Source: Corynebacterium amycolatum (GTDB lineage Bacteria; Actinomycetota; Actinomycetes; Mycobacteriales; Mycobacteriaceae). Taken from it: DNA of 64,000 nt. The stretch spans positions 1,054,001 to 1,118,000 of the forward strand of contig NZ_CP069513.1 in the NCBI RefSeq assembly GCF_016889425.1. The letters run 5' to 3'. The translations under genes were made by a program, and so were the position numbers. Shown piece after piece: positions 1-64,000 of this stretch; position 1 is the first letter of the stretch; each line of letters starts with the position of its first letter. The notes beneath the pieces are model-generated. The model was not told the DNA's origin. It did no database searches and saw only the letters and a list, made by a program, of their open reading frames with translations.

Positions 1-530
1 CCGGTGTAGCCACCGATCTCGTCGTTAATTCCCCAACCCTGTCCTGCGACATCGCCGGACCAGTGCAGGCGGATGTTGGATGCGCGGTTGGGGGCAGTAC
101 GGAAGGTGCCGATAACGGGATCAGAGCAGATTCCAGTATCTGCCTCTTCGAGCGTGACGCGGTAAAAGATTTCCTGTCCCGGCTCGAGACCGACGACACG
201 TAGACGTCCGGTGCCGTCCGTGTCCGGAGTTAACAGAGAGTTGCTGCGGAATACCTTGGCATTCTGGAAGCTCTCTGTCGCGGCAGTTTCAACAACCATG
301 TGGGCGGGGCGGTCTGAGCGAGCCCAAATTAATGCGCCGTCGCCGCGGATATCGCCACTTGCAACGCCGTGAGTGAGCTGTGGCCGAGAACGCAATAGCC
401 CTGGGGAGGCCAGTGACGGCGAACCCGGTGTAACTGAAGCGGCAGCTCCAGAGGCATGAGCGAGCGTGACTGAAGTAGCAAGTGCGGTGGATGCGCCTAA
501 ACGTAGAGCGCTACGACGGGAAAGCTGCAT
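1..530 (-). CDS. PhoD-like alkaline phosphatase / phosphodiesterase, Tat-exported (3' part outside window)
   Basis: The reading frame starts at the ATG at 530 and runs off the left edge, so only the first 176 residues are visible. The N-terminus is a twin-arginine signal (MQLSRRSALRLG followed by an Ala/Thr/Ser-rich hydrophobic stretch), which predicts folded export by Tat. After the signal comes LTHGVASGDIRGDGALIWAR, typical of the N-terminal domain of the PhoD family, followed by a fibronectin-like beta domain (GLEPGQEIFYRV). Family members are secreted metal-dependent phosphodiesterases or alkaline phosphatases that release phosphate from organic phosphate; the metal-binding residues lie in the missing part. 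It is divergent from the BCCT transporter with about 200 bp between them. The family call is fairly secure; the substrate is unknown. Confidence 0.8.
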   Translation of the reverse strand, partial: MQLSRRSALRLGASTALATSVTLAHASGAAASVTPGSPSLASPGLLRSRPQLTHGVASGDIRGDGALIWARSDRPAHMVVETAATESFQNAKVFRSNSLLTPDTDGTGRLRVVGLEPGQEIFYRVTLEEADTGICSDPVIGTFRTAPNRASNIRLHWSGDVAGQGWGINDEIGGYT

Positions 531-738
531 GGAGTCGAACTTTAGGTTTTCCACTTTGATGTTCGGTTAAACCGGCGTGAACTCGAAGGGAAAAGTCGCA
601 ATTGCAGTACAAAGACCCGGTTATTGAGAATGGCTCCGCTTCTTTTTGTAACGTAGATAACTGACTTGGGAGGAATGTGTCTTCCGAGCTGTCTTTTAAA
701 GACAGACAATCTAGAAGTGAAAGGCGCCGACCCCGACA

Positions 739-2550
739 ATGGGATCTACAACAACGCCACAAGTAAACAAGCAAGAAAAGAAGTCGGGCGGTTTTCTTAA
801 GAACCTGCCGACCGACCCGTTGATCTTCACGACAGCGATAGGTTTCATTGTCCTCTTTGTGGCAGTGACCGTTGTGCTGGGGGACACAGCTCGGGGTGCC
901 TACTCGGCCGCTTCCGAATGGGTTACATCTAACCTGGGCTGGCTGTTCATCGGTGGTGTTTCTGCGAGCTTTATCTTCCTCATCGGCTTGTTCGTGTCCC
1001 GCTACGGACGCATTCAGCTTGGCGATGACGACGAAGAGCCCGAATACAGCATCGCTGAGTGGTTCGGCATGCTCTTCGCCGGTGGTACTGGCTCCATGCT
1101 GATGTTCTGGGGTGTGGCTGAACCACTCAACCACGCCTACAACCCGCCGTTCGGTCAAGAGCCGATGACCCGCGAAGCTCAGAACACTGCGATGGCATTT
1201 ACCATCTACCACCTGGGTATTCACATGTGGGTCATCATGGCGCTTCCGGGGCTCGCACTGGGATACTTCATTTACAAGCGCCATCTGCCGCCACGCGTCT
1301 CCTCGATTTTCGCGCCGCTGCTCGGTGCCCGCATCTACTCATGGCCGGGCAAGCTTATCGACGCCGTTGCCATCATCGGTACGGTCGTCGGTATCGCGGT
1401 ATCGGTTGGCATGGGTGCGCTGCAGATTAACTCCGGTGCTGCTCGTGTAATCGGTACCCCGGAAAACTCGATGGTGCAGCTCATTCTGATTGCCATCATT
1501 ATTGTGATTGCCTCGATCTCTGTGGCACGTGGTTTGGACAAGGGCATCAAGTTGCTGTCCAATGCCAATATTTGGGCCGCCATGGGGTTGATGGTCTTCG
1601 TGCTGCTGATGGGCCCGACTTTGACGTTGCTGCGCCAGACTGTCGACACGACAGGTGTCTACTTGGATGCGTTGCCACGCGTCATGTTCTGGACTGACTC
1701 CTACGACGTCAACCCGAATTGGAAGCAGGGTGCCTGGACGGTCTTCTACTGGGCCTGGACAATCTGCTGGTCGCCATTTGTGGGCATGTTCGTCGCCCGT
1801 ATTTCTCGTGGCCGTACAGTACGTCAGTTCATCGCCGGTGTGATTGCACTGCCGACAATCGTGTCAATTATGTGGTTCTCCATCTTCGGGCGTGCAGGCT
1901 TTGAATTGGAAAATGAGAATCCGGGTATTCTGACCAAACCAGTTGTCGAAGGCGGAGATCCCTCGCCGGCACTCTTTATCCTCCTGGAGCAGTACCCGCT
2001 GGCAACGCTTGTCAGCGTATTTGCGCTCTTTGTGATCATGATCTTCTTCGTCACCTCCATCGACTCCGCTGCGATGGTAATGGACATGATGTCCACCGGT
2101 GAAGAAAACAAGGCCCCGACCTTTTACCGCGTGCTGTGGGGCATCATGATCGGTGCTGTGGCAGCTTCTCTGCTGCTGATTTCTGGTGAAACTGCACTGG
2201 AAGCGCTGCAATCCGCGGTGATTGTCATTGGTGTGCCGTTCTTCTTCCTCCACTTCATCATGATGTACTCCCTGGTCAAGGGCATGAGTGATGACCACAT
2301 GGCCGTGCGCAAGCCAGTCACGCGACAGTGGAGCAAGACCGACACTCCAGAGAAGTTGGAGAAGCACGAAGCCGCACCCGCACCGGGCTACGACGAAGAG
2401 GGCAATGAGCTACCACGCTTTGAGTACACCCACGATGACGAGGGACGCCTGGTTATTCAGTCCGATGTGGTCGTTGAAGGTGAGTTTGAGTCTGGCGAAA
2501 AGTCGGAATCGGAGGAGCCAGAGGAGTCGGGGACCAAGTCTGAGTCGTAG
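739..2550 (+). CDS. BCCT-family compatible-solute transporter (betaine/ectoine/carnitine type)
   Basis: This is a 603-residue integral membrane protein with about 12 hydrophobic segments. Family signatures are GGTGSMLMFWGVAEPLNH around residue 115 and the WTVFYWAWTICWSPFVGMF / ARISRGRTVRQF block around residue 335, the classic BCCT motif of secondary transporters that import betaine, choline, carnitine or ectoine with Na+ or H+. The C-terminal tail of about 70 residues is very acidic (GEFESGEKSESEEPEESG), unlike the basic osmosensory tail of BetP, so activation may differ. A weak GAAAGG lies about 12 nt before the ATG. Corynebacteria carry several paralogues (BetP, EctP, LcoP); which one this is cannot be decided here. 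Confidence 0.88.
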   Translation: MGSTTTPQVNKQEKKSGGFLKNLPTDPLIFTTAIGFIVLFVAVTVVLGDTARGAYSAASEWVTSNLGWLFIGGVSASFIFLIGLFVSRYGRIQLGDDDEEPEYSIAEWFGMLFAGGTGSMLMFWGVAEPLNHAYNPPFGQEPMTREAQNTAMAFTIYHLGIHMWVIMALPGLALGYFIYKRHLPPRVSSIFAPLLGARIYSWPGKLIDAVAIIGTVVGIAVSVGMGALQINSGAARVIGTPENSMVQLILIAIIIVIASISVARGLDKGIKLLSNANIWAAMGLMVFVLLMGPTLTLLRQTVDTTGVYLDALPRVMFWTDSYDVNPNWKQGAWTVFYWAWTICWSPFVGMFVARISRGRTVRQFIAGVIALPTIVSIMWFSIFGRAGFELENENPGILTKPVVEGGDPSPALFILLEQYPLATLVSVFALFVIMIFFVTSIDSAAMVMDMMSTGEENKAPTFYRVLWGIMIGAVAASLLLISGETALEALQSAVIVIGVPFFFLHFIMMYSLVKGMSDDHMAVRKPVTRQWSKTDTPEKLEKHEAAPAPGYDEEGNELPRFEYTHDDEGRLVIQSDVVVEGEFESGEKSESEEPEESGTKSES

Positions 2551-2666
2551 TAGAGCACGGTCGCAGTAGTGCCCGGCACTTGTGGCCACGCTATTCACCT
2601 ATAGATGCACCGGAGCCTGTCCATCAGTGAGTAGCTCATCGATAGGAGCGAAGGCGAGGCCAACTA

Positions 2667-2715
2667 CGAAAACGCCGCCCGACGGAAACCAAAAGTAGTT
2701 TCCATGGGCGGCGTC
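2667..2715 (-). terminator. Rho-independent terminator of the glu operon
   Basis: Inverted repeat: the arm at 2671-2689 pairs with 2698-2715 around a short loop. On the minus strand the hairpin ends in GGCGGCG followed by TTTT, just after the gluD stop at 2766, as expected for a terminator of the minus-strand operon. The BCCT gene converges on it from the other side. Confidence 0.7.
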
Positions 2716-2723
2716 GCTGTGTT

Positions 2724-2735
2724 CGTCGTAAAGCG
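2724..2735 (+). repeat. Intergenic copy of the 12-mer CGTCGTHAAGCG
   Basis: Exact match (CGTCGTAAAGCG) to the over-represented 12-mer described in the findings. It lies between the convergent BCCT gene and gluD, next to the terminator hairpin. Confidence 0.7.
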
Positions 2736-2765
2736 AATGTGGGTGCGTGGGTAATGCGGCGAGCT

Positions 2766-3704
2766 TTACTCGTGAGTGCCACGCAGATCTCGGTGGCCTT
2801 CGGCGTGCCAGTCGACATTGGTTTCATCCTTAGTGGTGACACCCACGTCGCGTTGATGCGGGACCTTCGCAATGATGTTGCGTCGAGCGCGGCCGGCGCG
2901 GAGCTGGCTTTCGATGCGCTCGGCAAGGTTGGCCAGGCCGAAGTTGATGGCGATGAGAATGATTGCCACGACGACCAGCGATGGAATCATGGCGCCGTAG
3001 TACTCGCCAAGCTGGCGACCAGAGCGGACAACCTCGACGTAGCCAATCATGTAACCCAGCGCGGAGTCCTTCAGCGCAATGACCATCTGCGAGATAATCG
3101 CCGGCAGCATTGCGGCGACTGCCTGCGGCAGCAAAATGGTGACCATCGTCTGGCGGTGGGAGAGACCCAGCGCAATCGCGGCTTCTCGCTGGCCCTTCGG
3201 CAGCGACTCGATGCCGGAGCGCAGGGTCTCGCCAATCACAGATCCGTTGTACATGGTCAGACCAAACACAACAGCGGCAAAGCCGAGGTAATTCGACGGG
3301 AACAGCTGCCAGATGGCGAACACCGAGTAGGCAAACAGCATGAGCACCAGCACCGGGATGGCGCGGAAAAACTCGACAATCACCGAGCACAGCCAGCGCA
3401 CGGGTGCGATTGGGCTCAGCCTGCCGACGCCCAGGAGAGCGCCAATCACCAGCGACAGAATAATAGAGACGACAGCCGCGACAATGGTGCTGACCAGGCC
3501 GGGCAGTATGTATGTGGTCCAGGTTGTGGATTCGAGGAAGAACGACCACTTATTGGCCTCGAACTGGCCCTTGTCGGCCAGTTTCATTCCCACCCAGGCG
3601 AGGATCGCAACGGTGATTGCGGCCACGATCCAGGTGAGAATTCGGTTGAAGCGCTGAGCCTTGGGGCCTGGCGCGTCGTAAAGAACTGTTGCGCGAGTAG
3701 CCAT
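2766..3704 (-). CDS. gluD: Glutamate ABC transporter permease GluD
   Basis: Inner-membrane permease of the polar amino acid ABC family (HisM/GlnP type), 312 residues from the ATG at 3704. That ATG overlaps the gluC stop by one base (TAATG) and is preceded by GGTGAAG. The N-terminus is cytoplasmic, then several membrane spans; the EAA-type loop that contacts the ATPase is visible as [20 protein letters not shown]. The C-terminal tail of about 40 residues is long and charged, longer than I recall for C. glutamicum GluD. It works with gluA, gluB and gluC to import glutamate using ATP. A partial copy of the 12-mer repeat (3674-3685) falls in its 5' end. Confidence 0.9.
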
Positions 3705-4390
3705 TAGCGCTTCACCGCCCATCGCTTGCCAGCCCAGCCGAAGAACAGACCGGTCGGCAGAGTCAGAATAATAAAGCCGACAGCGATGATGCCGAAGATA
3801 ATCAGGATATCGCTGGCGTAGTTTTCGGTCATGGTCTTCATCAGCAGCGACGCTTCAGCCACACCGATGACCGAAGCAATCGTGGTGTTCTTCGTCAGTG
3901 CAATCAGGGTATTGCCGAGCGGCACGATAGCGCCGCGGAATGCCTGCGGGAAGATGATGTGGCGGAAGCTCTGGCCGAAGCTTAGCCCCAGGGAGCGGGC
4001 GGCTTCGGCCTGCCCGAATGGCACAGTATTAATACCGGCACGCAGGGACTCCGCGACAAAGCACGAGGTGTAGGCAACAAAAGCCAGCACCGCCAGGCGG
4101 AAGTTCTGCTTGACAATAAAGGAGTCATTCTCCGCAGCCAGCAGCAGGCCCAAGTTGTAGTAGAGGCCCATCGAGGCCAGCAGGACAATCAACGTCAGCG
4201 GCGTATTGCGGACGATGTTGATGTACCAGGTCGACAGGGTACGCAGGATTCCCACGGGGCTCACACGCATGGCGGTGAGAAGCGTGCCAAAGATCAGGGA
4301 ACCAATTGCCGAGGCAATCGTCAGTTTGATGGTCACCCAGAAAGCCGGCAGCAGTTCCGGCCCCATTTCACTCCATAGTTCTGGATTCAT
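3704..4390 (-). CDS. gluC: Glutamate ABC transporter permease GluC
   Basis: A 228-residue polar amino acid permease with about five membrane segments. The permease-ATPase coupling loop is [20 protein letters not shown] around residue 130. It starts with ATG at 4390 after AGGGGTG and ends overlapping gluD by one base, so the two permeases are probably translationally coupled. GluC and GluD form the heterodimeric channel served by the lipoprotein GluB and the ATPase GluA. Length and order match the C. glutamicum gluABCD operon. Confidence 0.92.
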
Positions 4391-4409
4391 TGTTTGCTCG
4401 CACCCCTTC

Positions 4410-5351
4410 CTACTTCTTCTCTACGAACGACAAATCGCCGATTGCTGGCTTTTCGTCGAGCTCGAACTTGTCGCCCAAGTGCTTCTTTACAATCTTCTGA
4501 AGTTCACCGGTGTCGTACAGCGACTCCAGCGCCTCGTTGATGGCCTCACGGCTGGCATCATCGCCCTTGGGTAGGCCGATGCCGTAGTACTCGTTGGTCC
4601 AGTAGGAGCCATCGGGGTTACGCAGCTCAACCACGCGGAAGTCATCGCCGAAGCGTTTCTTGTAGCGCTGGGCGAAGCCCGCGAGAATGGTCGCATCGGT
4701 GGTCAGGGCATCGACGACACCCTGCTTCACACCTTCGGCGCATGCGGCGTAGGTATCGAACTCCTGCAGCTGCACCTCCGGCAGAGCGTCCTTGACCTTC
4801 TGTGCTGGGGTGGAACCGGAAACAGAACACAGGCGAGTGCCCGGGGCGACGTCGTCAAGCCCCTGGATGCCCTCGGAACCGCGCACCAACAGTGCCTGGT
4901 GCGTGACCAGGTACGGGCCGGCGAAGTCGACGGCAGCCAGGCGGCCAGCGTTGATGGAGTAGGTGGCGGCAATCATGTTGACCTCGCCGTTGTTAATTAG
5001 CGTCTCGCGCTGAGCGGACGGGGTCTCGCGCCACTCCATCTCGGGCACATTCCAACCGTTCTTGTTGGCGATGTACTCGATGACGTAGCGGGAGACATCT
5101 GTGTCGACGCCCGCGAAATCGCGATCCGGGGTGCGCTCACCGAGACCCGGCTGGTCAAACTTCGTGCCCAACGTCACGTGCCCGGCCTCGATATCGGCCA
5201 GCAGGTTTCGGGGCCCGCCGCTACCGCAAGCCACGAGGCTCATTGTCGTGGCAACAGCTACGACAGCCGCTGCAACTCGCTTGCCGACGACGCCTCGGCG
5301 GCTCTGGTTGCGACTGAGTCCCCGGCCTCCTCGTAATAGTGAAAGCTTCAT
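4410..5351 (-). CDS. gluB: Glutamate-binding lipoprotein GluB
   Basis: A 313-residue substrate-binding protein. The N-terminus carries a basic region and hydrophobic segment ending in a lipobox (MSLVAC-GSGG), so it should be exported and lipid-anchored at the mycelial/outer face of the membrane. The rest is a type II periplasmic-binding fold of the glutamate/glutamine family (SBP_bac_3), with GTKFDQPGLGERTPDRDFAGVDTD cut short here only as GTKFDQPGLG plus GVDTDVSRY, and ATYSINAGRLAAVDFAGPY as the family block. It lies 16 nt after gluA and 19 nt before gluC, within one operon. A near-match of the 12-mer repeat lies at 4850. Confidence 0.92.
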   Translation of the reverse strand: MKLSLLRGGRGLSRNQSRRGVVGKRVAAAVVAVATTMSLVACGSGGPRNLLADIEAGHVTLGTKFDQPGLGERTPDRDFAGVDTDVSRYVIEYIANKNGWNVPEMEWRETPSAQRETLINNGEVNMIAATYSINAGRLAAVDFAGPYLVTHQALLVRGSEGIQGLDDVAPGTRLCSVSGSTPAQKVKDALPEVQLQEFDTYAACAEGVKQGVVDALTTDATILAGFAQRYKKRFGDDFRVVELRNPDGSYWTNEYYGIGLPKGDDASREAINEALESLYDTGELQKIVKKHLGDKFELDEKPAIGDLSFVEKK

Positions 5352-5366
5352 GGTGACCAGCCCCGC

Positions 5367-6122
5367 CTAGTGCCCGACGATCTTGGCCAAGAAGTCCTTG
5401 GCGCGATCGCTCTGCGGGTTGGTGAAGAAGGTCTCCGGGTCGGTGTCTTCGACAATGGACCCCTCGGCCATGAACAGGATGCGGTCGGCCACGCGGCGGG
5501 CGAAGCTCATCTCGTGGGTGACGCAGACCATGGTCATGCCGCCCTTGGCCAGGTCGGTCATGACATCGAGGACCTCGTTAATCATTTCTGGGTCGAGCGC
5601 GGAGGTGGGCTCGTCGAAAAGCATGACCTTCGGGTCCATGGCCAGGGCGCGGGCGATGGCGACGCGCTGCTGCTGGCCGCCGGAGAGCTGTGCCGGGTAC
5701 TTGTCGGCCTGTTCCGCAATGCCGACACGGGCGAGCAGCTTGTCCGCACGCTCGCGGGCCTCGGCTTTGGAGATCTTGCGGACCTTCAGCGGGGCCAGCG
5801 TGACGTTGTCCCGAATGGTCATGTGGCTGAAGAGGTTGAACTGCTGGAAGACCATGCCAACCTCAGCGCGCAGGCGGGTGAGTTCCTTGCCCTCTTCGGG
5901 AAGAAGCTTGCCGTTGATGCGAATTTCGCCACTGTCGATGGTTTCCAGGCGGTTGATGGTTCGACACAGGGTGGACTTACCGGAGCCGGAGGGGCCGAGG
6001 ATGACTACGACCTGACCAGCTGGGATTTCTAGGTTGATATCACGCAAAGCGTGGTAGTCGCCGTAGTACTTGTTCACCCCGGCAATCGAAATCATGCTCT
6101 GTGGTGTGGATGATTCAGTCAT
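5367..6122 (-). CDS. gluA: Glutamate ABC transporter ATP-binding protein GluA
   Basis: ATPase that powers glutamate uptake. It has Walker A GPSGSGKST, signature LSGGQQQR, Walker B MLFDEP, then TSALDPEM and the switch His in VTHEMSFARR. I chose the ATG at 6122 (251 residues, MTESSTPQSMISIAG...) because a TATACT -10 box ends 7 nt before it, so the mRNA would start at or next to this ATG. An internal ATG at 6095 (MISIAGVNKYYG) aligns better with the usual GluA N-terminus and remains an alternative. First gene of gluABCD. Confidence 0.92.
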   Translation of the reverse strand: MTESSTPQSMISIAGVNKYYGDYHALRDINLEIPAGQVVVILGPSGSGKSTLCRTINRLETIDSGEIRINGKLLPEEGKELTRLRAEVGMVFQQFNLFSHMTIRDNVTLAPLKVRKISKAEARERADKLLARVGIAEQADKYPAQLSGGQQQRVAIARALAMDPKVMLFDEPTSALDPEMINEVLDVMTDLAKGGMTMVCVTHEMSFARRVADRILFMAEGSIVEDTDPETFFTNPQSDRAKDFLAKIVGH

Positions 6123-6135
6123 GGGGGAAAGTATA
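6122..6135 (-). promoter_or_regulatory. -10 box and leaderless start of gluA
   Basis: TATACT (plus coordinates 6130-6135, read on the minus strand) followed by 7 nt and the gluA ATG. No Shine-Dalgarno sequence is present upstream of this ATG. No clear -35 box. Confidence 0.55.
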
Positions 6136-6193
6136 GGTGATGCACCACACATAACAGTTACCGGTGTTCCTTGTCCGATATTCACCTGTGAAA

Positions 6194-6233
6194 AGTGACT
6201 GCACGCCAATTAATAGTGACTGCACACCAGTTA
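6194..6233. repeat. Tandem 19-bp direct repeat upstream of gluA
   Basis: AGTGACTGCACGCCAATTA (6194-6212) and AGTGACTGCACACCAGTTA (6215-6233) differ at two positions and are spaced 21 bp apart, two helical turns. They sit 60-100 bp upstream of the gluA start and the second overlaps the stop codon of the MFS gene. Could be paired regulator sites; no regulator is identified. Confidence 0.6.
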
Positions 6234-7517
6234 GTTCTGAATATTTACGTGATGGCGCTGCGCAACAGGCTTGCGGCCATGTACGAACCAGTAGAAAACG
6301 GCCGCGAGAACCACCACAGCCGCCAGGCCTGCGTACATCTTGTCGAAGCCAATCGTGGCAGCTACCGAGCCCAACACGATTGGGCCGAGGCCGATGCCTG
6401 CGTCGACAAGTAAGAGCAGCGTCGAGATACCCGTGCCCAACTTGTGCGCCGGCGCCAGGTGCACGGAGATGGTCTGGCACGCCGGCATCAGCGTGCCGTA
6501 GCCCAGGCCGCAGAGCGCGCCAGCGGCGATGACGTGCCAGTCAGCGGTTGCGAAAGCCAGAACAAGCAGTGAGATGGTGAAGCACACCAGGCCGATGGCA
6601 ATTACCGGGTTGTCGCCGCGGCGATCCTGTAGGCGTCCCAGCGAGAAGCGTGCTGCCATCATCGCCACCGCATAGGCGATGAAGAAGAAGCTGGCGCCCC
6701 TAGTCAGGCCGCCCAGCTGCGAGTATCGGTTCAAAAACGTAATCACGCCCGCATACGCCAGGCCGATGAGCAGCATGAACAGGCCAATCGGCACCACTCT
6801 CGGCGTCATGATGTCATCGAAGGAAAATGTGCGCTTCGTCTCGCTTGCCGACGAATCCTCGGTGGCCTCGGCCTTGGTTTCCGCAGTGGCGGGCCCGTTG
6901 TGTTGTGGCAGAACGAGTGCCAGCACCAGTCCGACAATGGACAGGCCGAGGGCTGTGGCAAAGAGGACGCTGTAGCCGACCGAGCCAATAAGGGCTAGGC
7001 CGAGAGCTGGGCCAATCGCGGTGGCCAGGGTGGTGCCGAGCGAGATGTAGCCAGTTCCCTCTGCGCGGCGCGAAGCCGGAATAGCGGTCTGGGCGGCGGC
7101 CATCACGGCGGTGGAAGCTAATGCGTAGGTCAGGCCGTGGATGATGCGGATTGCAATCAGGACCGGCAGGGATGCGGCCCAAATGTAGGCGGCACAGGCT
7201 GCCACGATGACAGCGAGCGAGCCAAGCATGATTCTGCGACCACCGAAGGTGTCCACCAAGTAGCCGGAAAAGAGACGCGCGATGGTGGCGCCGACCACGA
7301 AAGAACTGGCAGCGAAGCCACCGGCGGCATCTGAGGCGGAGAAGCGCTGGACGGCGTAGAGCGCCATGACTGTGATTGAAAGGTAGAACACCAGGTACAT
7401 GCTGAAGTTAATCAGCCAGCTGATGATGAACGCGGGGGAGAAGAGCTTGTCTTGCCCGTGCTGCTCGTCCTGCTCGTTCTGTCTGCGCCTGTTCTGCGTG
7501 GTCGTATGCGTTGTCAT
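6231..7517 (-). CDS. MFS transporter (drug-efflux type)
   Basis: A 428-residue membrane protein of the major facilitator superfamily with 12 predicted spans. The conserved loop between helices 2 and 3 is seen as LVDTFGGRRIMLGSL, and helix 5 carries GTTLATAIGPALGLAL, typical of 12-span drug:H+ antiporters. The start is taken as the ATG at 7517 (MTTHTTTQNRRRQ), giving a hydrophilic His/Gln/Glu-rich N-terminal tail of about 25 residues; upstream in-frame codons would extend into the promoter region. It is divergent from a MarR-like regulator and its promoter is bracketed by two near-palindromes, so it is probably repressed by that regulator and induced by a small-molecule ligand. Substrate unknown. 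Confidence 0.85.
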   Translation of the reverse strand: MTTHTTTQNRRRQNEQDEQHGQDKLFSPAFIISWLINFSMYLVFYLSITVMALYAVQRFSASDAAGGFAASSFVVGATIARLFSGYLVDTFGGRRIMLGSLAVIVAACAAYIWAASLPVLIAIRIIHGLTYALASTAVMAAAQTAIPASRRAEGTGYISLGTTLATAIGPALGLALIGSVGYSVLFATALGLSIVGLVLALVLPQHNGPATAETKAEATEDSSASETKRTFSFDDIMTPRVVPIGLFMLLIGLAYAGVITFLNRYSQLGGLTRGASFFFIAYAVAMMAARFSLGRLQDRRGDNPVIAIGLVCFTISLLVLAFATADWHVIAAGALCGLGYGTLMPACQTISVHLAPAHKLGTGISTLLLLVDAGIGLGPIVLGSVAATIGFDKMYAGLAAVVVLAAVFYWFVHGRKPVAQRHHVNIQN

Positions 7518-7591
7518 GCTGAAAATACGGTCTCTTTTCCCGTTTGAAAACGATCGTGGAATTAGTGCTGTGGCAAAACTGCTTCCCGGCA

Positions 7592-7653
7592 TTTGTATCG
7601 TGCAAAAATGCAGTTAGGGGTCGAATTATAACAATTGGTTTGTATGATGCAAA
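7592..7653 (-). promoter_or_regulatory. MFS promoter with two MarR-type operators
   Basis: Read on the minus strand: -35 TTTGCA (7653-7648), 17-bp spacer, -10 TATAAT (7630-7625), start near 7618. TTTGTATGATGCAAA (7639-7653) covers the -35 box, and TTTGTATCGTGCAAA (7592-7606) lies about +13 to +27. Both are imperfect palindromes of the same consensus, as expected for a dimeric MarR-family repressor. Confidence 0.7.
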
Positions 7654-7776
7654 CGCGCTTTTTCGGTCTTAACCCCATCCGCGGCGCGCTAGAATAGGAG
7701 CTGTTCAGCAAACAGATACATCTCACAGGCCCATTAAAGGACCGACATATAGGCGACAAGAGGATTGACTGCCATC

Positions 7777-8226
7777 GTGCGAAACGACGACCTAGCCGCG
7801 CTCGTTTACGAGAACATGCTGCTATCCCGGGTTAGCTCCAGTGGCTACCGACCACATCGCAAGGACATCCTGTTGGATCGCTCCGCCGCAGCACTACTGG
7901 CACGACTGGAAGCGCAGCCGGATATGACAGTCGCCGAGCTTTCCGATGCGCTGGGGCTGGACATTTCTACGGTGCACCGCCAGCTGGCCGCCGCCATGCG
8001 GCAGGGGTATATCGCGAAGAGACCCGCGCCGTCGTCAAGCGCGAAGGTGCATAGCGCGACCGACAAGGGGCTAGAGCTGCTGCACCGGGAAATCGAGGCG
8101 CGTAAGAAAACCGTCGATGACATTACGCACGATTGGGAGGACTCGGAGCTCGTGGAGTTCGTGCGATTGATGCGCAAATTCAACGAAGGCGTGGAAGAAA
8201 TGCGTGGTCATCCATGGCCTAGATAA
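7777..8226 (+). CDS. MarR-like winged-helix transcriptional regulator
   Basis: About 149 residues. The central region MTVAELSDALGLDISTVHRQL is cut here to its helix-turn-helix core (ALGLDISTVHRQL), followed by a wing region and TDKGLELL, a common ending of the winged helix in MarR proteins. A C-terminal helical segment (DDITHDWEDSELVEFVRLMRK) likely makes the dimer interface. The GTG at 7777 is preferred over a TTG at 7765 because AGAGGA at 7759-7764 would directly abut the TTG. Divergent from the MFS gene; probable regulator of it and of itself. A perfect 12-mer repeat copy lies inside the gene (8030-8041). Confidence 0.75.
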   Translation: MRNDDLAALVYENMLLSRVSSSGYRPHRKDILLDRSAAALLARLEAQPDMTVAELSDALGLDISTVHRQLAAAMRQGYIAKRPAPSSSAKVHSATDKGLELLHREIEARKKTVDDITHDWEDSELVEFVRLMRKFNEGVEEMRGHPWPR

Positions 8227-8260
8227 CCGCGGATGCCGGGGTCATGGAATACTTGAGGGC

Positions 8261-9691
8261 GTGGCTGAGAAAAAGAAGATTGCAAACGTCCTTGCTAACC
8301 GATACGCCTCTGCGACTCTGGCGGAGTTGTGGAGCCCTGAGTACAAGATCATCCTCGAGCGCAAGCTCTGGATTGCAGTTTTGAAGGCCCAGGTCGCCCG
8401 CGGAATTGAGGTTCCGGAGGGCACTATCGAGGCGTATGAGAAGGTTATCGACCAGGTTGACCTCGACTCCATTGCCGCCCGTGAGCGTATTACTCGCCAC
8501 GATGTGAAGGCCCGCATTGAAGAGTTCTGTGAACTGGCTGGCACCGAGCACATTCACAAGGGAATGACCTCGCGTGACCTGACTGAAAACGTCGAGCAGC
8601 TGCAGGTACTGGAGTCGTTGAAGGTTGTGCGTGACAAGGCTGTCGCTGTTGCTGCTCGCACCGCCGAGAAGGCCGCGGAGTACCAGTCGCTGGTCATGGC
8701 GGGTCGTTCCCACAACGTCGCCGCGCAGGCAACTACTCTGGGCAAGCGCTTCGCCTCCGCTGCGGACGAGATGCTGCTGGGTATCGAGCGCGTAGAAGAC
8801 CTGATCTCCCGCTACCCGCTGCGCGGCATCAAGGGCCCGATGGGCACCGCCCAGGACATGCTGGATCTGCTTGACGGTGACGAGTCCGCACTGGCCTCCC
8901 TGGAAAACGAAATCGCTGCAGGCCTCGGCTTCGACCGCGTCTTTGACTCCGTCGGACAGGTTTACCCGCGCACCCTCGACTTCGACGCTCTGTCCGCGCT
9001 GGTCGAGCTCGGTGCAGGGCCGGCATCGCTGGCCACCACCATCCGCCTGATGGCCGGCAATGAGACCGTCACCGAGGGCTTCAAGGAAGGCCAGGTCGGC
9101 TCATCCGCCATGCCGCATAAGATGAATGCCCGCTCCTGTGAGCGCGTCCACGGTTTCCAGGTCATTCTGCGTGGCTACATGACCATGCTCTCCGAATACG
9201 CCGGTACTCAGTGGAACGAAGGCGACGTTTCCTGCTCCGTGGTCCGCCGCGTTGCGCTGCCGGATGCCTTCTTCGCCATGGACGGCATGTTTGAAACCTT
9301 CCTCACCGTCCTGTCCGAGTTCGGTGCATTCCCGGCCATGATTGACCGTGAGCTGGAGCGCTACCTACCGTTCCTCGCCTCCACCAAGATCCTCATGGCA
9401 GCTGTCCGCGCTGGTATGGGCCGCGAGGAAGCTCACGAGATTATCAAGGAGCACGCCGTCGCCACCGCATTGGATATGCGCGAAAAGGGCGCCGAGCAGA
9501 ATCTCACCGAACGTCTCGCTGCAGATGAGCGCTTCCCGCTGGATGCCGCAGGGCTTGCCGACGCTCTGGCAGACCGCCACGCGTTCATCGGTGCCGCAGA
9601 ATCTCAGGTTGACCGCGTAGTTGCGCGTGTGCAGACCGTCGTGGACAAGTACCCAGAGGCCGCGGCTTACAAGCCGGGCGAGATTCTGTAG
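8261..9691 (+). CDS. purB: Adenylosuccinate lyase PurB
   Basis: 476 residues from the GTG at 8261, preceded by TTGAGGGC. PurB performs two beta-eliminations releasing fumarate: SAICAR to AICAR in purine synthesis and adenylosuccinate to AMP. Family signatures include EHIHKGMTSRDLTENVEQ near residue 90, AGRSHNVAAQATTLGKRFA (catalytic His) near 145, and the fumarase/lyase signature GSSAMPHKMNARSCERV near 275 that carries the catalytic Ser loop. Length is normal. Other purine genes in the window (purC, purF, purM) are not in an operon with it. A terminator follows. Confidence 0.96.
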   Translation: MAEKKKIANVLANRYASATLAELWSPEYKIILERKLWIAVLKAQVARGIEVPEGTIEAYEKVIDQVDLDSIAARERITRHDVKARIEEFCELAGTEHIHKGMTSRDLTENVEQLQVLESLKVVRDKAVAVAARTAEKAAEYQSLVMAGRSHNVAAQATTLGKRFASAADEMLLGIERVEDLISRYPLRGIKGPMGTAQDMLDLLDGDESALASLENEIAAGLGFDRVFDSVGQVYPRTLDFDALSALVELGAGPASLATTIRLMAGNETVTEGFKEGQVGSSAMPHKMNARSCERVHGFQVILRGYMTMLSEYAGTQWNEGDVSCSVVRRVALPDAFFAMDGMFETFLTVLSEFGAFPAMIDRELERYLPFLASTKILMAAVRAGMGREEAHEIIKEHAVATALDMREKGAEQNLTERLAADERFPLDAAGLADALADRHAFIGAAESQVDRVVARVQTVVDKYPEAAAYKPGEIL

Positions 9692-9715
9692 CTTCACGTG
9701 CGTCACGCGCGAATC

Positions 9716-9751
9716 GCGAAACGTGAAACGTGAAACGCGAAACGCGCAAAC
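9716..9751. repeat. Short tandem heptamer repeat (GYGAAAC)
   Basis: GCGAAAC, GTGAAAC, GTGAAAC, GCGAAAC follow one another (9716-9743), then GCGCAAAC. It lies between the purB stop and its terminator. GTGAAAC resembles half of a parS site but no full palindrome is present. Confidence 0.7.
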
Positions 9752-9764
9752 GTAAGTACCTTTG

Positions 9765-9799
9765 AAAAACTCTGTCACGTTGATGGCAGAGTTTTTCTT
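9765..9799 (+). terminator. Rho-independent terminator of purB
   Basis: AAAAACTCTG (9765-9774) pairs with CAGAGTTTTT (9787-9796) around a 12-nt loop, ending in a T run. About 75 bp after the purB stop. Confidence 0.8.
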
Positions 9800-9888
9800 C
9801 GTTTGTTGGCGAAACCACCAGTGAGCAGCCAAGTTCCTCGGTACGATGAGCGATAAGTATCGAAACCTCTACGCGAAAGGTGCCCGAC

Positions 9889-10818
9889 GTGACATCGGCT
9901 GTTAGGACTTCGCTTTCTCGCCCGGGTGCCACATTGAATGTGCTGCGCTGGGTCCCAGAAAATGACAAGGGCGCGCCCATTACTCCTAAGGGAGTGGTGC
10001 AGATTGTCCACGGCATGGTCGAGTACGCCAACCGCTACGCTAAATTCGCCGAATACCTCGTATCCCAGGGCTATGCCGTCGTCGCGCACGACCATCGCGG
10101 CCACGGTATGACCAAGACGGATGCTGGCATCCCGGGCTACTTCGCTGACTATGGTGGCTGGAATCTAATTCTCGAAGACCTCCACGCAGTGCGCCAGTAC
10201 GTTGATGCAGAATTCCCAGGCAGCAAGCACTATATTCTCGGCCACTCTATGGGGTCACTTCTGACTCGTAACTACATCGCCAAGTACGGCGAGGGGCTTA
10301 CCGGCGTCATTATCATGGGCACCGTGTCGTGGCCAGGAGCTAAGGGCGATGCGGGAATGAAGGTTGCAAACCTGCTGGCTAAGATTCGTCCTACCGCGCC
10401 GGGCAAGCTGCTCAACACCCTCACCTTTGCTGATTACAACAAGGGCTTTGAGCGCCGCACTAAGTTTGATTGGCTCACCCGCGACCACAAGATTGTCGAT
10501 GCTTATATTGCGGACGACAAGTGTGGTTTCGTTCCCACCAATGCCTTTTTCCGTGACCTTCTCGTCGGCACGCACTACGCGAATTCGTCTGAAGCCTATG
10601 AGAAAGCGCCTGATGATCTGCCACTTTTCGTGGTTTCCGGTGCCGTTGATCCGGCGGGTGGCGCTGCCTGTGTGACTGAGGTCGTGGGCAAATACCTGAA
10701 CGCGGGGAAGAAGGACGTGCGCTTTAAGGTCTACCCGGATGGTCGCCATGAGATTCTCAACGAGTTGAATAAGGAAGAGGTCTACGCCGACATTTTGGCG
10801 TGGTTGAAGTCCCGCTAA
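9889..10818 (+). CDS. Alpha/beta hydrolase (monoacylglycerol lipase / lysophospholipase type)
   Basis: 309 residues from the GTG at 9889, chosen because GAAAGG lies 8 nt upstream; a GTG at 9880 would overlap that site. The fold shows an oxyanion motif VHGMVEYANRY, strand-turn HDHRGHGMT (typical of Hydrolase_4 / MGLL enzymes), nucleophile elbow GHSMGS, acid in VSGAVDPAGG and catalytic His in DGRHEILNE. No signal peptide, so it is probably cytosolic and acts on mono- or lysolipid esters. It stands alone between a terminator and a MITE-like repeat. Substrate is inferred from family only. Confidence 0.85.
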   Translation: MTSAVRTSLSRPGATLNVLRWVPENDKGAPITPKGVVQIVHGMVEYANRYAKFAEYLVSQGYAVVAHDHRGHGMTKTDAGIPGYFADYGGWNLILEDLHAVRQYVDAEFPGSKHYILGHSMGSLLTRNYIAKYGEGLTGVIIMGTVSWPGAKGDAGMKVANLLAKIRPTAPGKLLNTLTFADYNKGFERRTKFDWLTRDHKIVDAYIADDKCGFVPTNAFFRDLLVGTHYANSSEAYEKAPDDLPLFVVSGAVDPAGGAACVTEVVGKYLNAGKKDVRFKVYPDGRHEILNELNKEEVYADILAWLKSR

Positions 10819-10826
10819 GGGGAGCT

Positions 10827-11119
10827 GGTTAATAGGCGAAAAGTGTGCCCGCTCGGCGTGTCGACCGGCGCGTCGGCGGGTGGGGGGCCTTCGATACTTA
10901 CCTCAATGCGAGTTACTGACTGCGTTTATGTCAGCGACGGCGGGGGATCTGAGTTACTGACTGCGTTTATGTCAGAAATGGCCCGAAAAATGGTCTGAAA
11001 GTGTCATAAACTCGCACAGTTTTACATTTGCAGCCCGTATTCACGTGTGGAGTCCGTAATTTTTGGTGTCTGCCCAGTCATTATCTTGAGAATCAGACAC
11101 ACCTTTTGTCTATTAACCC
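10827..11119 (+). repeat. MITE-like element, copy 1 (about 293 bp, non-coding)
   Basis: The left end GGTTAATAGGCGAAAAGTG (10827 onward) and the inverted right end, read from 11119 on the minus strand as GGGTTAATAGACAAAAGGTG, form an imperfect terminal inverted repeat. The core holds GAGTTACTGACTGCGTTTA twice (near 10909 and 10951) and the opposite arm TGTCATAAACTCGCAC (11002-11017). Copy 4 (45896-46183) aligns over nearly the whole length in inverted orientation. No open reading frame and no clear target-site duplication. It fills most of the gap between the hydrolase and the VWA gene. Confidence 0.7.
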
Positions 11120-11280
11120 AGAGGTGCTGGAAGAACGTGTGCGCTAGCTCGGGGTTCGCGCCACTAGTGGAGCGCCTGTGTGAGCCCTAGAAAGCCACCG
11201 CACTTCTAATAAGTTTCCATTGCGCGGATGCTTTTGTCGGGTAACGTTCTTTTCACGCTGGAAGAAAAGGAACCGACCAC

Positions 11281-13260
11281 ATGATCAGAACAAGACAACT
11301 CTCGGCGGTCGTGCTCACCATTTCCATGTTGCTGGTGCTCGTAGGCTCTTTTGCGGGAATCACAGCAGGGCGTGCACAGGCGCAAGAGACTGCGAGTACT
11401 ATCTCGCCAACCATGGTGATCCTGGATGCTTCAGGGTCAATGCTTGCCGACGATGCGGGTGGCCAAACCCGAATGGAGGCAGCGAAGGACGCGACGAGTA
11501 AGTTCGCGGGATCTGTGTCAGAGGACTCCGAAATTGGGTTCATGGTCTACGGCACGGAAGTCGGCAATTCGCCGGAGGAGCGGGAAGCTGGCTGTCAGGA
11601 CATCACCACGCTGCTGCCCGTGCAGGCTGGCAACTCGGCGAAGATTCCTGCTGAAGTAGGAAAGATCCAAGCCTCCGGCCACACCCCGATGGGGCCTGCG
11701 CTGCGTCAGGCTGCCGATGAGTTGCCGAAAGAAGGGCAACGTTCGATTGTGTTGGTCTCCGATGGTGAGGACACCTGTGCTCCGCCACCGGTGTGCGAGG
11801 TAGCCAAAGAACTCAAGCAGCAGGGCATTGATCTGGTCATCAACACAGTTGGTTTCCTCGTTGATGCGGGCGCACGTGCTGAACTTGAGTGCATTGCTGA
11901 GGCCACAGGCGGCGAGTACCTAGACGCCCAGGACTCCGATTCGCTGGCTGAGTCCATGAAGACGCTGGCGACCCGCACCGCACGCACCGCGCAGTCCAGC
12001 GCGCAAGAGATACAGGGCGGCGACGCTCCTACGAGCGCTACCCAGGTGCCTGCCGACGTGGAAACGTTCTCGACCAAGCTGCGGGAAAAGACTCCTGAGT
12101 CCGAGCGCAGCATCAGTAATCAGGAAGGCGACGGTGCTGAGTACTTCTCCGTCCCGGTCGCTGAGGGAGAGCGGCTTGCAATTAGTGCGGCCACGTTGCC
12201 GGGAGCGTCGTCAGGCGCGACTTTGATGGACCTAGATATCCGCAACTTCGCGCTCACTATGCATTTGGACGACAGCAGTTGCTTCCTTGCCAATGATTTC
12301 GGCAATGGCATCATCGACTCCAATGGCCCCTTTTTCGCATCGATAACAACCAAGCAGCCCGGAGGAGCGGAGGGGGACTGTAAGTCGGGCAATATGGTGT
12401 TCTCCGTGGCCCGAAAAGGAGGCCCCTTCGAAGGTCAGGACATTCCTGCAGAAGTGATCATCAAGCGTTTCGCCAACGAAAACCTGACTGATGTGCCGGA
12501 GGCGTTCCCGTCCGACAAGGAGAGCTTGAACCCTCCGCCCGCGACGCCGGAAGCAGATCAGGCTAAGAAGGTCACCCCAGGTTCGTGGTTCGATGACGCC
12601 ACGGAACTTACTGCCGACAACATCAGCAGCGTCACGGCCGACATTGTTCCTGGTGAGACGCACGTGTACAAGATCAAGTCCGAGTATGGGCAGCAGCTCC
12701 GCGGCGCCGTCAAACTCATTGACGCCCCAGAAGCGGACAAGCTTGCACAAATCTCCGGCCTGGATATCAAGACGCTGAATTCGGCACGCCAGCTCGCCGG
12801 TAGCGAGGAAAGCCGTCCGGTAAATGAACACCAGATTGGCGAAGAGACAACATTTGGTAACTCGGCCCGGATTAACTACCGCAATCGGATCGGCGAAGAT
12901 GGCGAAAAGTCGGGCGATTACGAGGCTGAAAGAGCGTGGCTGGATGGTGACCAGTACATCGTTGTCTTCTTCAACAACAGTTGGGGCGCCGGTAAATCCC
13001 ACGATGTCGCGGATGTTCAAAACGTCCCGGTGACTTACCAGCTGACCACGGAGTTGGTCGGCGAGAAGATCCCGGGCCCAGCTTTTGAACAGGTCGCGCA
13101 CAAGTCGCCAAGTAGCGAAACCCCGACTAGTAGCCAGCAGAATCCGAAGACCACCGAAGAAAACGAGGATGACGGCTCCTCGAAGATGATGTGGTTCTCT
13201 ATGGGGACAGTGCTTCTAGTCTTGGTCATCGGCGCGACAATCGCGTTGACCCGTAAGTAA
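11281..13260 (+). CDS. Membrane-anchored secreted protein with von Willebrand factor A domain
   Basis: 659 residues. Signal peptide at 1-35 ending AGRAQAQ; VWA domain from about residue 43 with an intact metal-dependent adhesion site, DASGS at 49-53, then conserved LVSDGEDTC near 160. The middle region (about 230-600) is not recognised and is beta-rich and acidic; before the end lies a Ser/Thr/Glu-rich linker (SSSETPTSSQQNPKT is part of it) and a C-terminal transmembrane helix (MMWFSMGTVLLVLVIG) with only three residues inside. So the protein is probably exposed outside the membrane. AAAAGGAA precedes the ATG. No operon partner. Role unknown; VWA domains bind proteins in a metal-dependent way. 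Confidence 0.82.
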   Translation: MIRTRQLSAVVLTISMLLVLVGSFAGITAGRAQAQETASTISPTMVILDASGSMLADDAGGQTRMEAAKDATSKFAGSVSEDSEIGFMVYGTEVGNSPEEREAGCQDITTLLPVQAGNSAKIPAEVGKIQASGHTPMGPALRQAADELPKEGQRSIVLVSDGEDTCAPPPVCEVAKELKQQGIDLVINTVGFLVDAGARAELECIAEATGGEYLDAQDSDSLAESMKTLATRTARTAQSSAQEIQGGDAPTSATQVPADVETFSTKLREKTPESERSISNQEGDGAEYFSVPVAEGERLAISAATLPGASSGATLMDLDIRNFALTMHLDDSSCFLANDFGNGIIDSNGPFFASITTKQPGGAEGDCKSGNMVFSVARKGGPFEGQDIPAEVIIKRFANENLTDVPEAFPSDKESLNPPPATPEADQAKKVTPGSWFDDATELTADNISSVTADIVPGETHVYKIKSEYGQQLRGAVKLIDAPEADKLAQISGLDIKTLNSARQLAGSEESRPVNEHQIGEETTFGNSARINYRNRIGEDGEKSGDYEAERAWLDGDQYIVVFFNNSWGAGKSHDVADVQNVPVTYQLTTELVGEKIPGPAFEQVAHKSPSSETPTSSQQNPKTTEENEDDGSSKMMWFSMGTVLLVLVIGATIALTRK

Positions 13261-13262
13261 CG

Positions 13263-13958
13263 CTAGAGCGTCCAGTACACGCCGAATCGGTCAGGCTTGA
13301 CGACGGCTTCCGTGCCCTCGGCAACCTCAGCGCCTGTAAGGCCAAGCGCTTGGCAGGCGCTTTCGACCTCTTCGGCAGAATCGCTGGAGAGACGCATCGC
13401 CACACCGTCGCCGAAGGTGAAATTGTGCATGCCCGGCGAGTCGAGCGTCATGAAATTCTCTGACCCGAAAAGTTGGTTGTATACCTCGGTGGCGGCGGCA
13501 GCCTGTGGTTCGTCGCCTGTCCACATGAAGTAGGGAATAACGGCGGGATTCGCTGTCTTTGCGGCAGAGTCCGTGCTTGCAGCCCCGCTGGTTAAGGAAT
13601 TAATCATCAGTTGCCAGTTGACCCCATTGCCGTCGACCAACCAGCCAAAGAGCGGCGAGAAATCGTAGCTGGTCAGGGGCATGAGTGCAGCACCACCGCT
13701 GATGGTTTCATCACCCGCCATCAGATGCTCCCACAGGCTGCGTAGCTGGTTTTCCTGACCAGGGGCAAATCGCACCATAAAAGACACAGCGGGGGTTAAT
13801 CGGCGGTTCCCGTTCTCAATGAGTTCGAAGTCCATCCCGCCGATGGTGAGCGTGGTGGAGTTGGGCTTGATGTTGGAGTGAAAACCTTCGGCGTAAAACC
13901 GCGCAGCGGCGCGGGGGTCGTCGTTAAGCGCGATCACGGCCGAGATAGAAACAGTCAT
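13263..13958 (-). CDS. VOC-superfamily protein (PhnB-like, two glyoxalase-type halves)
   Basis: 231 residues made of two similar halves, each beginning with a short helix-strand unit: ISAVIALNDDPRAAARFYAEGF at the N-terminus (key residues N8-F19) and NPAVIPYFMWTGDEPQAAAA at about 130. This pattern fits the PF06983/PhnB branch of the VOC fold, often annotated 3-demethylubiquinone methyltransferase-like, whose members are mostly of unknown function. ATG at 13958 follows a TAGGCT -10 box by 7 nt, suggesting a leaderless mRNA. It converges with the VWA gene (2 bp between stops). Two 12-mer repeat copies lie near its ends (13294, 13919). Confidence 0.7.
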   Translation of the reverse strand: MTVSISAVIALNDDPRAAARFYAEGFHSNIKPNSTTLTIGGMDFELIENGNRRLTPAVSFMVRFAPGQENQLRSLWEHLMAGDETISGGAALMPLTSYDFSPLFGWLVDGNGVNWQLMINSLTSGAASTDSAAKTANPAVIPYFMWTGDEPQAAAATEVYNQLFGSENFMTLDSPGMHNFTFGDGVAMRLSSDSAEEVESACQALGLTGAEVAEGTEAVVKPDRFGVYWTL

Positions 13959-13965
13959 GAAAATG

Positions 13966-13971
13966 AGCCTA
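13966..13971 (-). promoter_or_regulatory. -10 box of the VOC gene (leaderless)
   Basis: TAGGCT on the minus strand, 7 nt before the ATG at 13958; no Shine-Dalgarno present. Confidence 0.5.
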
Positions 13972-14078
13972 ACGACGAGCGCTTAGCCGTGCAGAGAACG
14001 CAGCGTTTGATCCTAGTCAGTGAAGAATCTTCATACGGCGATATCCCCAGTAACGCTGCGCTGATTAGGGGATTTCAG

Positions 14079-14654
14079 TTAGTGGCGTGGGCTCTGCTCT
14101 CGAACTAGGTCTGCAAATCTGTTGATGTAGTCGCGAACAAAGTCCTCAGTGCTTGACGACGTGAATTCTCCTTGTTCGTCAATGAGTGTTGGCGATTGTC
14201 CCAGGAAGACCTCTGGCTGACCGAGCATCGGCATGTCGAAGTACGACAGCGCGAGTCGCAAGTTCTTCTGAGAGCTATAACCTCCCATACGGCCGACGGA
14301 GTGGCTGATAATTCCCGCGGGCAGGTTCTTCCATGCCACATCACCGTTGGGCTTAGATCCGATGTCAACGGCATTCTTCAGAGCTGCAGGAATTGTGCGG
14401 TTGTTTTCTGGGGTGACAAATAGGATGCCATCGCTGGCTTTAATGGTTTCCCGGAAACTGGTGTATTCCGCGGGAGTCGCAATATCGGACACTGCGGGGT
14501 CGTCGTAGTCGAAGTTGTAGAGAGGGAGGTCACGAATCTCGACGATGTCGACTTTGAAGTCATCGGGGAAGTACGTGGCTGCCTTGAGTGCAATCTTTCG
14601 TGCATAGGAGGCTCGACGCAAGCTTCCTACCAGGATAGAAATCTGTGCAGTCAT
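14079..14654 (-). CDS. NAD(P)H-dependent FMN reductase, third gene of the nrdI-nrdF operon
   Basis: 191 residues, flavodoxin-like fold of the NADPH-dependent FMN reductase / chromate reductase family. The FMN-phosphate loop is ILVGSLRRASYARK near residue 7, and the isoalloxazine-binding loop is VTPENNRTIPAALKNAVD near 83, both well conserved. AAGAAAGGAAC precedes the ATG and only 42 bp separate it from nrdF, so it is probably co-transcribed with nrdI and nrdF. By inference it may supply reduced flavin or reduce NrdI directly; general quinone or flavin reduction is the alternative. Confidence 0.85.
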   Translation of the reverse strand: MTAQISILVGSLRRASYARKIALKAATYFPDDFKVDIVEIRDLPLYNFDYDDPAVSDIATPAEYTSFRETIKASDGILFVTPENNRTIPAALKNAVDIGSKPNGDVAWKNLPAGIISHSVGRMGGYSSQKNLRLALSYFDMPMLGQPEVFLGQSPTLIDEQGEFTSSSTEDFVRDYINRFADLVREQSPRH

Positions 14655-14696
14655 GCGAATGTTCCTTTCTTAGGATGTATGGGGAAAGACGTGGAT

Positions 14697-15701
14697 TTAG
14701 AAATCCCAGTCTTCATCTGCGGTGTCTTCGGCTTTTCCGATGACATATGCGGAGCCGGAACCGGAGAAAAAGTCGTGGTTTTCATCTGACCCCGGGGTGA
14801 GGGCGGCGAGAATTTCGGGCTTGAAGGCGGTCTCTTCATGGTTAAACCGCTGCGGGTATCCCAAGTTCATGAGCGCTTTGTTGGCGTTGTATCGAATGAA
14901 GTTGGCAACGTCGTCGTAGAGCCCGAGTGGTTGGTATAGGGCTTCGGAGTACCTCAGTTCGAGCTGGTATAGATCATCGAGAAGTTCGAAGACGAAAGCC
15001 TTCATCTGCGTTTGCGTGGCGGTGTCGTAGGTTTCTACGCCTCGCTGGAATTTGTAGCCGGAGTAATAGCCGTGAACAGCTTTGTCACGCAGAATCAGGC
15101 GCACCATGTCGGCGGTATTGGTCAGGATGCCACGTGATGCGAAGTGCAGCGGGAGGTAGAAGCCGGCGTAGAGCGAGAAGGACGAAAGAAGCGTTGCTGC
15201 CGCCTTTCGCTTGAGTGGAACGTCGCCGTAATAGTGTTTGAGCACAGCTTTTGACCGAGCCTGCAGGATGTCATTGGCGACTGCCCATTGGTAGGCAGCG
15301 TCGATGTCAGGGGTATTGGATAGCGTAGAAAATACTGAAGAATAAGACTTTGCATGCACTGCTTGCATGAAAGCGATATTCGTGTAGACGGCCTCTTCAT
15401 GTTCGGTGCGGGCATCTTGAATTTGGGAAATCTCCCCGACAGACGCCTGGACTGTGTCGAGCATGGTCAGTCCGGTGAAGACCTTCATGGTCAGCTCGCG
15501 TTCTAGATCGGTGAGACGTCGCCAGTCTGCAAGGTCATTGGACAGCGGAACTTTTTCGGGCAGCCAAAAATTTGCTGTTAGGCGATTCCACACTTCGAGA
15601 TCTTTGTCATCTTGCACTCGGTTCCAGTTGATCGGCCGAAGGCGGGCAGCTGGGTCCTTTCGAAAAGACGGTGGCGTAGTTGAATAGCTGTAGATGTTCA
15701 A
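14697..15701 (-). CDS. nrdF: Ribonucleotide reductase small subunit NrdF with class Ie (QSK) metal-site substitutions
   Basis: 334 residues from a TTG at 15701, which overlaps the nrdI TGA (TTGA) and follows GGAGGAG by 9 nt. Clearly an R2 protein: [30 protein letters not shown] region and the tail [12 protein letters not shown]...DWDF that binds NrdE. Aligned to class Ib NrdF as I recall it, the metal ligands are D82, then Q113 (usual Glu, in FMQAVH), H116, S173 (usual Glu, in LLSSF), K207 (usual Glu, in RDKAVH) and H210; the radical Tyr is Y120. Codons CAA, TCG and AAA are unambiguous. This QSK set defines class Ie (NrdF2), which works without metal through a DOPA radical. No nrdE or nrdH is adjacent; the large subunit must be encoded elsewhere. 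Confidence 0.95.
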
Positions 15702-16162
15702 GAAGTAGCGCTCCTCCAGAATTTTTCCAGGCCCTCTTTGACGTTTTCCACATCGTGGTCTGTCCCCAGTAGCTCGTAGTGGTATAGCTCCGGAACCTGG
15801 CATTTTGCAGAAATGATGGCTCCGGCTATGCAAAAGTCGGTGCCGAAATTTGTGTTGCCCGAGGTGATGACACCGCGGATGAAACTCCTGTTGGTTTCGT
15901 CGTTGAGAAAAGCGATGACTTGCTTAGGTACCGCGCGGCGCCGACATCCGCCACCATAAGTCGGTGTGATCAGGACAAATGGGCTGCAAACGCGAATCAT
16001 TCCGTCTTTTCGCGGATGTAACGGGATGCGTGCTGCTGGTTGAGCCAGCTTTTGGACGAACCGGTGAGTGTTTTCAGAAGCACTGGAGAAGTACACGATT
16101 CGGGGTGACTCCTCCGGTGGGAGTTCCGTGAAAGTCAGCGGCGTCTTCGATGATGAAGACAC
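15698..16162 (-). CDS. nrdI: NrdI, flavodoxin-like activator of NrdF
   Basis: 154 residues. NrdI is a small FMN protein that, when reduced, makes superoxide to activate class Ib NrdF, and in class Ie systems is needed to hydroxylate the tyrosine to DOPA. Seen here: N-terminal [16 protein letters not shown] (phosphate loop), then ITPTYGGG and [15 protein letters not shown], the FMN-contact loops. The GTG at 16162 is the start because GGAGGT lies 6 nt upstream. It overlaps nrdF by four bases. A 22-bp palindrome sits just upstream of the ribosome binding site. Confidence 0.95.
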
Positions 16163-16174
16163 TCGATTACCTCC

Positions 16175-16196
16175 TATGTTCAATGGATTGAACATA
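16175..16196 (-). promoter_or_regulatory. Palindromic operator of the nrdI-nrdF operon
   Basis: TATGTTCAAT-GG-ATTGAACATA, a perfect 10-bp inverted repeat with a 2-bp centre, directly upstream of the nrdI ribosome binding site. It would block transcription when bound. It does not look like an NrdR box; the regulator is unknown. Confidence 0.7.
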
Positions 16197-16433
16197 AAAT
16201 AGAGGAGTGAATGGGGTGTCAACAAGGCGTTGCCTACATGCGGTTGAAAAGTGCTTAGTCACGCAATTGCGAAGTAAAGCCGCGACTCTGCATTAACGGC
16301 GGAAAAACCCAGCAGCTGATCTTCAAGGCGGGAAAGTGGCGGGGTTGCCGGCCGGGGGGGGGAGAGAGGGAGGAGGCGGTGTCTCTCGGAGGGGGCTCCA
16401 GTCGTGCCCTGGGCAAAAGCACAACAGGGAAAC

Positions 16434-16501
16434 AAAACCGCCGCGCTTTGGAAAGGCCCAGTCGATGAGGAGACTGGTTTTCCAAAGCGCGGCGGTTTTT
16501 C
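16434..16501 (-). terminator. Long hairpin terminator after the fadA-fabG-maoC operon
   Basis: A 21-bp perfect arm (16434-16454) pairs with 16479-16499, and a second short stem (CCAGTC/GACTGG) forms inside the loop. On the minus strand it ends in GCGGCGG then TTTT, 17 bp beyond the maoC stop. The stretch 16197-16433 left of it has no gene; it includes a run of 9-10 G and purine-rich sequence at about 16353-16390. Confidence 0.8.
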
Positions 16502-16517
16502 AGCGCTTTCGCATCAA

Positions 16518-17480
16518 CTACTTCAGCGGACGAACACTTCCGGTGAAGTGCGGACGCTTCTTCTTGCGATCCCACGCGACAATGTTGACTGCACGGCCGA
16601 TGTTGGAGCTGCCCTCAGTCAGGTTGTGAGCAGCACCTGCACCGTCACCGGTGTGGGTGAGTGCGACATTGATGGTGGTCGGCAGAACGACCGGCGCACC
16701 GAAGGAAATCTGGAACTCGTACGACTGACCCGGCAGAACCTGTGCCTCAGCCAGCGCGCGGGAGGCGGTGTACATGCCGTGTGCAATCGCTGCTGGCATG
16801 CCCAGAGCCTTCGCGGAGACAGAGGTGATGTGAATCGGGTTCCAGTCACCGGAAACCTTGGCCCACTTGCGGCCGGTGTTGCCAGCCAGCTTCCACTGAG
16901 CGGTGGGGAAGGGGACCTTAAACTGCTCACGCTTGATGGTCTCGGCGCCGGACTTGATGGCCTCACGCTGTGCCTGGACCTCTTCGAAGCCCTCGGCGTC
17001 CTTCAGGCGAACGCCCTTGGCCAGGTACACCGATTGCTCCTCGACCAAGGTGGCGCCGGATGTGGACGATGCAACAGTCGACTCCAGAACAACCTCAGTG
17101 CCCGAGCGGTGAGCGCGGAATGCGGCAACCTTCACCGCGATATCAACCTTGCCGCCGAGTGTGACAGGCGAGATTTCGCGGTAGGTGTTCTCGGTGTGGA
17201 CCAGGCCCATCATCGGCAGCGGGAAATCGTCCCCAGCCATCAGCTCCATCTGAATGGGCATGATTAGGGCGTGGATGTGGCCGAAGAACGCTTGCTCAGA
17301 CTTCGGGGCGCCAACGACGTCGCGGAAGTCCTGGTCGCGGTCGGCATCGACAGTGACACCCTTGACCACTAGTTCATCGACCTTGATTTCGGTGGAGTTC
17401 GGGCGCTTCTTTGCCGAACCAGCAGCTGCCTTGGCGTAGAGCGGAACCAGATTGGGAATGGCGTCCAGGGTCTTAGCCAT
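16518..17480 (-). CDS. MaoC-like (R)-specific enoyl-CoA hydratase / 3-hydroxyacyl dehydratase
   Basis: 320 residues with two hotdog halves. The C-terminal half has the hydratase-2 motif SGDWNPIHITSVSAKALG and IAHGM, where Asp and His are catalytic; the N-terminal half is a degenerate hotdog. This architecture resembles mycobacterial HtdX (Rv0241c). It would dehydrate (R)-3-hydroxyacyl-thioesters. Third gene of the operon fadA-fabG-maoC (53 bp after fabG), so the three enzymes together give thiolase, ketoreductase and dehydratase steps of acyl-chain elongation or breakdown. AGGAAAAC precedes the ATG. Confidence 0.87.
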   Translation of the reverse strand: MAKTLDAIPNLVPLYAKAAAGSAKKRPNSTEIKVDELVVKGVTVDADRDQDFRDVVGAPKSEQAFFGHIHALIMPIQMELMAGDDFPLPMMGLVHTENTYREISPVTLGGKVDIAVKVAAFRAHRSGTEVVLESTVASSTSGATLVEEQSVYLAKGVRLKDAEGFEEVQAQREAIKSGAETIKREQFKVPFPTAQWKLAGNTGRKWAKVSGDWNPIHITSVSAKALGMPAAIAHGMYTASRALAEAQVLPGQSYEFQISFGAPVVLPTTINVALTHTGDGAGAAHNLTEGSSNIGRAVNIVAWDRKKKRPHFTGSVRPLK

Positions 17481-17533
17481 AAGTTTTCCTCTTTCCTCCT
17501 TATCGGGAGCCTATGCGGAAGTCACGACTTCGC

Positions 17534-18892
17534 TTAGGCGCCGACGATGTTCTGACCACAGACGCGCAGGACGTGGCCATTGACACCGAGCGCGCGGTCG
17601 GAGACCAGGAAGGCGATTGCCTGGGCGACATCGCCCGGCTGGCCGCCCTGCTGCAGCGAGTTCACGCGTCGAGCAACCTGGCGGTTGACGAACGGAATAG
17701 CAGCGGTCATGTCGGTCTCGATGAAGCCCGGAGCAACAGCGTTGATGTTGCCGCCGCGCTTAGCGAACTCCTCAGCGTAAGCCTCGACCATTGCGATAAC
17801 ACCGGCCTTGGAGGTGGCGTAGTTGGTCTGACCGCGGTTACCTGCGATACCGGAGGTGGAAGCCATGGTGGCAATACGCGGAGCCTTCTCGAAGGCCTTG
17901 TGGTTCAGCAGCTGCTCGTTCATCTTCAGCTGAGCCTCGATGTTGACGGCGATGACCGAGCCCCACTTGGCGTCGTCCATGTTGGCGAACATCTTGTCGC
18001 GGGTGATACCTGCGTTGTGGATGACGATGTCCAGGCGGCCGTAGCGGGCCACAGCAGCATCGGCAATGGCGTTGCCGGCGTCGTCGGCAGTGATGTCCTG
18101 CTGCAGAGCCAGGCCACCGAGCTCGTTGGCAACCTTGGACAGCGCCTCGCCAGCCTGCGGAACGTCGATGACGATGACCTCTGCGCCGTCAGCCTTGAGC
18201 TGACGAGCGATAGCGGCACCGATACCACGGGCGGAACCGGTGACAGCGGCAACCTTGCCAGCCAGCGGCTTATCCCAGTCAGCTGGGATCTCACCAGCGT
18301 CGGAGGAGACGCGGAGGAACTGGCCGTCGATGAAGGCCGAGCGGCCGGAGAGGAAGAAGTGCAGGGAGGAAATCACGGACGGGGCGGTGACCGAGACACC
18401 CGGAGCAACGAGGATGCCGTTAGCGGTGGAGCCGCCACGAACCTCGTGGCCGAGGGAGCGAATCAGGCCCTCGATACCACCGGCGACAGCGTTCTCAGCA
18501 ATCTCGGCCGGAGTTGCGTTGTGGTGAGCATCCTTGGCGCGGGAGACGGTGACGATGCGGCCACCCTTGTCCAGCTTGCGCATGTGCTTTGCAGCAGCGA
18601 GCACTGGGCCCTGCAGCTCTGACGGGCGCTTAGCCTCGGTGGCGACGAGGACAATGGCACCAATCTTGTCGTCAGCGGCGTTGCCACGACGAACTTGCAG
18701 GCCCCACTCTGTCAGCTGAGCTGCAACTGCGTCTGCATCTGCACCCTCGCCGGTGACGAGCACCTTGTCGTTGTTCAGCAGCGGACCGCCCGGCTTGTGG
18801 CGGCGCAGGAACGGTGGCTGTGGCAGGCCAGCTGCTTTAGCCAGTCCAGTGAGCGGACCACCGTTGACGAGTTCCTGGTACTTATCGGTCAT
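17534..18892 (-). CDS. 3-oxoacyl-(ACP/CoA) reductase, FabG4-like with extra N-terminal domain
   Basis: 452 residues. The C-terminal 245 residues form a short-chain dehydrogenase: NAD(P)-binding GSARGIGAA near 215, NAGIT near 290, catalytic Ser in STSGIAG and Tyr/Lys in NYATSKAG near 365, PGFIETDMT. The N-terminal 200 residues are a flavodoxin-like non-catalytic domain, as in mycobacterial FabG4 (Rv0242c), which prefers CoA-linked and NADH-dependent substrates. AAGGAG lies 8 nt before the ATG. Between fadA and maoC in the same operon. Confidence 0.9.
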   Translation of the reverse strand: MTDKYQELVNGGPLTGLAKAAGLPQPPFLRRHKPGGPLLNNDKVLVTGEGADADAVAAQLTEWGLQVRRGNAADDKIGAIVLVATEAKRPSELQGPVLAAAKHMRKLDKGGRIVTVSRAKDAHHNATPAEIAENAVAGGIEGLIRSLGHEVRGGSTANGILVAPGVSVTAPSVISSLHFFLSGRSAFIDGQFLRVSSDAGEIPADWDKPLAGKVAAVTGSARGIGAAIARQLKADGAEVIVIDVPQAGEALSKVANELGGLALQQDITADDAGNAIADAAVARYGRLDIVIHNAGITRDKMFANMDDAKWGSVIAVNIEAQLKMNEQLLNHKAFEKAPRIATMASTSGIAGNRGQTNYATSKAGVIAMVEAYAEEFAKRGGNINAVAPGFIETDMTAAIPFVNRQVARRVNSLQQGGQPGDVAQAIAFLVSDRALGVNGHVLRVCGQNIVGA

Positions 18893-18939
18893 GGAAAATT
18901 CTCCTTGAAAGTAAAAGTGTCTTTATCGGTGGTGCGCTT

Positions 18940-20262
18940 TTAGACGCGAGCCTCGAGAACTGCGACAACACCCTGGCCGCCCGCGGCACAGACGGAGATC
19001 AGGCCGCGAGTGGTCTTGCCGGTCTCGTCTGCCTTCTGGCGCAGCATCTTGGCGAGGGCTGCCACAATGCGGCCGCCGGTAGCGGCGAATGGGTGGCCGG
19101 CTGCCAGGGAAGAGCCCTTGACGTTGAGCTTCTCGCGCGGGATGGAGCCCAGCGGGCCTTCCAGTCCAAGCTTGGTGCGGCAGAACTCCTCGTCCTCCCA
19201 TGCCTTCATGGTGGACAGGACGGTGCCGGCGAAAGCCTCGTGGATCTCGAAGAAGTCGAAGTCGTCGAAGGTCCAGCCGTTGCGGGCCAGCAGGCGCGGG
19301 GTGGCGTAAGCCGGAGCCATCAGCAGACCCTCGTCGCCGTGGACAAAGTCAACTGCGGCTGCCTCGGAATCGACGACGTCGGCAAGCACCGGCAGACCGC
19401 GCTCAGCGGCCCACTCCGGGGTGGAGACGAGGACGGCAGAGGCGCCGTCGGTAAGCGGAGTGGAGTTACCGGCGGTCATGGTCGGCTCTGCTTCCAGGCC
19501 GCGGCCGAAGACCGGCTTGAGCTTGGCCAGCTTCTCCGGGGTGGAGTCCGGGCGCATGTTGGTGTCACGGGAAACGCCCTTGTACGGGGTGACGAGGTCA
19601 GTGAAGAAGCCCTCGTCGTAAGCGTTTGCCATGTTTTGGTGGGAAGCGGCGGCGAGCTCATCCTGCTCAGCTCGGGTAACGCCCCACTTGGCGGTGGTGA
19701 TGGCCTGGTGTTCACCCATGGACAGGCCAGTGCGGGGCTCGCCGGTCGACGGAGTATCCGGAGCCAGGTCGGACGGACGGGTCTTCAGGAAGACCTTTGC
19801 CATGTCCAGAGTGGACTTCTGGCGGCTGGCCTCCAGCAGGATCTTGCGCAGACGGTCGTTGACAGCAATCGGAGCGTCGGAGGTGGTGTCCACACCGCCG
19901 GCGATAGCGGAGTCAATCTGGCCCAGCTTAATCATGTTGGAGACAGAGTTGAGGGCCTCCATGCCGGTGGCACATGCCATCTGAATGTCGAAAGCCGGGG
20001 TGTCCGGCGCCAGTGCGGAGCCGAGGACACACTCACGGGTGAGGTTAAAGTCACGGGAGTGCTTCAGCACAGCGCCGGCGGAGACTGCACCGAGGCGTTC
20101 GCCGCCGATACCGAAGCGGGCGACGAGACCGTCGATTGCAGCGGTCAGCATGTCCTGGTTCGACTCGTTAGCGTATTCCTTATTAGAACGAGCGAACGGA
20201 ATGCGGTTACCGCCGACGACGACCGCGCGGCGCAGAGAGTTATTGTTGGCCTGAGCTGCCAT
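18940..20262 (-). CDS. Acetyl-CoA acyltransferase (thiolase), FadA2/FadI type
   Basis: 440 residues. Thiolase active-site residues are present: nucleophilic Cys97 in QMACATGMEAL, His in EIHEAF and in GHPFAATGGR, and the second Cys425 in SVCAAGGQG. The class condenses or cleaves 3-ketoacyl-CoA with CoA. From memory the arrangement thiolase-FabG4-HtdX equals Rv0243c-Rv0241c of M. tuberculosis; the acyl-CoA dehydrogenase found next to them there is absent here. AAGGGAA precedes the ATG. A CTAAATTTAG palindrome (20305-20314) lies in the likely promoter. Confidence 0.92.
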   Translation of the reverse strand: MAAQANNNSLRRAVVVGGNRIPFARSNKEYANESNQDMLTAAIDGLVARFGIGGERLGAVSAGAVLKHSRDFNLTRECVLGSALAPDTPAFDIQMACATGMEALNSVSNMIKLGQIDSAIAGGVDTTSDAPIAVNDRLRKILLEASRQKSTLDMAKVFLKTRPSDLAPDTPSTGEPRTGLSMGEHQAITTAKWGVTRAEQDELAAASHQNMANAYDEGFFTDLVTPYKGVSRDTNMRPDSTPEKLAKLKPVFGRGLEAEPTMTAGNSTPLTDGASAVLVSTPEWAAERGLPVLADVVDSEAAAVDFVHGDEGLLMAPAYATPRLLARNGWTFDDFDFFEIHEAFAGTVLSTMKAWEDEEFCRTKLGLEGPLGSIPREKLNVKGSSLAAGHPFAATGGRIVAALAKMLRQKADETGKTTRGLISVCAAGGQGVVAVLEARV

Positions 20263-20459
20263 GTGATTGTTCCCTTCAAAATCCTTGAAGTGTGACGTGA
20301 ATTACTAAATTTAGACAATACTGGTATCGGTGTTTTCTGTCACGTTTTTAGAAATATTTTTGCCCGGTCATCTACCGAGCGGGGGAGGTGAGGGGTAAAC
20401 ACCGTCGTCCACCTGTGAAAAATTCGATGGGCAGCAGTCCGGAATCTCAAAATTTTTCC

Positions 20460-20471
20460 CGCTTGACGACG
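20460..20471 (-). repeat. Intergenic copy of the 12-mer CGTCGTHAAGCG (reverse orientation)
   Basis: CGCTTGACGACG in the 296-bp gap between the divergent fadA and purC genes. The rest of the gap holds the purC -10 region and the CTAAATTTAG palindrome; no gene seen. Confidence 0.7.
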
Positions 20472-20544
20472 GTAATTGCGTCAATCCCCACTAGTTGGGG
20501 TGGCGGCCGGAGGTATCAATAGAGTGCAAAGGCGTATAGGGGTT

Positions 20545-20550
20545 TAGACT
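20545..20550 (+). promoter_or_regulatory. -10 box of purC (leaderless)
   Basis: TAGACT ending 8 nt before the purC ATG at 20559; no Shine-Dalgarno. A second possible -10, TATAGG, lies at 20535. Confidence 0.5.
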
Positions 20551-20558
20551 TTATCGCC

Positions 20559-21452
20559 ATGCGACCTGAACTTTCCTCGTATAACCATCTTTCCGCGGGC
20601 AAGGTCCGGGAAATCTACGAGATTGACCCTGAGACTCTGCTGCTTGTGGTCAGTGACCGTATTTCTGCCTTCGACCACATTCTGGAGACCCCGATTCCTG
20701 ACAAGGGTCGAGTGCTCACCGCGATGAGCGTGTTCTTCTTCGACGAGATCGACTTTCCGAACCATATGGCTGGCCCGGCTGACGATGAGCGCATTCCGGA
20801 AGAGTGCCTCGGCCGTGCGCTGGTGTGCAAGAAGCTGGACATGCTGCCATTCGAGTGTGTCGCACGTGGCTACCTGACCGGCTCGGGTCTCGTCGAGTAC
20901 AAGGAAAACGGCACTGTCTGTGGCATTGAGCTGCCAGAGGGCCTCGTCGAGGGCTCCAAGCTGCCAGAACCGATTTTCACCCCGGCCACCAAGGCCGAAC
21001 TGGGCGAGCACGACGAGAATGTCTCCTTCGACGCCGTTGTGGAGTCCCTGGGGCAGAAGCGTGCCGAAGAACTGCGCGATGCCACCCTGCGTATCTACAC
21101 CCAGGCTGCTGAGCTGGCTGCTAAGCGCGGCATCATCCTGGCCGACACCAAGTTCGAGTTCGGTCTCGACTCCGACGGCAACCTGGTGCTGGCCGACGAG
21201 GTTCTCACCCCGGACTCCTCCCGCTACTGGCCAGCCGACTCCTACCAGGAGGGTTCGGTTAACCCGAGCTTCGACAAGCAGTACGTCCGAAACTGGCTGA
21301 CCTGCTCCAAGTCCGGCTGGAAGAAGGACGAGGGCACTCCGCCGCCGGCGCTGCCAGGTAGTGTTGTGGAAGCAACTCGCGAGCGGTACGTCGAGGCCTA
21401 CGAACGACTGTCAGGCCGCCGCTTCTCGGACTGGATTGGAGAACCTGCGTGA
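20559..21452 (+). CDS. purC: SAICAR synthetase PurC
   Basis: 297 residues. Joins CAIR with aspartate using ATP in purine synthesis. Typical features: N-terminal [20 protein letters not shown] is cut here to [10 protein letters not shown] (nucleotide-binding loop), SDRISAFD, and the SAICAR synthetase signature region [13 protein letters not shown] near residue 100 with ADTKFEFG near 193 and [12 protein letters not shown]. Length is normal for the long bacterial form. It starts with ATG right behind a -10 box and ends in a GTGA overlap with ptrB, so translation of ptrB is coupled to it. Confidence 0.96.
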
Positions 21453-23677
21453 GCGAAGTGACCTTGGACTCGGCATCCGTCGGCAGGCCTGCAAAAAAGG
21501 ATTTGCCCGCACCCCGTGCACAACGGAAGCCGGTGACTCGGTCCTTCCACGGAAGGGACTTCACCGATAACTTCGAGTGGCTCCGCGATAAGGAAAACCC
21601 CGAGGTTATCGAATACCTAGAGGCTGAAAATGCCTATACGGAGGCTTTTACCTCCGATCTTGATGGCACCGCGGACGCGATTTTTAAGGAAATCAAGTCG
21701 CGCGTGCAGGAGACCGACATGTCGGTCCCAACTCGCCTTAATGGCTGGTGGTACTACTCACGCACGCAGGAGGGCAAGTCTTACGGGATGAGCTGTCGCG
21801 TGCGTGCGGAGGCCGGTGACGGTCTTGCCGCGTGGACTCCGCCGACCATTGCGGACGACTCTCCGGCGCCAGGAGAACAGGTCATCCTGGATGCCAACGA
21901 GCTGGCCGAAGGCCACGACTTCTTCGCCCTCGGCGCAGCGAGCGTCTCCGCGGACGGCAATCTGCTGGCCTACTCCACCGACGTCACAGGCGACGAGCGC
22001 TACACGCTGCGCGTAAAGGATTTGCGCACGGGCGAACTGCTTGACGACGAAATTGCGGGCATCGCCGCAGGTGCTACCTGGGTTGGCTCGGAATGGATCT
22101 TCTATCAGAAGGTCGACGAAGCCTGGCGGCCGGATTCCGTGTGGCGTCACCGCGTAGGCACCTCTACCGAGGACGACGTCTGTGTCTTCCATGAGCCCGA
22201 TGAGGCCTACTGGGTCGGAGTCGGTACGGTACGCAGCGAAAAGTACCTGATTATTGAGAGCTCCTCGAAGATTACCTCTGAGGTCTGGTACCTGGACGCC
22301 AGTGACCCGGCCAGTGAGTTCACCTGCGTGCGCCCGCGCGAGTCCGGTGTTGAATACGACATCGATCACGCCGTCATTAGCGGCCAGGATATGTGGCTGA
22401 TTACACACAATATAACTGGCTCGAACTTCGCACTGGCCATGGTGCCGGTGGGGTCTTTCGACAGTATTTTGGATCTCACTGAGCTGGTTGCTCACCGCGA
22501 TGACGTCCGTGTTGAGGGCGTTGACTGCTTCGCTGGGCACATCGCGTTTGGGTACCGTCGCGGCGGTATTGGTCGTGTGGCGCTGGCGGTATTGGCGCAG
22601 GACGAGGATGGTGCTGGCTCCGCTGAGACGGGCGATGCTGCCGACCCAGTGCCAGCGTCCGCTGTGAACTTCGTCGAGCTCGAATTCGACGAAGAGCTCT
22701 ACTCCGCAGGCACTACCGGCAACGCTGAATGGGACACCCCGGTGTTGCGCTACGCCTACGGCTCCTTCACCACGCCGTCGCAGCTCTGGCAGATTGATAT
22801 TGCCTCGGGCAAGCGGGTGCTGCTCAAGGAGCAGAAGATTCGCGGGGAGTTTAATCGCGGTGATTACGTCGCCAAGCGTGAATGGGTGAGTGCAAGCGAT
22901 GGTGCCCAGATTCCGGTGTCGATTATTCACCGCGCGGATTTGGATTTGGATGCGCCGAATCCGATGCTGCTCTACGGCTACGGTTCCTACGAATCCTCGA
23001 TGGATCCGGGCTTTTCCATCGCCCGGCTGTCGCTGCTGGATCGTGGGATGATCTTTGTCATTGCACACGTCCGCGGTGGCGGCGAGATGGGTCGTGGCTG
23101 GTGGGAGAACGGTCGCGCAACCACGAAGAAGAACACATTCACTGACTTCGTCGCCGTCGCTGACTACCTGCTGGATTCTGGTTGGACCACGCGCCAGCAG
23201 TTGGCAGCGCTCGGCGGTTCAGCGGGCGGCATGCTGATGGGTGTGGTCGCAAACATTGCTGGCGATAGGTTCGCGGGCATTCAGGCCGTGGTCCCGTTTG
23301 TCGACTGCCTGACGTCCATGCTGATGCCAGAGCTGCCGCTGACCGTGGTGGAGTGGGATGAGTGGGGCGATCCGTACCACGACCCGGAGGTCTACGACTA
23401 CATGGCCTCCTACGCGCCGTACGAGAACATCTCGGCCGATGTGAAGTACCCGAAGATTCTCGCGATTACTAGTTTGAACGACACTCGCGTGCTCTACGTG
23501 GAGCCGGCAAAGTGGATCGCCAAGCTGCGCGAAGTTGTCGGCGGCGAGCCGGGCCAGTTCCTGCTCAAGACCGAGATGTCCGCTGGTCACGGTGGTGTTT
23601 CCGGCCGTTACGAACGCTGGCGTCAGACTGCCTTCGAGTATGCCTGGATTGTCCACACTGCTGGTGCGGTGGAGTAA
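21449..23677 (+). CDS. ptrB: Oligopeptidase B (prolyl oligopeptidase family)
   Basis: 742 residues. Cytosolic serine peptidase that cuts after basic residues in short peptides. N-terminal part is a beta-propeller ([19 protein letters not shown] entry motif, residues ~40-60), the C-terminal 260 residues the catalytic alpha/beta domain with nucleophile GGSAGGML (Ser about 590), the acid region SLNDTRVLY and His in SAGHGG near 713; [12 protein letters not shown] is a strong S9 family block. No signal peptide. Start GTG at 21449 overlaps the purC stop (GTGA); bluB begins 4 bp after its stop, giving a purC-ptrB-bluB unit. Confidence 0.93.
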
Positions 23678-23681
23678 CGGC

Positions 23682-24353
23682 ATGGATATGCGCACGCTGC
23701 TGTCCGCGCAGGGTTTTGACACCGATTCGCTTTCCGACGATCAGTTGGCCGTCTACCACACGCTTTTTCGGCGGCGGGATGTCCGCCGCGAATTCGCCGG
23801 AGAAAAGTTGGACAGGGAGCGATTGATGCGCGTGTTGGCGGCCGCTCACGCCGCTCCTTCGGTGGGGCTGTCCCAACCATGGGACTTTCACATCATTCAG
23901 GATTCGGCTCGCCTGCAGCAGTTTGCCGACCATGTAGCCGGACGCCGCGCTGAATTCGCAGCCAAACTCGAAGGCGAGCGGCGCGAGACTTTCAATCCGA
24001 TTCAGATTGAAGGAATTGTGGACTCGAGAACGGGCATCGTCGTCACTTATGACCCGACCCGTGGCGGCAAGAACATTCTCGGCCGCGACACCGTCGATGA
24101 CACCGGGTTAATGTCAGTCGCGCTGGCTATTCAGAATCTGTGGCTGGCTGCTACGGCAGAGGGGCTCGGCGTCGGTTGGGTCAGTTTCTACCATGAGGAT
24201 TTCCTGGCCAACTTTGTCGGTGTCGAGGCGCCCGTGCGGCCGGTGGCCTGGCTGTGCATTGGTCCGGTAACGCACCTGGCCGCGGAGCGTGACTTGGAGA
24301 AGTTTGGTTGGCGCAAGGGTTTGGCGCTCGATGAGGTTGTGCACTGGGGATAA
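23682..24353 (+). CDS. bluB: 5,6-dimethylbenzimidazole synthase BluB (nitroreductase fold)
   Basis: 223 residues from the ATG at 23682. BluB breaks down reduced FMN with oxygen to make 5,6-dimethylbenzimidazole, the lower ligand of cobalamin. Family blocks: RRRDVRREF near residue 28, APSVGLSQPWDFHII near 63, GRDTVDDTGLMSVALAIQNL near 135 and GVGWVSFYHED. A generic nitroreductase is the alternative, but these blocks are characteristic of BluB. It follows ptrB by 4 bp. Cobalt uptake (cbiMNQO) and the adenosyltransferase elsewhere in the window support a cobalamin context. Confidence 0.85.
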   Translation: MDMRTLLSAQGFDTDSLSDDQLAVYHTLFRRRDVRREFAGEKLDRERLMRVLAAAHAAPSVGLSQPWDFHIIQDSARLQQFADHVAGRRAEFAAKLEGERRETFNPIQIEGIVDSRTGIVVTYDPTRGGKNILGRDTVDDTGLMSVALAIQNLWLAATAEGLGVGWVSFYHEDFLANFVGVEAPVRPVAWLCIGPVTHLAAERDLEKFGWRKGLALDEVVHWG

Positions 24354-24445
24354 TCTGAACTCTTACTTGAAAGGCCTCTGAGTATTCTCCAAGCTTTGTC
24401 CTCTCCGTTACCAAAAATTTACATACGCCTGTTTTTGTTGAATCC

Positions 24446-25255
24446 ATGGCAGGCAGTGGGGTGCAAGAACAGATTCGGACGACAGACCAGGTCGTTCGTC
24501 CAGCGGGCAAAGAGCTCGTAACTGTTGACGGTGGTGTGGTCGGTTCGCCGCTTTTGGTGTCGGTGTCGGGTTTGCGCGACGGCACATTGCTCGATGTCGC
24601 TCGTTTCGTGGCAGCGATGGAACAGCGCGGCATTACGCCGTCTCTGCTGGTAGCGCCGCATGCGGGTAAGAACTGGTCGTTGCGGGAAGCTCCGGCGGTG
24701 CTGGATTGGCTCCGCCGTCGTAGCGATGACGGCATCGAGATTGTTCTCGCGGGGTTCGATCAGTCGGTTCGAGGCCGAGGCGCGGAATTTGCGTCGTTGA
24801 GCGAACATGAAGCGCGCTTGCGCCTGATTGCCGCAACGCGCCAGATGCGTGCGATGGGTTTTGAGACGGATGTCTTTGCACCGCCGAAGTGGACCATGTC
24901 GCCAGAGACCATGAACGTGTTGCCGGAGCTGGGCTTCCGTGTTGCAGCGGACCGAAATGGGGTCCGCGACCTGATCACTGGTGCTGTTGATCCAACTCGC
25001 GTGCTGGCTATCGGCGAGGGCTTCGGCGGCGCCGGTTGGTGGCGCCGCGCGGTGCGCTCCTCAGTGCAGCGCTCGCTGGAGAAGGGCCGCGCGGTGCGTA
25101 TCTCCGTTAACGCTTCGAAACTGCGGGAGCACAAGCTGCGCCAGGATGTTGTCGGCATCATTGACCAGGCGGTCGATGGGGGTGCGCAGCCGGTCAACCA
25201 CTCTTCGGTGCCGCTGGGCCGCGAGTTCTTTGAAGGCATGGAGCAGGTCGGCTAG
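24446..25255 (+). CDS. DUF2334 / polysaccharide deacetylase-like protein
   Basis: 269 residues. It resembles actinobacterial proteins with a DUF2334 domain, a distant NodB-type (beta/alpha) barrel. Visible elements: LLVSVSGLRD near residue 36, then GITPSLLVAPHAG, IEIVLAGFDQ where deacetylases have a His-rich turn, and FAPPKWTMSPETMNVL near 143. Usual deacetylase Asp/His-His metal ligands are not obvious (GFDQS replaces the common GxHxxxH), so it may be non-catalytic or differ in substrate. No signal peptide. No clear Shine-Dalgarno; start could be slightly different. Confidence 0.6.
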   Translation: MAGSGVQEQIRTTDQVVRPAGKELVTVDGGVVGSPLLVSVSGLRDGTLLDVARFVAAMEQRGITPSLLVAPHAGKNWSLREAPAVLDWLRRRSDDGIEIVLAGFDQSVRGRGAEFASLSEHEARLRLIAATRQMRAMGFETDVFAPPKWTMSPETMNVLPELGFRVAADRNGVRDLITGAVDPTRVLAIGEGFGGAGWWRRAVRSSVQRSLEKGRAVRISVNASKLREHKLRQDVVGIIDQAVDGGAQPVNHSSVPLGREFFEGMEQVG

Positions 25256-25288
25256 TCGTCACCTCTGACGGCTATCGTGGGACTGCCC

Positions 25289-25294
25289 TAGTGT
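25289..25294 (+). promoter_or_regulatory. -10 box of the glutathione peroxidase gene (leaderless)
   Basis: TAGTGT, 7 nt before the ATG at 25302; no Shine-Dalgarno. Confidence 0.45.
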
Positions 25295-25301
25295 GGGGTT
25301 T

Positions 25302-25793
25302 ATGAGCAATCTCTTCGACATCCCAGTGACCACCATCGACGGCAACGAAGTAACGATGAGCGACTGGGCAGGCCACGTTCTGCTTATCGTCAACACTGCC
25401 TCGGAGTGCGGTTTCACGGATCAGTACGACGATCTGCAAGGACTTTTCGACGAACTCGCACCCCGAGGCTTCTTCGTCCTCGGCTTCCCCTGCAACCAGT
25501 TCGGCGGGCAAGAGCCCGGCAGTGCCGAGGAAATCAAGCAGTTCTGCCAGCGCGAATTCGGCGTTACCTTCCCGCTCTTCCAAAAGACGGAGGTCAACGG
25601 CGACAGCGCTCACCCACTCTACAAGCTGCTGAAGGAAACCCCGGACGCCGACGGCGAGGCTGGGGACGTGAAGTGGAACTTCGAAAAGTTTGTTATCTCG
25701 CCCGAGGGGGAGGTCATCGGCCGTTTCCGGTCCAAGGTTTCGCCTGACGACGACGCTCTGCGCGACCTCATCGAGGAAAATCTTCCTATTTAA
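25302..25793 (+). CDS. Glutathione peroxidase-family thiol peroxidase
   Basis: 163 residues. Reduces hydroperoxides. Peroxidatic residue is Cys36 in NTASECGFTD (Cys, not selenocysteine), with Gln in FPCNQFGGQEPG and Trp/Asn in VKWNFEKF completing the tetrad. The second Cys in FPCNQ and the resolving-Cys region fit the monomeric thioredoxin- or mycoredoxin-dependent group rather than a glutathione-dependent enzyme, sensible since mshD indicates mycothiol instead of glutathione. The ATG at 25302 is preferred over a GTG at 25293 because a -10 box sits 7 nt ahead. Confidence 0.93.
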   Translation: MSNLFDIPVTTIDGNEVTMSDWAGHVLLIVNTASECGFTDQYDDLQGLFDELAPRGFFVLGFPCNQFGGQEPGSAEEIKQFCQREFGVTFPLFQKTEVNGDSAHPLYKLLKETPDADGEAGDVKWNFEKFVISPEGEVIGRFRSKVSPDDDALRDLIEENLPI

Positions 25794-25799
25794 ACTTGG

Positions 25800-26813
25800 C
25801 TATTTGCTGGCGTCCAGCGGTGCTTGCTCGAAGTAGCCCGTGGCGCCGTAGCCCACGATGCCACCTCGGTTTCGCAAGGTCATGCTAGCTAGACCGACCT
25901 TGCCAAGCTCATCGCCACCGATGGTGACCCAGTCACCCTGAACCGCGACAACCATGTTGGCGTGCACCCCAAGGCCTGCGGGGTAGCGGTAGAAAATGAT
26001 GTCACCCACCTGAGGAGAGAAGTCCTTGTCGGTGACGAAAGCATCATGTGCCTTGTAGGCATCCATGAGCTGTTCGACATCCGCAACCAGCCATGGGTTC
26101 TCGGTTGTGGCAGTGCTGTTCTGCGCTGTTCTGTTCTGCGCAGTGTTGTACTGCTCTGTGCTGTTGTTGTCGGTGGCACTATTGGCAGCCGAATTCTCGG
26201 GCGTATCAAAGACCGGAACACCCGCGGATGCGAGCAGGAATGACAAGAATGGCGCAGTCCAGGAACCGGAGCAGTCGACCGTGTCTCCGAATGCGTCAAG
26301 GTTTGGATTCAGCTTCGATGTCTGGTTCGTAGCCGCAGGTGCAGAACCCGGCCTGGTGGCAGCAGCGGCGGCGACGGCATCTTCATCAGCGGTTGGGTCT
26401 GCGTCTGAATTCGGGTGCTCGCCGACCTTGGGGATAACGCTGCGGATGTCGGCATCAGTAGCGCCACACGCCAGGCCGAAGTAAACCTCAGGGGATGGCT
26501 GCTCCTCGTACTGATAGCGCGCAACATCCTTCAGAGCCTGCTGATAGTAGGGGCGGTCTGCCTCGGTGCGGGGGAACGTGCCACCACGCCAAGCCAGAAC
26601 ATTGATAGGCCCGAAGAGCGTGAACCACCCGGCGAAGAGGAATACCGCCGTCAGTACCAGGATGGACACAGGCGGGATAGCGGCGCGAACACGTTGCAGC
26701 ATGCTCGGTGAGGATGCGTTCTCCTGGCCGTCGTCAAGCGATGGTGAGGAAGACTCAGACCGTGGTGCGTGAGGCTGCTGTGCGGGCACAGGCGCGGGTG
26801 AATCGGTGGTCAT
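25800..26813 (-). CDS. Membrane-anchored CHAP-like protein with Asn/Thr/Gln-rich linker
   Basis: 337 residues. A charged cytoplasmic N-terminus of about 48 residues, one membrane helix (VSILVLTAVFLFAGWFTLF), then an extracytoplasmic part. The C-terminal region looks like a CHAP amidase/peptidase: Cys in GDTVDCSGSWTAPFL near residue 180, and His in GLGVHANMVVAVQGDW near 285. Between them lies a low-complexity linker of Asn/Thr/Gln (about 208-236) encoded by imperfect CAGAACAG-type repeats at 26105-26170, a likely slippage site. Possible cell-wall hydrolase or remnant; activity unproven. A TATCCT box lies 8 nt before the ATG. A perfect 12-mer repeat copy lies at 26729-26740. Confidence 0.65.
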   Translation of the reverse strand: MTTDSPAPVPAQQPHAPRSESSSPSLDDGQENASSPSMLQRVRAAIPPVSILVLTAVFLFAGWFTLFGPINVLAWRGGTFPRTEADRPYYQQALKDVARYQYEEQPSPEVYFGLACGATDADIRSVIPKVGEHPNSDADPTADEDAVAAAAATRPGSAPAATNQTSKLNPNLDAFGDTVDCSGSWTAPFLSFLLASAGVPVFDTPENSAANSATDNNSTEQYNTAQNRTAQNSTATTENPWLVADVEQLMDAYKAHDAFVTDKDFSPQVGDIIFYRYPAGLGVHANMVVAVQGDWVTIGGDELGKVGLASMTLRNRGGIVGYGATGYFEQAPLDASK

Positions 26814-26821
26814 ATCTTCCC

Positions 26822-26827
26822 AGGATA
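26822..26827 (-). promoter_or_regulatory. -10 box of the CHAP-like gene (leaderless)
   Basis: TATCCT on the minus strand, 8 nt before the ATG at 26813. Confidence 0.4.
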
Positions 26828-26919
26828 GTAGGCGGCACTGCGGTCGTCCTTGGCGAGTGCGTCTGAGCCGTACGTAATGGCATAGTCTGCGGCTCCTGCT
26901 GCGGAAGGAGTCGTGCAGT

Positions 26920-26925
26920 TAGACT
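26920..26925 (+). promoter_or_regulatory. -10 box of the DedA-like gene (leaderless)
   Basis: TAGACT, exactly 7 nt before the ATG at 26933; no Shine-Dalgarno adjacent. Confidence 0.5.
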
Positions 26926-26932
26926 GTGGTTC

Positions 26933-27640
26933 ATGACTTCACCCGACATGCGTAACGAGGCCGAGCACGACCCTCGTGAGGATCTGCCGAGCTTCCTGCG
27001 TGAGCCGGACAAAATAGACAAGCTTCTCTATGCATCGCTGATGCTGGTTGCCGTGTACGGCTTTGCAATTATCCCGTTCCGCGCGGTTTTGCTGCTCAAG
27101 TATACCTTTTTACATACGTGGCTGACGGGCTCGAATCTCTCGGTGCTGATTCTCGCGTCGGAAAACGAGGATAGGCCGCTCTTCCTCTTCGCTGTTGTGG
27201 TGATTGCGGCGCTGTCGACAATTAAGTTCATGCCGTTCTTCTACTGGATGGGCAAGAAGTGGGGCACGGAATTCATCACGATGAGTTTCGGCGGCCATCC
27301 ACCGCGATGGTTTAAGAAGATGGAGAACTTCATCTATGAACGCATCGGGCTGAGTGTGCTGGCATCGTTTGTGCCATTCTCGCCGATTCCGGCCACGATC
27401 GTCGTGGCCATCGGTGGTATTGCGAAGGTGCGCGGCTGGGTAGTAGGTGTGTACCTCTTCCTCTGTGCCGCAATGCTCAAGTGCTTCTACCTGTACTTGG
27501 GCCTGAAGTTTGGCCCAAGTATCCAGGGCTCCCTGCAGACGATTGACCGGTACGTCACCTACATCACCTTCGCGCTGATTGGCTGGATGTTCCTATCCAT
27601 CTGGTGGAAAAACAGGAAGCCGGGCGGCCAGGCGGCTTAA
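26933..27640 (+). CDS. DedA/VTT-like integral membrane protein
   Basis: 235 residues with about five hydrophobic segments. The pattern FFYWMGKKWG, then ERIGLSVLASFVPFSPIPATIVVAIGG (key F-x-PFSPIP turn near residue 150) and KVRGW matches the DedA/VTT family, whose members are proposed lipid flippases or proton-dependent membrane-homeostasis proteins. The family call is moderate because the usual Arg in the PxxR motif is not evident. The stop overlaps the stop of the convergent thioesterase gene (shared TTAA). Confidence 0.6.
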   Translation: MTSPDMRNEAEHDPREDLPSFLREPDKIDKLLYASLMLVAVYGFAIIPFRAVLLLKYTFLHTWLTGSNLSVLILASENEDRPLFLFAVVVIAALSTIKFMPFFYWMGKKWGTEFITMSFGGHPPRWFKKMENFIYERIGLSVLASFVPFSPIPATIVVAIGGIAKVRGWVVGVYLFLCAAMLKCFYLYLGLKFGPSIQGSLQTIDRYVTYITFALIGWMFLSIWWKNRKPGGQAA

Positions 27641-28644
27641 TCCTGTTCGCGCTCAATCAGCGGTAGCGGGCTGTACTTGTCACGCAGCGCCTTCAGCGAC
27701 AGATCGTGAGCGTGCAGGCGCTTGTCCTCATCCGTCGTCGGCTGGAAGTGCGGTACCGGCTGTGGGTTGAAATCGTCGTCAATTGCGACATAAGTCATGG
27801 TCGAGTGCAGAGCCTTGCGCAGCCCGCCGACACCCTTGCGGGGCTCACAGCAGTAGACCTGCACCGACAGGTGCATCGAGGTCGTGCCGGTGCGCAGGAT
27901 GCGTGCGCGCACCTCAACTAGGTCGCCAATGTGGATTGGGTTGTAGAAGCGAATACCACCTGCGTACACGGAAATAGTCTGGCGTCCCGCCCAGTTGGTG
28001 GTAACTGCCGTCGCAGCCTCATCAATCCACTCCATGGCGGTACCGCCGTGGACGTTTCCGCCCCAGTTAACATCGGTCGGCTTTGCCAGGAAACGTGTGG
28101 TCAGCTCGGGTGCAGAGGAATCCGCGGAGTACGTTTGCGCGCGCATGCTGGCTTCGATGTCGCGGCGGAGCTCAAAACGGGAAAGAGCGGCCTTTTCAAC
28201 ACGCTCTTCTTCCTCCGTTTGCGGCACCCACTTCGGAACCGGTGTCGACTTACCATTTTCATCCATGGCCACGAAGATCACTAGGCAGTCAGCTGCGCGG
28301 GTGAACTTGCCCTCGCGCGGATCAGCTGAGAGCACCTCGTTGACGATGTGCATAGAACTGCGACCGGTATGCGCAATCTTGGAGCGCACCTCAACAATGT
28401 GGCCGCTGGGAATCGGGCGAGTGAAGTGAATGTGACCGAAGTACGCAGTCACGCAGTAGCGTCCCGACCAGCCGGTCGCACAGGCGTAAGCGGCCTTGTC
28501 AATCCACTGCAACACACGGCCGCCGTGGACGGAATTGGTTCCGGCCATAATGACATCGGTCGGCGACGCCATAAAACGGAGTACAAGAGATGGTGACGCT
28601 GGAGCGTGCACCTGTTCAGCTTTTTCAGTTGACTGCGTATCCAT
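27637..28644 (-). CDS. Acyl-CoA thioesterase with two hotdog domains
   Basis: 335 residues from the ATG at 28644. Two tandem hotdog thioesterase domains, each with the active-site block: SVHGGRVLQWIDKAAYACA near residue 40 and NVHGGTAMEWIDEAATAV near 205 (Asp in WID). Each is followed by the strand SxxVEVR (IPSGHIVEVRSKI, HIGDLVEVRARI). This matches BACH/YciA-type acyl-CoA hydrolases of Actinobacteria. It would release free fatty acid from long-chain acyl-CoA. An in-frame ATG at 28656 is possible, but a TATGCT -10 box 7 nt before 28644 favours the shorter protein. Confidence 0.88.
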   Translation of the reverse strand: MDTQSTEKAEQVHAPASPSLVLRFMASPTDVIMAGTNSVHGGRVLQWIDKAAYACATGWSGRYCVTAYFGHIHFTRPIPSGHIVEVRSKIAHTGRSSMHIVNEVLSADPREGKFTRAADCLVIFVAMDENGKSTPVPKWVPQTEEEERVEKAALSRFELRRDIEASMRAQTYSADSSAPELTTRFLAKPTDVNWGGNVHGGTAMEWIDEAATAVTTNWAGRQTISVYAGGIRFYNPIHIGDLVEVRARILRTGTTSMHLSVQVYCCEPRKGVGGLRKALHSTMTYVAIDDDFNPQPVPHFQPTTDEDKRLHAHDLSLKALRDKYSPLPLIEREQD

Positions 28645-28651
28645 ATATGAA

Positions 28652-28667
28652 AGCATAACTCTAGGAT
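28652..28667. promoter_or_regulatory. Interlocked divergent -10 boxes (thioesterase and SCP-like gene)
   Basis: Minus strand TATGCT (28652-28657) lies 7 nt before the thioesterase ATG at 28644; plus strand TAGGAT (28662-28667) lies 6 nt before the SCP-like ATG at 28674. Only 29 bp separate the two genes, so each -35 region must fall inside the other gene. Confidence 0.5.
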
Positions 28668-28673
28668 GAGGTT

Positions 28674-29114
28674 ATGGTATCCAAAATCTCGCCTTTCGAC
28701 GTTCGCAGCGCTCTTTCCACCGCCGCACCCTGGGCGGCGCAACGTCTTCTCGGCCGCGAATTGCTATCTGACCAAAAGGCTGCCTCCTTCGCCGGGGCAG
28801 ATGGGGCGCAGGGGCCGTCGTTAAGCCGTGCGAGCCTCGCCAAAGCGGTGCGTCTGTCCGTGCGGATGCTCGCCCAAGAGGCGCCGGGGCATAGCGTCGA
28901 GGTGCGCGTGCCGCCCTTCGTCGCGGTCCAGTGCATTGAGGGGCCCAGGCACACACGCGGTACGCCGCCCAATGTCGTGGAGATGTCGCCGGAGATTTGG
29001 CTGGGACTCGCGTGCGGAATGATCACGTTAGAGCAGGTGCAGGCGCACATCGATATGTCGGGCACGCGTGCGGCGGAAATCGGGAATCATCTGCCGGTGG
29101 CGCGCATTTCTTAA
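28674..29114 (+). CDS. Sterol-carrier-family (SCP-like) protein
   Basis: 146 residues. Resembles the small conserved protein that precedes purF in mycobacteria (Rv0807 as I recall), annotated sterol carrier family. Conserved blocks: VEVRVPPFVAVQCIEGPRHT is shown here as VRVPPFVAVQ plus GPRHTRGTPPNVVEM, then WLGLACGMITLEQ. The ATG follows AGGATGAGG and a -10 box, so either leaderless or with a close ribosome binding site. Function unknown; the neighbourhood with purF and purM is conserved in Actinobacteria. Confidence 0.75.
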   Translation: MVSKISPFDVRSALSTAAPWAAQRLLGRELLSDQKAASFAGADGAQGPSLSRASLAKAVRLSVRMLAQEAPGHSVEVRVPPFVAVQCIEGPRHTRGTPPNVVEMSPEIWLGLACGMITLEQVQAHIDMSGTRAAEIGNHLPVARIS

Positions 29115-29167
29115 AACCCGTTGGGGGGGGATGCTGAATTGGTGCCCGGGCGGGTGGGGCTATTAGT

Positions 29168-30736
29168 GTGAATGTCGTGGCCGATACCAACATTTCAGGT
29201 GCACCAAAGACCAAACTTTTGCCAATTTCGCCTTACGACGATCTGGGGGAGACATCCCCGCGTGAAGAATGTGGCGTCTTTGGCGTTTGGGCACCTGGCG
29301 AAGACGTGTCCAAACTCACCTACTATGGCTTGTTTGCCCTGCAACATCGCGGCCAGGAAGCCGCCGGTATCGCAGTCGGCGACGGCGACCAAATTCTCGT
29401 ATTCAAGGATCTCGGGCTTGTTTCCCAGGTTTTTGATGAGCAGACGCTCGACGCTCTGAAGGGGCACGTAGCCGTAGGGCACACGCGCTACACCACCGCT
29501 GGAGCTCCTGCGTGGGAGAATGCACAGCCGATGTTCCAGATGGCTTCCGACGGCACGGACATCGCGCTGGGGCACAACGGCAACCTGACCAACCACCTCA
29601 CGCTGTTCCGTGAGGCAGTGGATAAGGGGCTGATGCGCGATCAGGGAGAGCTGCCTAGCGACTCCGCAATTATGACCGCACTGCTTGCCGACGAAACCGG
29701 CAAGGTTGATCACCCAGAAGACCACGGCTGTAGCACCAACGTGGAAGCGGCTGCGCTGACGCTTCTGCCGCGCCTGAAGGGGGCCTTCTGCCTTACTTTC
29801 ACCGATGGCGAAACGCTGTACGCTGCGCGTGACCCACACGGTGTGCGTCCGTTGTGCTTGGGCCGCCTGTCCGGTGGCTGGGTAGTTGCGTCTGAGACCT
29901 GTGCGCTGGATATCGTCGGTGCATCATTCGTCCGCGAGATCGAGCCGGGCGAGATGGTGGCCATTGATGCCTCCGGTGTCCGTTCGCAGCGTTTCGCCGA
30001 AACTACCCACGCAGGATGCATTTTCGAGTACGTCTACCTGGCGCGCCCGGACTCCAACATCCGTGGTCGCTCTGTCAATGCCGTGCGCCTTGAGCTAGGT
30101 CGCCAGTTGGCGCGTGAGTTCCCGGCTGACGGTGACCTAGTAATGCCGGTGCCGGAATCCGGAACCCCGGCGGCGGTTGGCTATGCCCAGGAATCGGGCA
30201 TTCCGTTTGGTCAGGGGCTGACCAAAAACGGTTACGTGGGCCGTACCTTCATTCAGCCTTCGCAGACGATTCGTCAGCTGGGCATCCGACTGAAGCTGAA
30301 CCCGCTGAAGGAAGTTATCGCCGGTAAGCGCTTGGTCGTGGTCGATGACTCCATCGTCCGCGGCAACACTCAGCGTGCCCTGATTCGCATGCTGCGTGAG
30401 GCCGGTGCGAAGGAAGTGCACGTGCGCATCGCCGCGCCGCCGGTGAAATGGCCGTGCTTCTACGGCATTGACTTCGCCTCTCCGGGCGAGCTGTTGGCCA
30501 ACGGCGTGGATGAAAATGACATTGTCGCCGGTATCGCAACCGCGATTGGTGCCGACAGCCTGGGATTTGTCTCCATCGATGGCATGGTCGCCGCTTCCGA
30601 GCAGGCAAAGACCGAAGTCTGTTGTGCCTGCTTCGATGGCAAGTACCCGCTGGGTCTGCCGGAGGGCAATCCGAATGCGGCAGCTGTGGAGAGGATGCAG
30701 GCAGCCCAGGCTGCCAAAGCCGCAACGAGCAATTAG
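29168..30736 (+). CDS. purF: Amidophosphoribosyltransferase PurF
   Basis: 522 residues. First committed step of purine synthesis: glutamine plus PRPP to phosphoribosylamine. A 34-residue propeptide precedes Cys35 (SPREECGVFGV), which becomes the N-terminal nucleophile after processing. Glutaminase blocks: ALQHRGQEAAG and VGHTRYTT; PRPP loop VVVDDSIVRGNT near residue 390; C-terminal Cys cluster EVCCACFDGKYP for the 4Fe-4S site, as in the Bacillus-type enzyme. Start is the GTG at 29168. purM follows after 158 bp containing a strong hairpin. Confidence 0.96.
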   Translation: MNVVADTNISGAPKTKLLPISPYDDLGETSPREECGVFGVWAPGEDVSKLTYYGLFALQHRGQEAAGIAVGDGDQILVFKDLGLVSQVFDEQTLDALKGHVAVGHTRYTTAGAPAWENAQPMFQMASDGTDIALGHNGNLTNHLTLFREAVDKGLMRDQGELPSDSAIMTALLADETGKVDHPEDHGCSTNVEAAALTLLPRLKGAFCLTFTDGETLYAARDPHGVRPLCLGRLSGGWVVASETCALDIVGASFVREIEPGEMVAIDASGVRSQRFAETTHAGCIFEYVYLARPDSNIRGRSVNAVRLELGRQLAREFPADGDLVMPVPESGTPAAVGYAQESGIPFGQGLTKNGYVGRTFIQPSQTIRQLGIRLKLNPLKEVIAGKRLVVVDDSIVRGNTQRALIRMLREAGAKEVHVRIAAPPVKWPCFYGIDFASPGELLANGVDENDIVAGIATAIGADSLGFVSIDGMVAASEQAKTEVCCACFDGKYPLGLPEGNPNAAAVERMQAAQAAKAATSN

Positions 30737-30752
30737 CCTCGAAACCTCCTTA

Positions 30753-30758
30753 GAATGA
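30753..30758 (+). promoter_or_regulatory. Possible internal -10 box before purM
   Basis: TAGAAT in the purF-purM gap, upstream of the hairpin at 30773-30828; purM may therefore have its own promoter. Confidence 0.35.
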
Positions 30759-30772
30759 ACTACGAGAACTGA

Positions 30773-30828
30773 ACCGAGAACAAGGCGTAAGCGGTGCTGT
30801 GGATTGCAGCCGTTGCTTTGTTCCCGGT
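30773..30828 (+). other. Stable hairpin in the purF-purM leader
   Basis: ACCGAGAACAA (30773-30783) pairs with TTGTTCCCGGT (30818-30828), and an inner AGCGG/CCG and GCTG/CAGC stem continues towards a 6-7 nt loop. No T run follows, so it is not a plain terminator; 67 nt separate it from the purM ATG. Possible attenuator, processing site or RNA-stability element. Confidence 0.5.
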
Positions 30829-30894
30829 CCGCCAATACTCCCGGATACGGCAGTAACGCCGCCCGGGGGAGAAAGTTTAAAGCGAGAGCCTCTA

Positions 30895-31959
30895 ATGACC
30901 GAGAACGTTTCTGGTGCTTCCTACGCTGCAGCCGGCGTCGACATCGAAGCCGGCGACCGCGCCGTTGAACTATTCGCCCCGATTGCCAAGAAGGCCACTC
31001 GCCCAGAGGTCCGTGGCGGGCTCGGCGGTTTTGCCGGCCTGTTTGCACTGGGCAACTACGAAAAGCCGCTGCTGGCCGCATCCTCCGATGGTGTGGGGAC
31101 CAAGTTGGCCGTGGCGCAGGCCGTCGGCAAGCACGACACCATCGGCCTGGACCTGGTCGCCATGGTCGTCGATGACCTGGTCGTGTGCGGCGCCGAGCCG
31201 CTGTTCCTGCAGGACTACATCGCAATTGGCAAGGTCGTGCCGGAGCACGTCGCCGAGATCGTTTCCGGCATCGCCGAGGGATGCGTCCAGGCGGGTTGCG
31301 CCCTCCTGGGCGGCGAGACTGCAGAGCACCCGGGTGTGATGGAACCAGGCGAGTACGATGTCTCCGCTACCGGCGTCGGTGTCGTGGAAGGGGACAAGCT
31401 TCTCGGCCCGGACCGCGTGCGTGAGGGCGATGTCATTATCGCCATGGAGTCCTCTGGACTTCACTCCAATGGCTACTCGCTGGCTCGCTACGTTCTCCTG
31501 GAGAAGGCCGGTCTGGAGCTCGACGGTTACGTCGAAGACTTCGGACGTACCCTCGGTGAGGAGCTGCTGGAGCCAACCAAGATCTATGCGAAGGACTGCC
31601 TGGCTCTCATGAACGAGGCAGAGGTCCGCACTTTCTGCCACGTCACCGGTGGCGGATTGGCTGGCAACATGGTTCGCATCATGCCGGAAGGCCTGACCGC
31701 TGACATGAGCCGCGCAACATGGACCCCGGGCCCGATCTTCAAGACCATTGCTGAGCTCGGCAACGTCTCCCGCGAGGAGATGGAGAAGACCTTCAACATG
31801 GGTGTTGGTATGGTTGCGATTGTTTCTGCAGAGGATCGCGATCGTGCACTGGCTCTGCTGACTGCCCGCCACATCAACGCTTGGGAGCTGGGTACTGTCC
31901 GCAAGAGCGAGGCCGGCGAGGATAGGGCTGTTTTACGCGGCAGCCACCCGCGCTTCTAA
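30895..31959 (+). CDS. purM: Phosphoribosylformylglycinamidine cyclo-ligase (AIR synthetase) PurM
   Basis: 354 residues from the ATG at 30895. Closes FGAM to AIR with ATP. Conserved blocks: SYAAAGVDIEAGD at the N-terminus, SSDGVGTKLAVA near 65 (substrate loop), MVVDDLVVCGAEPLFLQDY near 90, GGETAEHPGVM near 143, and GVGMVAIV near 302. Normal length and intact. purF is immediately upstream, as in other Actinobacteria. The following 343 bp to the next gene contain a repeat core and a terminator. Confidence 0.96.
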   Translation: MTENVSGASYAAAGVDIEAGDRAVELFAPIAKKATRPEVRGGLGGFAGLFALGNYEKPLLAASSDGVGTKLAVAQAVGKHDTIGLDLVAMVVDDLVVCGAEPLFLQDYIAIGKVVPEHVAEIVSGIAEGCVQAGCALLGGETAEHPGVMEPGEYDVSATGVGVVEGDKLLGPDRVREGDVIIAMESSGLHSNGYSLARYVLLEKAGLELDGYVEDFGRTLGEELLEPTKIYAKDCLALMNEAEVRTFCHVTGGGLAGNMVRIMPEGLTADMSRATWTPGPIFKTIAELGNVSREEMEKTFNMGVGMVAIVSAEDRDRALALLTARHINAWELGTVRKSEAGEDRAVLRGSHPRF

Positions 31960-32065
31960 GCTTTGGCCTTCGGCTGGTCGGGACTGGGGCGGCTGGTCTA
32001 CTGTGGAGGGTGGCCGACTGCTGAGCCGCCTACATCCGGGTTGAGTAGCTGAGATCCCCAAAACC

Positions 32066-32154
32066 ACGGGCTGCATATGTGAAACTGTGCGAGTTTATGG
32101 CACTTCCGAGCCGTTTTTCGGGCTATTTTTGTCATAAACGCAGTCAGTAACTCG
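32066..32154 (-). repeat. MITE-like element core, copy 2
   Basis: Matches the core of copies 1 and 4 in reverse orientation: GTGCGAGTTTATGGCAC at 32088-32104, a GAAA/TTTTTCGGGCT centre and CATAAACGCAGTCAGTAACT at 32133-32152. The outer parts and terminal repeats of the full element are not present. A partial extra arm (GCATAAACGCGGTCACTAAG) lies at about 32189-32208. Confidence 0.65.
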
Positions 32155-32210
32155 GATCGATCCGCCACGGCCGAGCATAATCGGCCGAGCATAAACGCGG
32201 TCACTAAGCA

Positions 32211-32256
32211 AAAACAAGCACCCACCAACGGAATCGTTGGCGGGTGCTTGTTTTAT
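32211..32256 (+). terminator. Rho-independent terminator between purM and DUF3073 gene
   Basis: A 20-bp perfect stem: 32211-32230 with 32235-32254, loop GAAT, flanked by A and T runs on both sides, so it can serve purM and the converging DUF3073 gene. Confidence 0.9.
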
Positions 32257-32302
32257 TGAAATAGAAACGCTTTGCGGAAAATACGACAGCGGTTAGCTTA
32301 CG

Positions 32303-32485
32303 CTAGCTGTCGCGACCAGCGCCTGAGGCCCATTCCTCCCAGTCAGAGTAATAGTCGTCTCGATCGGACTCGTTCGACTTGCCGACGAGTTCCCGCTGCA
32401 GACGCTCCAAGTCCATTTCTGGTGAATCGTACTTGAGCTGACGGGCAACCTTCGCCTGCTTTGCTTTCGCACGGCCGCGACCCAT
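32303..32485 (-). CDS. Small conserved actinobacterial protein (DUF3073)
   Basis: 60 residues starting MGRGRAKAKQAKVARQLKY, the invariant start of the DUF3073 family. The first 20 residues are very basic and the C-terminal part is acidic (DRDDYYSDWEEW). The ATG at 32485 follows AAGGGGGT by 8 nt. The same gene lies after purM in mycobacteria (Rv0810c as I recall). Function unknown; the basic tail suggests nucleic acid or ribosome contact but that is a guess. Confidence 0.85.
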   Translation of the reverse strand: MGRGRAKAKQAKVARQLKYDSPEMDLERLQRELVGKSNESDRDDYYSDWEEWASGAGRDS

Positions 32486-32744
32486 GGCCTGACCCCCTTG
32501 TGTAATCCGTGGGACGGCACGGGGATACGGCCGACCCACTTATGTCTTATTGCGTTAATTCCTGTAAGACACCATAGCTGATTTTTAGACGAAGGGGTTA
32601 CGCGGGGAGGCCCATAGTGGGTTGTGTCCTCGCGCTCAGGCAACTCAATATGTACTGTGAACTGGGGGAATAACCTTTCTGAAAAAAATGGAAAAAGTTA
32701 TTTTTTCACCACTCTGTCTGGTGGCTTTACCTATTTCCCGTTAC

Positions 32745-33926
32745 TTATTTCCCACGCAGGCGGTTGATGGCCACACGACCCGGTGGCAGCTGCTCGACGC
32801 GGTCGATGGAGGAAGGGTCGACGGCCACGGCGCAGTCACCCACCACAAGGCCCTCGCGTTCCTGCGCCGAGCGCTTAAGCAGAGCCAATGCAATCGGGCC
32901 GTAATCGGCATGTTGCACGACGGTGCCTACGCGGCCCACGGCGCGCTTGCCCATCATCACTGGATCGCCGGTTTCCGGCAGAGTAGCTGAGCCGTCGAGC
33001 TGCAGCATCACCAAAACTCGTGGGGAGCGACCAACATTGTGGACTCGAGACACAGTCTCTTGGCCGCGATAGCAGCCCTTGTCCAAGTGCACGGCAGCCG
33101 TGTCGAATTCAGAGGCAATCCAGCGCGGAGCCTCATGCGGAATCATCTTCTCATCTACATCGATTCCCAGCTCCGGCCGCAAGGAGACTACGCGTTCGGC
33201 CTCCCATCCCATCAGTCCAACTGGGGAGGCGCCAGCGGCCATCAGCGCGTCCCAAGCACCGACTAAATCCTGTCGGCGCACGAGCACATCCACACGTCCG
33301 CCGCGTGGCCAAGGCAGGTGTCGGACATAGGAATGCCCCACCGTCGTAGCCTTGCCCACCTGCGGGAATGCGAGGCCGGCGGACACCAGTACCTCAGGGG
33401 CATCCGGCCCCATGACGGAAATAACCGCCCGTTCTATCTCAGCAATTTCCACCTTGGACCAGAACACCATCATGTTCAGGTACTTCAGCAGGGAGTCGAA
33501 GCCAACAGGGGGCACGTCGATAAGCACAGAATCGTCCAAAACAGTCAGCGTCATGTGGTGGAGAACGTGACCGTTGGCATCCAGGTTCAGGGCTTCAGTG
33601 ACAGTGCCGGGGGTGGCATCGTCGACCTTCTGTGAAAAAAGTGTGTTGAGGTAGGTCAGGCGATCCTCGCCAGTAACCTCAATAACGCGGTAGTACGAGC
33701 GATCTACTACTCCGCAGTCCTCTTGTAGATGACGTTGCTCTACCAGTGGACGGCCGTAGTGCCATGCCACGCTAGCTTGCCCTGTGGTTTGCTCGACGTT
33801 TTTCGCTGAGGTTCCGTCTGGGGCGTTCTCTGAGGCCTTCTCTAAACCTACCGTCTGTCCGCCCAATTCGAGGGCAGCGGCACCAGCCACGTGAGACATC
33901 AAAGGACTTACATACTCAACACTCAC
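32745..33926 (-). CDS. ygfZ: YgfZ-type folate-binding protein (Fe-S cluster maintenance)
   Basis: 393 residues with the GcvT-like folate-binding fold. The diagnostic motif K-G-C-Y-x-G-Q-E is seen as DKGCYRGQETVSR near residue 290. YgfZ helps repair or assemble Fe-S clusters in certain enzymes, using folate. GAGGGAG lies upstream of the ATG. The N-terminal 60 residues are low-conservation. Divergent from pabC, 53 bp apart; the 259 bp downstream of its stop, before DUF3073, hold A/T-rich sequence and a CACCA/TGGTG hairpin. Confidence 0.9.
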   Translation of the reverse strand: MSVEYVSPLMSHVAGAAALELGGQTVGLEKASENAPDGTSAKNVEQTTGQASVAWHYGRPLVEQRHLQEDCGVVDRSYYRVIEVTGEDRLTYLNTLFSQKVDDATPGTVTEALNLDANGHVLHHMTLTVLDDSVLIDVPPVGFDSLLKYLNMMVFWSKVEIAEIERAVISVMGPDAPEVLVSAGLAFPQVGKATTVGHSYVRHLPWPRGGRVDVLVRRQDLVGAWDALMAAGASPVGLMGWEAERVVSLRPELGIDVDEKMIPHEAPRWIASEFDTAAVHLDKGCYRGQETVSRVHNVGRSPRVLVMLQLDGSATLPETGDPVMMGKRAVGRVGTVVQHADYGPIALALLKRSAQEREGLVVGDCAVAVDPSSIDRVEQLPPGRVAINRLRGK

Positions 33927-33966
33927 TCCCTCATGTTAACCAGAAATCCCCAAATTAAGCATGGAT

Positions 33967-33972
33967 TAAGCT
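33967..33972 (+). promoter_or_regulatory. -10 box of pabC (leaderless)
   Basis: TAAGCT, exactly 7 nt before the ATG at 33980. Confidence 0.5.
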
Positions 33973-33979
33973 TGTGTGT

Positions 33980-34867
33980 ATGACGGATTCGCTTTCTTCT
34001 CTAGTGCTTATCGACGTCTTCGCAGACGGTGGCCCGATTGCTGTCGAGGCAGGACAGCCGTTCCTCTACGCGGACGATCTCGGAGCTATTCGCGGCGACG
34101 GAGTTTTTGAAACACTACTGGTCAGGGGTGGTCATACCTGCAATACTGACCGGCACGAGAAGCGGTTCGCATCGTCAGCGCTAATGCTGGATTTGCCAAC
34201 CCCGGACCTGGAGCAATGGCGGGCGGCTACCGAGGTTGCACTACGGGAGTTGCGCGATAGGTCAATTGAGGGGGATGCGACGTTGCGGTGGGTTTACTCG
34301 CGTGGTCGCGAGTCCACTGGAAGGCCGACTGGCTACGTTTTGGCAAGCTCCGCGAAAAAGGTGGCGGAAAATCGCCTGAAGCCGGTATCAGTCATGCTTG
34401 CAGAGCGTGGTTTCTCGCTCGACCTTGGCTCCCGTGCACCGTGGGCGCTCATCGGCGCGAAAACGTTGTCATACGCGGCTAATATGGCCGCATTACGCTA
34501 TGCCAAGTCCAAGGGTTTTGACGATGTCATCTTCACCTCCGCAGAGGGAAAGCTCCTGGAAGGCCCGACATCGACCATCATCGTCCAGCGCGGCAATGAG
34601 CTGCTGACCCCCAACCCCGGTGAAGGAGTGCTGCCGGGCACGACTCAGGCAGCGCTGTTTGAAACAGCTGCCAACTGCGGCTGGAAAGTCACTCCGACGG
34701 TTCTGGTACCAAGGGACCTATTCACCGCTGATGCGGTGTGGCTAGTGTCCTCGGTGCGCATCGCGGTCGTGGTTAAGTCCATCGATGGTGAGCCCATTCC
34801 GCAGCCGGATGTAGCTGCGGAAAAGGAATTCCGTGACCTGTGTGACGAGGCGCTGGCGACGCAGTAG
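33980..34867 (+). CDS. pabC: Aminodeoxychorismate lyase / branched-chain aminotransferase-like protein (fold-type IV PLP enzyme)
   Basis: 295 residues. Fold-type IV PLP enzyme: RGDGVFETLLV near residue 37, PLP-Lys in GAKTLSYAANMAALRYA near 160, and EGPTSTIIV then PGTTQAAL. In Actinobacteria this position (between ygfZ and the nitrobindin gene) holds the enzyme annotated aminodeoxychorismate lyase, which makes p-aminobenzoate for folate, in line with folate-binding ygfZ next door. A D-amino-acid or branched-chain aminotransferase is the alternative from sequence alone. Start 33980 rather than 33974 because of the -10 spacing. Confidence 0.8.
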   Translation: MTDSLSSLVLIDVFADGGPIAVEAGQPFLYADDLGAIRGDGVFETLLVRGGHTCNTDRHEKRFASSALMLDLPTPDLEQWRAATEVALRELRDRSIEGDATLRWVYSRGRESTGRPTGYVLASSAKKVAENRLKPVSVMLAERGFSLDLGSRAPWALIGAKTLSYAANMAALRYAKSKGFDDVIFTSAEGKLLEGPTSTIIVQRGNELLTPNPGEGVLPGTTQAALFETAANCGWKVTPTVLVPRDLFTADAVWLVSSVRIAVVVKSIDGEPIPQPDVAAEKEFRDLCDEALATQ

Positions 34868-34940
34868 GGCTTGTCGCAGTAGGGTGCCAAAGCCGTAGTG
34901 CGCAAAGTAATAGGGCCCCGCAGCCAGGCCACACAGCGCC

Positions 34941-34952
34941 CGTCGTAAAGCG
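34941..34952 (+). repeat. Intergenic copy of the 12-mer CGTCGTHAAGCG
   Basis: CGTCGTAAAGCG, exact, between the convergent pabC and nitrobindin-like genes. Confidence 0.7.
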
Positions 34953-34961
34953 GGGGAGAAC

Positions 34962-35642
34962 CTAGCCTGCGTAACGCTTGAGCTGCGCGGACATACGGGG
35001 AGTGAATTCCTCATCCCGCAGGCGTTCGTCCACCCAGCCGAGATCGTTGTTCGGCATCAGGCCGTAGAGGCGCTTGCCCGGGCCAAGTGATGCTGGACCG
35101 GTAGCAGTGACCATTGTGGAGGCTGCCTGCAGCTCCCATGCGCGCTCGGAGACCGGCTTGCCGTAGTAAATCTCAGTGACGCCGGTGGAGTGGACGCAGA
35201 TGAACTCAATCTCGTCATCGTTGTTGATGCGCCAAAATCCCGTTTCGCGCTGGTCAGGGCCGGTTGGTTTGCCTTCTTCATCCAGCTTCCAGATGCGCGA
35301 CTCATACTTCAGGTAGTTCTCGCCATCGTGGCTGAAGATAACCTGCTGGCCGAAGTTGTACTCACCGTCGACGACGGTGTTTGCCTGCCCCTCACCGCGC
35401 CACACGCCGACCAGCGGCAGTAGTGCCAGCAGGCCGTCGTGAATATTCGGGCCGAAGCGCAGGTTAGCGGTCTCGTCAGGGATCGGGAGCCCCTCAAGCT
35501 CAGTGATGTTGCGCGTAGCGGTGCTCTTGGCCTGCTCGGCCGCGCGGTTAATGGCCTCGTTGCCGTCGAGGCGAGGGGCTGCCGCAGCTGCAGGCTCCTG
35601 TGCAGCGGCGTCTGTCTGGTTGCTGCCATTGTTCTCGGTCAT
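34962..35642 (-). CDS. Nitrobindin-like heme-binding beta-barrel protein (FABP family)
   Basis: 226 residues. The signature GVWRGEGQ (GxWxGxG) near residue 79 opens a ten-stranded barrel typical of the nitrobindin/DUF1794 family; further strands (YNFGQQVIFSHDG, LKYESRIWKLD, GFWRINNDDEIEF) follow in order. Family members bind ferric heme and react with NO or peroxynitrite. The first 65 residues are Ala/Asn/Gln-rich and likely disordered. The ATG at 35642 has a TAGAGT box 7 nt before it. From memory, Rv0813c at the same position in M. tuberculosis is of this family. Confidence 0.8.
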   Translation of the reverse strand: MTENNGSNQTDAAAQEPAAAAAPRLDGNEAINRAAEQAKSTATRNITELEGLPIPDETANLRFGPNIHDGLLALLPLVGVWRGEGQANTVVDGEYNFGQQVIFSHDGENYLKYESRIWKLDEEGKPTGPDQRETGFWRINNDDEIEFICVHSTGVTEIYYGKPVSERAWELQAASTMVTATGPASLGPGKRLYGLMPNNDLGWVDERLRDEEFTPRMSAQLKRYAG

Positions 35643-35649
35643 GCTTCAC

Positions 35650-35655
35650 ACTCTA
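35650..35655 (-). promoter_or_regulatory. -10 box of the nitrobindin-like gene (leaderless)
   Basis: TAGAGT on the minus strand, 7 nt before the ATG at 35642. Confidence 0.5.
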
Positions 35656-35743
35656 CCGCTGAAGCTCTTGTGGCCATGTATGGGCTGTTGGCGCATGGTG
35701 CCAACGCTGCAACGACGTTTAACGGCGATGCTTGACGACGGCC

Positions 35744-36601
35744 TTAGCGACGCACCCGACAGTTCTTCTCCGGCAGCTTCTCCGTGGATTGTGCTGACGC
35801 CTCGGCATCCTGTTGTGATGTCGGCGGCATGAAGTTCGTTGGCGACACGGTGCACAGAATCTGTTCGCCTTCGATGGTGATAGAACCGCCCGACACGTAT
35901 ACGCGAGTCGCCGGCATGCCCATCGGTATATCCGAATCTCGCAGTGTCAGAGCGAAGGTGTTCATGATGTGCTGCGTATCAGCCTCAGACAGCTCAGGTT
36001 TGACGTGGCTCTTAGAATCCGTTGGGGACGAGGGCGCAGAAATAATCTCCATCGGCGTAATGACCACGTCGCGGCTGACAATGCGCAACTTCGCCGTGAC
36101 CTGAGTTTTTCCCTGCCATCCGGCTGGTGTGGCCTCGAAAATTGCCTCGGTCTCCCAGCCGCCGGTGGGGGAGGAGTCCTTCAGACTCTGGATGCTCAAG
36201 TCCGTCAGCCCCAGCTTGTTGCCCAGAGAGACGCCGTCGAGCGAGAGCTTGGTGAAGTACTGCTTCGTCGGCGACTCTGGGAAATCTCCGCTGAGCACTG
36301 CCGATGCTGGGACCTTAACGTTGGACGCTCCGTACTCCAGAGATACCAAGCCGAAGTCGGGTACCTCCACATCGCGGATGCGCGAAGTTACGGAGCTCCA
36401 CTTACCCGTAACAAAAGAGGACAAGTAGGCCTTGCCACCGATGGCGACGTATGGGGTCATCTCCAGTTGTGCAGTCTCTTGAATATGCTCGGAGAGCTTG
36501 TACTCCGCATGGCTGGCGAAGCCCATGTCGGTGGCGATCACCAGCGCGGCAACGGCGAGGATGGAGCCACCGATTTTCTTCTGTCGTCGGGAAATGGACA
36601 C
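35744..36601 (-). CDS. Secreted/anchored DUF2993 protein (LmeA-like)
   Basis: 285 residues from the GTG at 36601. N-terminal signal/anchor (KKIGGSILAVAALVIATDMGF) then an extracytoplasmic beta-rich DUF2993 domain: DVEVPDFGLVSLEYGASNVKVP is cut to VEVPDFGLVSLEYGASNVKV (TULIP-type repeat). The gene at this position in mycobacteria, next to mshD, encodes LmeA, needed for lipomannan mannan elongation. The match is by domain and context, so the same role is inferred only. The promoter is probably in the 81 bp shared with mshD. Confidence 0.75.
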   Translation of the reverse strand: MSISRRQKKIGGSILAVAALVIATDMGFASHAEYKLSEHIQETAQLEMTPYVAIGGKAYLSSFVTGKWSSVTSRIRDVEVPDFGLVSLEYGASNVKVPASAVLSGDFPESPTKQYFTKLSLDGVSLGNKLGLTDLSIQSLKDSSPTGGWETEAIFEATPAGWQGKTQVTAKLRIVSRDVVITPMEIISAPSSPTDSKSHVKPELSEADTQHIMNTFALTLRDSDIPMGMPATRVYVSGGSITIEGEQILCTVSPTNFMPPTSQQDAEASAQSTEKLPEKNCRVRR

Positions 36602-36669
36602 ACTCTATTAGTACCCCATCGCTTTTGGCCCAGCGGACATCGGGGAAGTGTTGAATCCGCGGCTGTGTA

Positions 36670-36675
36670 TAGGGT
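36670..36675 (+). promoter_or_regulatory. -10 box of mshD (leaderless)
   Basis: TAGGGT (within TATAGGGT), 7 nt before the ATG at 36683. Confidence 0.45.
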
Positions 36676-36682
36676 GGGGCGT

Positions 36683-37591
36683 ATGAACGTAACCGAACTG
36701 CTTGACGTAGACACCACCGCCGCCAGTACGCTACTGCAGCGCGCCCACTCCACCGACGGCGTGGAGGCGTTCGGCGAGGCTTTCGTCCGAGGGCTTGACG
36801 ACGACTCTTTCGGGCATCGACACTTTGCGATTATCGAGAACGACCGTTATTTGGGCCTGGCAGCCGTTGCGCCAGATGCTATGGAGATGGTTGTTGATCC
36901 GGAGTTTCGCAGGCAAGGCGTGGGAGCGAAGCTGCTTGCGCACATCGATGCTGAAGTCGGTGAGCGTCTGCCTATCTGGGCTCACGGTGATGTCGCCGGT
37001 GCCAGCCGCTTGGCAGAGTTGACGGGACGCAAGGTTGTCCGCGAGCTGTTGCAGATGTCCGTTTCGGGCTCAGCGTTGGAGAAGGCGGCGGGGGACGTCG
37101 ATAAGCGTGATGATGTTGAAGCCTTGACCCTGACTGCGGCACGTGCGAAGTGGGGCGCGGCAGCGGTAGATCGAGCGTGGTTGGCAGTGAATAACGAGGC
37201 GTTTGATTGGCATCCGGAGCAGGGGGGTTGGTCACAGCCACAACTCGATCGCGCTCGGGATGTGCAGTGGTTCGACCCGGAGGGCGTGTTCTTTGCTGCG
37301 GATGTGGCCGGGGCGCGCGACAGTGCGGAGGAGATTTGTGGTTTCCACTGGACGAAGTGGCACGCTGAGGAGTCTGTGCCAACTGGTGAGGTCTATGTGA
37401 TTGGACTGAGCTCGAAGGCGCGCGGACGCGGTCTGGGGCGATGGTTGACCAATGTTGGGCTTTCCCATCTCCGGAGCCGGGGAGCGGAAAAGGTAATTCT
37501 CTATGTCGAAGGCGACAATGCTCCGGCAGTGCGCACTTACCGTGCGGTCGGCTTTGAAGTGGCTCGCCGTGATGTGATGTACGGCGCGTAA
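36683..37591 (+). CDS. mshD: Mycothiol synthase MshD
   Basis: 302 residues with two GNAT domains: the N-terminal one holds PEFRRQGVGAKLLAHI near residue 75 and the C-terminal one SSKARGRGLGRWLTNVGL near 245, with VEGDNAPAVRTYRAVGFEV at the end, typical of MshD. It acetylates Cys-GlcN-Ins with acetyl-CoA, the last step of mycothiol synthesis, so the organism uses mycothiol as its main thiol. Placement after the DUF2993 gene is conserved in Actinobacteria. The ATG is set by the -10 spacing and GNAT alignment. Confidence 0.92.
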   Translation: MNVTELLDVDTTAASTLLQRAHSTDGVEAFGEAFVRGLDDDSFGHRHFAIIENDRYLGLAAVAPDAMEMVVDPEFRRQGVGAKLLAHIDAEVGERLPIWAHGDVAGASRLAELTGRKVVRELLQMSVSGSALEKAAGDVDKRDDVEALTLTAARAKWGAAAVDRAWLAVNNEAFDWHPEQGGWSQPQLDRARDVQWFDPEGVFFAADVAGARDSAEEICGFHWTKWHAEESVPTGEVYVIGLSSKARGRGLGRWLTNVGLSHLRSRGAEKVILYVEGDNAPAVRTYRAVGFEVARRDVMYGA

Positions 37592-37939
37592 ATGTGACGG
37601 TTCGGTTTATTGGAGGCGAGTTGTTGGGGAAGGGCTGAGTTATTGGAGAGGGCGAGCTTAGGTTTGTCTCAGTTTTAGGTGGTTTTCCTCTGTGGCGGGG
37701 GCAATGATACTTGTGATTTTGGGGAGATGTTGTCCAATCCTCAGTGTTTCAGGGGCGCATTTTAGGGCTTCTTACAGGGAAAATGAGGATAAATAAAGAA
37801 TTACTTGCGCCGTTCACCGATTGTTAATGTTTTGAACAGGTTCCGGTTACTATCGGTAGATAGGTTCAGCGCAGTGGACCGGAGTGTGGCGGTTCCACGA
37901 GAACTGTTTCACTCATTGTGTAAACCCGGAGGATTTACT
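37592..37939. other. 348-bp intergenic region ahead of the pst operon
   Basis: No gene seen. A/T- and G-rich; contains direct-repeat-like elements (GTTCACCGATTGTTAATG near 37812) that might be PhoR sites, but no convincing 8-bp repeat series was established. Must contain the phosphate-responsive pstS promoter. Confidence 0.4.
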
Positions 37940-39037
37940 GTGCTGAAGAAGAATCGTGCGGCATCCGTCATTGGTCTGGCCGCTATTGCAAGTCTCACCC
38001 TGGCCGCTTGCTCTGAAGAGGGCGGCGAAGGCGCTTCTAACGTTGAGGGTTTGGCTGACGTCACTGGTGAGCTGCAGGGTGAGGGCGCTACCTCGCAGCA
38101 GCGCGCTATGGACCTATTTGCCACCAAGTTTGAAGAGACCGGCTCGACTCTGTCGTACAACGCATCTGGCTCTGGTTCCGGTCAGACTCAGTTCATTGCT
38201 GGCACCGTTGCTTTCGCTGGCTCCGACTCTCCGCTGAAGGAGAAGGACGGCAAGGACCAGGTTGCAGAGGCTAAGAAGCGCTGCGATGGTAACGATGCAT
38301 GGCACCTGCCGATGGTTATCGGTCCGGTTGCCGTTGCCTACAACCTCGAGGGCGTTGATGTCACTCTGACCCCGGCACTGGTTGCTGAAATCTTCGACGG
38401 CAAGATCACCAAGTGGAACGACCCGAAGATTGCTGAGGTCAACAAGGACGCGAAGCTGCCGGAGAAGGACATCAAGGTTGTCTACCGCTCTGAGGAGTCC
38501 GGTACTACTGATAACTTCATGAAGTTCCTGAGCGCTGCTGCTCCGGAGCAGTGGAAGCACGAGGCTTCCAAGTCCTTCCCTACTGCTACTGGTCAGGGCG
38601 CTAACGGCTCGGCTGGTGTTGTCAACGAGGTTTCCAATATCGACGGTGCTATCACCTACGTTGAGTCTGGCTTCGCGGAGGACAAGGGTCTGGGCATCGC
38701 CAAGATGGACTTCGGCCATGGCCCGGTTGAGCTGAACAACGACACCGTCGGTAAGGCTCTGGATTCCGTCACGTTCAAGACTGAGGGTCACGACATGGTT
38801 GTTGACACCGACGCTCTGTTCGCAATGGATGAGGAAGGCGCTTACCCGCTGGTTCTGACCACCTACGAAATCGTCTGCTCCGCTGGTTACGACGAGGAGA
38901 CTCGTGACTTGGTTAAGAACTTCCTGAAGGTTGTTCTGGAAGAGGGCCAGGGCCCAGAGCTCGAAGAGCTGGGTTACATCCCGGTTCAGGGTGAGTTCAA
39001 GGACAAGTTGTCCGCAGCGGTTGACGCTATCAAGTAA
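37940..39037 (+). CDS. pstS: Phosphate-binding lipoprotein PstS
   Basis: 365 residues from the GTG at 37940, preceded by GGAGGA at 6 nt. Signal with lipobox LAAC (SLTLAACSEEGG). Phosphate-binding family blocks: GEGATSQQRAMDLF near 50, GSGSGQTQFIAGTVAFAGSD near 85 (S-G-S-G), YRSEESGTTDNF, and a closing YIPVQGEF. It captures phosphate outside the membrane and delivers it to PstC/PstA. Head of pstSCAB; a 236-bp gap before pstC contains a CGTTGCGCGCAACG palindrome that could separate expression levels. Confidence 0.95.
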   Translation: MLKKNRAASVIGLAAIASLTLAACSEEGGEGASNVEGLADVTGELQGEGATSQQRAMDLFATKFEETGSTLSYNASGSGSGQTQFIAGTVAFAGSDSPLKEKDGKDQVAEAKKRCDGNDAWHLPMVIGPVAVAYNLEGVDVTLTPALVAEIFDGKITKWNDPKIAEVNKDAKLPEKDIKVVYRSEESGTTDNFMKFLSAAAPEQWKHEASKSFPTATGQGANGSAGVVNEVSNIDGAITYVESGFAEDKGLGIAKMDFGHGPVELNNDTVGKALDSVTFKTEGHDMVVDTDALFAMDEEGAYPLVLTTYEIVCSAGYDEETRDLVKNFLKVVLEEGQGPELEELGYIPVQGEFKDKLSAAVDAIK

Positions 39038-39273
39038 TTCGTTGCGCGCAACGCGGGTGAAAGCAGAGTTGGCTCTGTTGTTACCCGGTTGGCGCGAGGA
39101 TTACTTCAGCCGGCCACGCAGATTTGAGCTGTAGGCCGAAAACCTGACGTAGACCGGTTGGCTTTATACATCGACACCTCAGTTGATTGGGTACCGCTCG
39201 TAGAGGGGTATTGAGGCCAATCGGTCTTCATGTGCGTTGAAGCACAAATCACTTCTACTTAGGAAATGAGATC
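39038..39273. other. pstS-pstC spacer with small palindrome
   Basis: CGTTGCGCGCAACG lies just after the pstS stop; a further imperfect hairpin around 39140-39170. No gene. Possibly partial termination or processing so that PstS exceeds the membrane parts. Confidence 0.35.
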
Positions 39274-40317
39274 ATGAGTTCCTCGACTCCCATTGAAGGG
39301 AAGCAGGAGGCTGTAGACAGCAGTCTGTTGCAGTCCTCAGCACCGCAGGTGGATTCCTCCGGCGACGAGAGCTCGGAAGAGCAAGCCATTCAGTCCGGCG
39401 TTGTTCGTCCTGGTGACCGAATCTTCAAGATTCTGGCGGTAGGATCTTCCGCATTGGTGACTGCTGCCATCATCGCAATTGCAGTGTTCCTACTCCTGCG
39501 CGCAGTTCCGGCAATGTCCCGTAACGAAGCGAACTTTTTCACCTACACCGAACGATGGAACCTGGCGGATACCTCCGCCATGTACTTCGGTATTCCGAAC
39601 ATGTTTCTGGTGACCGTCGCGGTTTCCATCCTGGCGCTGATTCTGGCGATGCCGGTTGCGCTGGGTATTGCCATCTTCCTGACTGCCTATGCTCCAAAGA
39701 AGATGGTTAAGCCGCTGGGATACCTCGTGGATTTGCTGGCCGCAGTGCCGTCGATTGTTTACGGTCTGTGGGGCTTTATGGCTCTCGGTCCGGCATTGGC
39801 TGGTCTGTACGGGTGGTTGGCTAAGACACTGGGCTTTATCCCGATGTTTGCCCTGTACCCAAACTCACCGGCCTTCGAGACCGGTCGAAACCTCTTCACC
39901 GGTGGCATTGTGCTAGCAATTATGATTCTGCCGGTTATCGCGGCTACCACCCGTGAGGTCTTTGTTCAGACCCCGCGTGGTCACATTGAGGCATCGCTGG
40001 CTCTCGGTGCGACCCGTTGGGAGATGGTCAAGCTGGCCATTCTGCCATTCGGTCGTTCTGGCTTTATCTCCGGCTCGATGCTGGGTCTGGGACGCGCCCT
40101 CGGTGAGACGATGGCTCTGTACCTCGTAATCTCCCCGTCCTCGGCATTCCGTGGCTCGCTTTTCGACGGTGGTACCACCTTCGCAACCGCAATTGCTAAT
40201 GCGGCACCGGAGTTCAATGACAACCTCAAGGCCGGCGCTTACATGTCCGCAGGTTTGGTGCTGTTCTTGCTGACCTTCGTGGTCAACTCCGCAGCCCGAA
40301 TGATTGCGAAGAAGTAG
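39274..40317 (+). CDS. pstC: Phosphate ABC transporter permease PstC
   Basis: 347 residues, about six membrane spans after a hydrophilic N-terminus of 45 residues. The coupling loop is HIEASLALGATRWEMVKLA near 240, and PSIVYGLWGF near 160 is a family block. Starts with ATG after AGGAAATGAG. Forms the channel with PstA. Confidence 0.95.
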   Translation: MSSSTPIEGKQEAVDSSLLQSSAPQVDSSGDESSEEQAIQSGVVRPGDRIFKILAVGSSALVTAAIIAIAVFLLLRAVPAMSRNEANFFTYTERWNLADTSAMYFGIPNMFLVTVAVSILALILAMPVALGIAIFLTAYAPKKMVKPLGYLVDLLAAVPSIVYGLWGFMALGPALAGLYGWLAKTLGFIPMFALYPNSPAFETGRNLFTGGIVLAIMILPVIAATTREVFVQTPRGHIEASLALGATRWEMVKLAILPFGRSGFISGSMLGLGRALGETMALYLVISPSSAFRGSLFDGGTTFATAIANAAPEFNDNLKAGAYMSAGLVLFLLTFVVNSAARMIAKK

Positions 40318-40349
40318 CAAGGTCGTAGGAAAAGAAACGAGAAGTAACA

Positions 40350-41288
40350 ATGACTAGTTCAACTACTGATTCTTCGCCTCACGGCCCCGCAGACATGGTC
40401 CCCACCACGGAGTCGGCATTCACCCAGATTAAGGGTTCCCGCAAGGTAGCGGACAACGTCTCCACGGTCCTCATTTACTGCTGCATGGCTCTTGCCCTAA
40501 TCCCGCTGGTGTGGGTTCTCTTTGAGCTTGTCGTCCGAGGTACCCCGTCACTGCTGAGTGGTGAGTGGTGGACTGCTTCCCAGCGCGGTGTCACCGTTGG
40601 TGCGTCTGCCGGCGGTGTTGCTCACGCAATCGTCGGTACCTTGGTTCAGGCTCTGGTCACAACTCTCATGACCGTGCCGTTCGGTATCTTCGTCGCCATC
40701 TACTTGGTCGAGTACGCAGGTAACTCCCGCTTGGGCAAGGTCACCACCTTCATGGTCGACATCCTCTCCGGTGTGCCGTCGATCGTTGCGTCGCTGTTCA
40801 TCTACTCGATGTGGGTGGTCATGTTCGGCATGAGCCGCTCCGGCTTCGCCGTGTCGCTGGCACTGGTTCTGCTGATGCTGCCGATCGTGGTCCGCAACAC
40901 CGAGGAAATGTTGCGCATCGTTCCGCACGAGTTGCGTGAAGCCTCTTACGCTCTGGGTGTTCCGAAGTGGAAGACCATTTTGAAGATTGTGCTCCCGACC
41001 GCACTGTCGGGCATCGTCACCGGCATCATGCTGGCCGTCGCCCGCGTTATGGGTGAGTCCGCACCGATGCTGATTCTGGTTGCAACCTCGCGAATCATTA
41101 CCTACAACCCGTTCGGCCAGTCGCAGTCCTCGCTGCCACTGTTCATGCTGGACATGTACAAGGCCGGTAATACCGGTGCGGCATTCGACAAGATGTGGGG
41201 CGCAGCGCTCACGCTGGTTCTCATCATTGCCCTCATCAATATCCTGGCGCGCGTCGTATCCGCCAAGTTCTCCGTCAAGAGCAGTTAA
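40350..41288 (+). CDS. pstA: Phosphate ABC transporter permease PstA
   Basis: 312 residues with six spans. ATPase-coupling loop: ELREASYALGVPKWKTILKI near 195; GVPSIVASLF near 145. Preceded by a Shine-Dalgarno AGAAGTAAC and 32 bp after pstC. Second half of the Pst channel. Confidence 0.95.
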   Translation: MTSSTTDSSPHGPADMVPTTESAFTQIKGSRKVADNVSTVLIYCCMALALIPLVWVLFELVVRGTPSLLSGEWWTASQRGVTVGASAGGVAHAIVGTLVQALVTTLMTVPFGIFVAIYLVEYAGNSRLGKVTTFMVDILSGVPSIVASLFIYSMWVVMFGMSRSGFAVSLALVLLMLPIVVRNTEEMLRIVPHELREASYALGVPKWKTILKIVLPTALSGIVTGIMLAVARVMGESAPMLILVATSRIITYNPFGQSQSSLPLFMLDMYKAGNTGAAFDKMWGAALTLVLIIALINILARVVSAKFSVKSS

Positions 41289-41336
41289 TGCTGGGCGCCT
41301 AACGTCCGCTATTTCAAGGAAGGTTTTTGAAAGACC

Positions 41337-42113
41337 ATGGCTAAGCGCCTAGACCTTAACGATGTCAACATCTACTACGGCGATTTCCACGCTGTGCAGA
41401 ACGTCGACCTGCACGTCCCGCCGCGTTCCGTTACCGCATTCATTGGCCCGTCCGGCTGTGGTAAGTCCACCGTGCTCCGTTCGCTGAACCGTATGCACGA
41501 GGTCATCCCGGGTGCCTACGTCACTGGCGAGGTGCTTCTCGACGGCGAAAACATCTATGGCCCGAAGATCGACCCGGTCTCCGTTCGTAACACCATCGGT
41601 ATGGTGTTCCAGCGTCCGAACCCGTTCCCGACCATGTCCATCGAGGACAATGTCGTGGCTGGTCTGAAGTTGGCCGGTGTTAAGAACAAGGCTCATCTCC
41701 AGGAGGTTGCCGAGAAGTCCCTGCGCGGCGCCAACCTCTGGGATGAGGTCAAGGACCGCCTGGACAAGCCGGGCGGCGGCCTCTCCGGTGGTCAGCAGCA
41801 GCGTCTGTGCATCGCACGCGCAATTGCAGTTGAGCCGGAAGTTCTGCTGATGGACGAGCCGTGTTCCGCACTGGACCCGATTTCCACCCTGGCAATCGAG
41901 GACCTGATTCACGAGCTGAAGGAAGAATTCACCATCGTCATCGTGACCCACAACATGCAGCAGGCAGCTCGTGTGTCCGATCAGACCGCATTCTTCTCCC
42001 TCGAGGCAACCGGTAAGCCGGGTCGCCTGGTCGAGGTTGGCCCGACCAAGAAGATCTTCGAGAATCCGGACAAGAAGGAAACCGAGGACTACATCTCCGG
42101 TCGCTTCGGCTAA
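41337..42113 (+). CDS. pstB: Phosphate ABC transporter ATP-binding protein PstB
   Basis: 258 residues. Walker [10 protein letters not shown], signature [10 protein letters not shown], Walker [13 protein letters not shown] and switch His in [14 protein letters not shown], the last two characteristic of PstB. Powers phosphate import. AAGGAAGG precedes the ATG. A strong terminator follows. Confidence 0.96.
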
Positions 42114-42154
42114 ACGCTTTGCGTATGCCTTAATAGCCAAAATAATCAAAAAGC

Positions 42155-42208
42155 AAGAGCCCCGTACCTCGCGTGCACACGCGTGAGGTACGGGGCTCTT
42201 TTTGTTGT
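42155..42208 (+). terminator. Terminator of the pstSCAB operon
   Basis: AAGAGCCCCGTACCTC (42155-42170) pairs with GAGGTACGGGGCTCTT (42185-42200), an inner GCGTG/CACGC extends the stem, followed by T5. Confidence 0.92.
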
Positions 42209-42312
42209 TGCGGTTTATGAGATTGCTATGTCGAGCACATGTTTTGCCACCCGATTGTCTAACCGCGGAGGTGTTTTGTGCCGGGGCACACAGTTTTTGT
42301 GGCGGGATCAAA

Positions 42313-42388
42313 CAGTTACTGACTAGGTTTATGTCAGATGAATAACGTTTACTCGCAGTAAAGTGTCATAAACCTAGTCACTTTCTCG
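42313..42388 (+). repeat. MITE-like element core, copy 3 (derived palindrome)
   Basis: GACTAGGTTTATGTCA (42321-42336) and inverted TGTCATAAACCTAGTC (42364-42379) around a 27-nt centre. Same skeleton as copies 1, 2 and 4 (AGTTACTGAC then TTTATGTCA) but both arms have been changed together (CTAGG instead of CTGCG), which keeps the pairing. Flanking gap 42389-42555 holds further short GC repeats (TGGGGCGGTGTTT twice, CAACACCCAGC three times) and no gene. Confidence 0.6.
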
Positions 42389-42555
42389 GGGTGGGGCGGT
42401 GTTTGGCTGGGGCGGTGTTTAGCCTGGTGTGACTTAAAAACGGCTCCACTCCGGCCTGAAACCCGCCGAGCAGTCCAACACCCAGCTCAGCAGCACAACA
42501 CCCAGCCCTCCTGAGCAACCCAACACTCACCCCAGCAGCCTGCAACTTCACGAAC

Positions 42556-43293
42556 CTACATCCGCAGGTGACGCTCCAAGGCCTGCAGGCGTTGGTTAAA
42601 GCTGCGCTGGTCGCGCTCGTCCTCAAGCTTGTCCAGGTAGACATCGCGCTTGTAACCGGTGGCCAGGTAAACAATCCGGGCCGCAACCTCGACGGCGTGA
42701 TCCGCGTAGCGCTCGTAGAAGCGACTCAGCAGGGTGACATCCACCGTCTGCGCGGGGGTGTGTGGCCAATTATCGTCGTTGGTCAGCGTAAACAGGTGCT
42801 GATGGATGTCGTCGATGCTGTCATCGGTCTTATCTAAGGCCAATGCCTGGTCAACGTTGTAGTCGATGAGTACCTGACGGGTTTCGTGCGTCATCTGCTC
42901 AGATACCGCGGCCATCTCGCGGAAGAATCCCTCCACGGGCTCCGGCAGTGCCTTGTTCGGGTGGCGACGCCGGGCAACGTTGGCAATATGCACACTCAAC
43001 GCGCCCATGCGGGAGATGTCTTCGACAATGTAGAGACCACTGACAATCTGCCGGAGGTCACCAGCTACAGGAGCTTCGCGTGCCAACAGTTCAAAGGCTC
43101 GCTGCTCCGCATCCTGGCGCAGGTCCTCGAGAGAATCAATCTGGGAAAGAACGGTTTCAGCCGAGACTAAATCAGCCTCAAAGAGGGCCTTGTTCGCAAG
43201 CTTGTGCATGGATCCAACTCGGTCACACATCACAATCAGACTGTGGGCCAAGTTGTCCATTTGTTCTCGGTAGACAGTGCGCATGCGTTCCAT
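42556..43293 (-). CDS. phoU: Phosphate signalling regulator PhoU
   Basis: 245 residues with the two tandem helical PhoU repeats (MRTVYREQMDNLAHSLIVMC and a second at about residue 110, each with E/D-rich metal sites). PhoU restrains the Pst transporter and the phosphate two-component system when phosphate is plentiful. It is encoded opposite to pst and has its own promoter. ATG at 43293 is chosen from GAGGA at 9 nt; ATG 43284 (MRTVY) is also possible. Confidence 0.93.
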   Translation of the reverse strand: MERMRTVYREQMDNLAHSLIVMCDRVGSMHKLANKALFEADLVSAETVLSQIDSLEDLRQDAEQRAFELLAREAPVAGDLRQIVSGLYIVEDISRMGALSVHIANVARRRHPNKALPEPVEGFFREMAAVSEQMTHETRQVLIDYNVDQALALDKTDDSIDDIHQHLFTLTNDDNWPHTPAQTVDVTLLSRFYERYADHAVEVAARIVYLATGYKRDVYLDKLEDERDQRSFNQRLQALERHLRM

Positions 43294-43383
43294 AGTAGGC
43301 AATCCTCAACAAGGTCGCGCGTTAGTGGGGAGCCCCCAATTACCCCTCGTAAAGTTATGTAAACACTCGCTCAGAACCGAAGC

Positions 43384-44604
43384 TTAGCCACCGGAGTGCA
43401 TAATCTCCGCGCCTTCAGGCACGGTGTCGTCCTCCGGGTCGTCCAGCCAGCCCTCCGGCAAGACCACCTTTGCAGGGGATCCCTGTCGGCCGCGGGCGCC
43501 GTCGGCGTCCTCCGGGCGGGCGTGGGCGCTGGGGCCGTCGTAAAGCGGCGTGAGAATCTCGTCGAGCGTTGCCAGCGAATCGACGCGTGCGAGAGACTTG
43601 CGCACCTCGCCGCCTGCCGGGTATCCCCGCAGGTACCAGGCGATGTGCTTGCGCAGGTCGCGGCAACCCTTACGCTCGCCCTCGTGCTCCACGAGTAGTT
43701 CCGCGTGACGACGGATAATCCCCGCGACCTCACCAAATGTTGGTGCCGGCGGCACTTCTTTGCCACGCAGCTCGGCGGACAACTGCGCGAATAGCCACGG
43801 GCGACCAAGGCAGCCACGACCGACGACGACACCGTCGCAGCCGGTCTCGTCGAGCATTTTGCGGGCATCGGTAGAGGCGAAGATGTCGCCGTTGCCAAGC
43901 ACCGGGATATTGCTGAAGCCGGAGTCGACCATGTGCTCCTTCAATCGCTCGATTTGCGACCAGTCGGCGTGACCGGAGTAGCGCTGCGCCGCGGTGCGGG
44001 CGTGCAGAGCCACAGCCTGGGCACCCATCTCGGCGGCGATGCGGCCGGCATCGAGATGCGTGTGGTGCTCGTCGTCGATACCGACGCGGAATTTCACGGT
44101 CACCGGAATGTCGGTGCCCTCCGTGGCCCTGACAGCAGCGGCGACGATGTTGCCGAAGAGGCGGCGCTTATACGGCAGTGCTGAACCGCCGCCCTTGCGG
44201 GTAACCTTAGGTACCGGGCAGCCGAAGTTCATATCGATGTGGTCGGCGAGGTTTTCGTCGACGATCATCTTCGCGGCCTCGTAGGTCCACTTTGGGTCAG
44301 TGGTGTAGAGCTGCAGGCTGCGCGGGTTTTCGTTGGGCGCGAAGGTGGTCATGTGCATGGTCTTCTCGTTGCGCTCGACCAGTGCTCGCGCGGTGACCAT
44401 CTCGCAGACATAGAGGCCGGAGACCGTGCCTGTACGCTGCAGCTCCTGCTCGCGGCACAGCGTGCGGAATGCCACGTTGGTGACACCGGCCATCGGAGCG
44501 AGTACCACGGGGGAGGCGAGCTCAAAGGGGCCGATGTGCATGTGCGCGGACGTGGCATCGGCGGGCTTGGCGGCGCTGAGTGGACTCGTGGAGGTATCTA
44601 ACAC
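43384..44604 (-). CDS. dus: tRNA-dihydrouridine synthase (DusB-like)
   Basis: 406 residues from a GTG at 44604. FMN-dependent reduction of uridine to dihydrouridine in tRNA D-loops. TIM-barrel blocks: LAPMAGVTNVAFR near 35, catalytic Cys in DMNFGCPVPKVTRKGGGS near 128, VKFRVGIDDEH near 170, ALHARTAAQRYSG near 200, GNGDI and GRGCLGRPWLF near 265. The start codon may instead be an internal ATG at HIGPF. A TACTGT box precedes the GTG. 12-mer repeat at 43536-43547 near its 3' end. Confidence 0.92.
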   Translation of the reverse strand: MLDTSTSPLSAAKPADATSAHMHIGPFELASPVVLAPMAGVTNVAFRTLCREQELQRTGTVSGLYVCEMVTARALVERNEKTMHMTTFAPNENPRSLQLYTTDPKWTYEAAKMIVDENLADHIDMNFGCPVPKVTRKGGGSALPYKRRLFGNIVAAAVRATEGTDIPVTVKFRVGIDDEHHTHLDAGRIAAEMGAQAVALHARTAAQRYSGHADWSQIERLKEHMVDSGFSNIPVLGNGDIFASTDARKMLDETGCDGVVVGRGCLGRPWLFAQLSAELRGKEVPPAPTFGEVAGIIRRHAELLVEHEGERKGCRDLRKHIAWYLRGYPAGGEVRKSLARVDSLATLDEILTPLYDGPSAHARPEDADGARGRQGSPAKVVLPEGWLDDPEDDTVPEGAEIMHSGG

Positions 44605-44778
44605 GTACAGTATTGTGTCACGCTGAACTGCCGTTTTCGAATCTGTTTTGGTCGGCCGGTTGGATTGGTCGTGCGTTTGACTGCGCTCATTTATCCCACG
44701 AGTGTTTCAGTAGTTCCATCGCAAGTGTGGGGTGATTATTAAAAGTTGGCGCGCAATTGCTAGGCTATTTTCTTGCGC

Positions 44779-44851
44779 GGGCCTTTAGCTCAGTTGGTAG
44801 AGCTACGGACTTTTAATCCGCAGGTCGCGGGTTCGAGCCCCGCAGGGCCCA
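44779..44851 (+). tRNA. tRNA-Lys (TTT)
   Basis: 73-nt cloverleaf. Acceptor GGGCCTT pairs with AGGGCCC allowing wobble, D-loop AGCTCAGTTGGTAGAGC, anticodon arm loop CTTTTAA giving anticodon TTT, T-arm GCGGGTTCGAGCCCCGC. CCA is not encoded (ACA follows). Confidence 0.95.
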
Positions 44852-44860
44852 CAAGCACGC

Positions 44861-44894
44861 AAAACCCCAGGTCATTAGTAACCTGGGGTTTTGT
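44861..44894. terminator. Bidirectional terminator after tRNA-Lys
   Basis: AAAACCCCAGGT (44861-44872) pairs with ACCTGGGGTTTT (44881-44892). Serves tRNA-Lys and the convergent NUDIX gene. Confidence 0.88.
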
Positions 44895-44926
44895 CGTATC
44901 TTGCCTGTTTTGCCCTTTCGCGGCAG

Positions 44927-45457
44927 CTACTTCTCCCGCTTGTGGTAACCCATTCGCGGCTTGAAGCCCGCGGGGTGCTTGAGCTGCGCGACAGCATCGG
45001 CGACTATTAGACGGAAGCGTGGCTTCATAGGTGGCATCTGTGAGATCTGAAACCATCCGACTTCGGTCGATTCGTCGTCAGCGACATGGGGGACGTCGTC
45101 GCCAACAACACTGCAGCGCATGGCGATATCCACGTAAGAGGTGACATCGCCATTGGGGTATTCGACAGGGCCGACGGCGCCGGTGCCGAGCAGGGCCTCG
45201 ACTGTGACATCGAGTCCAGTTTCTTCCTTTACCTCCCGCACGGCGGCGTCGTGAGGCTGCTCGTTTGGGTCGATGATTCCGGTAACTGGAGTCCATTCCC
45301 CATTATCGGAGCGGCGAACCAGCAATACCTCAGGCAGGGCGTACATCGGTGCATTCGGCGGAACATCGCGAATGACGACAGCTGTGACACCGGGGAGCCA
45401 TAGCGGAGCGTGGCCTATTTTTTCGCGGAGCTGAACAATGAAATCCGGAGTTGCCAT
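44927..45457 (-). CDS. NUDIX hydrolase
   Basis: 176 residues. The NUDIX box is intact: GIIDPNEQP then DAAVREVKEETGLDV, giving G-x5-E-x7-R-E-x2-E-E-x-G (around residues 62-85). Enzymes of this type hydrolyse nucleoside diphosphates linked to another group; substrate here unknown. ATG at 45457 has a TAAGCT box 7 nt before it. Confidence 0.85.
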   Translation of the reverse strand: MATPDFIVQLREKIGHAPLWLPGVTAVVIRDVPPNAPMYALPEVLLVRRSDNGEWTPVTGIIDPNEQPHDAAVREVKEETGLDVTVEALLGTGAVGPVEYPNGDVTSYVDIAMRCSVVGDDVPHVADDESTEVGWFQISQMPPMKPRFRLIVADAVAQLKHPAGFKPRMGYHKREK

Positions 45458-45464
45458 AGTGACG

Positions 45465-45470
45465 AGCTTA
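45465..45470 (-). promoter_or_regulatory. -10 box of the NUDIX gene (leaderless)
   Basis: TAAGCT on the minus strand, 7 nt before the ATG at 45457. Confidence 0.5.
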
Positions 45471-45657
45471 TCGGAGCGCTAATAGTGCTTTCGTAAATAG
45501 TAAGAAATTCCAGTTCAGCTGTGGATTTTGGGAAAAGGGTACTTATCCTCTATAGTTCTTTACGTTGCCAAGAGCGCGCGCAAATACAGTGTTCATGCAC
45601 TGCAGAAGTACGCGGAATGTGTCATTGAGTGGCCAGCTCTTTGCAGCGTCAAGTCGG

Positions 45658-45733
45658 GCTCCCATCGTCTAGAGGCCTAGGACTCCGCCCTTTCACGGCG
45701 GCAACACGGGTTCGAATCCCGTTGGGAGTACCA
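45658..45733 (+). tRNA. tRNA-Glu (TTC)
   Basis: Acceptor GCTCCCA/TGGGAGT, anticodon stem CCGCC/GGCGG around loop CTTTCAC (anticodon TTC), T-arm ACGGGTTCGAATCCCGT, CCA encoded at 45731-45733. Confidence 0.95.
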
Positions 45734-45747
45734 CTAAAAATCATGAT

Positions 45748-45821
45748 GGCCCTGTGGCGCAGTTGGTTAGCGCGCCGCCCTGTCACGGCGGAGGTCGCGG
45801 GTTCAAGTCCCGTCAGGGTCG
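45748..45821 (+). tRNA. tRNA-Asp (GTC), copy 1
   Basis: 74 nt, acceptor GGCCCTG/CAGGGTC, anticodon stem CCGCC/GGCGG around loop CTGTCAC (anticodon GTC). Identical to the copy at 46359. 14 bp after tRNA-Glu. Confidence 0.95.
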
Positions 45822-45895
45822 CAATTCTAAACACCAGTTCCGGTTGGAGCTGGTGTTTTTTGCTTTTGGTTAGTGGTGCGCTGGGCGTCGGTATG

Positions 45896-46183
45896 TGTGG
45901 GGGGGCAAAAAGTGTGTTTGATTCTCAAGATAGTGACTGCCCCCCCAACTGCGGCAGCTCCACAACCCGGGGTCAAGTAGCAAAACTGACAGTCCGAAAG
46001 ATTGCGGGCTGCACAAGCGAATGTGGGCTGCAAATGTGAAACTGTGCGAGTTTATGACACTTCCAGGCCATTTTTCGGGCCATTTTTGACATAAACGCAG
46101 TCAGTAACTCGCATTAAGAGCTAAGTGGCAAAAAGCGTCCACCCGGCGACATACTGAGCGGACATACTTTTGTCTGTTAACCC
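45896..46183 (-). repeat. MITE-like element, copy 4 (inverted, between two tRNA-Asp genes)
   Basis: Read on the minus strand it starts GGGTTAACAGACAAAAGTAT (46183 inward), has the core GAGTTACTGACTGCGTTTAT near 46110 and TGTCATAAACTCGCAC, and ends near 45900 with TCTTGAGAATCAAACACAC, all aligning to copy 1 in the same order. The distal terminal repeat is eroded to a G run. No coding sequence. Confidence 0.68.
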
Positions 46184-46358
46184 GTCGCTGCCACCGGGGT
46201 GCCACAGTCTAGGTTGCCCCGAGCCCCGGGGCCAGATGTCAGTTTTCAACTTAAAATATCTGCTATGAACTGGCGATTTGCTTATGTTTAGCGCTGTTCT
46301 GTAGAGTAACAACTCGTGCGCAGCGCTGGTAATCCAGAAAGATGAGCACAGCATTTAA

Positions 46359-46435
46359 GGCCCTGTGGCGCAGTTGGTTAGCGCGCCGCCCTGTCACGGC
46401 GGAGGTCGCGGGTTCAAGTCCCGTCAGGGTCGCCA
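46359..46435 (+). tRNA. tRNA-Asp (GTC), copy 2
   Basis: Same 74-nt sequence as copy 1, here with CCA encoded at 46433-46435. Confidence 0.95.
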
Positions 46436-46454
46436 CTTGATTAATTTCAAGTCT

Positions 46455-46527
46455 GGCCAGATAGCTCAGTCGGTAGAGCGTCCGCCTGAAAAGTGGAAGG
46501 TCAGCGGTTCGATCCCGCTTCTGGCCA
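46455..46527 (+). tRNA. tRNA-Phe (GAA)
   Basis: 73 nt, acceptor GGCCAGA/TCTGGCC, D-arm AGCTCAGTCGGTAGAGC, anticodon loop CTGAAAA (anticodon GAA), T-arm GCGGTTCGATCCCGC. 19 bp after tRNA-Asp copy 2. Confidence 0.95.
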
Positions 46528-46532
46528 CAATT

Positions 46533-46567
46533 AATCCCCAGTCCGGAAACGGACCGGGGATTCTTTG
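46533..46567 (+). terminator. Terminator of the tRNA-Asp/tRNA-Phe unit
   Basis: AATCCCCAGTCCG pairs with CGGACCGGGGATT with a GAAA loop and one mismatch, then CTTTGTTTTT. Confidence 0.88.
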
Positions 46568-46672
46568 TTTTTACCAGGTGTTTGTCGCGGGAATCGTCGT
46601 AAAGCAAAGTGCATTGCGCCGTGCGAAAACCTTAAAGTGGGGGAAATTAAACCGCGTGCACACCCTAGCGGA

Positions 46673-46678
46673 TAGGAT
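46673..46678 (+). promoter_or_regulatory. -10 box of the 151-aa conserved protein gene (leaderless)
   Basis: TAGGAT, 7 nt before the ATG at 46686. Confidence 0.45.
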
Positions 46679-46685
46679 GTTGTGC

Positions 46686-47141
46686 ATGAGTAAGGAATTC
46701 GCCTCAGCAGGAACGCTGTCCCACGATAAGACGCTGCCGTGGGTCGTGCGCATCTTCGTCTACACGGATGCTGAGGGCAGCCAATCGGCTGCTGAGAAGG
46801 TTCGTGGGGTGCTCGCGGAACTGATTCCGGATCAGGAAGTCAACGTCTACGAGGATGTCATGCCCGATGTGGGGCGCACCTCTTCGCTCGCTGATTTGTG
46901 GGCGGAGGCCAACCCAGGCATGGATCCGGGGGATCGGAAGCGTTATCGCATCAGTGTGGTGGCTCCGGGGCTTTCTCACTGCGAAATGGCGGATTTGGCA
47001 GGCCCGCTCGCTGAGGCCGTCAGCCCGGGGTGGGCAGAAGGTGAGGCTGCGGCTAAGGTCGCGAAGGGCGATGTCCCGTGCCGTGTCGCTGTCGGGCGTG
47101 CCGACGAGCACCCGGGCGAACCCCCGCTAGTGCAGAATTAG
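46686..47141 (+). CDS. Conserved hypothetical protein (151 aa)
   Basis: 151 residues, not recognised. No signal peptide or membrane segment. Visible: WVVRIFVYTDAEGSQSAAEKVRGVLAE is cut to VVRIFVYTDAEGSQSA (a beta-strand start near residue 20), then an acidic middle and PGDRKRYRISVVAPGLSHC. The C-terminal third is Ala/Gly/Glu-rich. Start at 46686 by -10 spacing; an in-frame ATG at 46677 also exists. Alone between a terminator and a GNAT gene. Confidence 0.6.
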   Translation: MSKEFASAGTLSHDKTLPWVVRIFVYTDAEGSQSAAEKVRGVLAELIPDQEVNVYEDVMPDVGRTSSLADLWAEANPGMDPGDRKRYRISVVAPGLSHCEMADLAGPLAEAVSPGWAEGEAAAKVAKGDVPCRVAVGRADEHPGEPPLVQN

Positions 47142-47248
47142 CCAGGATTCGGAATTAATCCGAAGCGAGAGCTGTTATCTGGGTTACATCCTAAGAGTCG
47201 TTTGCAATGACGACGCTTCACAACCACGAGAGGGAAGTGATTCCGAAA

Positions 47249-47530
47249 ATGGCACACACTATTTCGCATGATGAGGCCGGTCAGCGCTACGTTCTCACCG
47301 TAGAGGGAGAAGAGGCCGGTTTTGCCGCTTACACCCCGGTGGAAGGTGCCCTGGATTTTGACCACACGGTAGTAGATGGCAAATTCCGTGGACAAGGCCT
47401 GTCCAAGCCGCTTATCGCAGGTGCGCTGGATGATGTTCGGAAGAACAACCGCAAGATTCGCACCAGCTGCTCCGCTGTTGCCAACTTCGTCGAGAAAAAC
47501 CCGGAATACCAGGATCTACTGGTTGACTAG
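47249..47530 (+). CDS. Small GNAT-type acetyltransferase (YjdJ/PF14542 family)
   Basis: 93 residues. Very short acetyltransferase fold: YVLTVEGEEAGFAAYTP, then DFDHTVVDGKFRGQGLSKPL (Q/RxxGxG-like acetyl-CoA loop G-Q-G-L near residue 52) and the final NRKIRTSCSAVANFVEKNPEY, the hallmark of the YjdJ group. Proposed acyl transfer to unknown acceptor. ATG at 47249 is preferred over 47207 because GAGAGGGAAG lies upstream and the family starts here. Confidence 0.85.
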   Translation: MAHTISHDEAGQRYVLTVEGEEAGFAAYTPVEGALDFDHTVVDGKFRGQGLSKPLIAGALDDVRKNNRKIRTSCSAVANFVEKNPEYQDLLVD

Positions 47531-47560
47531 TCGCTGAAGGGCAAAGAACGCATAAAGAAA

Positions 47561-47603
47561 CCGACCGGCTGCTCACGATAGCAAGAGCAGCCGGTCGGCT
47601 TAT
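47561..47603. terminator. Terminator between the GNAT gene and cysE
   Basis: CCGACCGGCTGCTC (47561-47574) pairs with GAGCAGCCGGTCGG (47585-47598), 10-nt loop, then CTTATTTA. Convergent genes on both sides. Confidence 0.85.
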
Positions 47604-47632
47604 TTATGCGTAGAGATAGCTTTAGGGCAGGG

Positions 47633-48226
47633 CTAGATGAAGTCCCCGTCACCCTGGACGTACACCGCCGGATCGCACAACGGCTTGTGTTCGCCGGGCT
47701 TGGCAGGGCGTACGCGGCCCGGAATCCCTATCACGATGGAATCGGGTGGGCAGCTGTGGGTGACCACGGAGTTGGCGCCAATCGATGAACCCGCACCAAT
47801 TGTGATCGGGCCAAGGACTTTCGCACCTGCCCCGACGGTGACGTTGTCCTCCAGAGTTGGGTGGCGTTTTACCTTCTCCAGTGAGCGGCCGCCGAGTGTC
47901 ACACCGTGGTAGAGCATGCAGCCGTCACCGATCTCTGCGGTTTCACCAATGACGATGCCCATGCCGTGGTCGATGAAGAACCTTCGGCCAATTTGAGCGC
48001 CCGGGTGAATCTCAATACCAGTCAGCCAACGGGAAAACTGTGCGAGTACTCGTGCAATGCCCTTGAAAATCCCGCCTCGTTTCCAGAGGCGGTGCGAGAA
48101 TCGGTGAATCCAGATTGCGTGTAGGCCGGAGTAGACAATGGCATTTTCTACATCACTGCGCGCAGCTGGGTCATGCGCACGGGCATTGTCCAGATCCTCT
48201 TTGAGGATTCGGAAAAAGTCACTCAT
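47633..48226 (-). CDS. cysE: Serine O-acetyltransferase CysE
   Basis: 197 residues from the ATG at 48226. Makes O-acetylserine from serine and acetyl-CoA. Short N-terminal helical part then left-handed beta-helix hexapeptide repeats; active-site block [19 protein letters not shown] and GVTLGG near residue 110. Short form typical of Actinobacteria and Bacillus. A TAGAAT box lies 8 nt ahead, so it can be expressed separately from cysK. Confidence 0.94.
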
Positions 48227-48234
48227 GGGCGTCA

Positions 48235-48240
48235 ATTCTA
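48235..48240 (-). promoter_or_regulatory. -10 box of cysE (near-leaderless)
   Basis: TAGAAT on the minus strand, 8 nt before the ATG at 48226. Confidence 0.45.
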
Positions 48241-48340
48241 TCTGGTCGGAAGTGTGGGCAATGCAAAACCCGCTTGCCGACGGAAAGTGCCAGCTAGCGG
48301 GCTCTGCAGAGAAGGTTACGGGCGCTTATAGCGCTTGGTT

Positions 48341-49273
48341 TTAGTCGCGCAGGTCCTCGTACAGGATGGAGGAGACGTAGCGCTCGCCGAAGTCAGGGAC
48401 AATCACGACGATGTTCTTGCCCTCAGCCTCCGGGCGGGCTGCAATCTCGAGAGCAGCCTTGATGTTTGCACCGGCGGAAATGCCGCCGAGGATGCCCTCG
48501 GCTGCAGCAACCTTGCGGGAGACCTCAATAGCGTCCTCGTTGGTAACCGCAATAATCTCGTCGAGAAGCTCCTGGTCGAGAACCTCTGGGATAAAGTTTG
48601 CGCCCAGGCCCTGAATCTTGTGCGGGCCGGCGGTGCCCTCGGTCAGCAGTGGGGAGGCCTTCGGCTCAACGGCCACCAGCTTGATGTCCGAGTTGTGCTT
48701 CTTCAGCGTGCGACCAGCACCGGTAATGGTGCCGCCGGTGCCGACTCCAGCCACGAAGTAATCAACCTTGCCGTCGGTAGCTTCCCAGATTTCTTCACCA
48801 GTGGTTGCCTCGTGGATAGCCGGGTTGGCCGGGTTGGCGAACTGGGAAGCCAGGATTGCATTGTCGGTGTTAGCCACGATTTCGTTGGCCTTATCGACAG
48901 CACCGCGCATGCCATCTGCGCCCGGGGTGAGTACAAGCTCAGCGCCGAATGCGCGCAGAACGACGCGGCGCTCCTGGCTCATGGTGTCCGGCATAGTGAG
49001 AATGACCTTGTAACCGCGGGCTGCGCCGACCATTGCCAGCGCGATACCGGTGTTGCCCGAGGTACCCTCGACGATGGTTCCGCCCGGATTGAGCTCGCCA
49101 GAGCGCTCGGCGGCATCGATAATTGCGTTGCCGATGCGGTCCTTGACCGAGTTGGCAGGGTTGTAAAACTCCAGCTTGGCAATCACGTTGCCCGGCAGGC
49201 CCTCGGTAACACGGTTGAGCTTAACCAGCGGGGTGTTGCCGATCAGTTCAGTGACATCGTTATAAATAGTCAT
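48341..49273 (-). CDS. cysK: O-acetylserine sulfhydrylase (cysteine synthase) CysK
   Basis: 310 residues. Fold-type II PLP enzyme: IGNTPLVKL near 11, PLP-Lys44 in NSVKDR, GTSGNTG near 72 (phosphate loop and substrate), GVGTGGT near 178. Uses O-acetylserine from cysE, the next gene 115 bp downstream, and sulfide to make cysteine. Start ATG 49273. Confidence 0.95.
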
Positions 49274-49389
49274 TAATCTTATCCATTCCGGAAATCACAG
49301 AGGACTTCCTAATGAGTTTTCGCGTGTAGCCGTAGTGTACGCCTGATGCTGCAATTAGTACAGACCAGTTCGTCTATTTTGGGAATTGC

Positions 49390-49509
49390 GTGGGGAAGGG
49401 GGCTGTTAATTCCGGTGTTACCACCGTCACAGCCGCCGCGGCCGGCACCGTCGCAGTCACACCGCTGATTTCGCAATGCTCCTGCTCTTACCACGTTAAC
49501 GCTATGTGA
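49390..49509 (+). CDS. Candidate 39-aa peptide with CxC near its end (uncertain)
   Basis: Possible small reading frame from the GTG at 49390: begins VGKGAVNSGVTTV, continues Ala/Val/Thr-rich, and ends SQCSCSYHVNAM. GGGAA lies 8 nt upstream. It is on the plus strand between divergent cysK and the cobalamin riboswitch. Cys-containing short peptides often act as leaders controlling sulfur genes, but here the direction points away from cysK. Without comparative data it may be chance. Confidence 0.25.
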   Translation: MGKGAVNSGVTTVTAAAAGTVAVTPLISQCSCSYHVNAM

Positions 49510-49562
49510 TTGCCCTGCTCGTCTTTACCTCCATTGTGAGGGTAAAGAGCCGTAAAGTTCCT

Positions 49563-49568
49563 TAGAAT
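49563..49568 (+). promoter_or_regulatory. Possible -10 box upstream of the cobalamin riboswitch
   Basis: TAGAAT, about 18 nt before the P1 stem of the riboswitch. The -35 region is not convincing. The rest of 49274-49562 shows only the small candidate reading frame. Confidence 0.35.
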
Positions 49569-49585
49569 CCACTATTCTGAGACGT

Positions 49586-49832
49586 GATTTACGGTGCACG
49601 GGAATGCCTTGTAAATAGGCAGCGGCCCTCGCCACTGTGATTGGGCGCGATTGCGGCCGTTATCTGCACAGCGGTTATATGCGATAACCGAAAACGCAGG
49701 CAATGGATCCGATGATTGCGGTGCTTCGTCGAAGCCACTCAGGGGGACTCAAACCTTTGGGGAAGGAGGCGAGGCATTAATAGAAGTGTGAAGCTTTCCT
49801 CAGCCCATTAGCCAGGAGACCGACTGTAAATC
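49586..49832 (+). promoter_or_regulatory. Cobalamin (B12) riboswitch controlling cbiMNQO
   Basis: P1 stem GATTTAC (49586-49592) with GTAAATC (49826-49832). Conserved parts in order: GGTGC-ACGGGAA, GGCCCTCGCCACTGTGA, GAAGCCACTC, and the B12 box AGCCAGGAGACCGACTG at 49810-49826. Downstream hairpins CCAATTCGCG/CGCGGATTGG and GCGGTGCT/AGCGCCGC could sequester the ribosome binding site. Expected to lower cobalt importer expression when adenosylcobalamin is plentiful. Confidence 0.93.
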
Positions 49833-49909
49833 ATCCAATTCGCGTCCGCGGATTGGCGGTCGAGCGGTGCTGTCGAGGTGAATAGCGCCGCAGAAAGAAG
49901 ATTTACATC

Positions 49910-50692
49910 ATGCATATTGCTGAGGGATTTCTCCCAGTTACTCATTGCATTGGGTGGGGTGTAGCTGCCGCTCCCTTTGTCATTCACGGCGCAGTTCAAG
50001 CCAAGCGCACTATGAAACAGCATCCCGGTAGCGGCATGCTGCTCGGTGCTGCCGGTGCGTTTACTTTCGTGCTCTCCGCAATCAAGATTCCATCCGTGAC
50101 GGGTTCCACTTCGCACCCGACAGGTACGGGTTTTGGTGCTGTAATCTTCAAACCTCCGGTGATGGCGCTGCTTGGCTCCATCGTGTTGCTCTTCCAAGCA
50201 ATCTTGCTCGCTCACGGCGGCATTACGACGCTCGGTGCGAACATCTTCTCCATGGCAATCGTCGGCCCGTGGGTCGGCTACGCCTTCTACGTATTGACTC
50301 GAAAGCTCGGTGGAGGCCTGCTGCCAGGTGTGTTTATGGCAGCGTTCTTCGCTGACCTCTCCACCTACGTCGTGACCTCCATGCAGCTCGCTCTTGCGCA
50401 CCCGGCAAACCCGGGCGGTGTTGGCGGCGCGCTGGCTACATTCCTCGGCCTGTTCGCTATCACGCAGATTCCGCTGGCAATCATCGAGGCTCTCGTCACC
50501 GTCATTCTCATGCGCACCCTGCTGGCAGTGGCACACACTGAGCTCCTCGATCTCGGCTTCCTGTCCCGCTTCGGCGATGCGCCAGCACCGGCGCTGGAGG
50601 CGAAAGCTGCAGACACCACAACCAACGCTGTTGCAGGGTCTGCCACTTCGCAGAATGCTTCAGCTGCATCCGTATCCGGCCAGAAGCAGTAG
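49910..50692 (+). CDS. cbiM: Cobalt ECF transporter substrate-specific component CbiM
   Basis: 260 residues with about seven membrane spans. The N-terminus MHIAEGFLP, with His2, is the metal-binding start unique to CbiM/NikM; the mature protein keeps Met1 for the N-terminal metal site. [20 protein letters not shown] near 62 is the conserved loop with metal-binding His. The last 40 residues are a hydrophilic Ala/Ser tail. Cobalt is imported for cobalamin. Begins after AGAAAGAAG and the riboswitch. Confidence 0.94.
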
Positions 50693-50693
50693 C

Positions 50694-50705
50694 CGTCGTC
50701 AAGCG
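50694..50705 (+). repeat. Intergenic copy of the 12-mer CGTCGTHAAGCG
   Basis: CGTCGTCAAGCG, exact, beginning one base after the cbiM stop in the short cbiM-cbiN gap. Confidence 0.7.
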
Positions 50706-50730
50706 AAAAGAAGCGAAAGAGAGCACGATT

Positions 50731-51108
50731 ATGAATGCAAAAAACAACGCGCAGATTGTCGACGCACAGGCAGCTAGCCGGCCGAAGAAGAACTCCGTGT
50801 GGGGCAGCGTCGGTCTTATTGTCCTGGTAGTCGTAATTGCCATGTTCCCGCTGTTCTTCAACTACGGCGACGACGACGCAGAGGAGCCGTTCGCCGGCAC
50901 TGATGCCACCGCTACGGAGACAATTCAGGAAATGGACCCGAACTACGAGCCGTGGTTCGAGCCACTCGTCGGCGAACTGCCGGGTGAGGTCGAGTCGGGT
51001 CTGTTCGCGCTCCAGGCCGTTATCGGTGCTGGCGTCCTGTTCTACGTTATTGGCTTCTACCGAGGGAAGGCTGCTGCGCGTTCAGACAAGCGCGAGAAAG
51101 AGCAGTGA
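50731..51108 (+). CDS. cbiN: Cobalt ECF transporter accessory protein CbiN
   Basis: 125 residues with two membrane spans (VGLIVLVVVIAMFPLFF and VIGAGVLFYVIGFY) around an acidic loop DPNYEPWFEP, the CbiN signature. It is needed with CbiM for metal uptake. Preceded by GCGAAAGAGAGC. Ends in GTGA overlap with cbiQ. Confidence 0.93.
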   Translation: MNAKNNAQIVDAQAASRPKKNSVWGSVGLIVLVVVIAMFPLFFNYGDDDAEEPFAGTDATATETIQEMDPNYEPWFEPLVGELPGEVESGLFALQAVIGAGVLFYVIGFYRGKAAARSDKREKEQ

Positions 51109-51842
51109 ATGCGCTAGAAGCCGCAGCGGCGCGCAGCGCTTGGGCGCGCCGTAACGTGGGCGAAAAGATCCTGCTGCTCGGTGGGCTGTTGATTCTGGCG
51201 GTTGCGCTTCCGCCAATTCCCTTTGCGCCGGTCATTGCGGTCATTGCTTGGTTTATTGCGTACATAGCCCGGGTGCCCCGCAAGCTGTATGTGGCAATGG
51301 TGCTGGCACCGGCGGTTTTTGTGCTCGTCGGCGCGTTTCCGATTTTGGTAGCGCTTACTCCCGACGGTCTCGCGTGGTCGCCGGATGGCCCGCAGCGAAT
51401 GGCGCAGGTTGTGATGCGTTCGTTTGCGGGTATCAGCTGCACGATGGTCTTTGCGCTGACCACTCCGATTTCGGAGCTCATTGCGTGGCTCGACAAACGT
51501 GGCATGCCTCGGTACCTGACGTACCTTGCTGAAGTGATTTATCGGATGACTGGCGTGCTGATTCACTCCGCGCACTCAATGACAGAAGCCCAAGCGCGAC
51601 GTCTTGGGCACTCCACGCGCCGGGCGATGATTCGTGATGTCGCGGCGCAGTCCGCCAGCCTCTTTGTCATCGCTTTTGCTCGAGCCCGCAAGATGCAAGA
51701 AGGAATTGAGCTGCGTGCCGATCCGAGCGCAATGAAAGTACTGGTTATTTCGCGGCCGAGCCAGCCGAAGTTCCTCGCGATATCCAGTGCATTACTTTTG
51801 TCGTTGATTGCGGCCTGGGCGCTGCTGAAATGGGGTGTATAG
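51105..51842 (+). CDS. cbiQ: Cobalt ECF transporter transmembrane component CbiQ
   Basis: 245 residues. EcfT family: ATPase-contact motif ARRLGHSTRR and ARARKMQEGIELR near residues 165 and 190 (the two A-R-G-like coupling motifs). GTG start overlaps cbiN by four bases. It transmits ATP hydrolysis by CbiO to CbiM. Confidence 0.92.
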   Translation: MNALEAAAARSAWARRNVGEKILLLGGLLILAVALPPIPFAPVIAVIAWFIAYIARVPRKLYVAMVLAPAVFVLVGAFPILVALTPDGLAWSPDGPQRMAQVVMRSFAGISCTMVFALTTPISELIAWLDKRGMPRYLTYLAEVIYRMTGVLIHSAHSMTEAQARRLGHSTRRAMIRDVAAQSASLFVIAFARARKMQEGIELRADPSAMKVLVISRPSQPKFLAISSALLLSLIAAWALLKWGV

Positions 51843-51844
51843 GG

Positions 51845-52669
51845 ATGTCGATCAGTAGGAAAAATAGCGCTGATCGCGTGGATGGTGCCAGCGGCGCCAT
51901 TGTGGAAGCGGCCGCAGTTACATTCGCTTATGACGAAACCCACGTCCTGAAAGGCGTGGAGCTGGCAATTTCGGGTGGCGAGCGCCTAGCACTATTGGGC
52001 GCAAACGGTTCTGGCAAATCCACGCTGTTGCGTATGCTCGCGGGAGCGTCTAAGCCCGATGGCGGTGAGGTTCGCCTTGATGGCACCGCCTATAAGTACT
52101 CCCGGCACGGCCGCAATACGGTTCGCCGCTCAGTACAGATGGTCACGCAGGATCCGGATGAGCAAATCTTCGCGGCTAGCGTGTTTGCAGATGTCTCTTT
52201 CGGTCCCGTCAACCTGGGGCTGGAGAACGAGGAAGTCGAGCGGCGCGTCCGAGAGGCTCTAGGCACCGCCGAAATCACCGATCTCGCCGAACGCGTCCCG
52301 CACCAGCTCTCCTATGGTCAGCGCAAGCGCGTCGCTCTCGCAGGCGCACTGGCGATGCACCCACGCGTCCTGCTTCTCGACGAGCCCTCCGCCGGCCTCG
52401 ATCCGCAGGCGACCCGAAAGCTTGCACACACGCTCGATCAATTGCGCGATCAGGGCACAGCCGTCGTCGTCGCCACGCACGATATCGACTTCGCGTGGAA
52501 TTTCGCCGATCGGGCAGCAGTGCTTGCCGACGGCAAACTGCGAGTTGGCTCCAAAGAGGAAATTTTGGCGGATCGACGGTTGGTCGAACATGCTCGATTG
52601 GCTTTGCCTTGGGCGCCCGTAGTCTCCAAGGCGATTGGGCGAGATGTGCTCCATCCAGAAGATGTTTAG
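51845..52669 (+). CDS. cbiO: Cobalt ECF transporter ATPase CbiO
   Basis: 274 residues from the ATG at 51845, two bases after the cbiQ stop. Walker A GANGSGKST, signature LSYGQRKRVALA, Walker B LLLDEPSAGLDP and switch His in ATHDIDF. MVTQDPDEQIF is the Q-loop typical of ECF ATPases. It may form a homodimer since only one ATPase gene is present. The 926-bp gap after it lacks a recognisable gene. Confidence 0.94.
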   Translation: MSISRKNSADRVDGASGAIVEAAAVTFAYDETHVLKGVELAISGGERLALLGANGSGKSTLLRMLAGASKPDGGEVRLDGTAYKYSRHGRNTVRRSVQMVTQDPDEQIFAASVFADVSFGPVNLGLENEEVERRVREALGTAEITDLAERVPHQLSYGQRKRVALAGALAMHPRVLLLDEPSAGLDPQATRKLAHTLDQLRDQGTAVVVATHDIDFAWNFADRAAVLADGKLRVGSKEEILADRRLVEHARLALPWAPVVSKAIGRDVLHPEDV

Positions 52670-53595
52670 GCGAGCGGTTTGGTTGGTGAATAGCTCATCG
52701 ATATGTGCAGCTAAACCACGCTAAAAATGAGAGAAACGCCCGCGGGTAGGGCGCAATGCCTATAAAGATAGGCCTAGAAATATAGGCGAAGCTGTCGCAT
52801 TTCTTCGCTTCCATTTCACGTCACACCTGTCCGCGGGCGATCTCCGTGGCCGTGGCACTTTGCAGTGTCTTCGGCGCATCAGGCAGGTATTCGGACTTCC
52901 TGGCGTGACCGACAATAAGGGGATGACGACTGCCGCTTGCTTCGATGCTTACGTGCAGAACCTTATTATCAATTTTCCTACTTTTCGCCGCTTCCCAAGG
53001 TTGAAATAACCTCAGTGCCGTTGGCGAATTTTGTTCCAGATTACCGCTGCGGGACAGTTCCGGAATTGCACCGGATTCCCTCTTGCGTTTGCTGTGCACC
53101 ACCTTCGGACAACCACGTGGAGGACGTAGCATTGAAAGTGGAACTCAACAAAACCTGTTGCATGAATGACAATAGCGCACCAAAGTAAATCAGCGACAGT
53201 GTTTTTCGAAAATGTCCGCATTGGGGGTAAAACGCCGTTCATTACCCTCTGTTATCAACATTCACGCAGTTTATTAGCGGAAAAATAGCTACCCCTGCCT
53301 TGTATCCATTCGGCCGAGGCGGGGCTAATGACAGGATTTATCCTGGTATTTTCTTTACGTACTTGTAGAGAAACCTAGTTGTTTCCTAAGATTGTGTGAC
53401 GGATGCCTTAATGCAGGTGTACCCGTTCGGAGGGTACTATCTACTTTGTACGGTTTACAGCCCCCGAAAGGGTCCGTAGCCGCTGAGCGGTAGTTGGCCA
53501 TTTCGTAGGAGTGTAAGTCGGCGCGAAGTCACAGGCTGATGGTGCCTCTGTGGGTGCCAGTGAAGTAATTTGCCCGTTACGCAGGAGGACGCGAG
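52670..53595. other. 926-bp intergenic region upstream of ramA
   Basis: No convincing gene on either strand. It holds a 28-bp composite palindrome (52759-52786: CCTATA - TAGGCCTA - TATAGG), a GTACCC/GGGTAC hairpin (53419-53437), and C- and G-stretches (CCCCCG at 53462) of the kind reported for RamA/RamB sites. The last 150 nt look like a structured leader. Probably a long regulatory region for ramA. Confidence 0.5.
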
Positions 53596-54432
53596 ATGGA
53601 TCCCCACCGCATTCTGGACGACAATGAGGTTATTAAGTCGTCCTTGGTCGCCCTAAAGAATGCGACTGGTATTCCGGTCACAATGTATGCGGAAGTCACC
53701 GATAACTCTAAGATGCAGATCAACAACTGGGTTGGCCTGCGTACCCCGGCTCTGCAGAATCTGACTGTGGAATCGGGTGCGGGTGTCGGTGGTCGCGTGT
53801 TGGCCACGCGCCGCCCGGTGGGTGTCAGTGACTACCTGCGCGCCAAGGTTATTACCCACGAGTATGACGACAAGATTCGTGACGAAGGCCTGCACTCGCT
53901 GGTCGCCGTGCCGGTGATTGTTTCGCGTCTTGTTCGTGGCGTGCTCTACGGTGGCGTGCACTCCTCGGTGCGCCTGGGGGACAAGGTTCTTGAAGAGGTC
54001 ACAATGACCGCCCGTTGCCTGGAGCAGGACCTCGCTGTCGTCGACGCCTGTCGCAATATGGATCGCTCCGGTAACGGTAAGGGCGGTCGCATCATGAATG
54101 GCGCTGAATGGGAGCAGGTTCGCTCCACGCACTCCAAGCTGCGCATGCTCGCTAACCGCGTGGATGATGAGAAGCTGCGCCAGGAGCTCGAGGTGCTCTG
54201 CGACCAGATGGTCACCCCAGTTCGCGTTAAGCAGACCACCAAGTTGTCTGCTCGTGAGCTCGATGTTCTCGCCTGCGTCGCCCTCGGTCACACCAACGTC
54301 GAGGCCGCAGAGGAAATGGGCATCGGTGCCGAGACCGTTAAGTCCTACCTCCGCTCCGTAATGCGCAAGCTGGGTGCCCACACTCGCTACGAGGCTGTCA
54401 ACGCAGCCCGTCGTATCGGCGCACTGCCGTAA
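53596..54432 (+). CDS. ramA: LuxR-family global regulator RamA
   Basis: 278 residues, nearly collinear with C. glutamicum RamA. N-terminal GAF domain: ATGIPVTMYAEV near 22, NWVGLRTPALQNLTVESG then RPVGVSDYLRA and SLVAVPVIVSRLVRGVLYGG. C-terminal LuxR helix-turn-helix (215-275): KLSARELDVLACVALGHTN and GIGAETVKSYLRSVMRKLG, which I recall as identical in C. glutamicum. RamA activates acetate and central-metabolism genes (pta-ack, aceA/B, and others). AGGAGG precedes the ATG; the upstream gap is long. Confidence 0.95.
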   Translation: MDPHRILDDNEVIKSSLVALKNATGIPVTMYAEVTDNSKMQINNWVGLRTPALQNLTVESGAGVGGRVLATRRPVGVSDYLRAKVITHEYDDKIRDEGLHSLVAVPVIVSRLVRGVLYGGVHSSVRLGDKVLEEVTMTARCLEQDLAVVDACRNMDRSGNGKGGRIMNGAEWEQVRSTHSKLRMLANRVDDEKLRQELEVLCDQMVTPVRVKQTTKLSARELDVLACVALGHTNVEAAEEMGIGAETVKSYLRSVMRKLGAHTRYEAVNAARRIGALP

Positions 54433-54434
54433 AC

Positions 54435-54446
54435 CGCTTGACGACG
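54435..54446 (-). repeat. Intergenic copy of the 12-mer CGTCGTHAAGCG (reverse orientation)
   Basis: CGCTTGACGACG, exact, three bases after the ramA stop in the 40-bp gap to the convergent gene. Confidence 0.7.
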
Positions 54447-54472
54447 GGGCGCCGCGTTCTTAGCAAACTTGG

Positions 54473-55093
54473 CTAGTGAACGCGGCGCTCTTTCGCATCT
54501 ACGGCCGTTTGGCGCTCATCTTCGCGCTCTCCACCGGGAATCCATTTAACGTCGTTGCCGTCGTTGGCCACTCTCGAAAGAATAAACAACAGGTCAGACA
54601 GGCGATTGAGATACTTCGCCGGTAGGACTGAAGTAGTTTCGGGAAACTCGCGGCAGGCAGCCCATGCCGCACGCTCGGCCCGACGAGTAATCACCCGAGC
54701 TGTGTGCAGCAGTGCCGCGGCTGGTGTGCCTCCAGGGAGGATGAAGGAATCCAGTTTTGGTAGTTGCTCATTGAACTGGTCACACCAGTGCTCGAGTCGC
54801 TCGATGTAATCCGGCTCGATACGCAATGGCGGGTACTTCGGGTTTTCTTCAATAGGTGTTGCCAGGTCGGCTCCGGCATCAAAGAGATCATTCTGCACGT
54901 AGCGGATGACAGCCGACACCTCGTCGTCAAGCGCGCCGAAACTGCGCGCCTGACCGAGTGCGGCGTTGGCCTCCTCGCACGTGGCGTAGGCGATAAGGCG
55001 AGAATCATCCTTGGGAACGCGGCTGAAATCGGATAATCCAGTGGTGCCGTCGTCGCCGGTGCGAGTGTAAATGCGAGTTAGATGAACGCTCAT
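54473..55093 (-). CDS. Cob(I)alamin adenosyltransferase, PduO type
   Basis: 206 residues. Helical-bundle ATP:cob(I)alamin adenosyltransferase: YTRTGDDGTTGLSD near 9 (ATP loop), EEANAALGQ near 42, FILPGGTPAAALLHTARVITRRAER near 117 and NRLSDLLFILSR near 166. It makes coenzyme B12 from the cobalamin that the bluB/cbi genes help supply. A TAGGCT box lies 7 nt before the ATG. The same neighbour pair adenosyltransferase-murA-rrs exists in M. tuberculosis as I recall. Confidence 0.93.
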   Translation of the reverse strand: MSVHLTRIYTRTGDDGTTGLSDFSRVPKDDSRLIAYATCEEANAALGQARSFGALDDEVSAVIRYVQNDLFDAGADLATPIEENPKYPPLRIEPDYIERLEHWCDQFNEQLPKLDSFILPGGTPAAALLHTARVITRRAERAAWAACREFPETTSVLPAKYLNRLSDLLFILSRVANDGNDVKWIPGGEREDERQTAVDAKERRVH

Positions 55094-55100
55094 AGTTTCA

Positions 55101-55106
55101 AGCCTA
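55101..55106 (-). promoter_or_regulatory. -10 box of the adenosyltransferase gene (leaderless)
   Basis: TAGGCT on the minus strand, 7 nt before the ATG at 55093; no Shine-Dalgarno. Confidence 0.5.
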
Positions 55107-55140
55107 AGCGCGATATTGCGAAATGTGGTTGGCTGGGGGA

Positions 55141-56403
55141 GTGGGAAATGAGCGATTTCTGGTTAAAGGCGGAGCGACGCTAAACGGTCAGGTTCAGATT
55201 TCCGGGGCGAAGAACTCGGTTCTGAAACTGATGGGTGCGGCGCTTCTGGCCGAGGGCACGACAGTACTGACGAACTGCCCTGAAATTGACGACGTGCCAT
55301 TGATGCAGAAGGTCCTCGAAGGGCTCGGCTGCTCCGTGATGCGCGAGGGTGACCGGATTGAAATCACGGTGCCCGAAGAACTCTCGCATCACGCTGACTT
55401 CGACGCCGTGCGCCAGTTCCGTGCTTCGGTCTGTGTGCTCGGGCCGCTGACGGCGCGTACCCGTAATGCGATTGTCGCACTGCCCGGTGGTGACGCAATT
55501 GGTTCCCGCCCACTGGACATGCATCAGGCTGGTCTGGAGAAATTGGGCGCACGCACCTATATTCACCACGGTTGCGTGGTGGCTGAGGCGGGGCGGCTCG
55601 AAGGTGCGAACATCAAGCTGGACTTCCCGTCCGTCGGCGCGACCGAGAATATTCTGACCGCGGCCGTACTCGCTGAAGGTACGACTGTGCTGGATAACGC
55701 CGCTCGTGAGCCCGAAATTGTCGACCTGTGCGAGATGCTCGTGGAGATGGGAGCCAGGATCTCGGGTGCGGGGTCGAACACCATCATGGTTGAGGGCGTC
55801 GAGAAGCTGCACCCGACTGAGCACAAGGTCGTCGGCGACCGAATTATCGCAGGGACCTGGGCCTATGCTGCGGCAATGACCGGCGGCGATATTACGGTCG
55901 TTGGTATCAACCCTAAGTACCTGCATCTTCCTCTGGAAAAACTGAAGAATGCAGGCGCTCAGGTCGAGACCTATCCGCAGGGCTTCCGCGTGCGTATGGA
56001 CGGGCGTCCGCAGGGTGTGAACTATCAAACGCTTCCATACCCAGGCTTTCCGACGGACATGCAGCCCATGGCCATTGCTCTGTCTGCGGTGTCTGAAGGA
56101 ACGTCAGTGCTTACCGAGAACGTTTTTGAATCGCGCTTCCGGTTTGTCGACGAGATGATTCGCCTCGGTACTGACGCGACTATCGATGGCCACCACGTGA
56201 TGATTCGCGGAAAGGAAACGCTGAGTTCGGCACCTGTGTGGTCTTCGGACATTCGCGCTGGTGCGGGTCTGGTGCTGGCTGGTCTGTGTACTGAAGAGGG
56301 GGATGTCACCGAGGTGCACGATGTCTATCACATTGATCGCGGTTACCCGGGTTTCGTAGAGACGCTAAATGCTCTCGGCGCTTCTGTTGAACGGGTTAGC
56401 TAG
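55141..56403 (+). CDS. murA: UDP-N-acetylglucosamine 1-carboxyvinyltransferase MurA (Asp in place of catalytic-loop Cys)
   Basis: 420 residues from the GTG at 55141; an in-frame ATG at 55123 is possible. First step of peptidoglycan precursor synthesis, adding enolpyruvate from PEP. Blocks: [43 protein letters not shown], and [14 protein letters not shown]. The fosfomycin-binding loop reads [14 protein letters not shown]: Asp118 replaces the usual Cys, as in M. tuberculosis, so intrinsic fosfomycin resistance is expected. rRNA genes follow after about 750 bp. Confidence 0.94.
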
Positions 56404-56689
56404 TGGTCGTTGGCTTCCGGCTGATGGCTAATAGCTAAGCGCACGGTGCTTGTTAAACGCATGGCGCGGAAAACCATCGCAAGTCTTCGGTTCTGGATGC
56501 TTTAGAACCGTTAGGAGAGATTCTCCAGTGGGGCTTGTGGTGGTTTTCGCTCTCTTACCTGGGGTTTTGTGTCTTTAGGTGGGGTGTGTGTAATGTATTC
56601 GGAGGTCAGCGCGGCCAGGCAGTTTATGTGTTTGGTTGGCTGATGTGGGGGAAATGTTTTCGTGCGGTTAGCCGCTGGGAGTCGTTGGT

Positions 56690-56719
56690 TTGACTTTCTG
56701 GTTAATTGTTTGTTAATGT
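56690..56719 (+). promoter_or_regulatory. rrn promoter, first operon
   Basis: -35 TTGACT (56690-56695), 18-bp spacer, -10 TAATGT (56714-56719). The equivalent of the second operon has TTGACT and TAAAGT with 17 bp. Confidence 0.6.
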
Positions 56720-56727
56720 TTTCTCTC

Positions 56728-57102
56728 GCTGCTCGCGGGGTGGCTGCTGCTTGGTTGTGGTGGTTGTTTTGTGGGTGTGTGTTGTGTGAGAACTCAATAG
56801 TGTGCCGATGTACTAACTAATACTTTTTTGGGAAAGTGCTTGTTTGGTTGTCGTTTGCGTGTGTGTTGCTGGTGGGTGCCGGGGGCCTTTGTTTGTTTTG
56901 GGTCCTTTTGTGCTTGCGGGTGATGGATTGCGTGGCGGCGCCTTGTTTGGGTGCTTTTCGCGTGGTTTTTTCATTTGTGGGAAAGATCATGGTTTTGTTC
57001 CTTTTTCTTTTGGCCTCGTCGGTTCGGGAGAGGGAACGTTTTTTGGATAACGGCCAGGCCGCGCACTGTTGTGGTGTGTGGTGGTTGTTTGTTTTGTTTT
57101 TG
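56728..57102 (+). repeat. rRNA leader, first copy of a 375-bp repeat
   Basis: Identical to 63626-64000. GT-rich and non-coding; includes TTGTGTGAGAACTCAATAGT (56783-56802), the boxB/boxA-like antitermination region that also recurs, changed, in the 16S-23S spacer at 58971. Short reading frames seen here are chance. Confidence 0.85.
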
Positions 57103-57151
57103 TCAGGTTTTTGGGCCTTTCATTGTTTTGTGATTCTTCTGATTTGAAGGG

Positions 57152-62150
<4,999 letters not shown>

Positions 62151-62258
62151 ACAAGAGAGTGTGAAAAATTAGGGTTTTTGCTCGCGTCTACTGTTCAGTG
62201 TCTGGCATGACACCACCCACCCGAAGTTTTGTGGTGGGGTTGGTTGTTGCCTGGTTTT

Positions 62259-62377
62259 TGTCGGTGGTGTTAGCGGTGGGGTCACGCCCGGTCCCATTCC
62301 GAACCCGGAAGCTAAGTCCACCAGCGCCGATGGTACTGCACTCGGGAGGGTGTGGGAGAGTAGGTCGCCGCCGGCAT
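62259..62377 (+). rRNA. rrf: 5S ribosomal RNA
   Basis: About 119 nt. GTCGGTGGTG pairs with CGCCGCCGGC at the ends (wobble pairs included); GCCCGGTCCCATTCCGAACC and GGGAGAGTAGGTCGCC are 5S blocks. No clear T-run terminator within 50 bp. Confidence 0.95.
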
Positions 62378-62599
62378 GAATATTTTTTGTTTGTGGGTCG
62401 TGGTTGCTCCCCTTTGTTGTTGTGGGGTGGTGGCTGCGGCCCGCTTTTGTTTTACCCACAAGTAAACAACATTAAACAAAATAAACAGCATAAGCTAACC
62501 TTCTAGTGCTGATGCTCTCTTTCGGCTTAGGGGGCTATCAGGTCGGTCTTGTCGTGGTTGATATGAGGGCCCCTAGTCGACCGGCAGTAGACCCACGGG

Positions 62600-63040
62600 C
62601 AAATCAAAACCAAATACGTCCGTCGTGTCACAATCGCTGCCTTGACTCAAACAGCTGCGACCCGGTCAGGCAAGCTACCAGTTGGGTTGCCTCGTCGAGC
62701 AGAATGTCGTACCTATTGATCAGATTTTGTGGCGGCGTCAGCTCGCAATGTTGGTAGAACGGCTCGGACAAACCACCTAGCTGACTCCATTTGAAATCAG
62801 GGTCTGGAGCCACCACCTCCTTGCCAGTTTGCTCTTCTCGTTCCTAGCTAAGCAGTAGTTTGATCCAGCCCAGCTATTACGCGATAATCTGCCGGGGCGT
62901 GCGGTTAATCCTCTCAACCAGCATTTTCCAACCATTATCGGGAATATCCTCGAGCTCGCAGCTGAGTAGGCTTCCGCGCTTAGCGATGTCTGCTCCAAGT
63001 TCGCTTCCGCATTCATGAGACTTCACCAGACATCTTCTGT
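62600..63040 (-). pseudogene. Decayed protein-coding remnant between the two rrn operons
   Basis: Reading one minus-strand frame from about 63040 leftwards gives SHECGSELGADIAKRG, then LEDIPDNGWKMLVERINRTP, interrupted by two adjacent stops (TAA TAG near 62880) and one more, and then continuing KEVVAPDPDFKWSQLGGLSE (ends near 62628). The residue pattern is protein-like. No family was recognised. Confidence 0.4.
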
Positions 63041-63588
63041 CAAGGACTCTTTATCCGATGTATTCATGCGTATGTTTAAGCGTCCTGGGCTTAGTTCCGC
63101 TTTTACGAGCCTGAGTTGACGGGATGGACGAGATGGTTCTACGTTGTGCTTCCCGTGGTGTGGTCAGTCCAGCACTTTGTGAATGTGCATATTGCTTTAG
63201 CAATGTATCCTCCGTAAAGTCGCAAACCCACCTTCTCCGAACTATGCCCACGCGTCTTGAGCATTAATCAGTTTTGCCTTGTAGGGACTGTCGGCTCCCT
63301 TAGTTAGAGCGCTGTAATAGCAACCGTCGAATGTGATCACGCTCGGTCGAGTTTCAGGGCTGTAGTAGGAACTAAATCCAGTACGCTTCACCTGCTGCCT
63401 CGCACATGTTGTAGTTAGATCGCTTATAGCTGTTCATATGCTGATGCGCGTTATAAAAATGCTCCGTGGCCTGCGGGTTCGCTTTATGTGTGAAGTGTGT
63501 GTAATGTATCCGGGGTCAGCGCGACAGGGCGATGTGATCGCTTGTTGTGGTGATGCGGGGGAGAGTTTACTTTGTATTCACGGTCGGT

Positions 63589-63617
63589 TTGACTTGTGTT
63601 TGTAGTGAAGGTAAAGT
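63589..63617 (+). promoter_or_regulatory. Promoter of the second rrn operon
   Basis: -35 TTGACT (63589-63594), 17-bp spacer, -10 TAAAGT (63612-63617). Upstream sequence matches the first operon only in patches (GTGTGTGTAATGTAT, GGTCAGCGCG). Confidence 0.6.
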
Positions 63618-63625
63618 CTTCTTTT

Positions 63626-64000
63626 GCTGCTCGCGGGGTGGCTGCTGCTTGGTTGTGGTGGTTGTTTTGTGGGTGTGTGTTGTGTGAGAACTCAATAGTG
63701 TGCCGATGTACTAACTAATACTTTTTTGGGAAAGTGCTTGTTTGGTTGTCGTTTGCGTGTGTGTTGCTGGTGGGTGCCGGGGGCCTTTGTTTGTTTTGGG
63801 TCCTTTTGTGCTTGCGGGTGATGGATTGCGTGGCGGCGCCTTGTTTGGGTGCTTTTCGCGTGGTTTTTTCATTTGTGGGAAAGATCATGGTTTTGTTCCT
63901 TTTTCTTTTGGCCTCGTCGGTTCGGGAGAGGGAACGTTTTTTGGATAACGGCCAGGCCGCGCACTGTTGTGGTGTGTGGTGGTTGTTTGTTTTGTTTTTG
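63626..64000 (+). repeat. rRNA leader, second copy of the 375-bp repeat (runs off window)
   Basis: Identical base for base to 56728-57102 with offset 6898, so a second 16S gene should begin about 50 bp past the window end. Antitermination box at 63681-63700. Confidence 0.9.

Follow-up and report, generated by a model that had tools for sequence, protein, structure and literature searches.

We analysed a window of 64,000 nucleotides, positions 1054001-1118000 of the 2.47-Mb, single-contig genome of Corynebacterium amycolatum. Three genes follow one another on its minus strand: nrdI (15698..16162), encoding a flavodoxin-like activator (PF07972, 4e-45; TIGR00333 over its cut-off); nrdF (14697..15701), encoding a ribonucleotide reductase R2 of 334 aa, with a TTG start that overlaps the nrdI stop as TTGA; and a gene for a ChrR/YieF-like, NADPH-dependent FMN reductase of 191 aa (14079..14654), which starts 42 nt after nrdF and matches PF03358 with 102 bits against a cut-off of 24. 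The preliminary description had confined the operon to nrdI and nrdF. This is right for the nrd genes, but the FMN reductase gene comes after nrdF, and the gene order suggests a three-gene operon, nrdI-nrdF-FMN reductase, that would be co-transcribed.

The likely start of nrdI, judged by eye, is the GTG at 16160-16162 behind an AGGAGG (16170-16175), with the open frame reaching 16225. Between this ribosome site and a promoter-like pair on the minus strand, also recognised by eye (16196..16222; TTGACA at 16217-16222 and TATTTT at 16196-16201, 15-nt spacer), sits the perfect palindrome TGTTCAATCCATTGAACA (16177..16194, no strand assigned). A sequence scan did not list the TTGACA/TATTTT pair. Farther upstream, between the preceding gene and nrdI, RNA folding gave a strong, GC-rich, terminator-like hairpin (16434..16499, no strand assigned; -48.7 kcal/mol), which the scan did not list either; an unusual purine-rich G run (16350-16380) adjoins it. 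Rfam gave no match at the nrdI-nrdF locus. Elsewhere in the window lie a complete rRNA operon (16S, 23S, 5S; 57155-62376) and two cobalamin riboswitches, at 49575-49842 (+) and 52865-53135 (-).

Class of the nrdF product and the second R2 of the genome

The nrdF product matches PF00268 (1.5e-81) as well as the NCBIfam class 1b NrdF models. Its translation reads FMQAVH (Q113, codon 15363..15365), LLSSF (S173, codon 15183..15185) and RDKAVH (K207, codon 15081..15083), all on the minus strand, where the second NrdF of the genome has glutamates in FMESVH, LLESF and RDEAVH. D82, H116, H210 and Y120, the tyrosine expected to become DOPA (codon 15342..15344, minus strand; numbering from the B. vaginale paper), are kept. 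The preliminary description had named the three replacements, their codon coordinates and the four kept residues, and translation bore it out on each. It had also suggested an alignment with class Ib NrdF; in the HMMER alignment with 1kgn (R2F), which we take to be the C. ammoniagenes protein, the glutamates of 1kgn face Q, S and K, and the ligand positions are free of gaps. The best PDB matches of the nrdF product, 8rag/8rah (E 1e-147), have the same Q, S and K, and class Ib-type proteins come next. These entries are QSK structures from B. vaginale, in which D112, DOPA150 and K237 are equivalent to D82, Y120 and K207 here (PMC11846895); the corresponding residues in PMC8902622 are Asp88, Tyr126 and Lys213.

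Across 241 NrdF stretches found by tblastn, among the matches listed, the three ligand sites read QSK in 204, EEE in 37 and a mixture in none. Duplicates were kept in this set and 117 of its loci were picked by a Q...K pattern, so the count is evidence of an all-or-none change and not a frequency; the pattern scan had given at least 120 loci, of which three (L046, L102 and L105) proved not to be NrdF. Sites that change all or none across these stretches argue that the QSK pattern is not due to chance. In a quick tree of 86 NrdFs (no VPK rows; 37 of 83 inner branches open), the 76 QSK rows fall on one side of a branch with an SH-aLRT of 100, and the other 10 rows are EEE. With its three dimetal-site glutamate ligands replaced, the nrdF product lies outside class Ib, while the Q/S/K sites, the kept Tyr, Asp and two His, the tree grouping and the presence of NrdI agree with class Ie QSK. 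The residues, the nearest structure and the tree thus support its assignment as a class Ie R2 of the QSK type, as the preliminary description had it, and it is an ordinary member of the published group, since its nearest solved structure is that of Gardnerella R2eQSK (PMC11846895). QSK had further been ascribed to Mycoplasma, streptococci and Actinobacteria. The Actinomycetota are indeed the reported source of QSK, but Mycoplasma and streptococci have VPK, and the likeness to the Mycoplasma pattern was rejected (PMC11846895). QSK NrdF is reported from 266 genomes, all of Actinomycetota, with the order nrdI-nrdF in 104; the B. vaginale protein contains traces of Mn and Fe only, forms DOPA only with NrdI, and depends on DOPA and reduced NrdI for activity (PMC11846895).

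A search for a second, normal NrdF and for nrdE/nrdH, also suggested beforehand, was productive: nrdI, nrdE, an nrdH-like frame and an EEE nrdF lie together at about 21-28.5 kb of the genome. The genome contains two NrdF, one large-subunit (NrdE) match and two NrdI, and a genome search for NrdD (class III) gave no match. Both NrdFs, QSK and EEE, end in DEDWDF, which fits a shared NrdE. Because an EEE NrdF and a single NrdE accompany it, the nrdF(QSK) product is an accessory second R2. In a hand count of a 201-genome sample of the genus, all 82 Corynebacterium genomes with a verified QSK NrdF have at least two NrdF matches, and the second was EEE in 10 of the 10 in which its sequence was read. 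The 82 of 82 are at odds with the statement that QSK is the sole RNR in 40 Corynebacterium species (PMC11846895).

The palindrome upstream of nrdI and a proposed manganese control

The exact sequence TGTTCAAN4TTGAACA occurs at one place in the genome, 16177-16194 of the window, and was not found at the genome's own EEE nrdF locus (about 21 kb); with up to two mismatches there are 11 places, against 6 for a reversed control. Among the matches listed, GTTC-N8-GAAC stands upstream of nrdI(QSK) in 31 of 127 stretches, spacings of 4-7 and 9-12 giving 0-2; its density is 0.57 per kb in these stretches versus 0.020 per kb in the remainder of those loci, and it is present in 15 of 53 clusters at 90% identity (0.43 expected). 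Counted by distinct NrdFs, again among the matches listed, it precedes 28 of 70 scored nrdI-nrdF(QSK) operons versus 0 of 36 scored nrdI-nrdE-nrdF operons (p 1e-6). Six of seven control palindromes with N8 gave 0/127 and one, GAAC-N8-GTTC, gave 11/127, among the matches listed; by eye, most of the 11 resemble the nrdI coding motif SENT-RF. A chance origin of TGTTCAATCCATTGAACA was rejected by the genome count, the spacing controls and the densities inside and outside the upstream stretches.

Related sites occur before other genes. In this genome, a metal transporter operon that ends in a DtxR-family gene, an arrangement we take to be that of mntABCD-mntR, has a one-base variant, AGTTCAATAGGTTGAAAA, 145 bp upstream. 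The NCBIfam MntR models match the DtxR-family gene (genome 2372628-2373320) only below their cut-offs, so the name mntR rests on position here. In two other genomes (G083 and G063) the full GTTC-N8-GAAC occupies the gap that separates mntH from a divergent gene, about 23 bp ahead of mntH. Three more (G043, G068 and G173, the last being C. silvaticum and the others having the same gene order) have the FMN reductase gene behind sodA, away from nrdIF, and an operator-like site about 99 bp upstream of it, full in the G043/G068 pair and a one-base variant in G173. C. silvaticum, presumably a member of the same complex as C. diphtheriae, combines a QSK NrdF with the site AGTTCAATCCATTGAACT. A looser site, TTC[AG]N6[CT]GAA, was found within 250 bp of 8 of the 16 FMN reductase genes unlinked to nrdF (0.25 expected); three of the 16 have the strict site and eight have none.

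The MntR-regulated genes of C. diphtheriae include nrdI-nrdF2 (DIP1923-1924), mntABCD, sodA and an 'Oxidoreductase', DIP2262, which is numbered next to sodA and moves with nrdI-nrdF2, against sodA; DtxR did not bind upstream of nrdI (PMC13001254). The gene order of relatives suggests that DIP1924 would be of the QSK type and DIP2262 an orthologue of the FMN reductase. In C. amycolatum an operator resembling the ones before Mn-transport genes lies at the nrdI promoter and an mntR gene, recognised by position, is present. We propose that TGTTCAATCCATTGAACA is an MntR operator, to which MntR would bind. The use under metal starvation suggested in the preliminary description gains support from this manganese-regulator-type operator and from the reported control of C. 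diphtheriae nrdI-nrdF2 by MntR (PMC13001254).

Three further sites were noted in this genome, the gene names being judged from sequence. A one-mismatch operator copy lies upstream of an ArsR-like regulator gene (genome 1835474-1835491; L262, about 1501). The perfect palindrome TGTTCACCTAGGTGAACA lies between TrpG/PabA-like and cyclophilin-like genes (genome 643366-643383; L263, about 1501), and TTCAATCGATTGAA directly before an O-acetylhomoserine sulfhydrylase-like gene (genome 1635151-1635164; L012, 5152-5165). As a DtxR iron box the palindrome was rejected: among the matches listed, 126 of 127 QSK upstream stretches have at least five mismatches to the 19-bp DtxR consensus in the form used here. 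A Glycomyces nrdI(QSK) upstream stretch (L155) contains TTAGGCTAGCCTCACCTAA, which is two mismatches from this iron box.

The strict site is absent, among the matches listed, before 42 of the 70 scored nrdIF operons; a local mntR-like gene accompanies 23 of the 42, and the other 19 have neither within their flanks. Such a gene lies within 4.5 kb upstream in 32 of 147 distinct QSK loci (same strand in 30), among the matches listed, and these genes are 45-55% identical to the mntR of this genome. None of the 30 loci among the matches listed that have both a local mntR-like gene and a scored nrdI upstream stretch carries the GTTC site. No mntR-like gene was found near any of the 13 EEE loci of at least 7 kb, many flanks being too short to score. 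CTAC-N8-GTAG was found in 22 of 127 nrdI(QSK) upstream stretches, with no other spacing above one, and in 40 instances inside versus 4 outside those stretches, among the matches listed. This site or its one-base form is present, again among the matches listed, in 8 of 29 distinct loci with a local mntR-like gene, the other 21 having neither site, and in 4 nrdIEF loci near which no such gene was seen. The 4-8-4 layout common to GTTC-N8-GAAC and CTAC-N8-GTAG suggests related regulators with changed half-sites.

The FMN reductase gene beside QSK nrdF

The nearest named solved relatives of the FMN reductase are an FMN reductase and the chromate and YieF reductases. Of 30 genus loci, 24 have its gene no farther than 1.5 kb from nrdF, and 63 of the 201 genus-sample genomes gave a match at E<=1e-55. 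Counted by hand at that same threshold, the gene is present in 58 of the 82 QSK genomes and in 5 of the other 118 (p 7e-25), G122 being excluded for a partial second NrdF. Of the 118, four gave no match to NrdF at 1e-60, three of which are less than 90% complete; 16 were read as EEE and the rest were assigned from match scores.

Merging identical sequences left at least 147 distinct QSK NrdFs. Among the matches listed, the FMN reductase gene is within 2.5 kb in 52 of the 147, was not seen in 80, and was unscorable in 15 with fewer than 900 bases downstream, leaving 132 scorable; L027 was scored as none, and G051 shows the gene 1.7 kb past the same nrdF, outside the locus. The adjacency recurs in at least 13 genera: Corynebacterium, Brevibacterium, Actinotignum (where the reductase gene lies upstream, before nrdF), Leucobacter, Actinomyces, Micrococcus, Gulosibacter, Mycetocola, Brachybacterium, Winkia, Agrococcus, Microbacterium and Auritidibacter. 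It was seen at 0 of 34 scorable EEE loci (33 genes, G180 being read twice; 32 of the 34 from Corynebacterium, many with flanks of 1.5 kb), and the idea that the reductase gene is a neighbour of any nrdF was rejected on this count. On the NrdF tree the adjacency requires 15 changes, and it is present in Actinotignum and Winkia, whose rows join the QSK group at its unresolved base; this distribution would be compatible with an ancient association and repeated loss.

The reductase gene was not found beside the scorable Bifidobacterium, Gardnerella and Streptomyces QSK loci. C. amycolatum SK46 (L018, L085), whose NrdF is 99% identical to the one here, lacks exactly 13993-14654 of the window, with the FMN reductase gene, and retains nrdI-nrdF and the operator. 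The reductase gene is present in G084, G120, G123, G180 and G188, five genomes in which the sole NrdF match is EEE. Given the 80 of 132 QSK loci where adjacency was not seen, the loss in SK46 and these five genomes, the reductase is not required by class Ie as such. In G123 and G188 (L315, L316) it lies near an mntR-like gene, and service to class Ib is possible there. No single conserved downstream neighbour was found for the Corynebacterium QSK loci lacking it. That it replaces NrdI in Actinotignum and Winkia was rejected, as NrdI is encoded elsewhere in each of four genomes.

In Bacillus cereus, FNR2 is an electron donor to NrdI (PMC10294844); the literature searched gave no named donor for class Ie. 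On the basis of co-occurrence, adjacency and the shared operator, we propose the FMN reductase as a candidate electron donor for NrdI, and this step is the least certain of the mechanism set out below.

A proposed backup R2 operon and its relation to known systems

We consider it likely that the locus is a manganese-starvation backup R2e operon, with the FMN reductase supplying reducing power, most probably to NrdI or via FMN. The sequence, gene order, operator and co-occurrence were observed here. Regulation by MntR has been shown by others in a relative; by analogy, when manganese suffices, Mn-MntR would occupy the palindrome at the nrdI promoter and silence the operon. Under manganese shortage the presumably co-transcribed genes would be released, NrdI, QSK NrdF and FMN reductase would be made, and the metal-free R2 would take over. 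DOPA, absence of metal and dependence on NrdI have likewise been shown in relatives: here reduced NrdI and O2 would yield an oxidant that converts Tyr120 to DOPA and then to a DOPA radical, without metal. The R2e would hand the radical to the NrdE that probably also serves the normal manganese NrdF, and ribonucleotide reduction would follow. The FMN reductase would pass NADPH electrons on, most likely to NrdI directly or via free reduced FMN.

It is quite possible, if short of probable, that the operon is a manganese-regulated class Ie operon as described, but that the FMN reductase serves quinone or oxidative-stress defence like ChrR/YieF and merely shares the regulator. Its solved relatives fit such a role, as do its location after sodA in G043, G068 and G173, separate from nrdIF and with an operator-like site of its own, its presence without QSK NrdF in the five EEE-only genomes, near an mntR-like gene in two, its absence from SK46, and the 80 of 132 scorable QSK loci, among the matches listed, beside which it was not found. 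Set against these are the recurrence of the adjacency in at least 13 named genera, upstream in Actinotignum, its presence at the unresolved base of the QSK group, and the 0 of 34 scorable EEE loci, nearly all of Corynebacterium.

The other alternatives touch the regulator and the R2. A palindrome serving another regulator, such as iron DtxR or an ArsR-type sensor, appears unlikely. The copy upstream of the ArsR-like gene (family from sequence only) and other near copies beside no recognised metal gene would fit it, and in a C. diphtheriae dtxR mutant nearly the whole MntR-regulated set is repressed when iron is high (PMC13001254); but the palindrome or close variants stand before the mntABCD-mntR-type operon and mntH, DtxR did not bind upstream of C. 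diphtheriae nrdI (PMC13001254), and the DtxR box came within four mismatches in only 1 of 127 QSK upstream stretches, among the matches listed. Very improbable is an R2 that is inactive or still binds metal, with QSK a sign of decay or of a different cofactor. A normal NrdF in the genome means that loss of function in nrdF(QSK) would be tolerated; yet QSK is all-or-none in the 241 stretches (among the matches listed), the remainder of the protein is intact, the type occurs across Actinomycetota, and the B. vaginale relative is reported to be active and metal-free (PMC11846895).

For the backup operon we put forward, tentatively and with less than even confidence, a wider form: the reductase would be a dedicated electron donor to NrdI or FMN, as a third component of many QSK class Ie systems, and, with nrdI-nrdF, form a manganese-starvation module across Actinomycetota, controlled by the global MntR acting at GTTC-N8-GAAC or by a local MntR-like paralogue, the latter in part through CTAC-N8-GTAG.

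The class Ie QSK NrdF itself belongs to an already described group (PMC11846895); what is new here is its surroundings, the reductase and the operator. The literature searched did not join QSK nrdIF with MntR regulation, the operator or the reductase. When cells use class Ie is stated to be open (PMC8463856), and the operator offers a direct, testable answer for a group of actinobacteria with many host-associated members. The replenishing of reduced NrdI is also stated to be open and may have limited QSK activity assays (PMC11846895); the conserved FMN reductase is a concrete candidate for it.

The closest known system is the R2eQSK of Gardnerella vaginalis/B. vaginale (8RAG, 8RAH), which shares the substitutions, the Tyr, Asp and His residues and an NrdI encoded close by (PMC11846895). 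B. vaginale has nrdHIEF as its sole class I RNR, whereas nrdI-nrdF here accompanies a complete class Ib system; the manganese-type operator and the FMN reductase found here are not mentioned for B. vaginale in the passages of PMC11846895 consulted. Class Ie VPK systems (Mesoplasma florum, Streptococcus pyogenes, Aerococcus urinae) likewise have a DOPA radical, NrdI dependence and lost glutamate ligands, but differ in having V-P-K, the order nrdFIE and a home in Bacillota. Metal control of class Ie is already known for VPK, since Fe and Mn repress the S. pyogenes set (review PMC8463856, crediting Do et al. 2019). Class Ib NrdF (1kgn and the genome's own at 21 kb) resembles nrdF(QSK) in family, C-terminal tail, NrdI partner and probably NrdE; it keeps the three glutamate ligands, and the single FMN reductase gene of this type in the genome lies away from the EEE nrdF. 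C. diphtheriae nrdI-nrdF2 has the same gene order and the MntR regulation that is proposed here, and the passages of PMC13001254 consulted do not term its NrdF2 class Ie. The role proposed for the FMN reductase is filled in B. cereus by FNR2, which hands electrons from NAD(P)H to NrdI but is a thioredoxin-reductase-like FAD enzyme, whereas the reductase here is an FMN_red protein (PMC10294844).
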